Shown here piece after piece: positions 1 to 36,213 of a DNA stretch of 36,213 bases. The DNA lies in NCBI GenBank assembly GCA_025451075.1, contig JANWLA010000029.1, positions 1-36,213 of the forward strand. The letters run 5' to 3'. Both the position numbers and the translations under genes were made by a program. The DNA is from Nitrosotalea sp. Its GTDB lineage: Archaea; Thermoproteota; Nitrososphaeria; Nitrososphaerales; Nitrosopumilaceae. The notes under the pieces were generated by a model. That model ran no database searches. It saw only the letters and a program-made list of their open reading frames with translations, and was not told the origin of the DNA. Each line of letters opens with the position of its first letter. The first letter of the stretch is position 1.

Positions 1-29
1 AATATATTTAGATTTAAACATCCGAAACG

Positions 30-1367
30 ATGAACAGACGATACAGTATGATGTCTATTGCCGCAGTAGTGGCAGTAGCAGGATTATTGTTCGCAAGCAC
101 ATATTCACAGACTCAGATGACTGCATCTAGTCAGAGTGTACCTAGTGTATCAACACAGGCCTCTACAAAGGTAGTCAATGACATGGGAGGTATCCAATTA
201 CAAATGCCAAGTGCATTTGCACAGATACCAGCGGATCAAATTGATGGTTTGGTTGCACAAGGACGTCATGTAGTAGATGTACAGTTAACAGCTCAAAGTG
301 TTAGCTTACCTATCATGGGCGGCGGAAAATACTACGCATTGACCTTTAACGGTCAAGTTCCAGGACCAACTGTAAGAGTTACACAAGGCGATATCGTCAG
401 AGTAACACTTACCGTTCCATCAAATGAATCAACACCACACTCCATAGACATGCACGCAGGTCAACTTAGTGCAACAAACTTTGGAGCTGTTAAAGTTGGT
501 CAATCCAATACCTATGCATACATAGCTGAGACCCCTGGTGCATTCAAGTACCACTGTGAAGGAGTCAATCTAGCTTCGATGGACCAACATGTAATGTCCG
601 GCATGTACGGAGTAACAATCGTTGATCCATTGAATGGTTATAACCCGCTGATAGTAGACCAAACTGATACCCAAGGCGGTAAAGTCGTAGTCGTACATCA
701 TCGATATGAGGCTGCTGCAAAAGAATTTGTCTTAGAGTACAACGAATTGTACTTGAACGCAGATGGCAGCTATAACCAAGTAGCAATGTTCCTTCACAAT
801 ACAACACAAAGTGTTGTAAACGGAATGGCATTTGGTTACACACCTAACGCAGATATTAACAAGCTGATAAAAGGTGATCCAACCAAGAATGTCTTCCCAG
901 TGCAACCTTGGAATGACCCATCACTAAAACAATATCAAGGACATCCATTATTTGCCGATCTTGACACCCACTACAGACTCTTTGTAGTGAATCAAGGCGA
1001 CATGCCGGTTTTCTTCCACATGGTGGGAGGACAACTTGCACGTGTGACACAAGGAAACCATGTCCAAGCTCAAGGAGTTCAAACTTGGTTAATTGGTGGC
1101 TCACAGGATGCAATCATCGATGTTGTCTTTAACAGTCCAGGTGCATATGTAGCAGTCAATCATGACTATGCAGCAATCTTTACAGGTGCGGCCACAGTAT
1201 TTGTCGCAGGTGACCCATTCAACTTGGGATATCATCCAGGCGATATGCCAAACCCATCTGACGCAGTACCTCCAGTCGGCATGAATTCTATTCCACAAAA
1301 GGAAGTAGTTCACTGTCTATGTACTGATGATCAAGCAGCTGCAATTGCGAAATCAATGAGCGGGTAA
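30..1367 (+). CDS. nirK: NirK-type multicopper oxidase (copper nitrite reductase), exported
   Basis: A two-cupredoxin-domain protein of 445 residues with an N-terminal signal peptide (about residues 7-27). By alignment with bacterial NirK from memory, the type 1 copper ligands are H137, C176, H187 and M192. The type 2 ligands are H142, H175 and H378, and the catalytic pair is D140 and H330 (in FFHMVGG). All are present, so an active nitrite-to-NO reductase is plausible. The family is abundant in ammonia-oxidising archaea, where its exact role in ammonia oxidation or NO metabolism is debated. The protein would act outside the cytoplasmic membrane. The histidine that follows H255 by five residues in bacterial NirK (GGH) is Q335 here. 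The C-terminus carries an extra tail with two cysteines (C429, C431). An AT-rich TATA-like stretch at about 2-10 suggests a leaderless or very short-leader transcript, but upstream sequence is missing. Confidence 0.93.
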   Translation: MNRRYSMMSIAAVVAVAGLLFASTYSQTQMTASSQSVPSVSTQASTKVVNDMGGIQLQMPSAFAQIPADQIDGLVAQGRHVVDVQLTAQSVSLPIMGGGKYYALTFNGQVPGPTVRVTQGDIVRVTLTVPSNESTPHSIDMHAGQLSATNFGAVKVGQSNTYAYIAETPGAFKYHCEGVNLASMDQHVMSGMYGVTIVDPLNGYNPLIVDQTDTQGGKVVVVHHRYEAAAKEFVLEYNELYLNADGSYNQVAMFLHNTTQSVVNGMAFGYTPNADINKLIKGDPTKNVFPVQPWNDPSLKQYQGHPLFADLDTHYRLFVVNQGDMPVFFHMVGGQLARVTQGNHVQAQGVQTWLIGGSQDAIIDVVFNSPGAYVAVNHDYAAIFTGAATVFVAGDPFNLGYHPGDMPNPSDAVPPVGMNSIPQKEVVHCLCTDDQAAAIAKSMSG

Positions 1368-1373
1368 ACCCCC

Positions 1374-1397
1374 AAACCTTTCTCTTTTTGTTTTAAT
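1374..1397 (+). terminator. Oligo-T terminator after nirK
   Basis: Pyrimidine-rich run with T5 and T4 tracts starts about 10 bases after the nirK stop codon. Archaeal RNA polymerase commonly terminates at such T tracts without a hairpin. This is inferred from sequence only. Confidence 0.4.
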
Positions 1398-1511
1398 TCC
1401 CACTAATTTTGATTATGCAACTTTACAAAATAAAATGTGGCACAAAATTATTGCAAACTGATTTGATATGTCCATTACATCCTGTTGAATTTTACTGAAA
1501 CTTGCCAAAAA

Positions 1512-1539
1512 ATTACTATACTATCACTAACAAAGTTAG
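1512..1539 (+). promoter_or_regulatory. TATA-like box and small palindrome before the 1543 membrane gene
   Basis: A TATA-like element (about 1512-1523, TACTATAC core) sits about 26 bases before the ATG at 1543, which fits a leaderless archaeal transcript. Between it and the ATG lies the inverted repeat CTAACAAAGTTAG (1527-1539; 5-base arms, 3-base spacer). A repressor bound there would block initiation. The short arms could arise by chance. Confidence 0.35.
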
Positions 1540-1542
1540 CGA

Positions 1543-2067
1543 ATGCATATAATGTCTAAATCAAACCATTTATTGATAATGAGCCAAGTCTTGGGAAAAG
1601 ACAGAAAAATTCTGATATTCTCTTTTGTTACAGCAGCTGCAACTATAATTGCTGGAATATATCATCTGCAAATGGCTCCGGGATCCCTGTCACATAATTT
1701 GGGAGAAGGAATTCTTTTCCTAGTTGGTGGTATGACACAGATCTTTTGGGCAGTTCCTGTCATAAAACGATGGGGAAAGATATGGCAAATTATTGGAATT
1801 GCAGGAACTATCATCTTTATACTATTGTGGCTTTCAGATAGACTTCATCTTCTTCCAGAGGGTGGTGGACCTTCAGGTCATATGCCTTCAAGAGAGCCTC
1901 CAAGGGGCAACTTTACTGGTGGAGAATTTCCACGAGGTGGTGCACCAAAGGGATTGGGACTAGAAATTGGTGGAATACTAGTTCCTCCAATAGAAATGTT
2001 TCAGGTTGCATTTGTTGGGCTATATGCAGTCTTGAGCAAAATGATATCTACTAGACAACATAACTAA
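1543..2067 (+). CDS. Small four-helix membrane protein with Pro/Gly-rich loop
   Basis: I do not recognise the family. The 174-residue product has four likely membrane helices: about residues 25-45, 55-72, 80-102 and 150-170. Between helices 3 and 4 is a 40-residue loop rich in Gly, Pro, Arg and Glu (about 105-145), with repeated RG/PRG-type motifs. The start could be the ATG at 1543 or the one at 1552. The first fits a leaderless promoter whose TATA-like box lies about 26 bases upstream. The gene stands alone between nirK and serA with 90-175 base gaps on either side, so it is probably monocistronic. Function unknown. Confidence 0.75.
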   Translation: MHIMSKSNHLLIMSQVLGKDRKILIFSFVTAAATIIAGIYHLQMAPGSLSHNLGEGILFLVGGMTQIFWAVPVIKRWGKIWQIIGIAGTIIFILLWLSDRLHLLPEGGGPSGHMPSREPPRGNFTGGEFPRGGAPKGLGLEIGGILVPPIEMFQVAFVGLYAVLSKMISTRQHN

Positions 2068-2160
2068 TTCTTTGTTTACCTGATATTTTTTCATGGTTTT
2101 ACAATGTTGCAGAAAATGATCTTGGCAATGATTATATTCTGTTCATGATGGGCTTCTTTT

Positions 2161-3093
2161 ATGTCGATGGACAAATCCGTCTTGATTTGTGATCAAGTTG
2201 CACCAATTCTAAATGATATATTGCAAAAAAATGGATTAAAGATAACATACGAGCCAGAAATTACACCAGATCAGATAAAAGAAAAAATTTCCAATTTTGA
2301 TATAGTTATAGTGCGAAGCAGAACAAAGATTACAAAAGAAATGATTGACAGTGCTACCAAATGCAAGATAATTGCGCGTGTGGGAGTAGGTCTTGATAAT
2401 ATTGACGTTGATGCTGCCAAAGCAAAGGATATCAGAGTAATTAACGCCGTGGAGGGTGCCATGAATGCTGTTGCAGAACTTGTTCTGGGATTGATGCTTT
2501 CAATGGCAAGAGAGATTCCAAGGGCAGACAGAGAGATACGAAACGGCAAATGGCTCAAAAAAGAACTCATGGGAAGCGAGCTTTCAGGAAAATACCTCGG
2601 TGTGGTTGGACTTGGAAACATTGGAAAAAGACTTGCAAAACTTGCAAGGGGACTGAACATGAATATTATTGGCTTTGATGTAATGCCAATTGCAGACGAT
2701 TTTGCACGTGATGTGGGGTTGATTAAAGCCGACATTGACACTTTACTTTCAAGTGCTGATTACATTTCATTTCATGTACCACTAACTGAATCTACACATC
2801 ATTTGGTAAATGCCAAAAGAATTTCTACGATGAAGAAAACAGTATACATCATAAACACATCACGGGGTGAAATAATTGATGAGGATGCACTGTACGATGC
2901 ACTAAAGGAAGGAAAGATTGCAGGTGCTGCACTCGATGTATTTGAAAAAGAACCTGCAGTTGGAAACAAACTTACAACACTTCAAAATGTCGTATGTACG
3001 CCACACATTGGTGCACAAACAAAAGAAGCACAAACACTTGCAGCAAATGTGATTGGCGAAAAAATAATAATGATTCTCCGTGGCGTAATCTAG
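2161..3093 (+). CDS. serA: D-3-phosphoglycerate dehydrogenase, short form without ACT domain
   Basis: D-2-hydroxyacid dehydrogenase family. It oxidises 3-phosphoglycerate to 3-phosphohydroxypyruvate with NAD, the first step of phosphorylated serine synthesis in the cytoplasm. The NAD-binding motif GLGNIGKR is at residues 150-157, and the catalytic triad is R235 (NTSRGE), E264 (EKEP) and H282 (PHIGA). At 310 residues it ends after the catalytic core and lacks the C-terminal regulatory ACT domain of longer SerA proteins, so feedback inhibition by serine through ACT is not expected. The start is ATG 2161 or ATG 2167; an in-frame TGA at 2146 rules out a longer protein. The related substrates glyoxylate or hydroxypyruvate cannot be excluded from sequence alone. 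Confidence 0.85.
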   Translation: MSMDKSVLICDQVAPILNDILQKNGLKITYEPEITPDQIKEKISNFDIVIVRSRTKITKEMIDSATKCKIIARVGVGLDNIDVDAAKAKDIRVINAVEGAMNAVAELVLGLMLSMAREIPRADREIRNGKWLKKELMGSELSGKYLGVVGLGNIGKRLAKLARGLNMNIIGFDVMPIADDFARDVGLIKADIDTLLSSADYISFHVPLTESTHHLVNAKRISTMKKTVYIINTSRGEIIDEDALYDALKEGKIAGAALDVFEKEPAVGNKLTTLQNVVCTPHIGAQTKEAQTLAANVIGEKIIMILRGVI

Positions 3094-3119
3094 TATACAA
3101 ATAATAACATTTAGTAAAC

Positions 3120-3746
3120 TTATACTTGAATAATTCCTTTCTGAATGAGATACTCTATTGCCATGCCAAAATCATTATCTGAAATGGAACCGTTTGACCA
3201 CCACTGTACATTATTTTTAAACCATTGTGGTATGTGAACTTGATTTGTTTGGGTGTAATTTGGAATGTTGATTATGTTATCATTTATGAGTTCATGAATT
3301 ATCCCTGCATATGTCTTGTCAGTAGAGGATCCTTGCGGTAGTGTATTTACAAGTGATCTAAACTCGGTAGGTATGGCAATTTTTCCAGAGTCTACCAGAT
3401 CAAAAGAAACACTTGCTATAGCACCAGAATATTCTGCATCAATTCGATAGACTCCTGGACTAAAAGTTGTCTTGTAAAATGGAAATGGTGAAGTTATTGT
3501 ATTGTTTAGTTTGTCTATTGGCAAGTTGATTGGCGCACTTGTCTTGTTTGAGCTATCTGTGATGTGTATGGTTATGTTGTTACTTGTCATCTCTGATACC
3601 TGAAAGTTCATTGAAAGAAAGTCGCCATACTCGTAAACATGCTTACTTGTAGAGATCTCAAGGGAGGGTGTTGCAAAACTATACTGTGTGCCAAGAGCCA
3701 ATGGTATAATCGTGGCAAGTATCAAAGTTTGTCTTTGCCAACTCAT
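3120..3746 (-). CDS. Secreted protein with C-terminal WW-rich thaumarchaeal repeat domain
   Basis: The 208-residue product has a signal peptide (about 1-25, ending near SFA). An Ig-like beta-rich region follows (about 28-118; VYEYGDFLSMNF resembles exported Ig-like domains). The C-terminal module at about 170-208 contains IPQWFKNNVQWWSNGSISDN and then a helix ending in YLIQKGIIQV. From memory this module recurs, often in tandem, in exported thaumarchaeal proteins, but I know no function for it. The gene is transcribed convergently to serA with a 26-base gap. Likely extracellular or surface-associated; substrate or partner unknown. Confidence 0.8.
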   Translation of the reverse strand: MSWQRQTLILATIIPLALGTQYSFATPSLEISTSKHVYEYGDFLSMNFQVSEMTSNNITIHITDSSNKTSAPINLPIDKLNNTITSPFPFYKTTFSPGVYRIDAEYSGAIASVSFDLVDSGKIAIPTEFRSLVNTLPQGSSTDKTYAGIIHELINDNIINIPNYTQTNQVHIPQWFKNNVQWWSNGSISDNDFGMAIEYLIQKGIIQV

Positions 3747-3854
3747 AGGAATTAAGAAAAATTAATTTCATAAATAGGCTTCCTTGATATTTGATTTATT
3801 TTGTAAGCAAAACCCTTCATAATTTTCTAACAGAATATAAAGGGTAAATCTGTA

Positions 3855-4322
3855 GTGCCGAGTATGCCTAGTCAACAGGATCAGATCTGGATCAAGATGT
3901 GGAAAGAAAATTCCCCAGAGCTTAGGGCTAAAGCCATACAATGGAGAAAAGAAAATGCTCTAGTACGTGTGGATAGACCAAGCAGAATTCAGCGCGCACG
4001 AAGACTAGGATACAAGGCAAAGCAAGGAATCGTTGTGGTAAGAATGCGTGTAGGAAAAGGTAACATGCGCAAGAAAAGACCAGTGGCTGGAAGAAGGCCA
4101 AAACATCTCGGTGTACTACGAATCAAGCCTGCACTTAGCATGCAAAGAGTTGCAGAACGTAGAGTACTAGAGAGATTTCCAAACATGGATCTTCTTGGCT
4201 CATACTATGTTCATCAAGACGGTTTGTATCTTTGGTACGAAGTAATACTTGCAGATGTCTCACATCCAAGAATAATAAAGGACAAAGAGATTAGAGGCAA
4301 ACTGTCTACTTTGAAAAATTGA
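3855..4322 (+). CDS. rpl15e: 50S ribosomal protein L15e
   Basis: A 155-residue basic protein of the archaeal/eukaryotic L15e family, part of the large ribosomal subunit and bound to 23S rRNA. Characteristic features are the basic core around residues 40-95 (RPSRIQRARRLGYKAKQG, then VRMRVGKGNMRKKRP) and the conserved LGSYYVHQDG region (about 113-122). The start is GTG 3855 or ATG 3864, three codons apart; both leave the conserved core intact. The stop codon overlaps the TTG start of the PEF-anchored gene downstream (4319), implying cotranscription or translational coupling of a ribosomal gene with a surface protein. Confidence 0.95.
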   Translation: MPSMPSQQDQIWIKMWKENSPELRAKAIQWRKENALVRVDRPSRIQRARRLGYKAKQGIVVVRMRVGKGNMRKKRPVAGRRPKHLGVLRIKPALSMQRVAERRVLERFPNMDLLGSYYVHQDGLYLWYEVILADVSHPRIIKDKEIRGKLSTLKN

Positions 4323-4819
4323 GATCTCAGATTTTATTATCATGTGTTATTTTACTGGGTCTGCTAACAGTTCCCGTCTCTGCACAACAAGTCACTGCTC
4401 CCAAAGGCCTTGATCATCCAGGCATAAAGTGGGACTGGAAGATAAAAGCAGAAAATTACACCTTTGATGTTATTACAGTATCAAACTATGACATGAAAAA
4501 TGTGACATTTAACAAGATAAACAAGGAGCTTGTCTTTACCGGTAACAGTACACATGATGGAAACATTGCTGAAATTGATATACCAAACAACCTGATAGGG
4601 GGAAATCTCACTGTGACTCAGGATGGAAAACCAGTACCTGCTATAGTGATTCCTGGTACTGATAGCTCAACTATAATGCTCAAATTCAATCAGACTGGTA
4701 CAATGGATACAAGTGTTTTTGGAACAACATATCTTCCAGAGTTTTCAAGTGTAGCATTGCTTGTGATGGTGTTATCAGTTGCAATGGTCTTGTTTATACC
4801 AAGACTTGGGAAACTCTAA
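4319..4819 (+). CDS. Exported protein with PEF-type C-terminal sorting anchor
   Basis: The 166-residue product starts with TTG overlapping the L15e stop by 4 bases. A signal peptide covers about residues 1-22 (ending VSAQ) and a beta-rich domain about 30-135. The tail is LPEFSSVALLVMVLSVAMVL followed by a basic end (PRLGK). This tail matches the tripartite PEF/PEFG-CTERM layout: a PEF motif, a hydrophobic helix and a basic cluster. Such tails are thought to direct archaeosortase-like processing and surface anchoring. The domain before the anchor resembles those in the genes at 24750 and 35058. Its stop codon overlaps the stop of the convergent gene at 4816. Role unknown, probably a cell-surface component. 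Confidence 0.8.
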   Translation: MRSQILLSCVILLGLLTVPVSAQQVTAPKGLDHPGIKWDWKIKAENYTFDVITVSNYDMKNVTFNKINKELVFTGNSTHDGNIAEIDIPNNLIGGNLTVTQDGKPVPAIVIPGTDSSTIMLKFNQTGTMDTSVFGTTYLPEFSSVALLVMVLSVAMVLFIPRLGKL

Positions 4820-5505
4820 AACCCGTTATTGTAATCTTCCCACATGTTTGCCCTTGAGGTGAGCTTGTTCATCTGATAAAATATTCCGCCTACAATTCCT
4901 GCTTGATAGAATGCATACAGGTAAACTTGGGAGTGTGACGGGTCTGAGTGAGTAAATGTTAGTGCAAGCATGGAGAAAAAGATGTATGTTCCAACAAACG
5001 TGAATATCTTACTAAATATTCCTTCCATCCCGACTATTCTTTTTGTTGCTGCTGCCATTATTGTTATACTTGATACAATCAAAAATGTCAAACCACCATT
5101 TGCCTGGACAAATTCTGTTGCCCATGGAATTAGACCATCAGTAAAGATTGACTTGTGTGGTGGATGTGCACCACCATGGAGTGCAAAAGAGACTGAGGTA
5201 AATATTGCCCCCATCATGAACAAAAACAAGAATCCCTTGTAGAAAGCTCGTTTCAGTGGACTGTGGGATTCTGAAGGTTGCATTACCCTGTCAGTCATTT
5301 TCAGGCCGTATAGAAAACCAATTCCAAAGGATGGCGCAAACATTAGGTCTATTATCAATGGACTCTGCTTTGTCATGTTGTCAATGGCTGGTCCAAACAC
5401 GAGATAAACTACAAGAGCAAGTATTGCGGCTCCGACAAATATTGCAATGTCTACTGAACTCCGATTCTTCCTTATTTCTAATAGGTCTGTTCCCCACTCG
5501 TCCAA
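4816..5505 (-). CDS. Polytopic membrane protein, unknown function
   Basis: A 229-residue protein with about six membrane segments (near 18-38, 50-68, 88-110, 133-152, 163-185 and 195-212). I do not recognise the family. Histidines cluster in the third loop (HGGAHPPHK, about 110-118) and near THSDPSHS (about 184-191), which could bind a metal or take part in proton transfer, but that is speculation. The start is TTG 5505. The 3' end overlaps the stop of the convergent PEF-anchored gene by 4 bases. Confidence 0.75.
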   Translation of the reverse strand: MDEWGTDLLEIRKNRSSVDIAIFVGAAILALVVYLVFGPAIDNMTKQSPLIIDLMFAPSFGIGFLYGLKMTDRVMQPSESHSPLKRAFYKGFLFLFMMGAIFTSVSFALHGGAHPPHKSIFTDGLIPWATEFVQANGGLTFLIVSSITIMAAATKRIVGMEGIFSKIFTFVGTYIFFSMLALTFTHSDPSHSQVYLYAFYQAGIVGGIFYQMNKLTSRANMWEDYNNGF

Positions 5506-5598
5506 TCTGATTTACTGTGTAAAATAATGAATTAAAGAAGGAAATCCAAAGGATTTTGCCTTTCTTATCAACTCATTTTGCCTTTTATTTGGGGCTGT

Positions 5599-5826
5599 AT
5601 GTGCAATAACATGAAGACTATGGGAATTGCAGTTCTATCAATTGGAACCTTGGTCTTTGTATCTGGGATAATTTTTTATTTGCAGGGAAATTCCATAGTT
5701 GGGCCTACTTCCTCGTTTATGTATTCAAATCCGAAATGGATTGTAAACGGACAATGGATTGCCGTTAGCGGTGTGTTGATCTTGGCTGCAGGCCTTGGAA
5801 TCAGCTTACGACGCCCAAGGTCATAG
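5599..5826 (+). CDS. Small two-helix membrane protein
   Basis: The open frame can begin at TTG 5578, but ATG 5599 or ATG 5611 is more likely because the hydrophobic sequence begins right after them (MKTMGIAVLSIGTLVFVSGI). There are two membrane helices (about residues 8-27 and 53-70 from the ATG at 5599) joined by a polar loop rich in Ser, Asn and Trp, with a basic end (RRPRS). The last 26 bases overlap the 3' end of the opposite-strand Lrp-domain gene. No family recognised. Confidence 0.6.
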   Translation: MCNNMKTMGIAVLSIGTLVFVSGIIFYLQGNSIVGPTSSFMYSNPKWIVNGQWIAVSGVLILAAGLGISLRRPRS

Positions 5827-6031
5827 TGGACCTGACCCTGGCTAGTTGACGAATTTTTTTTGTAATCAGATTATCCATCTGAGATTCAGTATCGGCTTCA
5901 GCTTCTACTACAATGTCGTAATCTCCGTATACGACTCTTGCATCCTTTACCTTGTCTATTTTCTTTAGTTTTCCGACAATTTCGTTTTCGGCACCAAGCT
6001 CACAACCGATCAAAACGTATGCCTTTTCCAT
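5801..6031 (-). CDS. Stand-alone Lrp/AsnC ligand-binding (RAM) domain protein
   Basis: A 76-residue protein equivalent to the C-terminal alpha-beta ligand-binding domain of Lrp/AsnC regulators, without the helix-turn-helix. The signature is the opening KAYVLIGCELG, then VKDARVVYGDYDIVVEAEAD (about 28-47) and the end VRSTMTLGVV. Such stand-alone domains assemble into oligomers, bind amino acids or related effectors, and may modulate full-length Lrp proteins by mixing subunits. It cannot bind DNA on its own. It is convergent with the small membrane gene at 5599 and overlaps it by 26 bases. Confidence 0.85.
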   Translation of the reverse strand: MEKAYVLIGCELGAENEIVGKLKKIDKVKDARVVYGDYDIVVEAEADTESQMDNLITKKIRQLARVRSTMTLGVVS

Positions 6032-6178
6032 GATATATCAAATTGCAGTACAAGCTTAAATCCTTATTCCATGAATTTAGCTAATTTGCTCTTGGATAGT
6101 GCCATGATTTTTGGCTTGCAACTTTTTCTGATACATGCTGGCCATGGAATTAAATGGCGGTCATGAAAATGTATTGCC

Positions 6179-6442
6179 ATGGGATTGTTTGGAAAGTCAA
6201 AGCCAAAAGATGACACCGTTGAACAAATGAGGGTTTTACTTGACAACTTTCAGTTTGCCGACCTGCAAACATTTTGCACTGAAATTCTAGGTGCCAAGCC
6301 TGCAATTGACCAGGAACATCTGTCCAGTATTGAGGTGCTTGATTTTGTCTGGGACCAGTATCACAAGGGAAAGATACAATTTTCACAGCTAAAGGACTTT
6401 GCATTACGCAATCATATTGTGGCAGAAAACTTTTTTGAATAA
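6179..6442 (+). CDS. Small acidic hypothetical protein
   Basis: An 87-residue soluble, helix-rich protein starting at ATG 6179 (MGLFGKSKPKDD). It has no signal peptide, no membrane segment and no motif I recognise. Two amphipathic stretches (about 14-40 and 46-80) suggest a small helical bundle. The stop lies one base from the stop of the convergent thioredoxin-NHL gene. Coding is supported by codon pattern and the tight fit to that neighbour; function unknown. Confidence 0.65.
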   Translation: MGLFGKSKPKDDTVEQMRVLLDNFQFADLQTFCTEILGAKPAIDQEHLSSIEVLDFVWDQYHKGKIQFSQLKDFALRNHIVAENFFE

Positions 6443-6443
6443 A

Positions 6444-7934
6444 CTACATTCGTATGTCTAACGTATTTAGGATATTTGTTTTAAGATCATAAACTCGTAT
6501 GAGATGGTTGTTGGTATCTGTAATGTACAGCTTGTCTTGGTACCACTCTACATCGCTTGGCTCATACAGTCCTAATGTATCACAGATTGGGTCGTCTATT
6601 CTACACATTATACTTGTGCCCTGCTTTCCAACTAGTGTAATAACAGAATCATTCTCAGAATCAATTTCTCTAATGGCTGAGTTGTAAGTGTCTGCAACAA
6701 ATATTTTATTTCCAGCTGCACACAATCCAAGTGGGTGCTGTAACAATGACTCGTTTGTTTTACCATCCTTGTATCCAAATGCAAATAATCCGTGACCTGC
6801 AATGGTTCTCACATAGTCTGTTTTGAGATCTATCTCTCGAACAGATGATGTCTCACTGTCTGCAAAATACAAAACATCATTATGAATAAAAATTCCACTT
6901 GGCTGTGCAAGCTGCGCTTGTGCTCTGTTGGCGTCTACGATATCTTCCTGACCATTTCCTGCAAAAGGTCTTGTCACATCTGTATTGGTATCATATGTCC
7001 ATATCTGATGATTTCCAGCCATTGCAATGAAAACCAAATTATCTTTTACTGCAACATCCCACGGAGAAGAAATTGCAGTCTCTTTTCCCTTACCACCTGA
7101 TGATCTCCACGGGCCTTGCTTGCCTGTTCCAACAAGTGTAGTAACTTGGTTGTCTTGCAAGTTTATTTTTCGTAATGCGTGATTTTCAGTGTCTGCAACA
7201 AAAATGTAATCATCTTTCCATGCTACCCCCTGTGGTCTGAAAAATGTGGTCTCTGTAAAATTGCCATCTTGTAGTCCTGTCTTGCCATTTCCAATGATAT
7301 GTAATATTTTGCCCGAAAGATCAGTTACAATGATTCTGTTATGGTTTGAATCAGATATTGCAATTTTATTCTTTGATATTGATATTTTTCCTGGAAAAGA
7401 CAAGGTTGTATTATTACTTTTTGTGGTATTTACAATCTTGATTGGCTCTCTTGCCAATGTGTGTGACTTTGAGTGCTTTTCCAAAAGAACATCGATTGTA
7501 TCCTCAATCATCTCTTTTTGACCTTCTCCTGACTGCCTGTACACTAGAGTTCCGTTGGGATCAATTATTGCAATTGTGGGCCAGCCTGTTATGCCAAACT
7601 TGCCCCATACAGTCATTTTTCTATCCACAAGTACTGGGTGTGATATTTCATATCTTGCTACTGCCTGTTCGATGTTTTTCCTGTCTTGCTCGTTGAAGAA
7701 TTTTGCAGAGTGCACTCCGATAAAGACTACTGGTTGATCCCCATATTTTTTTTCAAGCTCTGCAAGTACTGGTAACGTATGCATACAATTTATGCAACAA
7801 TAGGTCCAAAAGTCTAGTACTATAATGTGACCTTTGAGCTTTTCAAGTGAAAGTGATTCTTTTGTATTTATCCAGTCAAAATCTGGCGGAAACTCTGGTG
7901 CCTTGATGACCTTGGAAAATATGTTGTCAAACAT
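6444..7934 (-). CDS. Thioredoxin-like NHL-repeat protein (NHLRC2-type)
   Basis: A 496-residue fusion. Residues about 10-150 form a thioredoxin/TlpA-like domain with the redox motif WTYCCINCMH, giving a CxxC at C47-C50. Residues about 170-490 form a six-bladed NHL beta-propeller, seen as repeats such as FVADTENHALRKI, FADSETSSVREI and FVADTYNSAIREI. The same architecture occurs in animal NHLRC2 and bacterial relatives. No signal peptide is evident, so it is probably cytoplasmic, with the propeller binding a partner presented to the thiol active site. It is monocistronic, and its stop lies one base from that of the convergent gene. Partner and substrate cannot be read from sequence. Confidence 0.88.
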   Translation of the reverse strand: MFDNIFSKVIKAPEFPPDFDWINTKESLSLEKLKGHIIVLDFWTYCCINCMHTLPVLAELEKKYGDQPVVFIGVHSAKFFNEQDRKNIEQAVARYEISHPVLVDRKMTVWGKFGITGWPTIAIIDPNGTLVYRQSGEGQKEMIEDTIDVLLEKHSKSHTLAREPIKIVNTTKSNNTTLSFPGKISISKNKIAISDSNHNRIIVTDLSGKILHIIGNGKTGLQDGNFTETTFFRPQGVAWKDDYIFVADTENHALRKINLQDNQVTTLVGTGKQGPWRSSGGKGKETAISSPWDVAVKDNLVFIAMAGNHQIWTYDTNTDVTRPFAGNGQEDIVDANRAQAQLAQPSGIFIHNDVLYFADSETSSVREIDLKTDYVRTIAGHGLFAFGYKDGKTNESLLQHPLGLCAAGNKIFVADTYNSAIREIDSENDSVITLVGKQGTSIMCRIDDPICDTLGLYEPSDVEWYQDKLYITDTNNHLIRVYDLKTNILNTLDIRM

Positions 7935-8113
7935 GTCATGAATTTGAAATTTTGATTATTTAACAGCTCTTTCATGTTTATATGGTACACAAGTTCGTGT
8001 TTAGAGAAATAGAAATTTCCTTCACTGGATATGAAATATCAAAAGACTAGACTTGAATCAAACAAACGGTATTCTACGACAGTCTTATTATCCTGTCAAC
8101 GGCATTTGATAGC

Positions 8114-8404
8114 ATGGACATTTTTAAAAAGAAATTCCAGTGTGAACAATGTAAAACAAAATTTACGGTTTATGATGATCTGATAAAACATGCACGTCAT
8201 GAACATCATCATGACATTGTCAAGTGTGATGAATGTGGAAAAGAGTTCATCCATGAAACCGATAGGCTTCATCACTCGCGAGAAGAACATCAGAAAAAAA
8301 TGCAGGGACGTATCAACAAAAATGCTCACAAGCATGAAAACAAATCTCCTTCACCGCAGGACGAAGTTGATGCGCACACTAGAAACTTTGGAGATAATCT
8401 GTAA
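8114..8404 (+). CDS. Two-finger C2H2 zinc-finger protein
   Basis: A 96-residue basic protein with two classical C2H2 fingers. Finger 1 has C10, C13, H26 and H31; finger 2 has C38, C41, H54 and H59. Both follow C-x2-C-x12-H-x4-H. A charged tail follows (about 60-96). Small C2H2 proteins of this kind are found in archaea and may bind nucleic acid or mediate protein contacts. The extra histidines around residues 29-33 could permit alternative zinc ligation. It starts at ATG 8114, and its promoter lies in the 179-base gap shared with the divergent thioredoxin-NHL gene. Confidence 0.85.
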   Translation: MDIFKKKFQCEQCKTKFTVYDDLIKHARHEHHHDIVKCDECGKEFIHETDRLHHSREEHQKKMQGRINKNAHKHENKSPSPQDEVDAHTRNFGDNL

Positions 8405-8448
8405 CTTACGGAAATAATCTGCTAGGGTCTTAGCTTGTTGGCAATTTT

Positions 8449-9117
8449 CTAACTATTGACAAACTTGGCTTCATACATTTTTTCTGCATACTGGATGGAT
8501 ATAGAATTCATGTGTTCTGTAACTGATATGCCTCTTAGATTGAAGATATTGCTCTCAAACTGTGACATTAACTCTGATGGTATAGCTACTACTGCCTTGT
8601 ACACATCTCCATATGTGGTAGGACAAGTGACTGTCAAGTATGTACCATCTGAAACACCTAGGCAATTGTTGTATGTGTACTTGATATCTACACTAGTCTG
8701 CAATGTATCCACCTGAGGTACTTTGTTGGTATTCTGTACGATACCTGGATTCTCTGGTGGTATGATCACAGGATTTTGAGATGGTTTTGGGCTTGAAACA
8801 AACTCGAGGTAATTTGCACTGGATATTCCTAGAATTATGATTCCTACAATTATGCAAGAGATGAAAAGTATGTTTCCACTGTATCTTTTTTTCTTGGAAC
8901 TATGAGGACTTGAATGGTGATAATCTTGAACTGTGGCAATTGTGTTTTTTGCATTTACTATCTGGTATGGTTCAAGATGAATGCGATGGGAATGAATCTC
9001 TTCAACGGTTTTGACACTGCATGTAGTGCATATCTTTTGTATAATTTTTCTGCATTCAGAGCACGTGGACCATCTCATAAGATCTCCTCCACATCCTCTA
9101 CATGATTTATCTGGCAT
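8449..9117 (-). CDS. Zinc-ribbon membrane-anchored protein
   Basis: The 222-residue product begins with a cytoplasmic cysteine-rich segment holding three CxxC pairs (C6/C9, C19/C22, C30/C33), which suggests one or two zinc ribbons. A linker and a single membrane helix (about 83-102) follow, then a beta-rich extracellular domain (about 120-222) containing a cysteine pair near NNCLGVSDGTYLTVTCPTTY. The layout suggests signalling or assembly across the membrane. The start codon lies inside the end of the gene at 9107-10213 (11-base overlap), so the two are cotranscribed and probably work together. No known family assigned. Confidence 0.75.
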   Translation of the reverse strand: MPDKSCRGCGGDLMRWSTCSECRKIIQKICTTCSVKTVEEIHSHRIHLEPYQIVNAKNTIATVQDYHHSSPHSSKKKRYSGNILFISCIIVGIIILGISSANYLEFVSSPKPSQNPVIIPPENPGIVQNTNKVPQVDTLQTSVDIKYTYNNCLGVSDGTYLTVTCPTTYGDVYKAVVAIPSELMSQFESNIFNLRGISVTEHMNSISIQYAEKMYEAKFVNS

Positions 9118-10213
9118 TTTGTTTATTCCTGTACGTCTTTACAAATATTGTAACACCTGCCATTATTGCAGCAGCTGCAATTGATAATCCAATTATGATG
9201 CCGTTCCACATGGGACCATTTTGTAAGGTCTGAGATGTGGTATTGTTTTGTATGGGTTGAAGTGTGGAATTGTTTTGTACAAGTTTTACTGTTGAGGAAT
9301 TTTGCTTGACTGGCAACGAAACATTGTCTTGGGATAATCTAACCTGACTTGTATTGGTACCAAGTTTGATCTCTGGTTGCAGTACCTCAGTGTTTGTGGT
9401 ATTTGCATGTGATGTAATGTTTGCAGCGTTGGCTGAAGCGTTTGTCTGGTATATTGGTAGTTTATAGTCCGGACCTGACACGCCCATCTGGTGAGGTAGT
9501 TTTCCTATTACTGCAAGCGCTTGTCTTACCTGTTCATCAGTCCAGCCACGTACCTTGAGTTTTTCATAAAACTGGGCCTCGCTGATTGTTCCGTTCTGAT
9601 ATTGCTTTAGAATTGTATCACCATTATCTGCAACTGGGCCCTCTGATGGAGCCACTCCGGGTGTAACAACAAATGGAACTGTATCAGTGGTATAGCTCTG
9701 CTCAGAATCACTTTCAAGCACCCATGCAAGCTTGATTTGATACACGCCCTGCGGCTCATCTTTTGTATTGCATAGTGTGGAAAATCTCTCCAATGTCTTG
9801 CCGTTAACTGTCACATCACATACAGAATTTTCAAACCCATCCAAAAAGATGGGTTTTGAATTATTTGTACTGGGCAATGAAAATGTAACAATCCTATCTG
9901 CTGAGTCATGGTTTAGGGCATCATCATATGTGTAGATTGGAAAACAATCTTGTCCGCCACAATGACTTGTCAGAGTGGTGCCAAAAGGCTGTGAAAATGG
10001 GAGATAGATGTAAAGATCAGGATATGGATAGCTTGTCTTTGATATGTCTGGAATGTTGGATACTGTAATTGTTATCTTGGTTCCTGGAGGTCCTGAGCTT
10101 GGAGATATTGTTACATGTGGGTTGCCAAGTGTGCCAAGATCTGTAGTTGCCCATGCCGCACCACATGATGTCATTGCACCAAGTCCTATCACTAGCAACA
10201 GTATGTTTTTCAA
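9107..10213 (-). CDS. Exported, C-terminally anchored protein with Ig-like domain
   Basis: A 368-residue protein starting at TTG 10213. It has a signal peptide (about 1-22), an Ig-like domain beginning VTISPSSGPPGTKITITVSN (about 35-185), and a short helical motif about 205-240 (NGTISEAQFYEKLKVRGWTD) resembling a SHOCT-type helix pair. A low-complexity Asn/Gln/Thr-rich stalk (about 258-332) with degenerate QNNST-like units follows, then a membrane helix (about 337-358) and a basic tail. It is probably a cell-surface protein on a stalk with many N-glycosylation sequons. It precedes and overlaps the zinc-ribbon membrane protein gene, forming an operon. Function unknown. Confidence 0.75.
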   Translation of the reverse strand: MKNILLLVIGLGAMTSCGAAWATTDLGTLGNPHVTISPSSGPPGTKITITVSNIPDISKTSYPYPDLYIYLPFSQPFGTTLTSHCGGQDCFPIYTYDDALNHDSADRIVTFSLPSTNNSKPIFLDGFENSVCDVTVNGKTLERFSTLCNTKDEPQGVYQIKLAWVLESDSEQSYTTDTVPFVVTPGVAPSEGPVADNGDTILKQYQNGTISEAQFYEKLKVRGWTDEQVRQALAVIGKLPHQMGVSGPDYKLPIYQTNASANAANITSHANTTNTEVLQPEIKLGTNTSQVRLSQDNVSLPVKQNSSTVKLVQNNSTLQPIQNNTTSQTLQNGPMWNGIIIGLSIAAAAIMAGVTIFVKTYRNKQNAR

Positions 10214-10317
10214 TTATGACAAAAACTAAAATTGATAATTAATAAGACTTGGGTGTGATTTGTCAGTAAGATCTAACCTGTATGCGAATTGTTAAAAAAA
10301 TGTTTGAAAAATATACT

Positions 10318-10683
10318 TTATGGCATTCCTTCTGGAGAGTGCAGAGCATCTTGCTTTAGCCTAAGTGCCCTGTAAATTATTGGACCGTGATCAGCTTCTA
10401 CATCCGTTGTGATGTACAGTATGTGATCTGAATCAAGTGGCATCGTAATGCGTTTGAGTTTTTCATATTCTACTAGAGCATACTTGCCTTTTCCAATCTT
10501 GTCTGAAACCTCGTTTCTTGACTTCCACGCATTGATTGCAAGTTGGAGCGATTTCTGACTCTCTTCTGGAGAAAGTAGGTTTTCTACACCATCGCGGTGT
10601 GCGCTAAATAACACCTGCCCTGTCATGTCAAATATTGTGGCAAAGCGAATCTTGGGGTCAATGGCCATAATTTTGTCAAACAA
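10318..10683 (-). CDS. DUF6659-like protein
   Basis: A 121-residue cytoplasmic alpha-beta protein of a thaumarchaeal family that I recall as DUF6659. Key features are the opening DPKIRFATIFDMTGQVLFSA (about 9-28), a central helix (SPEESQKSLQLAINAW) and a beta strand ending ITMPLDSDHILYITTD. The profile resembles a small PAS/roadblock-like sensor fold, but that is inference. The first usable start is TTG 10683; the in-frame sequence upstream reaches a stop without another start. It lies 63 bases after truD on the same strand. The gene at 22829 encodes a paralogue. Confidence 0.7.
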   Translation of the reverse strand: MFDKIMAIDPKIRFATIFDMTGQVLFSAHRDGVENLLSPEESQKSLQLAINAWKSRNEVSDKIGKGKYALVEYEKLKRITMPLDSDHILYITTDVEADHGPIIYRALRLKQDALHSPEGMP

Positions 10684-10746
10684 TGGTTTGTAATTCGTGG
10701 TATGCTCTAGTGTTTCTTTATGAATAAACTTTCTGGTATCTCTGGA

Positions 10747-11946
10747 TTAAAATCCTGCAGCTATTGGGTCTGATGGCTTGATTATCTCTCGCAACAATAC
10801 TGTTGCATACGAGCCCCTTGAGAGTGTAAAATCTACATAGGGCTCTTTGATTGTAAAGTCTTTACATGATATAACAGCCTGCCTGAATCCTCCTTCCTCA
10901 CTTGCCTCTTGCATCTCTTTTACAAAAAATTCCTTGGGAGTTATCTGCTGCTCTACTAGTATCTGGGATATGAAACTGTCAAATCGATTTTTTTTTGAGT
11001 ATGAATATCCTACAAGCGGAATTGCCAGTCTCTGCTTTGGATCATTTTCATATCTTCCAAGGTTGTCGTCTTTGTCAAAACACACATCTCCTTGTTGTGG
11101 CTGCATCAGGTTCTCTCCAAACTCGTATGCTCTTGATACTGTTTGGTTGTACACAAATGACTGGAATGCTTCAACAAAAAATCTCCTTAGTTGTATTGGT
11201 ATTGCGCGTAATGCCTTGAGTGGTTCCCCGTGGTTTATCATTTCATCTAGTACGATTCTTTCAATGTCCATCTGTTGGGGAACCTGGTCAAAGACCTTGG
11301 AATAGTTTGACTTGTCCTTGAGTGCTTCACGTATCTTGTTGTTGTGTGGCAGATCATACTCTGAAGTAAAAGAAAGTAGGGTCTCTACCGCATGATCAAA
11401 ATTTTTCTGCAAGATGGCCTTTCCTATCAAATGTGATACAGGCCTTTTGCTTCCAAATCTTTGATATCCAAAAAAATTCAAAATCTTTTCGTGGTCTGTA
11501 AACTTGGATACTTTGGAAAAATCTGCCTCTTCTATTTTTATCTTGAAATGGTTTCCAACCATGTCTTTTTTTGTCAGGGGCTTTTGAACAAGTCCAATTT
11601 TTTCAAGTGTATACCTGTTTGTAATCAGTGTATCAGTAGACCTACCAGTTGTCATGTCGCATACATATTGCTCTGTTGTGGCATTTGCATCCTTTAGGCC
11701 AAGTGCCTTGAGCCTAAGGCCATATTTTGTAAAAATGTCTGACAGTGCATGGTTTGTGTCAATACCTTGTTTTTTTAACTTGTATACAGTATAGCTTCCT
11801 GAAGATGAAATCTTGTCAAGTGACTTTTCCCGCAGTATCTCTGAGACAAAAAATTGTTCTGGTGATGACTTGATCTTGCCTCCTGTACCGTCTGTCTTGG
11901 TACAATAAGTTGAGATTCCAATCAATCTGTCTAGGTTGGGAACCAC
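10747..11946 (-). CDS. truD: tRNA pseudouridine(13) synthase TruD
   Basis: A 399-residue member of the TruD family, which converts U13 of tRNA (and U35 of tRNA-Tyr in some archaea and eukaryotes) to pseudouridine. The family motif GLKDANATTEQ is at residues 83-93, with catalytic aspartate D86. The motif NHFKIKI (about 147-153) and the later NFFGYQRFG also match the family, and the inserted TRUD domain is present. The start is GTG 11946, three bases after the stop of the upstream secreted propeller gene, implying cotranscription. No missing residues are evident. Confidence 0.93.
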   Translation of the reverse strand: MVPNLDRLIGISTYCTKTDGTGGKIKSSPEQFFVSEILREKSLDKISSSGSYTVYKLKKQGIDTNHALSDIFTKYGLRLKALGLKDANATTEQYVCDMTTGRSTDTLITNRYTLEKIGLVQKPLTKKDMVGNHFKIKIEEADFSKVSKFTDHEKILNFFGYQRFGSKRPVSHLIGKAILQKNFDHAVETLLSFTSEYDLPHNNKIREALKDKSNYSKVFDQVPQQMDIERIVLDEMINHGEPLKALRAIPIQLRRFFVEAFQSFVYNQTVSRAYEFGENLMQPQQGDVCFDKDDNLGRYENDPKQRLAIPLVGYSYSKKNRFDSFISQILVEQQITPKEFFVKEMQEASEEGGFRQAVISCKDFTIKEPYVDFTLSRGSYATVLLREIIKPSDPIAAGF

Positions 11947-11949
11947 TTC

Positions 11950-13500
11950 TTACTCTAGTGTCACATTGATGTATTTTGATACGGTGACATCTTGGTATCT
12001 TGCACCTACCAATATTTGGTATGTTCCTGGCATGGCAAAATTATCTGCAGATATTGTAACCTTGACAGTTTGTGGCTTGTCAACTGTAACCAGCGTCTGT
12101 TGTGGTGTGATTGAAAGAGTTTGAGATCCTACTGTATTTGCTGTAACTATTGATACTGGATAGCCAAGCGGCTCTTGTGGACTGATGTCTAGTGAAACTG
12201 TCACATTTTGTCCATGATGTATTGTGATTGAAGAATCAGCGGTTACATTGATTGGTAATGCAACACTGGAATCCAAGACTCCAATGTTGTTCTCAACCCA
12301 TTCTGTGAACCAGACTTTGTTATGATCTACTGTAAAGTCAAGCAACTGGGCCACTCCACAATCTTGACCAACTCCACAATCTGACCAGTTTGGATTTTTA
12401 GATGGAATAACATATTCTACAAGGGACTGGGCAACTGGATCGTAGACTCCCATGCTGTTTGCAACTTGCTCGTTGAACCATAATCTTCCATTGTCATCAA
12501 AGTGATTCCAGTAAGGTCTTGATATTGGTGTCTTGATCAGTCCTGATGCGTTGCCATATGATGATACTGGTGGTGGAGATGTTGTGTGCTTGGTAAATTT
12601 CTTGTTTGCCGGATCAAAATCAAAAAAGTAACTACTTGCAGTATCCATTATCCATAACTTTCCTGATGAGTCAATTGTTATTCCATTTGGTGCTTGAATA
12701 TCTTGAGGCAATGGATACTGGGTCGAGTTGCCAGTTTTTTGGTCATAGCTTACAAGATTTCCGCCCTGCTGATATATCCAAATTGTATACCACACTTTCC
12801 CTGCAGAATCTGTTACCATTGAACTTGTAAAATTGTAATTGCCAGGAGATGGAATGGTTGTCATGCCAAGGTCTGGACCTACGTGATCTGTAGTAAAGAC
12901 TCCAATCTTTTTTCCAGTAAAGTCATTGATGTATGCATTCTTGCCATCTATTAGGAGCATCTGGGGGAAAGACCCCTCTGATGTATCACTCTTTGGGAAT
13001 GCAAATCTTTGATAGCTCTTGTCTGATGGATTAAACTTCCAAACAAGATTGTGTTGAGAGTCTGTTATCCAAATGTTTCCGTCTTGAGCAGTACCGATAC
13101 CCCACATCATAGATTTTTCTCCCTTTTGCCACTGCACATTTGGAAACTCTTGGAATGACTTTGAGGTCAAGTCAAACTTGCCTATGTTTCCAGTGTTTGA
13201 TTCTGTGAACCAGACTGTACCTGATGGGTCTGTCATGATTCCAAGTGGCTGGGTGCAAGCTGTTGGAATCTTGAATTCAGTTATGTATTTGGTTGATTTG
13301 GCAGGACCTGTTTCACAAAAAGTTGCCCTCTTGGCATCCGGATAATTGTCAGCAGGTGTTCCAGTGATTGTTGTACCTGTGGAGTTGATGCTAGGTTGGG
13401 TTGCAACTCGTCCTCCTCCCAAAAATGCAACACTTACTGTAGAAACAATGAAAATTGCCATAAACGCTAATGCAAGAATCTTTTTTGTGTTCTTGTTCAC
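11950..13500 (-). CDS. Exported Vgb-like beta-propeller with C-terminal Ig-like domain
   Basis: The 516-residue product begins with GTG 13500 and has an N-terminal membrane/signal segment (about 7-28). Residues about 65-410 form a seven-bladed-type propeller of the streptogramin lyase-like (Vgb) superfamily. Its repeats include VWFTESNTGNIGKFD, IWITDSQHNLVWKF, LWFNEQVANSMGVYD and VWFTEWVENNIGVLD. An Ig/CARDB-like domain (about 415-516) follows. The lyase name reflects fold similarity only; nothing here shows antibiotic cleavage, and an environmental archaeon more likely uses it for surface binding. A cysteine cluster (SDCGVGQDCGV) sits late in the propeller. It is the first gene of a probable operon with truD and the DUF6659-like gene. 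Confidence 0.8.
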   Translation of the reverse strand: MNKNTKKILALAFMAIFIVSTVSVAFLGGGRVATQPSINSTGTTITGTPADNYPDAKRATFCETGPAKSTKYITEFKIPTACTQPLGIMTDPSGTVWFTESNTGNIGKFDLTSKSFQEFPNVQWQKGEKSMMWGIGTAQDGNIWITDSQHNLVWKFNPSDKSYQRFAFPKSDTSEGSFPQMLLIDGKNAYINDFTGKKIGVFTTDHVGPDLGMTTIPSPGNYNFTSSMVTDSAGKVWYTIWIYQQGGNLVSYDQKTGNSTQYPLPQDIQAPNGITIDSSGKLWIMDTASSYFFDFDPANKKFTKHTTSPPPVSSYGNASGLIKTPISRPYWNHFDDNGRLWFNEQVANSMGVYDPVAQSLVEYVIPSKNPNWSDCGVGQDCGVAQLLDFTVDHNKVWFTEWVENNIGVLDSSVALPINVTADSSITIHHGQNVTVSLDISPQEPLGYPVSIVTANTVGSQTLSITPQQTLVTVDKPQTVKVTISADNFAMPGTYQILVGARYQDVTVSKYINVTLE

Positions 13501-13568
13501 AAAATCTTGGCTGTTTTTACCTTGTTATATCTTATACGTAAAACCCCCTGAACGAGGAAATCTGGTAG

Positions 13569-14114
13569 TTATTTTCTTTTGATTGATAGAGTCTTTTGAA
13601 CTTCGTTTATGCTACTTAGGAATTTTTGTTTGGCTTCATACTCGTCTGTTACCTTGATGACTATCTCTGATGCCGAAAACATTACATCTTTCACAAGTAT
13701 TGGCGGGGAGAGTCCTAAAAGCTCGCCTAGTATTGCAAGTATGTTGTTAAAAGTTACATTATTTTTGTAGTGAAATGTGGTATTGCCTTCTGCAACCTTT
13801 GGGTTTGGCTCAAGTGGAATGACAAGTTCGTGAGACGTAAATTCTGTTATAAACAATGCAATGTCTTCTTTTACCTTTACCGTGAGTTCTTCTTTTTGTG
13901 TAACAAGCTTCTCCTTTGCCTTTTCCAAATCTGATGATGCATCATAGTAATCTTGACCAATCATTTTTGCAAATGTAGATTCAGTTGGACTCTTGAGTGG
14001 GATTTCATGAATTCTAAAATTTACTGTGGCAAGCTCATCTTCTGTATCTTTTAGTTGTGTTCTATTTTCTCTGATGCGGGTTGCAACCTGCTCTAGAAAG
14101 GCAAAGTCAGACAT
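13569..14114 (-). CDS. Coiled-coil protein paired with the tubulin-like GTPase
   Basis: A 181-residue soluble protein of no family I recognise. The N-terminal third (about 1-95) is strongly helical with heptad character, including VATRIRENRTQLKDTEDEL and a second stretch near LEKAKEKLVTQKEELTVK. The C-terminal part (about 110-181) is mixed alpha-beta (FNNILAILGELLGLSPPILV) and ends in a basic helix. The ATG at 14114 is two bases from the stop of the tubulin/FtsZ-like gene, so the two are almost certainly cotranscribed. A role as regulator, cross-linker or membrane adaptor of that GTPase is inference from position and coiled coil only. Confidence 0.75.
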   Translation of the reverse strand: MSDFAFLEQVATRIRENRTQLKDTEDELATVNFRIHEIPLKSPTESTFAKMIGQDYYDASSDLEKAKEKLVTQKEELTVKVKEDIALFITEFTSHELVIPLEPNPKVAEGNTTFHYKNNVTFNNILAILGELLGLSPPILVKDVMFSASEIVIKVTDEYEAKQKFLSSINEVQKTLSIKRK

Positions 14115-14116
14115 TT

Positions 14117-15505
14117 CTAGCTAAACTCATGGACTACGTCCATAAGACTTGCCTTGAATTCTTCAGTGGACAATCCCCACTTGCCATATTCATCTTTGAA
14201 TGCATCCCATGAAGCTTCTGCCTCACTTGCAATCTCCAAGATCTTTGGTCCAATTGCTTTTGTGTTGACAAGTACTGTGACGTTTGCTTGCTCGTTTTCT
14301 AATATTGGAATCTTGATGAAAATCATTCTTGCATCTTCAATGTGGAATCTGTCCTTTATCATGTTCTTTAGAATGTCTCTTTCCTTTGCTTCGAAATCTC
14401 CTTTTACCTTGACAAGTGCGCAACATGAATCCTTTGGACCGCCCTTGTCTCTAATGTCATTTTCATCAATATCAAACAATATACCATCTTCTTTTTTGTT
14501 GATGTGTTCTACTATTCCTTCCATGGTATTGTGCTTTGTACTTGTCATCAAGTCAGAGTTCCACTGTCTCTCCTCTGGAACAATTGGGATGACCCATGGA
14601 ACCGCAAATCTTGGTCTCTTTGTTGCAAGCCATGTTCTGTAGTTTGACATATCCCACTCCGTTTCTCTTGCAAAAGATGCAACAAACATAGACATTGCAT
14701 TTGCTGCAATCAGATTCATTCCTCTATAATCCTTCCAACCTACCTCGTGTTCCTTTGGAAGGTCGTCTATGATTGATGACATTTTCTCTAATCTCTTTTC
14801 ATGTTTCTGTGCTAACTCTCTTAGTCTTTTATTTGAAAATAGGATTGAACAGTCACTGTATTTTATCTGGTGTTCTAGATTCATCACGATATTGATGGCC
14901 GATGCCTCTAAAATTACTGGATCCCATCCAAACTCTGGCAATAATCCAAATGATGCAATTGTTGCATGCTCTTTTGTATCTTTTTTAATATATTGCATGA
15001 AGGCACTTGCAAATGAAGCGCCAGTACCGCCACCCATTGCAAATGGAATTACAAAACCTCTCACTGGTTCTGGGGAAAGACTAGCAAGTTGCTTTTGCAT
15101 GTCATATTTTGTACTTACCTCTTTGATGAATCTTGTACGACCCTCTGCCCAGTTTCTTGCAGCACCTCCTGCACCTGATATGACATGTTTGTCTCTTAGT
15201 GCAAATAGATCTGGATATGATTGTAATATCAAATTGGCAGCTCTTGGATCAAGATCAATCAAGAGCGCTCTTGGAATAAGTGGAATCTCATTTCCACCGT
15301 AGGCATTTGGAAATCGCAGAATTGTACTTCCATATCGCTTGAGTATACGGGATTCATCTTTTTCGCCCTTTAGTGTCGGTTTTAGGGGATCAGCGCCAAC
15401 ATCAAGTAATAATCTTCGATATGTCTCAGCACCAAGACCAATCCCACAATGGCCAAAACATGTCATGATAACTGGCGCTGGTGGTAATGGAGCAAACTTT
15501 GACAA
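14117..15505 (-). CDS. Divergent tubulin/FtsZ-superfamily GTPase
   Basis: A 462-residue protein with recognisable tubulin-superfamily nucleotide loops: T1 GHCGIGLGAE (18-27; tubulin GQCGNQIG), T2 LLIDLDPRA (81-89; tubulin VLVDLEP), T3 SGAGGAARNWAEG (110-122; tubulin GAGNNWAKG), T4 signature GGGTGAS (158-164) and T6 with N225 (ILFSNKRL). The catalytic T7 loop, NxDxxD in FtsZ, appears as EWDMSN (283-288), with the last acid replaced by Asn and the first Asn by Glu. The final Gly of GGGTGxG is Ser164. It therefore probably binds GTP but may hydrolyse it poorly. Length and loops T1-T4 look more tubulin- than FtsZ-like. Thaumarchaea are known to carry divergent FtsZ-like proteins beside Cdv division proteins, and a few carry artubulins; I cannot decide between these. 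The start is TTG 15505. Confidence 0.88.
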   Translation of the reverse strand: MSKFAPLPPAPVIMTCFGHCGIGLGAETYRRLLLDVGADPLKPTLKGEKDESRILKRYGSTILRFPNAYGGNEIPLIPRALLIDLDPRAANLILQSYPDLFALRDKHVISGAGGAARNWAEGRTRFIKEVSTKYDMQKQLASLSPEPVRGFVIPFAMGGGTGASFASAFMQYIKKDTKEHATIASFGLLPEFGWDPVILEASAINIVMNLEHQIKYSDCSILFSNKRLRELAQKHEKRLEKMSSIIDDLPKEHEVGWKDYRGMNLIAANAMSMFVASFARETEWDMSNYRTWLATKRPRFAVPWVIPIVPEERQWNSDLMTSTKHNTMEGIVEHINKKEDGILFDIDENDIRDKGGPKDSCCALVKVKGDFEAKERDILKNMIKDRFHIEDARMIFIKIPILENEQANVTVLVNTKAIGPKILEIASEAEASWDAFKDEYGKWGLSTEEFKASLMDVVHEFS

Positions 15506-15651
15506 TCTTAATCACTATTTAAAACTGGAACTTGTCTCTTTAACCATATAGTGCAAGATTGTACAGTCTGTACTTGATAGTTGTAGACATGATGTCCAAG
15601 TTTCATCCTGTGATTGTACTGGTCTTTTTGAATTTAAGATTTTAGAATGAT

Positions 15652-15951
15652 TTATTCTTCTTCTGTCAGGGCTGCTTTGAGCACTCTGAACTCTTCAATT
15701 GAAATCTGTCCCTCTGCAAGTCTGACTCGAAGCAGTTCAAGTGATGTGTCTCTTTTGGGTTGTGGAGTAACCTGGGGTTGTTCTACATCTGTACTATTAG
15801 GTGACTCGAGCAAATTTTGGATATATCTATAATCTGACATTACAATGGGGTCGCCATTTTTTGCAGTCTCTATTATTTCTCGCAGTCTTTTTGGGTTTCC
15901 TCTGCCAGACGCAATGAGACCCTTGATTGTTTTTATCATGTCTTCTGACAT
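15652..15951 (-). CDS. SHOCT-domain protein with thaumarchaeal 'MSED' N-domain
   Basis: A 99-residue protein. The C-terminal 30 residues (SLELLRVRLAEGQISIEEFR, then VLKAAL) match the SHOCT helical-hairpin motif, usually an oligomerisation module. The N-terminal 50 residues (MSEDMIKTIKGLIASGRGNP, with KNG at about 32-34, then SDYRYIQNLLES) are clearly related to the N-terminus of the membrane protein at 26852-27631. The ATG at 15951 lies one base after the stop of the TPR gene, implying cotranscription. Function unknown. Confidence 0.78.
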   Translation of the reverse strand: MSEDMIKTIKGLIASGRGNPKRLREIIETAKNGDPIVMSDYRYIQNLLESPNSTDVEQPQVTPQPKRDTSLELLRVRLAEGQISIEEFRVLKAALTEEE

Positions 15952-15952
15952 T

Positions 15953-16762
15953 TTATTTCACTATTGTCTTAAATCTGGGATCCCCTTTTATCTTATCGAA
16001 TGAAGAATCCTTGACTGCCCATTTCTTTATGGTTCTACCGTAATGGGATATTGCCTGTGCAAGAAGAACGAGTGCATCATCATTTTGTCCAAGCAACGCC
16101 TTGCTTCGTGCCTTGGCATAAATTATCGTACCATTTTTTGGAAATTCTTTTAATATTTTATCAAAAATTGCAATTGCTTCCTCATGTCTTCCAAGCTCTG
16201 ATAGTTCAGTTGCCTTGTAAAATATTGCTTCATTATTTTCTGGCTCTTTTTCTAAAATTTTATCAAAGTATGACAGTGACTCTTCATGTTTTTTTTGCTT
16301 GCCAAGAACTAATCCCTTGTAGTATGTTGCCTGCATGTTTTCAGGTTCTTTATCAAGCACCTTATTCAAACAGTCTAGCGCGTCATCGTATTTTTCAAGT
16401 CGAATTGTGGTAATTCCCTTGTTGTACAGTGCGGGAATGTATCCTGTATCGTTTGATAGTGCCCTGTCATAATATGTGATTGCATTTTGGAATTGTTGCA
16501 ATTCTGCAAAATGGTTTCCTAAATTATTTAGTGCATCAACATGATCTGGGTCATGCTCAATTATTTTCTCAAAGCATGATACTGCGTCCTTATTTTTCTT
16601 TAGCTTCAATAGGGACATTCCTTTATTGTATAGTGCATCAATATTTTCTGGGTCTTGTTTTAGTGCCTTGTCAAAAAATGATATCGCATCCTTGTGCTTT
16701 TCAATCTTGGCATAGCTTATTCCCTCCAAAACTGTTTTTTCAGCCTGATCTTTTTTACTCAT
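15953..16762 (-). CDS. TPR-repeat protein
   Basis: A 269-residue protein made of about six tetratricopeptide repeats. Each has the spacing of the type ALYNKGMSLLKLKKNKDAVS and ALNNLGNHFAELQQFQNAIT, followed by FDKALKQDPEN-like turns. TPR solenoids bind protein partners; no enzyme domain is present. There is no signal peptide (starts MSKKDQAEKT), so it is cytoplasmic. The stop is one base from the start of the SHOCT protein gene, and the antiporter gene ends 76 bases upstream. A scaffold role with the SHOCT protein is inferred from the tight pairing. Confidence 0.88.
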   Translation of the reverse strand: MSKKDQAEKTVLEGISYAKIEKHKDAISFFDKALKQDPENIDALYNKGMSLLKLKKNKDAVSCFEKIIEHDPDHVDALNNLGNHFAELQQFQNAITYYDRALSNDTGYIPALYNKGITTIRLEKYDDALDCLNKVLDKEPENMQATYYKGLVLGKQKKHEESLSYFDKILEKEPENNEAIFYKATELSELGRHEEAIAIFDKILKEFPKNGTIIYAKARSKALLGQNDDALVLLAQAISHYGRTIKKWAVKDSSFDKIKGDPRFKTIVK

Positions 16763-16838
16763 TTTGATATGCTAGAAATATTTTTGATCTCTTGTTTAAT
16801 GCTTTTTGATGGAACATGAGAAATCCATAAATCTTGGA

Positions 16839-18122
16839 TTAATTGTTCTTTGGCTCCTGCACTGCCGCTGGAAATGCCTTTTTGATATATCTTGAAAGAA
16901 TTGGATATTGGATTATCAGAGATGATAATACGACTCCGAAGGTAATTGTCTTTAGTATTTCTTTTACTTCTCCTTCCGGTAGGGTTGCAACAAGTGCTAC
17001 TGAGAGTGCTCCTCTCATGCCTCCAATCATGACTACGTGTCTCCATGCTCCTGTTGTCTTTTCCTTTGTAAAACGATGCGTTGCTGCAAGTATTGGATAT
17101 GTGGATGCCGCCCTTGCAGCCAAGACAACAATGACCGCAAGTGCAATCAGCGGTAGGTTTTGTCCTATTCTTGTCATGTCCATGTTCAACCCTAGATACA
17201 AAAATGCTACAGAGTTTGCAAAGAATGCAATCATCTCCCAAAAGTTTGACGCATATGCTCTTACTTTTTCTCCCATGATGTTGGGTTTTCTCATTATTAC
17301 GCCAAACCATAATCCTGCAGCAGCTGCTGCAACAAGGCCTGAAAAACCAAGTGCGTTTGAAATAACAACAGAACCAAACAATGTTGCAACTGATAGTGCG
17401 GTTTCAGAAAATGGCTCCTCTATCAATCTGTGCAGATACTGTGAGCCTGCTCCAAGGCCAACTCCTACTGCAATGCCGCCAAAAAATACCCATGCAAAAT
17501 GTCCAAGTGTTTCTAAAATGTTGACATTGATTCCTGATATGCTATTTGTGGAAAACAATGATCCCTGTGATGCTGCTATTGCCATTATGGAAGAAAATAT
17601 GATTACACCTGTGGCATCGTTGAAACTTGCTTCTGATTCCATCAACGTTGCAAGTGCCTTTGGAATCTTTACCCTCTTGAAAACCTCTATTACTATTGCT
17701 GCATCTGTGGGCGCAATCAGTGCTGCAAAGGCAAACGCCACAAGTGTTGGAAGTCCTGCTAGATATGACAATAACAGTCCACCGACTATTGTGGCAAGCC
17801 CAACTCCTACTGTGGCTAGTGCAAGAGCAGATATCCTAATTGTCTTGAACTGTTCGCGGTCAATTTTCATCATTGCCTCAAAGATCAGCGGGGGAATTAC
17901 AAAATAGAGAATAAGTTTTGGGTCTACCTTGAATCCTGCAATGTTTGAGATTCCATATCCTGTAAAGTCTATTACTGATATTGAAATTCCAATTGCCACA
18001 AGAATCATGGTATATGGAATCCTTATCCTTGTTGCAACCAGTGAAGCAAGAAATATTGTCAAAAGAAAGACTGGAATAACATATTCGTTTGACAACAGGT
18101 GACCCAGACTTAATTCTGACAT
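16839..18122 (-). CDS. nhaP: Na+/H+ antiporter, CPA1/NhaP type
   Basis: A 427-residue polytopic protein with 12 or 13 membrane helices. Family motifs are APTDA (T139-D140) and SEASFNDATG (N168-D169); the N-D pair is the ion-binding site of electroneutral CPA1 antiporters such as archaeal NhaP. The conserved late segment IGGMRGALSVALVATLPEGE (about 358-377) is also present, including the functionally important Arg. It would exchange Na+ for H+ across the cytoplasmic membrane for pH and sodium homeostasis. There is no long C-terminal cytoplasmic domain. It lies between a small membrane gene upstream (58 bases) and the TPR gene downstream on the same strand. Confidence 0.92.
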   Translation of the reverse strand: MSELSLGHLLSNEYVIPVFLLTIFLASLVATRIRIPYTMILVAIGISISVIDFTGYGISNIAGFKVDPKLILYFVIPPLIFEAMMKIDREQFKTIRISALALATVGVGLATIVGGLLLSYLAGLPTLVAFAFAALIAPTDAAIVIEVFKRVKIPKALATLMESEASFNDATGVIIFSSIMAIAASQGSLFSTNSISGINVNILETLGHFAWVFFGGIAVGVGLGAGSQYLHRLIEEPFSETALSVATLFGSVVISNALGFSGLVAAAAAGLWFGVIMRKPNIMGEKVRAYASNFWEMIAFFANSVAFLYLGLNMDMTRIGQNLPLIALAVIVVLAARAASTYPILAATHRFTKEKTTGAWRHVVMIGGMRGALSVALVATLPEGEVKEILKTITFGVVLSSLIIQYPILSRYIKKAFPAAVQEPKNN

Positions 18123-18180
18123 CTTTAGACTATTGCTGTCAAATTATAAAAATGGTTTCCTACATTTGGTATGATTTTGA

Positions 18181-18420
18181 TTACTTTCTCCGATTTAGTT
18201 CTTGTCTGTCTTTTCTTAAAATTCGAAATCCAAGAAAAATTCCAAGTGAGATGTTTACCATTCCAAGTGCAGTCAAGATAAAATTTGGCTTGGTAAATAC
18301 GACCAGTCCCATGAATATGCCCCAAAATCCTGCAATAAAGAACATCACCGTAATCATTCCTTGTTTGCGACGGGAAGGATTATTCATTAGCGATTTTGAT
18401 TTTATGACACTATTAAACAT
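18181..18420 (-). CDS. Small two-helix membrane protein
   Basis: A 79-residue protein with a basic N-terminus (SRRKQG), two membrane helices (about 23-42 and 48-68) and a strongly basic C-terminal tail (RILRKDRQELNRRK). The start could be ATG 18420 or the internal ATG at codon 12. It lies 40 bases after the M1 aminopeptidase and 58 bases before the antiporter on the same strand, so it may be part of that transcription unit. No family recognised. Confidence 0.65.
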   Translation of the reverse strand: MFNSVIKSKSLMNNPSRRKQGMITVMFFIAGFWGIFMGLVVFTKPNFILTALGMVNISLGIFLGFRILRKDRQELNRRK

Positions 18421-18460
18421 TCAGAGAATTGCATCTTGTTTTGAGAAACTAAAATGTAAT

Positions 18461-21007
18461 CTAGTTGAATTCTTTTTTTGTACTCTGGGTAAATCTTGCA
18501 TGAATTCGTACCCTTTCTAAGGTTTGCGCAAGCTTCATCTCAGTTCCTGGAACATGGTGTCTTGTAAAGAATTTTTTTATCTCTCTTTCTTTTTCAAAAT
18601 CTGCTTCTATTGAGACGCTGCCAATTATTCTGTTAAGAAGTGGATTTCCTGCCCCAAATCTTGATACAATTCCTTTCCAGTTTTGTTTTATCCATGGCCA
18701 GACAAGTTCCTTTCCTTGTGGGTTTGTTACCATTCTTGCAATTGGCTGGAACAAGTTTTGAGTTCGAACTTCTTTTGATAATGTAAACAAGAGTGTCTTT
18801 GATAATAATTTCTTGTCTTGAAAGTTTGCAAGTGAGCTGAGCAGTCTTACCATCTCTTCTTGTGTTGGCGCCTTGCGGTACAAGCCAAGCATTTTTTGAT
18901 ATGTTGTAGAATCTCCAGTCCATGCTATTATGGAATAGACCGGACCTCTAAGATCTGGATTTAGCTGACCTGTCTTTAGTAAATTTGCAAATCGCAATTT
19001 TGCCTCTGCAACTATCTCGGGGTCTTCTAGCCTTCCAAGTGAGCTTATCACCTGACCACGAAGAAGCGCAGTTGTTGACTTTTCTTCCTTGGCTTGATCC
19101 CACCCAAGTCTTGCAAATACTTTATTGAAGAAAGCATGATTGAATTCTTTTATCTCATCCCAGAATTGTTCACCTGACAGCAGGATGTAGAAAAAGTTCA
19201 GACTAGATATGATATCTGACAAAACAACATAGTCATCTTCATCTTCGTAATGTCTTACAAAGTCAAGATATTCTCTGAATGATACCTGTCCTGATATGCA
19301 TAATGCAAAGAGATCATGATGGATACTCCACCTGTCTACGTTTGATATTGTTTTTTCTTCAACCTGTACTCCGAGTGCATCTCTTGCGCTTTGGTCATAC
19401 TTTACTCGGTAGAATCCCTTCTGACCGTAATTTACCTTGAACCAGTTTTGTTTGTAGAGAATTGTTATAGGGCCTTTCATTAGTTTGGTAACTGTCTTGT
19501 CACCAGTTCTCACAGAGAGCGGAATTATCCAATTTCCTTGCTTTGGTTTACCATTATTTTCCAACAGGAATCTGCTCTGAGATAATCTTAATTTTGAATC
19601 CTTTACCTTTGCCTCAATTACTGGATATCCGACTTGCCCTACCCATGTATTCATCATCTGTCTTACTGGCTGTCGTGATATTGATCCAAGCGAGTTCCAC
19701 AGATCCTCTGTTGTGGCATTTGCATACTCGTGTTTTTTCAAATAACTGTGTAATCCTTTTCTGAAATTGTCATCTCCAATAAAGTTCTCTAGCATCATGA
19801 GGATGCATCCTCCCTTGTTGTAGCTTATCTCATCAAATATCTGTCGCACATCTGATGGACTTTTTACTGGTACATCAATTGGGTGTGATGATTTTAGCGA
19901 GTCAAGGCTCAGACCTCCTGTCATTTCTGAGATGAGGAATTGGTCCCAAAAGTCCCATTCTGGGTATAATGCATCCACTGCCTTTGTCGCCATAAATGTT
20001 GCAAAACTTTCATTGAGCCATAGATCGTTCCACCACTTCATTGTAACCAAATTGCCAAACCACTGATGTGCTATCTCATGCGCAATTACTTCGGCAATGT
20101 GTTGCTTTGTTTCAGTGGATGATGTCTTTGGGTCAAAGAGTAATATTGTTTCTCTAAATGTGATTGCGCCCCAATTCTCCATTGCACCTGATGCAAAATC
20201 AGGTATTGCAATCATGTCAAGCTTGGGCAGTGGATATGCAATCTTGAAATATTTTTCAAAGTATGACAGGAACTGTTTTGTAAATTCTAGTGAAAGTCTT
20301 CCTTGCTGCTTCTTTCCCTGTGTGGTAATTACTCTGATGAGTGTCTTGCCTGATTTGCTTGATATGTATTCAAACTCACCTACTGCAAGATATAGCAAGT
20401 ATGTGGACATGATTGGGGTGGTGTCAAACTTGTACAGTGTTTTTTTGCCTGCTCTTTTCTTTGATATCTCTGGCATGTTTGAGATTGCAGTATGCTTGCT
20501 GTCAACTAGGAGTGTGACATCAAATGTTGCCTTGGCCTCTGGCTCATCCCAGCAGGGAAATGCCCTGCGTGCATCTGCTGCCTCAAACTGGGTTGTTGCA
20601 AGGTACTTTTCCTTTCCATTGTACTTGTACTTGCTTCTGTAAAACCCTACAAGCTTGTCATTTAACTGCCCTGTAAAATCAATCAAAAGCACTGCTTTAC
20701 CAAATATCTTTTGGGAAAAGACAAGTGTGATCTCTTCTGTTTTTTCATCCAACCTGACCTTTGGTTTTATCTCTTTTTCATTCCACAATATCTTGCATTG
20801 TTTTATCTCAAGCTCTGCAGCATGCAGTGTTATTTTGTTTACAGGCCTTGATATTCTAATTGATATTTTTTCCTTTCCTATGAAAGTAAATTTTTTAAAA
20901 TCTGGTTCAAACTCTAGTTCATAATTTACTGGAAATACGTCCTTCACAGAATTTTTGTTCTCATATACACATAATATACTTTCTAATGAAACGCGTGGAT
21001 CAACCAA
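18461..21007 (-). CDS. M1 family zinc aminopeptidase (tricorn factor-like)
   Basis: An 848-residue gluzincin aminopeptidase of family M1. The substrate-binding GAMENWG is at 274-280. The zinc motif HEIAH is at 310-314, with the third ligand E333 in WLNESFATF and the catalytic glutamate E311. The N-terminal beta domain precedes the thermolysin-like core, and an ERAP1_C-like helical domain (about 525-840) completes the family length. It releases N-terminal residues from peptides and probably finishes proteasome products, as tricorn-interacting factors F2/F3 do. The open frame starts at TTG 21007, which overlaps the VTT gene by 25 bases. GTG at codon 21 (20947), just before the conserved VFPVNYELEF, is an equally good start. 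No signal peptide, so cytoplasmic. Confidence 0.93.
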   Translation of the reverse strand: MVDPRVSLESILCVYENKNSVKDVFPVNYELEFEPDFKKFTFIGKEKISIRISRPVNKITLHAAELEIKQCKILWNEKEIKPKVRLDEKTEEITLVFSQKIFGKAVLLIDFTGQLNDKLVGFYRSKYKYNGKEKYLATTQFEAADARRAFPCWDEPEAKATFDVTLLVDSKHTAISNMPEISKKRAGKKTLYKFDTTPIMSTYLLYLAVGEFEYISSKSGKTLIRVITTQGKKQQGRLSLEFTKQFLSYFEKYFKIAYPLPKLDMIAIPDFASGAMENWGAITFRETILLFDPKTSSTETKQHIAEVIAHEIAHQWFGNLVTMKWWNDLWLNESFATFMATKAVDALYPEWDFWDQFLISEMTGGLSLDSLKSSHPIDVPVKSPSDVRQIFDEISYNKGGCILMMLENFIGDDNFRKGLHSYLKKHEYANATTEDLWNSLGSISRQPVRQMMNTWVGQVGYPVIEAKVKDSKLRLSQSRFLLENNGKPKQGNWIIPLSVRTGDKTVTKLMKGPITILYKQNWFKVNYGQKGFYRVKYDQSARDALGVQVEEKTISNVDRWSIHHDLFALCISGQVSFREYLDFVRHYEDEDDYVVLSDIISSLNFFYILLSGEQFWDEIKEFNHAFFNKVFARLGWDQAKEEKSTTALLRGQVISSLGRLEDPEIVAEAKLRFANLLKTGQLNPDLRGPVYSIIAWTGDSTTYQKMLGLYRKAPTQEEMVRLLSSLANFQDKKLLSKTLLFTLSKEVRTQNLFQPIARMVTNPQGKELVWPWIKQNWKGIVSRFGAGNPLLNRIIGSVSIEADFEKEREIKKFFTRHHVPGTEMKLAQTLERVRIHARFTQSTKKEFN

Positions 21008-21480
21008 TGTATAAAATGTATCCCAAAGAATACTATGGCAACTGCCTTGACTGTCTTGCCTGTAGCCATTGCAATAGAATATTTTAAAATATTATACTTT
21101 TTTGTTCCAGCTATTATTGATACTACATCACCAATTATGGGAATCCACGGGGAAAAGAAAATTACTGTAAACCAGCCATATTTTGTCATGATATTGATGC
21201 TTTTTTGCTCATGTTTTTCTTGCGGAGTCTTTCTGAGTTTTTTTAATAGCCTTCCGTTGTACCCAAGATAATATGCGATATAGCCTCCGATTATGGAACC
21301 AATTGTTAGCACCAAAAATACATGAAGAGGATTTGTGTTGCTTAGCAATAATGCTGAGACTGTAAGCTCAGTTGGAATTGGGATAAAACTTGAAAACATT
21401 CCATTGAAAAAAAGTCCAAGCAGGCCATATTTTATGAATATTGTATCGCGTAGTATGGTATGTATGATCTCGACTAGCAT
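20983..21480 (-). CDS. VTT/DedA-like (SNARE-associated) membrane protein, YqaA type
   Basis: A 165-residue membrane protein with the VTT-family signature. It has the re-entrant loop SSFIPIPTELTVSALLL (about 30-46), GSIIGGYIAYYLGYNGR (about 61-77) and a second half FFSPWIPIIGDVVSIIAGT (about 108-126), followed by a GKTVKAVAIVFFG helix. Relatives act in membrane lipid transport or scrambling and ion homeostasis; the short form resembles YqaA proteins. The 3' end overlaps the TTG start of the M1 aminopeptidase, and the small gene at 21496 ends 15 bases upstream, so the three form a likely operon. Substrate unknown. Confidence 0.82.
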   Translation of the reverse strand: MLVEIIHTILRDTIFIKYGLLGLFFNGMFSSFIPIPTELTVSALLLSNTNPLHVFLVLTIGSIIGGYIAYYLGYNGRLLKKLRKTPQEKHEQKSINIMTKYGWFTVIFFSPWIPIIGDVVSIIAGTKKYNILKYSIAMATGKTVKAVAIVFFGIHFIHWLIHAFH

Positions 21481-21495
21481 TGCCTAAATTCTCTT

Positions 21496-21747
21496 TTAGC
21501 TCATTTTAAATGAATTGCCAGATTTTACATCGTGATCATAAATTGCATTACCTATTTTTTTGAGAAGTTTTGATTTTGATTTTTGTGCTTTCTTGTCATG
21601 GCTGTAATCTTTTTTCTCTATTAAATCATGGAGATGTTCAAGTTCTATCCTTGATAGTGCATTGACTCCTCTTGTAAATACAATATCTAAGAGTTGCAGC
21701 CTTTCTAGGTCGTCGTTGCTGTCTTCCATGATATTTACTGCCTTCAT
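21496..21747 (-). CDS. Small charged helical hypothetical protein
   Basis: An 83-residue hydrophilic protein with two helices (about 10-50 and 55-75), an acidic N-terminal half (EDSNDDLERLQLLD) and a lysine-rich second half (KKAQKSKSKLLKKIG). No known motif. It starts at ATG 21747 and ends 15 bases before the VTT gene, so it probably leads that operon. It is divergent from the DUF167 gene at 21779 with only 31 bases between starts, so the two promoters must overlap. Function unknown. Confidence 0.65.
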   Translation of the reverse strand: MKAVNIMEDSNDDLERLQLLDIVFTRGVNALSRIELEHLHDLIEKKDYSHDKKAQKSKSKLLKKIGNAIYDHDVKSGNSFKMS

Positions 21748-21778
21748 CTTTAATATTTGTCTTGCATCAAAATAGACT

Positions 21779-21991
21779 GTGTTCTATAAAGTATCTGTAT
21801 CATTTCACAAGGATTATGTCAAAATAAAAGATGATCATATCGAAATTGGCATCATGGTCAAACCTATTCAAGGCAAGGCAAATGTCATGATAATAAAACA
21901 GATTGCAAAGCACCTTGGGATACCCAAGTCCAGAGTACGAATCGTTGCGGGCGAAAAATCTCAAGACAAGGTAATTGAAGTGATGCAATAA
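21779..21991 (+). CDS. DUF167 (YggU/UPF0235) family protein
   Basis: A 70-residue protein matching the DUF167 family: the strand KVSVSFHKDYVKI, then KPIQGKANVMIIKQIAKHLG (about 28-47) with the conserved GKAN, and SRVRIVAGEKSQDKVIEV. The family is universal but biochemically uncharacterised; structures show a small alpha-beta fold. GTG 21779 is the start that gives the usual family length. It is followed on the same strand by the secreted protein at 22033. Confidence 0.88.
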   Translation: MFYKVSVSFHKDYVKIKDDHIEIGIMVKPIQGKANVMIIKQIAKHLGIPKSRVRIVAGEKSQDKVIEVMQ

Positions 21992-22032
21992 TTTACCAAA
22001 CCCTAAAAAATAAGGCAAATCTAATTTGTCCT

Positions 22033-22431
22033 GTGAAGAATGTAGGGATTTTTATGATTTTTACAATCGTACTTGTGTCCTTGATGGTTCCACCTGGATA
22101 TTCTCAGATTGCCAAGTCAAGTGCCACACTTGAAAATGGAGTGTGGCATACAACCGTTGGAAAACAAGTGCAGGTTACAACAGATGTGGCAAACGGACAG
22201 AATAGGGCGCAGCCGTTTGCATACATTGTTCAGATAGAAAATCAAGATGGTGTTGTATACTCTTTATCGTGGATTTCAGGAACACTTGATGCGGGCCAGT
22301 CTCTTAGTCCATCCCAATCGTGGACTCCTACTACACCTGGTACCTACACTGCACAGATCTTTGTGTGGCAAAGCGTGGGAGATCCAGACGCACTGTCACC
22401 TCCGCTTGAAATGAAGATTATTGTGTTATAG
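22033..22431 (+). CDS. Small secreted Ig-like protein
   Basis: A 132-residue protein starting at GTG 22033, with a signal peptide (about 1-24, ending GYSQ). It contains a single beta-sandwich domain of CARDB/Ig-like appearance (QVQVTTDVANGQNRAQPFAY, then a strand containing LSWISGTLDAGQS, ending TYTAQIFVWQSVGDPDALSP). Similar single-domain secreted proteins are frequent in thaumarchaea, as far as I recall. It has no anchor, so it is probably released or bound to the S-layer. Function unknown. Confidence 0.75.
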   Translation: MKNVGIFMIFTIVLVSLMVPPGYSQIAKSSATLENGVWHTTVGKQVQVTTDVANGQNRAQPFAYIVQIENQDGVVYSLSWISGTLDAGQSLSPSQSWTPTTPGTYTAQIFVWQSVGDPDALSPPLEMKIIVL

Positions 22432-22486
22432 ACTACCAAGAACCTAGTTCAGCATCAGTTATAATTTGGAAATTTTGATTAGATGT

Positions 22487-22822
22487 ATGGCAGTTAGGCG
22501 AAAGGCTCCTATTTATTTTGCAATTGTGATATCGTTTGCATTTACGATATACTTTTTTGTATCACCGTTTCTTTCTTCGTCAAGTCAGGATGGTATAATT
22601 CCTACTATAAATCAAAATCCTGATTCGGTATCAACATTGGCAAGTGACATTGATGCCTGCATCTCAAGTCCAACTCCGGACTGTGATCAGGAAATGTTGC
22701 AGATAAAAAAATATTGTACAGATAACAAGGACCAAAACTATCCTGTCTGCTCTGATGTGCGGGTACAGGAATATGTTGACAACAGGGGACTTGAGAGACC
22801 TACAATAAATACCGGAGGATAA
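22487..22822 (+). CDS. Single-pass membrane/exported small protein with four cysteines
   Basis: The frame is open from TTG 22466, but ATG 22487 (MAVRRKAPIYF) gives a normal basic-then-hydrophobic N-terminus and is preferred, making 111 residues. A membrane or signal helix (about 9-29) is followed by a hydrophilic extracellular domain with four cysteines (IDACISSPTPDCD, KKYCTDN, YPVCSD) that could form two disulfides. It ends 6 bases before the convergent DUF6659-like gene. No family recognised. Confidence 0.65.
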   Translation: MAVRRKAPIYFAIVISFAFTIYFFVSPFLSSSSQDGIIPTINQNPDSVSTLASDIDACISSPTPDCDQEMLQIKKYCTDNKDQNYPVCSDVRVQEYVDNRGLERPTINTGG

Positions 22823-22836
22823 TTTTTTCTATTTTT
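22823..22836 (+). terminator. T-tract after the 22487 gene
   Basis: T6-CTA-T5 directly follows the TAA stop. It lies within the 3' end of the convergent gene at 22829, so termination would occur inside that reading frame. Inferred from sequence. Confidence 0.4.
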
Positions 22837-23293
22837 GGGCTTCTTGCATGAATCGTTCCATGTTTTGTTTCACAAGAGGAATTATCTTCTTTGTGATTAT
22901 GCTGTGAAAATCATCTGCATCAGGATCAAATGACAACAGCAATACATGGGCAAGCCTTCTGTTTTCATCTGCAATTGGTATTGTGGCCCTGATTATTTTT
23001 GTATAGTGTGAACTTGCATAAGAAATTTTTCCAAGCAGATATTCCCACCTGAGTCTTGTATACTGTCTTGTGGCCGCAGTTATCGCATACTGGGCTCTTT
23101 CTTCTGGCTTCATGATTGGGGCAAGGCCGGCTCTTTCTGATGTTCCCTCAAGTGTTCCATCACCATCTGCAATTCCTGCAAATCTTATCTTCTTGTCTAG
23201 TGCCACTACATTCTTGCAGAAATCTTCAAAAAACGCCATTGAATATGGGATATCAGTTACGGTATATTTGCTTTCTGGGAAATTTTCCTTCAC
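22829..23293 (-). CDS. DUF6659-like protein
   Basis: A 154-residue cytoplasmic protein paralogous to the one at 10318. It has the DKKIRFAGIADGDGTLEGTS opening of the family (about 33-52), a helix (KPEERAQYAITAATRQYTRL), the strand KISYASSHYTKIIRATIPI and a C-terminal helix. The first 32 residues form an extra helix absent from the 10318 paralogue. GTG 23293 overlaps the stop of the 23290-23502 membrane gene by 4 bases, so the two are translationally coupled. Its function may be sensing, but that is inference. Confidence 0.72.
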   Translation of the reverse strand: MKENFPESKYTVTDIPYSMAFFEDFCKNVVALDKKIRFAGIADGDGTLEGTSERAGLAPIMKPEERAQYAITAATRQYTRLRWEYLLGKISYASSHYTKIIRATIPIADENRRLAHVLLLSFDPDADDFHSIITKKIIPLVKQNMERFMQEAQK

Positions 23294-23502
23294 ATATTGT
23301 CTTGTTTTACATTAGCAGGTTTTGTCTTTTGAAAGATGAAATTGCACAACAGCATAAACCCTATCCATATTCCAAGCATCAAAACAGGTGTGTACTGGCC
23401 TATGCACTGCCTACATGCAAACCTGTCCACAAGAAATACAATCACGCCGCCAACTAGGACACCTGTTGTATAATCTAATAGTCTCCACCAGAAATACTTC
23501 AT
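23290..23502 (-). CDS. Small two-helix membrane protein
   Basis: A 70-residue protein with two membrane helices (about 9-26 and 40-59) separated by a short loop holding a cysteine pair (FACRQCIGQY). The CxxC pair on the loop could bind metal or form a disulfide. Its stop overlaps the GTG start of the DUF6659-like gene by 4 bases, which suggests the membrane protein and the soluble sensor-like protein act together. No family recognised. Confidence 0.65.
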   Translation of the reverse strand: MKYFWWRLLDYTTGVLVGGVIVFLVDRFACRQCIGQYTPVLMLGIWIGFMLLCNFIFQKTKPANVKQDNM

Positions 23503-23553
23503 TTCATATCTTTGTTGATTTGTCCAAAATATAAGATTGATTTTATCTGTCTG

Positions 23554-23943
23554 CTATGAAAAATGTCTCTTGATGTTTTCTACTTCTATTTTTATCCACT
23601 CGCAAAAGATCTCCCAGATTGCATCAGGGGTGGAATCATACTGGAAAAAAGTAAACATGACTGCAGTGGAATTGTCCGCAAGTGGAATTATTCTCATGTA
23701 TGCAGGTGTCATGCCCTCTTCTGTGGGTCCTGCATAGATGTCAATATGGCCTGCCTTTTGATCTGCATCCAGCCTGATGAATACTTCACCAACTGGAGTT
23801 AGTGCTTTGTACTTGCCATTCGCTAGCGATAGCTTTTTGACAAATTTTGTGGCCCATTTTGGAATATTTTCAATGTTTGATAAAAACTCAAATACGGTAC
23901 CACTTGGTACGTTGACCACACAAGTCTCAGTTACAGAATTCAA
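23554..23943 (-). CDS. SRPBCC (START-like/CoxG-like) ligand-binding protein
   Basis: A 129-residue helix-grip protein. The opening NVPSGTVFEFLSNIENIPKW (about 10-29) is the hallmark N-terminal strand-helix of the SRPBCC superfamily. The central strands and the long C-terminal helix (DAIWEIFCEWIKIEVENIKR, about 107-126) complete the fold. Such proteins bind lipids, polyketides or other hydrophobic ligands. The start is TTG 23943. It is divergent from the hotdog thioesterase with a roughly 90-base gap. No catalytic residue can be assigned. Confidence 0.82.
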   Translation of the reverse strand: MNSVTETCVVNVPSGTVFEFLSNIENIPKWATKFVKKLSLANGKYKALTPVGEVFIRLDADQKAGHIDIYAGPTEEGMTPAYMRIIPLADNSTAVMFTFFQYDSTPDAIWEIFCEWIKIEVENIKRHFS

Positions 23944-24036
23944 TATTTTGTGTCAAAATATCTGTTAATTAAACGGTATCTCACTTGCAAACAAAAGAAT
24001 AACTCATAAACCCATGACTTGTTTTATTGCAATATC

Positions 24037-24513
24037 GTGTCACTGAAACCAAAGAGTGCTGAAGAATCAAAGGCAGAGATGACTGTTCGAATGTTTCCAT
24101 CTGATGCAAACCCAGCAGGCAATGTATTTGGTGGTGAAATACTAAAGCAAATTGACTTGATAGCAGGTCTTGTGGCTCAGAGGCATTGCAAGAAAAATGC
24201 TGTGACTGCATCAATTGACAGAGTTAACTTTCTAAAACCTGTTCTTGTGGGAAATGCACTCATACTTAACGCCAAGATAAACTATGTATCGCGCTCCTCG
24301 ATGGAAATTGAAATAAAAGTTGAAGCAGAAAACTTGCTTACTGGCACTAGAACTCTAACAAATACTGCATATGTTACTTCTGTTGCATTGGACGAGGCTG
24401 GAAAGCCAACTGACGTGCCTCCGCTCTTGCTTGTCACAGAAGATGACAAGAAAAGGTTTGCAGAAGGTGAGCAGAGAATGTTGCAGAGAAAAAGAGAACG
24501 AAAACACAACTAG
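24037..24513 (+). CDS. Hotdog-fold acyl-CoA thioesterase
   Basis: A hotdog protein of the YciA/BACH type, with NPAGNVFGGEILKQIDLIAG (about residues 25-44) carrying the conserved Asn and GG..L motif, then VTASIDRVNFLKPV. It hydrolyses acyl-CoA thioesters; chain preference is unknown. The frame opens at TTG 24019, but GTG 24037 (MSLKPKSAEE) begins the hydrophilic sequence typical of the family and is preferred, giving 158 residues. The highly basic tail (RMLQRKRERKHN) is unusual but follows the complete fold. It stands alone, followed by a T tract and a structured intergenic region. Confidence 0.85.
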   Translation: MSLKPKSAEESKAEMTVRMFPSDANPAGNVFGGEILKQIDLIAGLVAQRHCKKNAVTASIDRVNFLKPVLVGNALILNAKINYVSRSSMEIEIKVEAENLLTGTRTLTNTAYVTSVALDEAGKPTDVPPLLLVTEDDKKRFAEGEQRMLQRKRERKHN

Positions 24514-24521
24514 ATTTTTTT
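24514..24521 (+). terminator. T7 tract after thioesterase gene
   Basis: A run of seven T directly follows the TAG stop, a plausible archaeal terminator. Inferred from sequence. Confidence 0.45.
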
Positions 24522-24544
24522 GTAAATTATTTCATTGAAATAAA

Positions 24545-24625
24545 AACCAGAGGGCGTGACTGGATGTCTGGTTCCCTCTGCGAAAATTGTTTTGCAGACA
24601 TGTATTGCAAAAAGTATGCCTGCAA
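24545..24625. ncRNA. Structured intergenic element with overlapping hairpins (candidate RNA)
   Basis: In the 236-base gap between the thioesterase and the PEF-anchored gene there is a locally GC-rich block. AACCAGA (24545-24551) pairs with TCTGGTT (24567-24573), and CAGAGGG (24548-24554) pairs with CCCTCTG (24574-24580). The left arms share CAGA, so the two 7-bp helices exclude one another. A second stem, 24592-24601 with 24616-24625, pairs 9 of 10 bases. The arrangement could be a structured small RNA or a switch-like leader; the strand is unknown and no family is recognised. Confidence 0.3.
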
Positions 24626-24749
24626 TTTATTTTCTATATTAAATTATCTGCATCACATATCTGACTTGTTAAAGATTCTAGCTTAATTTTCATAAACAAA
24701 GCTTAGTTGCCAAGATGTATCTGGTTACAACACTAAACCATGAGTAGAA

Positions 24750-25652
24750 ATGACTTTATTCTATGAAATTGAGCAGTCTTGTATTAATTCAAAAATAAAA
24801 ATTGTAATGTTGTGTTGTTTTGTGGCACTTGTCACGTCGGCATTTTTTTCAACCGTTCAATATGTTGCTGCTGAATCACTCTTGCCTCCTACCGAAGCCC
24901 CGATTGTGGTAAAAATTGACAAGGACCGGTATAACAGGGGGGATATTATGATAATATCAGGTGAGGTCAAAAGCGTTGTAGCTGGCATGCCGCTAACAAT
25001 TCAGATACTTGATCCTGACAATAATCTGGTTCACATTGAGCAAGTATCAGTTGCAATGGATGGAAGATTTTCACTATCTGTAAAAGTTGACGGTCCAGTG
25101 TGGAGCATACCAGGTCAGTATTCCCTTGTGGCCCAATATGGATTCAAACATGTCTCTGCAATTGTGAACTTTGAGTTTGAGCAGGCAGATGTACCAGCAG
25201 CAGGTGTGTTCAATGTAAAGGACTTGTCCAGTGGACAAAACTTTGATCTAAACTATACCATTAGTGGAGGACAAGTCAAAAGCATGGTAATTGATCCTCA
25301 GGATATCTCACTTGTTGTGCAAATAGATTCTGCAACATCTGGTATGGTTCATCTCCAAGTGCCAAGGCTGTTGCTTGACGCAAAAAAGCCAAGCAATGCT
25401 GACGAATCATTTCTGGTCCTAGTGGATGACAATGAGATGACATCATTTCATGAGGAGGCATCTGATTATGGGTACAGGTACCTTGACATTCCTATTGTAA
25501 ATGGCGACTCTAAAATTGAAATTATCGGTACTAGTGTGATTCCAGAGTTTGAAAATATTTCCAGTCTGGTATTTGTCTTGGCAGTTGGATTGGTAACAGT
25601 CTTTACTTTGATGTCCGGTAAAAAAACGAGTCTAAAACTGTTGAATCTTTAA
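24750..25652 (+). CDS. Ig-like exported protein with PEF-type C-terminal anchor
   Basis: A 300-residue protein with an N-terminal membrane/signal segment (about 18-40). An Ig/macroglobulin-like domain covers about 50-145 (IVVKIDKDRYNRGDIMIISG, then SIPGQYSLVAQYG). A second beta domain (about 155-265) resembles the pre-anchor domains of the genes at 4319 and 35058. The tail SVIPEFENISSLVFVLAVGL followed by a basic end (SGKKTSLK) fits a PEF-type sorting anchor. It is probably exposed at the cell surface. The start is ATG 24750; the 17 residues before the hydrophobic core are longer than usual, so the ATG at codon 20 is possible. It ends one base before the convergent wHTH-DUF4443 gene. Confidence 0.82.
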   Translation: MTLFYEIEQSCINSKIKIVMLCCFVALVTSAFFSTVQYVAAESLLPPTEAPIVVKIDKDRYNRGDIMIISGEVKSVVAGMPLTIQILDPDNNLVHIEQVSVAMDGRFSLSVKVDGPVWSIPGQYSLVAQYGFKHVSAIVNFEFEQADVPAAGVFNVKDLSSGQNFDLNYTISGGQVKSMVIDPQDISLVVQIDSATSGMVHLQVPRLLLDAKKPSNADESFLVLVDDNEMTSFHEEASDYGYRYLDIPIVNGDSKIEIIGTSVIPEFENISSLVFVLAVGLVTVFTLMSGKKTSLKLLNL

Positions 25653-25653
25653 T

Positions 25654-26292
25654 TTAGTGTTTTTCATGATCTTCTATTGTATACAAGGCTGCACTTTTTG
25701 CAGCCATCTCGGCAATTTTTTTATTCTGTGAACTTCCAATTATTATTACATCATTTTGTTCTGGTTCTAGTTTTTTCATTATCAGCAAATGTATCTTTTG
25801 ATCGTTTCGCATCAAGTCTTCGCCAGTTCCTGGCAAGACCAGTCTCTCATTTTTACAAATCAGAGTGGTTGCCCCAACCGCACCTGCTTTAATTGCAGCA
25901 TCCCGTTGTTCAATTCCGCTTTTGATGTTGTAAGCCATATCCTTTAGCAAAACAGCATGATTGAACTTTCCAAGGGCAACTGAGCACTTGGAAATATCCA
26001 TCTCTCTTGGAATTGAGAGGCGCAATTTGGCGTAAAGTGTTTCTCCCTTGCTTGTAAGCCACATGCCTGCGTTAGAGTTTTCGACAAGGTTGTACATCTT
26101 TAAGTGTTTGACTAGTGTCTTAATAGAGCCCTCTCCAAGACCAAGCTCTTGCATCATAAGTGATCTGCTTATTTTCTTGTTGTCCGCCATCATCTGCATT
26201 GTCTTGAAGACATGGACCAGATCAAAACTTAGCATTCTGCTTGGAGCATGTCTTTGTGCAACTTTGGAGAGCAAATTTATTATTTGATGCAT
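25654..26292 (-). CDS. Winged-helix transcription regulator with DUF4443 domain
   Basis: A 212-residue archaeal protein. The N-terminal half is a winged helix (about 20-90; ISRSLMMQELGLGEGSIKTL and the wing GMWLTSKGETLYAKL). The C-terminal DUF4443 domain (about 105-205) includes MAYNIKSGIEQRDAAIKAGA, the strand ATTLICKNERLVLPG and DVIIIGSSQNKKIAEMAAKS. The family is archaeal and probably senses a small ligand to control transcription. It is divergent from CbtB (108 bases apart), so regulation of cbtB is possible but unproven. It ends next to the PEF-anchored gene. Confidence 0.82.
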   Translation of the reverse strand: MHQIINLLSKVAQRHAPSRMLSFDLVHVFKTMQMMADNKKISRSLMMQELGLGEGSIKTLVKHLKMYNLVENSNAGMWLTSKGETLYAKLRLSIPREMDISKCSVALGKFNHAVLLKDMAYNIKSGIEQRDAAIKAGAVGATTLICKNERLVLPGTGEDLMRNDQKIHLLIMKKLEPEQNDVIIIGSSQNKKIAEMAAKSAALYTIEDHEKH

Positions 26293-26367
26293 TTTACTTT
26301 GAGACTTGGGACTGTAGTATCAAATTTAAATCTAGTATGAAATCGAGTCGGATAAACCATCCAATTG

Positions 26368-26375
26368 TTTAAATA
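26368..26375 (+). promoter_or_regulatory. TATA box of the CbtB gene
   Basis: TTTAAATA is centred 28 bases before the ATG at 26400, the spacing expected for a leaderless archaeal transcript. Seen directly in sequence; activity inferred. Confidence 0.55.
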
Positions 26376-26399
26376 TTCACCTGCAGAACGAAAATAGAA

Positions 26400-26627
26400 A
26401 TGGTTAACACATCGCAAATCACAAAGACACAGCATGCGGTTCCAATAATTGCTGCAGCAGTCTTGTTTGCAATATTTGGGCTGGGATACTTTGTAGTGGG
26501 CTTTGACCAAGGACAGATATTTAGTATATTTGAAGGACAGTCAGCATATGCCCAGATGAATGGCGTTGGATACATGCACGAGTTTACTCATGATATGAGA
26601 CACGCATCTGGTTTTCCATGCCACTAG
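26400..26627 (+). CDS. cbtB: CbtB-family small membrane protein (putative cobalt transport subunit)
   Basis: A 75-residue protein with one membrane helix (about 13-33) and the family's C-terminal histidine motif HEFTHDMRHASGFPCH, here at the very end. CbtB proteins accompany the CbtA membrane protein and are linked to cobalt uptake because of B12-dependent regulation in bacteria; the terminal His/Cys cluster is a probable metal ligand. No cbtA is adjacent in this window. A TATA box lies 28 bases upstream of the ATG and a strong T-rich stretch follows, so it is transcribed alone. Cobalt supply matters because thaumarchaea make cobalamin. Confidence 0.85.
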   Translation: MVNTSQITKTQHAVPIIAAAVLFAIFGLGYFVVGFDQGQIFSIFEGQSAYAQMNGVGYMHEFTHDMRHASGFPCH

Positions 26628-26630
26628 TGG

Positions 26631-26660
26631 TTTTTCAGTAAATTTTTTATTTTTCTTTTC
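26631..26660 (+). terminator. T-rich terminator after cbtB
   Basis: Successive T5, T6, T5 and T4 runs follow the cbtB stop within 35 bases, an archaeal-type oligo-T terminator. Inferred from sequence. Confidence 0.5.
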
Positions 26661-26770
26661 TAGTTTTAGCCTTTGGCTTTTTTGATTCATGTTGTATTGT
26701 ATTTAGCTTATTCAAAATGAAAAAACATGGACATAAGGGCTACTGTCTTGTATGAAACTCATTCAACTAG

Positions 26771-26814
26771 AAGGGGACTCAGATCTTCTATTGGTGGTCT
26801 GACCGACCCCTTTT
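26771..26814 (+). other. Imperfect hairpin followed by T tract
   Basis: AAGGGG (26771-26776) can pair with CCCCTT (26807-26812), and inside it CAGA (26780-26783) can pair with TCTG (26798-26801). T residues follow the 3' arm. It lies between cbtB and the convergent gene at 26852. It could be a processed 3' end or a small RNA, and no RNA family is recognised. The rest of the gap (26661-26770, 26815-26851) shows only AT-rich sequence. Confidence 0.3.
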
Positions 26815-26851
26815 AATTTACAGAAAATATGATTCTTGTATTTTTCTATGA

Positions 26852-27631
26852 TTATGGGTAGCAGTCAAATGTTCCAGGAGGTGGATTTTTTATCATATTC
26901 TGAAATTCTACTGCCGGATATTTCTTGTCTACTGCATATGGGATGAATCCAAAGATTGGAGCGTCTATAGAAGTTGTAATTGTTGCCTTGGTTGGATCAA
27001 ATGTGGAATTTTGTTGTCCTATCTTGGTTACCGCATCCTTGTTTATTGCAAATATTCCATCTAGTGTCACAGCTGATTTTGGAGATAATGTAGAGCCTCC
27101 CATAGTAGCTTTTTCTATGATATCTGTATTATAGAATGCATCAATCTCATACTTGGTAAATGTGGCAGGAAAATACGATGGATTGCACGCATCTGTCTGT
27201 ATGCTAAGCTCGGTATCTGAAATTGCTACCTGCTGGCCGTGATGAGGACGAAACTGTAAATTGTTTACTGCATAAACATCAAGCCCGATATAGGCTACAA
27301 TTATTATTGCAATTATGATTCCTGCTACCGCATATTTTTTTGGAGATCTTTTTGTGGGCTCTGCAACGGGTGTTTCTTGTGTTGGAGTATCTGGACTTGA
27401 CTCTGGAACTACATTATCAAAGACATTTTCTGGCTTGGAATCTGTGGGTGTATCATCTGAAGCTGGACTTGATTTAGGCTGGCTTTGTGTCAAACTCTCA
27501 ATGTATTGATGATCCTTAAAAGAGACTGGTTCACCGTTTTTGATTGCAGCCAAAACATTTTGTAATCTTCCAACATCACATCTCTCGGATCTTATCAATT
27601 CTTCAATTGTGCTGATAAGATCTTCTGACAT
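26852..27631 (-). CDS. Membrane-anchored protein: 'MSED' N-domain plus LEA-like extracellular domain
   Basis: The 259-residue product has three parts. The N-terminal cytoplasmic domain (about 1-50) is related to the SHOCT protein at 15652, sharing MSED, TI..LI, RL, KNG.P and D..YI. A Pro/Ser/Thr-rich linker (about 50-98) follows, then a membrane helix (about 100-120). The extracellular domain (about 130-250) resembles an LEA14/WHy beta-sandwich (VAISDTELSIQTDACNPSYF, then LSPKSAVTLDGIFAIN). It ends in a cysteine pair partner (FDCYP) that may bond with C152 of DACNP. It would link a cytoplasmic module to the exterior. The LEA assignment is moderate only. Confidence 0.75.
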   Translation of the reverse strand: MSEDLISTIEELIRSERCDVGRLQNVLAAIKNGEPVSFKDHQYIESLTQSQPKSSPASDDTPTDSKPENVFDNVVPESSPDTPTQETPVAEPTKRSPKKYAVAGIIIAIIIVAYIGLDVYAVNNLQFRPHHGQQVAISDTELSIQTDACNPSYFPATFTKYEIDAFYNTDIIEKATMGGSTLSPKSAVTLDGIFAINKDAVTKIGQQNSTFDPTKATITTSIDAPIFGFIPYAVDKKYPAVEFQNMIKNPPPGTFDCYP

Positions 27632-27747
27632 TCTTTGAAAGCGATTTATTCTTAATTTAAAGCAAGTGTATGCCTTGGTGAGAAACTTGGCTAGTGGATT
27701 TTTAGAGAAAAACTGGAATCAAATAAGAAATAATATACAATCAAAAG

Positions 27748-28044
27748 CTAGTATCTGATCTTAATCTCTTGGGCAATTTCTAAGAATTTCTGCATCTCTT
27801 GGTAAAACTTGATTCCCTTCTCTGTGATGGTATAACTGCGGCTTTTCTTGTCTGATTTTAATTCCATGAGTCCAAAGTCTATTAGTTTTTGGCATTTTTC
27901 CATTGCTGTATAGTGTGATAGGTTGGCCCTTCTTGCAATTGAAGATATTATTGTACCCTGCATGCCGCAGTCCATTGCAATCTGTAGTATCTCTGAGATT
28001 ATTCCAACCTCTGATCTGTATTGCTGTTTCATGCTTACTGCCAT
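27748..28044 (-). CDS. Winged-helix DNA-binding protein (ArnR1-like)
   Basis: A 98-residue single-domain archaeal winged-helix protein. The recognition region is SIARRANLSHYTAMEKCQKL (about 39-58), then the wing (LKSDKKSRSYTITEKGIKFY) and a C-terminal helix likely used for dimerisation. This layout matches the ArnR1-like/DUF4364-like group of small archaeal regulators. The start is ATG 28044, or the ATG at codon 5. It is divergent from the MarR gene across an 89-base gap to the first MarR ATG, so the two may regulate each other. Confidence 0.82.
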   Translation of the reverse strand: MAVSMKQQYRSEVGIISEILQIAMDCGMQGTIISSIARRANLSHYTAMEKCQKLIDFGLMELKSDKKSRSYTITEKGIKFYQEMQKFLEIAQEIKIRY

Positions 28045-28111
28045 TTAGATTGCCACCATTGTAACTTGTCTTGTGGAGATTAGTTTCATATCTTTTGTAT
28101 TAGAACAAGGT

Positions 28112-28142
28112 CTATATATTCATTAGCTTCCTAATGATTAGG
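28112..28142 (+). promoter_or_regulatory. TATA box and perfect palindrome at the MarR promoter
   Basis: CTATATATT (from about 28112) is a clear TATA box. Downstream lies the perfect 13-base palindrome CCTAATGATTAGG (28130-28142), overlapped by a second inverted repeat CATTAG/CTAATG (28121-28126/28131-28136). The predicted transcription start, about 25 bases after the TATA box, falls within the palindrome. A bound dimer would block initiation, which fits MarR autorepression. The sequence is seen directly; the binding is inferred. Confidence 0.6.
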
Positions 28143-28148
28143 AATCAA

Positions 28149-28628
28149 ATGAAACAGTTTGATTATGAAAACAGCATAGGATTTGTGGTATACTCTGCAT
28201 CAAAGATGATGCAAAAGGCCTTTGATCTTGAACTGCGAGATAAAACCGGAATAAACTTGACCCAGTCAAAGGTCATATTTACACTATACATGCAGTCTGG
28301 TCCAACACAACGAGAACTTGCTGATAAAATTGGAGTTGAAAGCCCTACGCTTGTGCCAATAATTGACAAAATGGAAAAAGATGGATATGTTAAAAGAAAA
28401 TCTGATGTCAACGATAGGAGAATAAAGAGGATTTACGCTACCGCCAAGGCTGATTCATTGTGGGATTCTATGATGGAGTGTGCTGGACAAATTAGAAAAG
28501 TCTCAACAAAGGATCTCTCCGAGCAAGAGATAAGATCTGCACTTGAAGTTGTAAAAAAAATAACAGAAAATTTGACAAGACATCTTGGAGATTCTCAAAC
28601 TACCGATCTAAAAAAGATGAAGGACTAA
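28149..28628 (+). CDS. MarR-family transcription regulator
   Basis: A winged-helix dimer of the MarR family, with the recognition segment GPTQRELADKIGVESPTLVP (about residues 52-71 of the long form), the wing KRKSDVNDRRIKRIYATAKA with the conserved D-R-R wing motif, and N- and C-terminal dimerisation helices. The family senses phenolic or oxidative signals; the ligand here is unknown. ATG 28134 lies inside the promoter palindrome only about 20 bases from the TATA box, so ATG 28149 (MKQFDYENS) is the better start, giving 159 residues. Autorepression through the palindrome is likely. Confidence 0.87.
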   Translation: MKQFDYENSIGFVVYSASKMMQKAFDLELRDKTGINLTQSKVIFTLYMQSGPTQRELADKIGVESPTLVPIIDKMEKDGYVKRKSDVNDRRIKRIYATAKADSLWDSMMECAGQIRKVSTKDLSEQEIRSALEVVKKITENLTRHLGDSQTTDLKKMKD

Positions 28629-28874
28629 AAGAAAATTCTTTGTTTTGGTATTGAAAAATTGCGCAGTTATGCTGTAGCAATAAAAGACAATTCTGTGATA
28701 TTTTTCTAAAATGGTACATGTGTAAAACCCCGAGAGAAGACCTGTTGGATATTTGTAGTTGAGATGCGATGATTGTGCTTGTGGTACTCATACAAGCGAT
28801 TTTCCTTGAAAAAAGGGCCAAAAACCACAGTTTGTAACCAATCCATATTTACTGGTGGTACTAACTAGAGTGAG
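28629..28874. other. Intergenic gap with one small hairpin
   Basis: A 246-base gap between the MarR gene and the micro-gene at 28875. It holds an inverted repeat GCTTGT/ACAAGC (28777-28782/28792-28797) inside a possible 22-codon frame (28769-28837), for which there is no other support, and a TATA-like box at 28844-28851 for the next gene. I see nothing else in it. Confidence 0.4.
28844..28851 (+). promoter_or_regulatory. TATA box of the 57-codon gene
   Basis: CATATTTA is centred 27 bases before the ATG at 28875, the spacing of a leaderless archaeal promoter. It supports the short reading frame downstream. Confidence 0.5.
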
Positions 28875-29048
28875 ATGTCGATACTCAAATCAATTGGGCG
28901 CGTTTTGGTGTTAATTGTAAGTGGAATTGCAATTGTAGTTGTGGGCGGATTTATGATGGGTGCTGTGGCAAAATTGTATTTGCCAGGTCACAAAAAGGAC
29001 CGACAAGAACCGCCTGAAAAATTTTATGAACGCAAAAAAACAGATTAA
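28875..29048 (+). CDS. 57-residue single-pass membrane micro-protein
   Basis: A short frame (ATG 28875, TAA 29046-29048) encoding a basic N-terminus (MSILKSIGRV), one strong membrane helix (about 9-35, rich in Val, Ile and Gly) and a highly charged cytoplasmic-type tail (HKKDRQEPPEKFYERKK). Three features support it: a TATA box at the leaderless spacing, a helix with flanking charges and the absence of another gene here. It could be a small regulator or subunit of a membrane complex. No homologue is recognised. Confidence 0.6.
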   Translation: MSILKSIGRVLVLIVSGIAIVVVGGFMMGAVAKLYLPGHKKDRQEPPEKFYERKKTD

Positions 29049-29079
29049 TATAAACCTCGGAAATTTTTGAATACTAGAC

Positions 29080-29733
29080 ATGACACAAGCAAACACTGAT
29101 TCGCAAATTTCAAAGTTACACTCTATCAAATATTTTACTCCGGCACGATCTATTGTAGAGGCAAACTCTCTCTTACCAAAGGTATCAGAGATTGTAGAAA
29201 AATATACTCAAGCCCTGATGACTTGGAAAAAAGAAAATGATACACTGCAACATGCTTCTGATTCACTTTGGGATCTGGCACGAGTTGCAGCGTTAAACTC
29301 GAACAAGACCAACACTTGGGATTCTGCATGGAATTTTGCATGGAAAGAAGCAAGTCAGGCTGCTCGTAATAATTATGGATGGTATGGAAGTGAGTTTCTC
29401 ACCGGCGAAACTGCAAGAGATGCTGCCCGAGACGCTGCAAAATATGCTGCAAGATATGTAGTGTTTGAATCAGTCAAAGACAATCTTGGTGGGGCAAATC
29501 CATTTGAATATATTATTGAACTATATGCAATGGGTCTTAGACCGACATATTTTAGAAAAGTTGACGAACAGGAAAAATTTGTAGTAGATTTTCCGTTAAT
29601 TGTAAATGGCAAAAACGTAGTTGGATGTTATTTGCATGGTGATAGTGAGATATCTTTTACACACCAATGGATTGAATACTGCACAAATCTCAAACCTGTG
29701 AATAACCCTGATTCCAAGAGATCATTTGCATAA
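29080..29733 (+). CDS. Ala/Trp-rich helical hypothetical protein
   Basis: A 217-residue soluble protein. Its centre (about 65-130) has short Ala/Trp/Asp repeats (DSLWDLARVAAL, DSAWNFAWKEASQAAR, TARDAARDAAKYAARY) that should form stacked amphipathic helices. The C-terminal part (about 130-205) is a mixed region with strands (KFVVDFPLIVNGKNVVGCYL). I do not recognise a named family; similar Ala-Ala-Arg-Asp repeat proteins occur in thaumarchaea as far as I recall. A TATA-like stretch (TTAATATAAA, about 29045-29055) precedes the ATG by about 30 bases. Function unknown. Confidence 0.72.
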   Translation: MTQANTDSQISKLHSIKYFTPARSIVEANSLLPKVSEIVEKYTQALMTWKKENDTLQHASDSLWDLARVAALNSNKTNTWDSAWNFAWKEASQAARNNYGWYGSEFLTGETARDAARDAAKYAARYVVFESVKDNLGGANPFEYIIELYAMGLRPTYFRKVDEQEKFVVDFPLIVNGKNVVGCYLHGDSEISFTHQWIEYCTNLKPVNNPDSKRSFA

Positions 29734-29746
29734 AAGATGCACAGCC

Positions 29747-29754
29747 CTTAAGTA
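29747..29754 (+). promoter_or_regulatory. TATA-like box of the 37-codon frame
   Basis: CTTAAGTA is centred about 28 bases before ATG 29778, the leaderless spacing. It lends modest support to the micro-gene. Confidence 0.4.
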
Positions 29755-29777
29755 TTGCAATTTTTTACCAAATAAAC

Positions 29778-29891
29778 ATGTGCGAAATGATTGACGAGAT
29801 TGAAATTGAACAACTACGAATGGTTCTAGCCAGAGCACGAAAAGAGATGCTAGAGCCAGCAAAAGAGATTCCGCTTGCGGCTGTTGCCTAG
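29778..29891 (+). CDS. 37-residue acidic micro-protein
   Basis: A short frame (MCEMIDEIEIEQLRMVLARA then RKEMLEPAKEI, ending PLAAVA and TAG at 29889-29891) predicted to be a single amphipathic helix, acidic then basic. Its codons look like those of neighbouring genes, and a TATA-like box lies at the leaderless distance. The stop overlaps the stop of the convergent gene at 29888 by 4 bases, an arrangement seen repeatedly in this window. A chance frame of this length is possible. Confidence 0.4.
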   Translation: MCEMIDEIEIEQLRMVLARARKEMLEPAKEIPLAAVA

Positions 29892-30205
29892 TAATTCCAC
29901 TCGTTTGAAATATTGTTCCAAAGGGAACGATATGGTTTTGCATCTTTTGCAATTTCTTCTCTGATTCGATGCTCTATTGAAAAATACATGTTTTCAAGTG
30001 CATCAACGCCGCCATCTGCAAATAATTCCTGACCAATTTCCTTTATCCTGTTTTCCTTGGTAGAATAATCTGAAGCGTCAGAATTTTGGATGCAGTATGT
30101 TATGAGGTCATACAACTCTTCTTCAAGGTATGCATCCAACTTGATCTTGGAACCATTGCTAACTGTATAAAAGTTCTCGATCGTTCCATGTGGAATTGAT
30201 TGCAA
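29888..30205 (-). CDS. Small acidic hypothetical protein
   Basis: A 105-residue, helix-rich, acidic protein. No signal peptide, membrane segment or known motif. Helices are predicted about 22-42 (LDAYLEEELYDLITYCIQNS), 50-64 and 68-90 (ALENMYFSIEHRIREEIAKD). The only available start is TTG 30205, since an in-frame TAA lies upstream with no other start codon between. It is divergent from Cdc48 with about 120 bases between them. Function unknown. Confidence 0.6.
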   Translation of the reverse strand: MQSIPHGTIENFYTVSNGSKIKLDAYLEEELYDLITYCIQNSDASDYSTKENRIKEIGQELFADGGVDALENMYFSIEHRIREEIAKDAKPYRSLWNNISNEWNY

Positions 30206-30326
30206 CTGTGGTTTCTTGGCAGATCTGAGGCAGAATTTTAGCTTTTATGGACCCAAGATTCCAAAGGTATAACAAGACATACCTACAAGTATATTCATAG
30301 CCCAAAATTCGGTTCAATTAAAAATA

Positions 30327-32495
30327 TTGGAAGCGTATACCCGTGACGTTGGAAGGGGTGTCACACGTATTGATTATGAATCCATGGACGCACTTGGTGC
30401 ATCAACTGGAGATATTCTAGAAATTACTGGAAAAAGGCGATCAGTAGCACGATGCCTTCCACTATATCCATCCGATGAAGGAAAAGGAATTATCCGAGTG
30501 GATGGACTTGGAAGAAACAACACCGGTGTGGGAATTGGAGATACTGTAACTGTTCGCAAGATAAAGACTGTACCTGCTGAAAAAGTCATAGTTGCACCAC
30601 TTGATTCTATACCTCCAATAGATGAAAGATATCTTACAGACTCGCTAGAAAATATTCCTCTTGTCAAAGGGGATAATATCATGGTGCCATACTTTGGTGG
30701 AAGGTTAACATTTCAAGTAATTGGGATAACTCCTGCTTCTGATGCAGTGCTTGTAACTCCAAAGACCGAGTTTCACATTGCTGAAAAAGGTGAAAGCTTG
30801 CGAGGAGTACCACAGGTATCATACGAAGATATCGGTGGAATGTCTGACGAGATAAGAAAAGTCCGAGAAATGATTGAACTGCCAATGAGGCACCCAGAAA
30901 TATTTGAAAAATTGGGAGTTGAAGCTCCAAAAGGTGTTTTGCTATATGGTGTACCTGGAACAGGAAAGACTCTGCTTGCAAAAGCAGTTGCAAATGAAAC
31001 TAATGCTCACTTTATCAGCATATCAGGTCCTGAGATAATGAGCAAGTTTTATGGAGAAAGTGAAGCAAGACTTCGTGAAATATTCAAAGAGGCAAAAGAA
31101 AAAGCACCATCTATTATCTTCGTAGACGAGATTGATTCTATTGCACCAAAAAGAGAAGAGGTAACAGGAGAAGTAGAACGAAGAGTTGTCTCACAAATGT
31201 TATCATTAATGGACGGTCTTGAGGGAAGAGGAAAAGTAATTGTCATTGCTGCAACAAACAGACCTAATGCACTAGACCCAGCTCTTCGAAGACCAGGTAG
31301 ATTTGACAGAGAAATTGAGATCAAAGTTCCTGACAAAAAGGGAAGGCTGGAAATTTTGCTTATTCACACAAGAAACATGCCACTAAACGAAGATATCAAC
31401 TTGGAAAAAATTTCAGGCTCTAGCCATGGTTATGTGGGAGCTGACCTAGAGTATCTATGCAAGGAAGCTGCAATGAAATGTTTGAGAAGATTATTGCCTG
31501 AAATTAATTTGTCTGATGAAAAAATTCCTCCAGAAACTTTGGACAAGTTAATAGTAAATGCTGAAGATTATCAGCTTGCATTTCGTGATGTAACACCAGC
31601 TGGAATGCGTGAAGTATACATTGAAACCCCTGATATTGAATGGACAGAGATCGGTGGGCTTGAAAGTGTAAAGCGAGAACTCCAAGAAGCAGTAGAGTGG
31701 CCAATGAAATATCCTGGATTATACTCTCAACTTGGGTATAGGATGCCACGAGGTATCTTATTGCATGGGCCAAGCGGTACTGGAAAGACACTTCTTGCAA
31801 AAGCAGTTGCAACAGAGAGCGAAGCAAATTTCATCTCTGTAAAAGGTCCTGAATTGTTATCAAAATGGATAGGTGAGTCAGAACGGGGCATTCGAGAGAT
31901 ATTCCGAAGAGCAAGACAATCATCGCCATGTGTAATATTTTTCGATGAGGTTGATTCAATTGCACCAGTTCGAGGAATGGGGGAGAGCGCAACCACTGAA
32001 AAAGTTGTCAGCCAGTTGCTAACAGAAATGGACGGAATTACATCCCTAAACGGTGTAGTGGTAATTGCTGCTACCAACAGGGCAGACATGATTGATTCTG
32101 CATTGCTAAGACCTGGCAGATTTGATAAAATCATTGTAGTACCAATCCCGGACAAGGAAGGAAGATTGAAGATATTGCAGATTAGTTCCAAAAACATTCC
32201 AATTGAAAAAGAGATGGGAACACCAAATGGACTGAATCCTGACTTTGTTGATCTTGCAAAGATTGCAGAAATGACCGATGGCATGAGCGGTGCAGATGTT
32301 GCCGCAATTGCAAATACTGCAGCATCCATTGTACTACATAACTTTGTTGACAAGTATCCTGATCCAAAAGAGGCAGAAAAACAAGTGGAGATGGCAAAAG
32401 TAAAGATGCGAGACTTTGAGGAAGCGGTAAAGAAAGTCAAGATCCAAAAGGAACTAAAGATTGGACAAAAGGTAGCAATATCACACTTTAGGTAA
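30327..32495 (+). CDS. cdc48: Cdc48/VCP-type AAA ATPase
   Basis: A 722-residue double-AAA unfoldase. The N domain (about 1-90) and Cdc48_2 subdomain (about 100-160) are followed by D1 with Walker A GVPGTGKT (208-215) and Walker B DEID (267-270), and D2 with Walker A GPSGTGKT (481-488) and Walker B DEVD (540-543). Second-region-of-homology arginines are present in both rings ([17 protein letters not shown]). It extracts and unfolds proteins using ATP, often feeding the proteasome. The start is TTG 30327; no ATG or GTG exists in frame upstream to the nearest TATA-like stretch (about 30288-30295). The C-terminus (VAISHFR) lacks an HbYX motif. Monocistronic. Confidence 0.95.
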
Positions 32496-32513
32496 TTTTT
32501 ACAAAATATTTTT
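32496..32513 (+). terminator. Oligo-T terminator after cdc48
   Basis: T5 directly after the stop and a second T5 eight bases later, a typical archaeal terminator pattern. Inferred from sequence. Confidence 0.45.
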
Positions 32514-32567
32514 AAAATCTTTATAAAATAATGTCTACTCTTGCAGGGGTATCAGACAAAATTATTT

Positions 32568-33521
32568 TCAGGACAAGTCTGGTTTTGTTTTTTTGTCAGG
32601 TACCTTAATGTCCAAAAGTTCGCGCAAACCTTTGTACCTGTTTCGTATAGTTACTTCGGTAACTCCAGCTGCTATTGCTATTACTTTTTGTGTTGTACTG
32701 TCGCCATGTATTACACATGATAGATACAATGCTGCTGCTGCAAGGCCCATTGGATCTTTTCCAGCGGAGATCTCTTGTTCGTTTGCCTTTTCTAAAATCT
32801 TGAGTGCTTCACGTTTTACTTTTTCACTAAGGCCTGATTCACTTGCAATTCTTGACATACACTTTATTGGATCAAGTACTGGCATTGTCATGTCAAGCTC
32901 TTGTAATAACAACCTATAACATCTTGAGACGTCTTTCTTTTTCACATTGATTCTTCTTGCAACCTCGTTTAGTGTTCTAGGTGTGCCAGTTTCTCTACAT
33001 GATAAATATAATGCAGCTGCAATCAATCCTGGAATTGACCTACCTTTTGCCAATCCTTTTTCTAATGCTTTTCTGTAAATGTATGCAGTCTTTTCAACTA
33101 CTGCATCAGATAATGCAAGTTTGTCCTTTAATCTGCTAAGCTCACTGAATGCCTGTCTGCAGTTTCTCTCAGTTGCTTCATGGACCTGACTTCTATTGTC
33201 CCATGTTCTAAGACGGGTGATTGTATTTTTCATTGAAGCTGACAAAGGTTTTCCAGTCGAGTCCTTGTTTGCCTGACCAATCACTGTTGCAAGTCCCATG
33301 TCGTGCATTGCAAGGGATGTTGGGATGCCGGTTCTTGCCCTGTCTTCGAACTGTTCTTTTGAAAATGACTGTCTTTCAGGACCCAAATCATTTACAATCT
33401 CATTTACCACAAATCCGCATCCTCCACAGAATCGTTCACCAGTTGTGCCGTCTGTTAGCATCTTTGCCTTTCCACATCTGGCACATCGTGCTTCCAATGC
33501 TGTAGAACTATGCGTTACCAT
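32568..33521 (-). CDS. tfb: Transcription initiation factor IIB (TFB)
   Basis: A 317-residue TFB. The N-terminal zinc ribbon has C13, C16, C32 and C35. The B-reader/linker follows (GPERQSFSKEQFEDRARTGI), then two cyclin folds, each with the family segment (GLIAAALYLSCRETGTPRTL and GLAAAALYLSCVIHGDSTTQ). It bridges TBP-bound promoter DNA and RNA polymerase and recognises the BRE element. ATG 33521 begins the standard MVTHSSTALEARC; a longer frame to TTG/ATG further upstream adds 22 residues of no family character and is rejected. Thaumarchaea usually carry several TFBs, so this may serve a subset of promoters. Confidence 0.95.
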   Translation of the reverse strand: MVTHSSTALEARCARCGKAKMLTDGTTGERFCGGCGFVVNEIVNDLGPERQSFSKEQFEDRARTGIPTSLAMHDMGLATVIGQANKDSTGKPLSASMKNTITRLRTWDNRSQVHEATERNCRQAFSELSRLKDKLALSDAVVEKTAYIYRKALEKGLAKGRSIPGLIAAALYLSCRETGTPRTLNEVARRINVKKKDVSRCYRLLLQELDMTMPVLDPIKCMSRIASESGLSEKVKREALKILEKANEQEISAGKDPMGLAAAALYLSCVIHGDSTTQKVIAIAAGVTEVTIRNRYKGLRELLDIKVPDKKTKPDLS

Positions 33522-33606
33522 GAATAACACACCTATCCAACTGTCATTCAATAATAACCCAACTATTGTACAATGAAACTTGTACAAATGTGATATTGGT
33601 CTCTAT

Positions 33607-34179
33607 CTAGGCATACAGAAATTCTGATGGAACAAGCCATGTTTCTTGATAGTCCAAGTTCTTGTCAACTAGGAGTACCCCAAGCTTGTATTTTTTTGCC
33701 ATGTCTATGAGAAAATCTGAAAGTGCCCCTTTTTGCAAAATAGTGGGTAGCTCAAGAATGTCTGTTGCCAACAGGACCCTGGTACTTGGAATCTCTTTTT
33801 TAACGCCAAAGATGTCTTTTTGAATCTCTAGTATTGCCTGTCTGGTAACTTCTGGTTGAGTCAGAATAACTACAGCTCTTTTCTCCTTTCTTGCAACAAG
33901 ATCAAATCTGTACTGTGGATCAAAATCTGAATATGCTGAATCATGTTTTACATGCCACTGCATGTCCATCAAATAGTCTGATACTATGTCCTGAATCATG
34001 CCTACCTCCATCAGGTCTCTTGTCATCTCAACTCTTTTGTGTGCTCTAAGTAATGATTTGAAATATTGATCAATTAGTTGCTTGGAATACTTTGACATTT
34101 TATCCTTCATGAAAATTGAATTGAGCAAAAGCTTGTTTTCTTGATATGTACTAAATGGGTCAAAGTCCTTATCTTCCAT
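33607..34179 (-). CDS. Uncharacterised alpha-beta protein
   Basis: A 190-residue soluble protein. An N-terminal helical half (about 10-75; KMSKYSKQLIDQYFKSLLRA) is followed by an alpha-beta half (about 78-185), with strands RFDLVARKEKRAVVIL, STRVLLATDI and KLGVLLVDK alternating with helices. This order recalls restriction-endonuclease-like folds, but I cannot place the catalytic D-ExK residues and make no functional claim. It lies 85 bases upstream of TFB on the same strand and is divergent from the PAC2 gene across a 112-base gap with the promoters of both. Function unknown. Confidence 0.65.
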   Translation of the reverse strand: MEDKDFDPFSTYQENKLLLNSIFMKDKMSKYSKQLIDQYFKSLLRAHKRVEMTRDLMEVGMIQDIVSDYLMDMQWHVKHDSAYSDFDPQYRFDLVARKEKRAVVILTQPEVTRQAILEIQKDIFGVKKEIPSTRVLLATDILELPTILQKGALSDFLIDMAKKYKLGVLLVDKNLDYQETWLVPSEFLYA

Positions 34180-34291
34180 CGAAGACTTGGCGTATTTCCT
34201 ACTAAATAATCGCTTACCATCTGTATTTTCATACTCGTAAAATATTGAGATCTAGTGGATACCGAAGAAGGTATTAATCATAAAAGGCCAA

Positions 34292-35014
34292 ATGACTAGT
34301 GTGGATTTTATCCAAAAGAGCGATCCTGATGTCTCAAAACCTCTGTTAATTGCAGCAATGCAAGACATGGGAGATGTTGGAAGCATTGTCATTGATTTTA
34401 TCAATTCAAGTCTTGACACTATAGTATTTCGAGAAGTCGAACCGTCATACCCTGCATATGTCATTGACAATGGTGGATACATTGACATCCCAGAAGAAAA
34501 ATGGGACTATCGTTATGCAAAAGATATCATCGTATTTGGAGGAGGTTCTGGCCAGCCATCTTCTACAGAAGAGCTAAATGTATTATGCCAAGATGTTATT
34601 GATGTCGCAAAAAAACATTCTACTAGATTCATCTATACACTTGGTGGTTTTCATACAAAAAATCCAATCGAGGGAGAACCAAAGACGTTTGTTACTACTA
34701 CATCAAAAGACCTTACAGACCAGGTGCGAAAACTTGGAATCTTGACAACACCTGAGGCCTCTATCATAACAGGATTCAATGGACTGATACTTGGATTTGC
34801 AAAACTAAATGGAATACAGGGAATTGGATTGTATGCAGAACTGAATAATCCAAAGCTTCCTCAGTACAGGTCTGCCAAGAGCATAATCAAGACACTTGAA
34901 AAGCTGACTTATCGCAAGTTTGGAGACACGTCAGATTTTGATTCTCTTGCAAAAGATGTTGAATCACATAGCCACAAAAAGCGCTTTGATCCTGATCAGA
35001 GCTATTCTGTTTGA
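34292..35014 (+). CDS. PAC2-family protein (proteasome assembly chaperone-like)
   Basis: A 240-residue PAC2-family protein. The family opening KPLLIAAMQDMGDVGSIVID (about 16-35), the strand AKDIIVFGGGSGQPSS and the segment RFIYTLGGFHTK (about 111-122) match archaeal members. Archaeal PbaA/PbaB are homologues of eukaryotic proteasome-assembling chaperones; PbaB activates proteasome through a C-terminal HbYX motif. Here the last residues are SYSV, with Tyr one position too early, so direct docking into the proteasome alpha ring by HbYX is doubtful. ATG 34292. It is near Cdc48 and TFB but on its own promoter. Confidence 0.85.
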   Translation: MTSVDFIQKSDPDVSKPLLIAAMQDMGDVGSIVIDFINSSLDTIVFREVEPSYPAYVIDNGGYIDIPEEKWDYRYAKDIIVFGGGSGQPSSTEELNVLCQDVIDVAKKHSTRFIYTLGGFHTKNPIEGEPKTFVTTTSKDLTDQVRKLGILTTPEASIITGFNGLILGFAKLNGIQGIGLYAELNNPKLPQYRSAKSIIKTLEKLTYRKFGDTSDFDSLAKDVESHSHKKRFDPDQSYSV

Positions 35015-35057
35015 TTATAATAAAATAAGAAAAGATTTTTCCAACTAGATTGTATTT

Positions 35058-35549
35058 CTACAGACGAATTGGTCCAAGTCTTGTAACTGTTACTATTGCT
35101 ACAATGGAGATTGCTAAAACTATGGCAGCAACGGGTCCAAACTCTGGCACTACGGTTGTCCCAACAATTGAGATGTTTTCAGTAAGAGGTGTGATTGGTA
35201 TTGATACTAGTGTATCTGTTGTCTCGTCTGTTGTGGTGTAGTTTGTCACTATCTGGCCGTCTACAAAGACTCCAATGAATCCGTTAATCAGGCCCTTTGG
35301 TAGTTTTATGAGTAGCGTACTGTTGGTGTCAGTTTTTCCTGCAAGTACAAAGTCAACAGACTTGTCCTTGACACTAACTGATGCGCTTACGATATCCTTG
35401 GTTGAGGAATACTGGACATCGTATGTTGTCATTCCATCACCTGCGTCTTTTCCAACACTTGGAAATGTCTTGTACTCTTGGGCAAAAGATGATGATGCCA
35501 TTGGAGCAAGCAAAATTACGATTGCTGCAACTATTGCTATCTTGAGCAT
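35058..35549 (-). CDS. PEFG-CTERM surface protein
   Basis: The 163-residue product has a signal peptide (about 1-24, SFAQ), one beta-rich domain (about 35-130) and the canonical PEFG-CTERM tail VVPEFGPVAAIVLAISIVAI then a basic end (RLGPIRL). This is the clearest of three PEF-anchored proteins in the window. The signal is thought to be recognised by an archaeosortase and to anchor the protein to the cell surface. The domain before the anchor resembles the genes at 4319 and 24750. It is monocistronic, converging on the PAC2 gene with a 43-base gap. No enzymatic motif. Confidence 0.88.
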   Translation of the reverse strand: MLKIAIVAAIVILLAPMASSSFAQEYKTFPSVGKDAGDGMTTYDVQYSSTKDIVSASVSVKDKSVDFVLAGKTDTNSTLLIKLPKGLINGFIGVFVDGQIVTNYTTTDETTDTLVSIPITPLTENISIVGTTVVPEFGPVAAIVLAISIVAIVTVTRLGPIRL

Positions 35550-35590
35550 GTCTAAAATTTGCTATTTGACTAGTTAATGGGTTTGGCTAA

Positions 35591-36213
35591 TTATTTTAAC
35601 GAAACCGCGAATTTCTTTGAAGCTTCAAGTAGGTTCTTGATATCTGACTCTGAATGCACGTAAGATATGGCACCAAGCTTTCCTGGGAGGAAAAATATTC
35701 TATTTTTTGCAATAAGTTCAAAGTGGTATCTCTTTAGTGTCTGGGTATCACACATTGCTGCCTCTTCTGCGTTTGTAACCTGTGTTATTCCATTTGCTCG
35801 AAAATGCGGCATAAATAAAGAACCAATGCCGGTGACTGTAACTTTGTCTTGAAATATTTTTGACAGCCCCTTTCTTGCATCTTCACCTAGCTTGCCAATC
35901 TTTTTGTAGACTGGGCTTGAATTTTTCTTTAAAAATTTCAGCATTGCTTTTCCAGAAGTCATTGTCATTGGATTTGCAGAAAATGTCCCGCCCCCAATGT
36001 ATGACCTATCAAGTCTTTTGTTTGAATTTGTATCTGTAATTTTCATGATCTCCTCTTTTCCGCAAATTACTCCAATTGGAAATCCACCACCAACAATTTT
36101 TCCTAGTGTTACAATATCTGGGTCAAGGCCCATTGTTTTGTAGAGGCATCCAAATCTGAACCTAAAACCGGTGACAATCTCATCTAGGATGTATAGTGCA
36201 TTATTTCTGTGAA
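35591..36213 (-). CDS. hemL: Glutamate-1-semialdehyde aminomutase (HemL), C-terminal part, cut by window edge
   Basis: The C-terminal half of a class III PLP aminotransferase; its 5' end lies beyond the window. The frame reads through to the end (about 207 residues visible). It contains [14 protein letters not shown] with the PLP-contacting Asp, [13 protein letters not shown] with the Schiff-base Lys, and the [10 protein letters not shown] segment typical of HemL. The enzyme converts glutamate-1-semialdehyde to 5-aminolevulinate, the first committed step to heme and cobalamin. Without the N-terminal half, another class III aminotransferase cannot be fully excluded. It lies 41 bases beyond the start of the PEFG gene on the same strand. 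Confidence 0.78.

Follow-up and report, generated by a model that had tools for sequence, protein, structure and literature searches.

What kind of protein is the tubulin-like GTPase encoded in this archaeal genome, and does the small protein encoded beside it work with it? The window, meaning the whole stretch of 36,213 nucleotides that was analysed, carries on its minus strand, where all features described here lie, two genes separated by a spacer of two bases (positions 14115..14116). The first gene (14117..15505) uses a TTG start and codes for a predicted GTP-binding protein of the tubulin superfamily with 462 amino acids. The second (13569..14114) uses an ATG start and codes for a protein of 181 amino acids. 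The original prediction had placed a GTPase and a coiled-coil protein at these coordinates and with the same spacing, and both reading frames were recovered as described. The two genes make up the artubulin operon of an ammonia-oxidising archaeon of the Nitrosotalea type, and what they add to the known artubulin family is a constant companion gene and a near-invariant ExDxxN version of the T7 loop.

The larger protein carries the expected GTP-binding loops, all of which read in the translation as first reported. These include the T1 nucleotide loop GHCGIGLG (residues 18-25; 15431..15454), the LIDLDP and GAGGAARNWAEG loops, the tubulin signature (T4) loop GGGTGAS (residues 158-164; 15014..15034), and the EWDMSN segment considered below. 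The conserved N225 (14831..14833), which we take to be the base-contacting Asn of the tubulin superfamily, is invariant in alignments of 13 and of 41 sequences. The Pfam Tubulin model (PF00091) matches residues 13-232 with 62.6 bits, where the cut-off is 33. The gene is present in one copy in the window's genome (a 1.66 Mb assembly, 85% complete), and its nearest named relative, from Ca. Nitrosotalea devanaterra, has 98% protein identity. Between these two organisms, dN and dS are 0.009 and 0.54 for the larger gene and 0.022 and 0.48 for its partner. Because dN is far below dS in both cases, the two are real genes under purifying selection.

The original prediction treated the GTPase as a divergent protein without a family name, and this view has to be given up, since the protein belongs to the known artubulin family and founds no new one. 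According to the available portions of the two reports, artubulin was described in 2012 from Nitrosarchaeum (Yutin & Koonin, PMC3349469) and was also noted in Nitrosotenuis uzonensis, whose protein shares about 79% identity with the homologues from Nitrosoarchaeum (PMC3835317). Loci from Nitrosotenuis and Nitrosarchaeum records, on which orthology was judged, encode proteins with 73-80% identity to that of the window, the lowest value coming from a locus cut by a contig end.

Several comparisons place artubulin nearer to tubulin than to FtsZ, in agreement with what had been proposed. When PDB sequences were searched with artubulin, the best matches were the Asgard tubulins AtubA and AtubB, followed by OdinTubulin and gamma-tubulin. 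A profile built from 41 artubulins gave 81 bits to the best Asgard tubulin chain, and FtsZ was absent from the best 60 PDB matches listed in both the single-sequence and the profile searches. With the same profile, none of 24 FtsZ and FtsZ-like proteins from the same order scored above 8.2 bits. In a tree, 13 artubulins form one side of a branch with 100/100 support, apart from 24 other superfamily proteins of the order (7 FtsZ, 11 FtsZ-like proteins, 5 members of a third group and 1 singleton), and the program's warning of long branches concerns other parts of this tree. Since all of its sequences come from one order, the tree has no bearing on how tubulin arose. According to the available text of a 2026 study, the placement of artubulin was never fully resolved (PMC13394414).

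Structure prediction points in the same direction. The artubulin model has a mean pLDDT of 77.9, and Foldseek matched it to tubulins over their whole length with E values from 1.8e-21. For the tubulin matches listed, 385-400 residues between model positions 10 and 462 could be superimposed with Z values of 34-35 and an rmsd of 3.0-3.5. The last two helices of the model (416-442 and 447-461) fall within the aligned range, and FtsZ is not known to have a counterpart of tubulin's C-terminal helices. Thus, artubulin is predicted to have the full tubulin fold, comprising both the GTPase domain and the C-terminal domain. All structural matches listed (the best 50 per search) are tubulins, although the fact that FtsZ is missing from these best 50 is no proof of its absence.

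These results make it exceedingly improbable that the protein is an ordinary or decaying FtsZ. Such a reading draws on the common superfamily and on the presence in the window's genome of another, FtsZ-like gene whose glycine loop has departed from the norm. However, artubulin is set apart from the FtsZ and FtsZ-like proteins of the order by profile scores and by the tree, its listed structural matches are all tubulins, and its low dN argues against decay. With the T7 motif also pointing away from FtsZ, we rejected this identity.

The question of whether the second gene belongs with artubulin was addressed by examining its constancy. Of 85 contig loci found, the best 80 were examined, and in 76 of these the partner is the next gene downstream of artubulin on the same strand, at a spacing of 2-18 bases, where the partner's start was placed by profile. 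The contigs of the other four loci (L122, L136, L145 and L165) end in or just past artubulin. The pair is likewise intact in 14 of 14 loci picked from a genome search. Among 300 genomes of the class, 68 gave artubulin matches, of which 66 are clear orthologues; those of G151 and G192 were left out as weak matches to FtsZ-like proteins of about 900 amino acids. All 66 genomes also have the partner, and thus none carries artubulin alone. In three of them (G226, G283 and G294), the two genes are located on separate contigs. The genome G226 is apparently the same record as locus L122, whose contig ends at artubulin.

The pair stays constant between genera while the flanking genes change, and organisms with the pair include Nitrosotalea devanaterra and Nitrosotenuis chungbukensis, both of which have been grown in culture. 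No artubulin was found outside the order among 398 genomes of the phylum, which is a thin sample: artubulin genomes of families f4, f5 and f9 are absent from its 23 matches and were apparently not drawn.

Changes in gene content also affect both genes together. In one genome (G112), artubulin is present twice and each copy is accompanied by a partner gene, and a second case of a duplicated pair occurs in a single assembly that holds loci L132 and L134, although both assemblies are drafts that could combine more than one strain. Conversely, artubulin was not matched in G087, a 99% complete genome of the window's genus, which in the corresponding place below an upstream TPR gene retains only 40 codons, equivalent to partner residues 140-179. 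A genome of the phylum sample (G108) similarly carries a partner remnant of 42 amino acids and no artubulin. Thus, presence, duplication and loss of the two genes run together, although these events are few and the genomes, being drawn from one order, do not count as independent cases. The original expectation that the pair would recur in other genomes is therefore borne out, and the genetic link between artubulin and its partner is strong. From the constant operon, the shared duplications and the shared losses, we infer that the locus is a two-gene tubulin system in which the partner, a helical-hairpin protein, would control or anchor the assembly of artubulin by binding to it, a reading that we hold to be somewhat probable.

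The partner has been called a coiled-coil protein of no known family. The second half of this description holds, and the first is incomplete because the predicted structure (mean pLDDT 90.5) includes a small additional domain. Residues 4-92 (13839..14105) are predicted to form a hairpin of two helices (4-51 and 60-92), and residues 97-181 (13572..13826) a small alpha/beta domain, which is the portion of the protein kept in short relatives from family f3. Pfam gave no match to the protein at E<=1, and no family of either Pfam or NCBIfam scored above its cut-off. When 18 partner relatives were scanned against Pfam, the matches were weak and scattered, with no listed family found in more than two of them; the best was ZapB (E value 0.001, 2 of 18). 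Its best match among PDB sequences is a designed coiled coil with an E value of 0.0006, and such matches look like chance resemblances between coiled coils. Foldseek returned no match for the model at E<=0.001. A second structure search (VIA) gave matches mostly to the hairpin (residues 1-99), and these are common helical hairpins such as the arm of seryl-tRNA synthetase.

Two specific identities for the partner were also considered. The order of strands and helices in its C-terminal domain is what brought Pcc1, a KEOPS protein, into consideration, but comparison with 19 Pcc1 proteins gave an hhalign probability of 0.1%, and the window's genome has two separate Pcc1 genes. SepF, the FtsZ anchor, was rejected on similar grounds, with an hhalign probability of 0.2-0.3% when compared with SepF proteins encoded at 20 loci in the order. 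A separate SepF gene is present in 57 of 61 genomes, and the window's own draft genome is not among them.

The partner was also proposed as a putative dedicated adaptor, and of this description the word 'dedicated' can apply in artubulin-bearing lineages only. A partner match in the absence of artubulin was found in 28 of the 300 class genomes: 20 from f3, which is probably Nitrososphaeraceae, 5 from f2, which is probably Nitrosocaldaceae, 2 from f9, and the G087 remnant. The f3 relatives inspected (L077 and L078) are short and lack the hairpin; L077 adjoins EMG1/Nep1 and Rpr2 genes and L078 a dual-specificity phosphatase gene. By contrast, the f2 relatives inspected (L075 and L076) have the hairpin and lie beside a Radical_SAM gene. 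Of the two f9 cases, the partner is broken by stops in G196 and located at a contig end in G259. The occurrence of these relatives without artubulin indicates that the partner has some role of its own in f2 and f3, and that its alpha/beta domain has an independent life.

Thus, the partner might instead be an independent, older protein of the order that merely shares artubulin's transcript. Relatives with other neighbour genes in f2 and f3 would be expected from such hitchhiking, as would two genomes of genus g7 (G120 and G221) in which an intact partner stands beside an artubulin cut to its C-terminal residues, about 168 or about 234 in number. The truncated proteins could reflect decay, or the partner could need only the C-terminal part of artubulin. 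Nevertheless, we regard hitchhiking as unlikely, because it sits poorly with a pair that persists through changes in its flanking genes, with the complete absence of solitary artubulins from the 66 genomes, and with the joint duplication in G112 and joint loss in G087.

The second distinguishing feature of the locus is the T7 loop, which in the tubulin superfamily reaches into the nucleotide of the neighbouring subunit. In artubulin, E283-W-D285-M-S-N288 (14642..14659) replaces the usual NxDxx(D/E), as judged from the HMMER alignment that pairs these residues with N-M-D-L-M-E of OdinTubulin. The sequence TEWDMSN occurs in 86 of 87 distinct artubulins (90 distinct matches minus three that miss the loop), and the exception reads WDMSS. 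The 80 contig loci were retrieved with two peptides, one of which overlaps this motif, and the set therefore leans towards it; among loci from genome searches, fetched without the motif peptide, 45 of 46 have the motif, and these lean towards near relatives. Such conservation indicates that ExDxxN is a conserved trait and not decay.

The departure of this loop from the norm, as first described, is evident in both MAFFT and HMMER alignments. Moreover, the possibility raised at the outset that an intact motif lies elsewhere in the protein, or that the protein groups with ordinary FtsZ, finds no support, because NxDxx(D/E) is absent from the entire length of all 87 distinct artubulins and the tree separates them from FtsZ. 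The exact register is less certain, since MAFFT places the NxDxx of FtsZ two residues further along than the HMMER pairing does and the artubulin model is of low confidence at residues 282-285.

In the HMMER register, the T7 Asn and the catalytic Glu appear to have been swapped in kind, with the middle Asp kept. The available text of earlier studies reports that the first Asp of the FtsZ motif (D210) positions the attacking water (PMC8936486), that alpha-tubulin E254 is catalytic, and that a Lys at this position in beta-tubulin blocks hydrolysis (PMC13394414). D285, which is invariant in the 41-sequence alignment, is likely the counterpart of D210. Because this residue is kept, a loss of GTP hydrolysis cannot be assumed, and to call artubulin GTPase-dead is not warranted. 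With D285 in place and N288 at the site of the Glu, hydrolysis may be slowed, altered or dependent on the partner.

A stable GTP-bound filament, as originally envisaged, is possible, although the retained D285 speaks against it. More broadly, artubulin might bind GTP without hydrolysis and serve as a non-dynamic scaffold, either as permanent GTP filaments or in a stable complex with its partner. We consider this alternative rather unlikely, and because it overlaps with the two-gene reading the two are not exclusive. The near-invariance of the motif is consistent with a scaffold, as is the presence of N288 where alpha-tubulin has its catalytic E254, a position at which beta-tubulin's Lys abolishes the reaction (PMC13394414, in its available text). 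However, the residue matching the water-positioning Asp of FtsZ (PMC8936486, likewise) is invariant in the 41 sequences, and E283 could act as a substitute.

For the two-gene system that we favour, the following mechanism can be proposed. Judging from its predicted fold, artubulin most likely forms head-to-tail assemblies in the manner of other tubulins. The ExDxxN loop would then probably slow, or differently regulate, the GTP hydrolysis that takes place between one subunit and the next. The partner would bind artubulin and control or anchor its assembly, by analogy with the stathmin-like and cofactor-like proteins that control the assembly of tubulin. A bolder version, which we think doubtful, is that the conserved, charge-swapped loop (ExDxxN for NxDxxE) keeps artubulin from completing the active site of the adjacent subunit in the normal manner, and that the partner supplies the missing control, in the form of hydrolysis timing, filament nucleation or capping. 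If this were true, tubulin switching would depend on a second, non-tubulin protein encoded alongside, and would do so in a lineage for which a position close to the root of eukaryotic tubulins has been proposed.

The genes on the other side of artubulin are far less constant. Upstream is a 99-aa SHOCT-like gene (15652..15951) whose Pfam match is below cut-off, found at 36 of the 80 loci (best 80 of 85). It is followed by the TPR protein gene (15953..16762), found at 33 of these 80 (best 80 of 85). As neighbours of artubulin, both are confined to Nitrosotalea and near relatives. Since the TPR gene persists in G087 after the loss of artubulin, a role for it like that of BtubC is unsupported.

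A different partner was put forward in 2012, when Yutin & Koonin predicted that artubulin cooperates with ESCRT-III (CdvB/Snf7) in cell division because an Snf7 gene adjoins artubulin in Nitrosarchaeum (PMC3349469, in its available part). We also found such neighbours at 7 of the 80 loci (best 80 of 85; L129-L135), and the neighbours in L063 and L130 score above the Pfam Snf7 cut-off. However, no Snf7 match was obtained in the window or at the other 73 of these 80 loci (best 80 of 85), in a search with two CdvB sequences (phmmer, E<=0.001) that a very distant paralogue could escape; at least 1 kb of upstream sequence is present in 74 of the 80 (best 80 of 85). N. uzonensis also lacks an Snf7 neighbour, according to the accessible text (PMC3835317). 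Given this absence and the 7 of 80 loci, an Snf7 neighbour is no defining feature of the artubulin family. In addition, SepF and Snf7 genes are present in G087, which has no artubulin, and artubulin is missing from at least 13 genomes of g7, which going by one member is Nitrosopumilus. We therefore judge a joint function with ESCRT-III in division to be quite unlikely.

From 2012 onwards, artubulins have been mentioned as possible relatives of the protein ancestral to eukaryotic tubulin, and ESCRT-III, the sole partner that we found proposed for them, was put forward on the basis of a gene neighbourhood that turns out to be rare. Neither the partner nor the ExDxxN loop is discussed in the available parts of the 2012, 2013, 2023 and 2026 artubulin papers (PMC3349469, PMC3835317, PMC9871819 and PMC13394414). 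Similarly, among the papers found on artubulin, archaeal tubulins and thaumarchaeal cell division, we recognised no description of a constant companion gene and no experiment on any artubulin. A 2023 survey, in its accessible portion, reports coiled-coil genes around archaeal tubulin-like genes generally, and for artubulin it names Snf7 only (PMC9871819). The partner gene thus offers a specific candidate for a protein acting together with artubulin. Together with the departed T7 loop, it makes artubulin function testable, through binding of the two proteins and through polymerisation and GTPase activity with and without the partner.

How, then, does this system compare with others of the superfamily? 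Artubulin shares its superfamily and its GTP-binding loops with the FtsZ and FtsZ-like proteins of thaumarchaea, but all seven true FtsZ of the order have an intact NxDxxD, which artubulin lacks. The artubulins of Nitrosarchaeum and Nitrosotenuis belong to the same thaumarchaeal tubulin family, which is closer to eukaryotic tubulin than to FtsZ; unlike the published example, the one in the window is from Nitrosotalea and has no Snf7 neighbour. Bacterial BtubA/BtubB, with a TPR protein (bacterial kinesin light chain), likewise combine a prokaryotic tubulin fold with a TPR gene nearby. This gene is mentioned in a figure legend of the 2012 paper (PMC3349469, in its available part). Unlike in the Btub system, the TPR neighbour of artubulin is kept in near relatives only and outlives the loss of artubulin. 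The Asgard tubulins provide the best PDB sequence matches, and artubulin is predicted to share the tubulin fold across its whole length. As far as the accessible text of the two reports goes, AtubA and AtubB form a tandem pair of tubulins (PMC13394414), whereas the second gene of the artubulin operon codes for a non-tubulin protein, and OdinTubulin, like artubulin, has coiled-coil genes among its neighbours (PMC9871819).

Upstream of the artubulin gene, which codes for a tubulin-superfamily protein, the window carries SHOCT-like and TPR genes (15652-16762). Among the best 80 of 85 artubulin loci, the SHOCT-like gene is located upstream of artubulin in 36 and the TPR gene in 33, in each case those of Nitrosotalea and its near relatives. 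The TPR gene is retained despite artubulin loss in G087, a genome of the same genus. Elsewhere in the window, one stretch of an ORF at 26852-27631 resembles the 99-aa SHOCT-like gene (15652-15951).

In two genomes of genus g7, G120 (locus L067) and G221 (L068), artubulin is reduced to its C-terminal part, and the coiled-coil partner gene downstream is intact. Relatives of the partner are also found where artubulin is absent. Those of family f2 (L075, L076) are full-length and adjoin a Radical_SAM gene. Those of family f3 are short and lack the hairpin; their neighbors are EMG1/Nep1 and Rpr2 genes in L077 and a gene for a phosphatase in L078.

Artubulin operons also occur in public records titled 'Gammaproteobacteria bacterium BBSC-SA02' (L119) and 'bacterium isolate clean1925' (L147), which are probably mislabelled or mixed archaeal sequence.

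A further tubulin-superfamily pair is present in other families of the order (L181-L184; genomes G282, G166, G151 and G192), wherein genes for proteins of ~430-460 aa and ~900 aa are separated by a few kb. Both proteins match Pfam Tubulin and Tubulin_2 in L183. The pair is accompanied by a ~313-aa gene whose product looks secreted and, in three of the four loci, by a ~790-aa gene whose product resembles a membrane protein, both as labelled by eye.

The FtsZ-like protein of the window's own genome (L166, G000:C61), which is separate from artubulin, has a departed glycine loop, ANLAGKSGAAL. Its gene adjoins one that we labelled by eye as methylthiotransferase-like, and the same arrangement is found in several families (L175 and other FtsZ-like loci).
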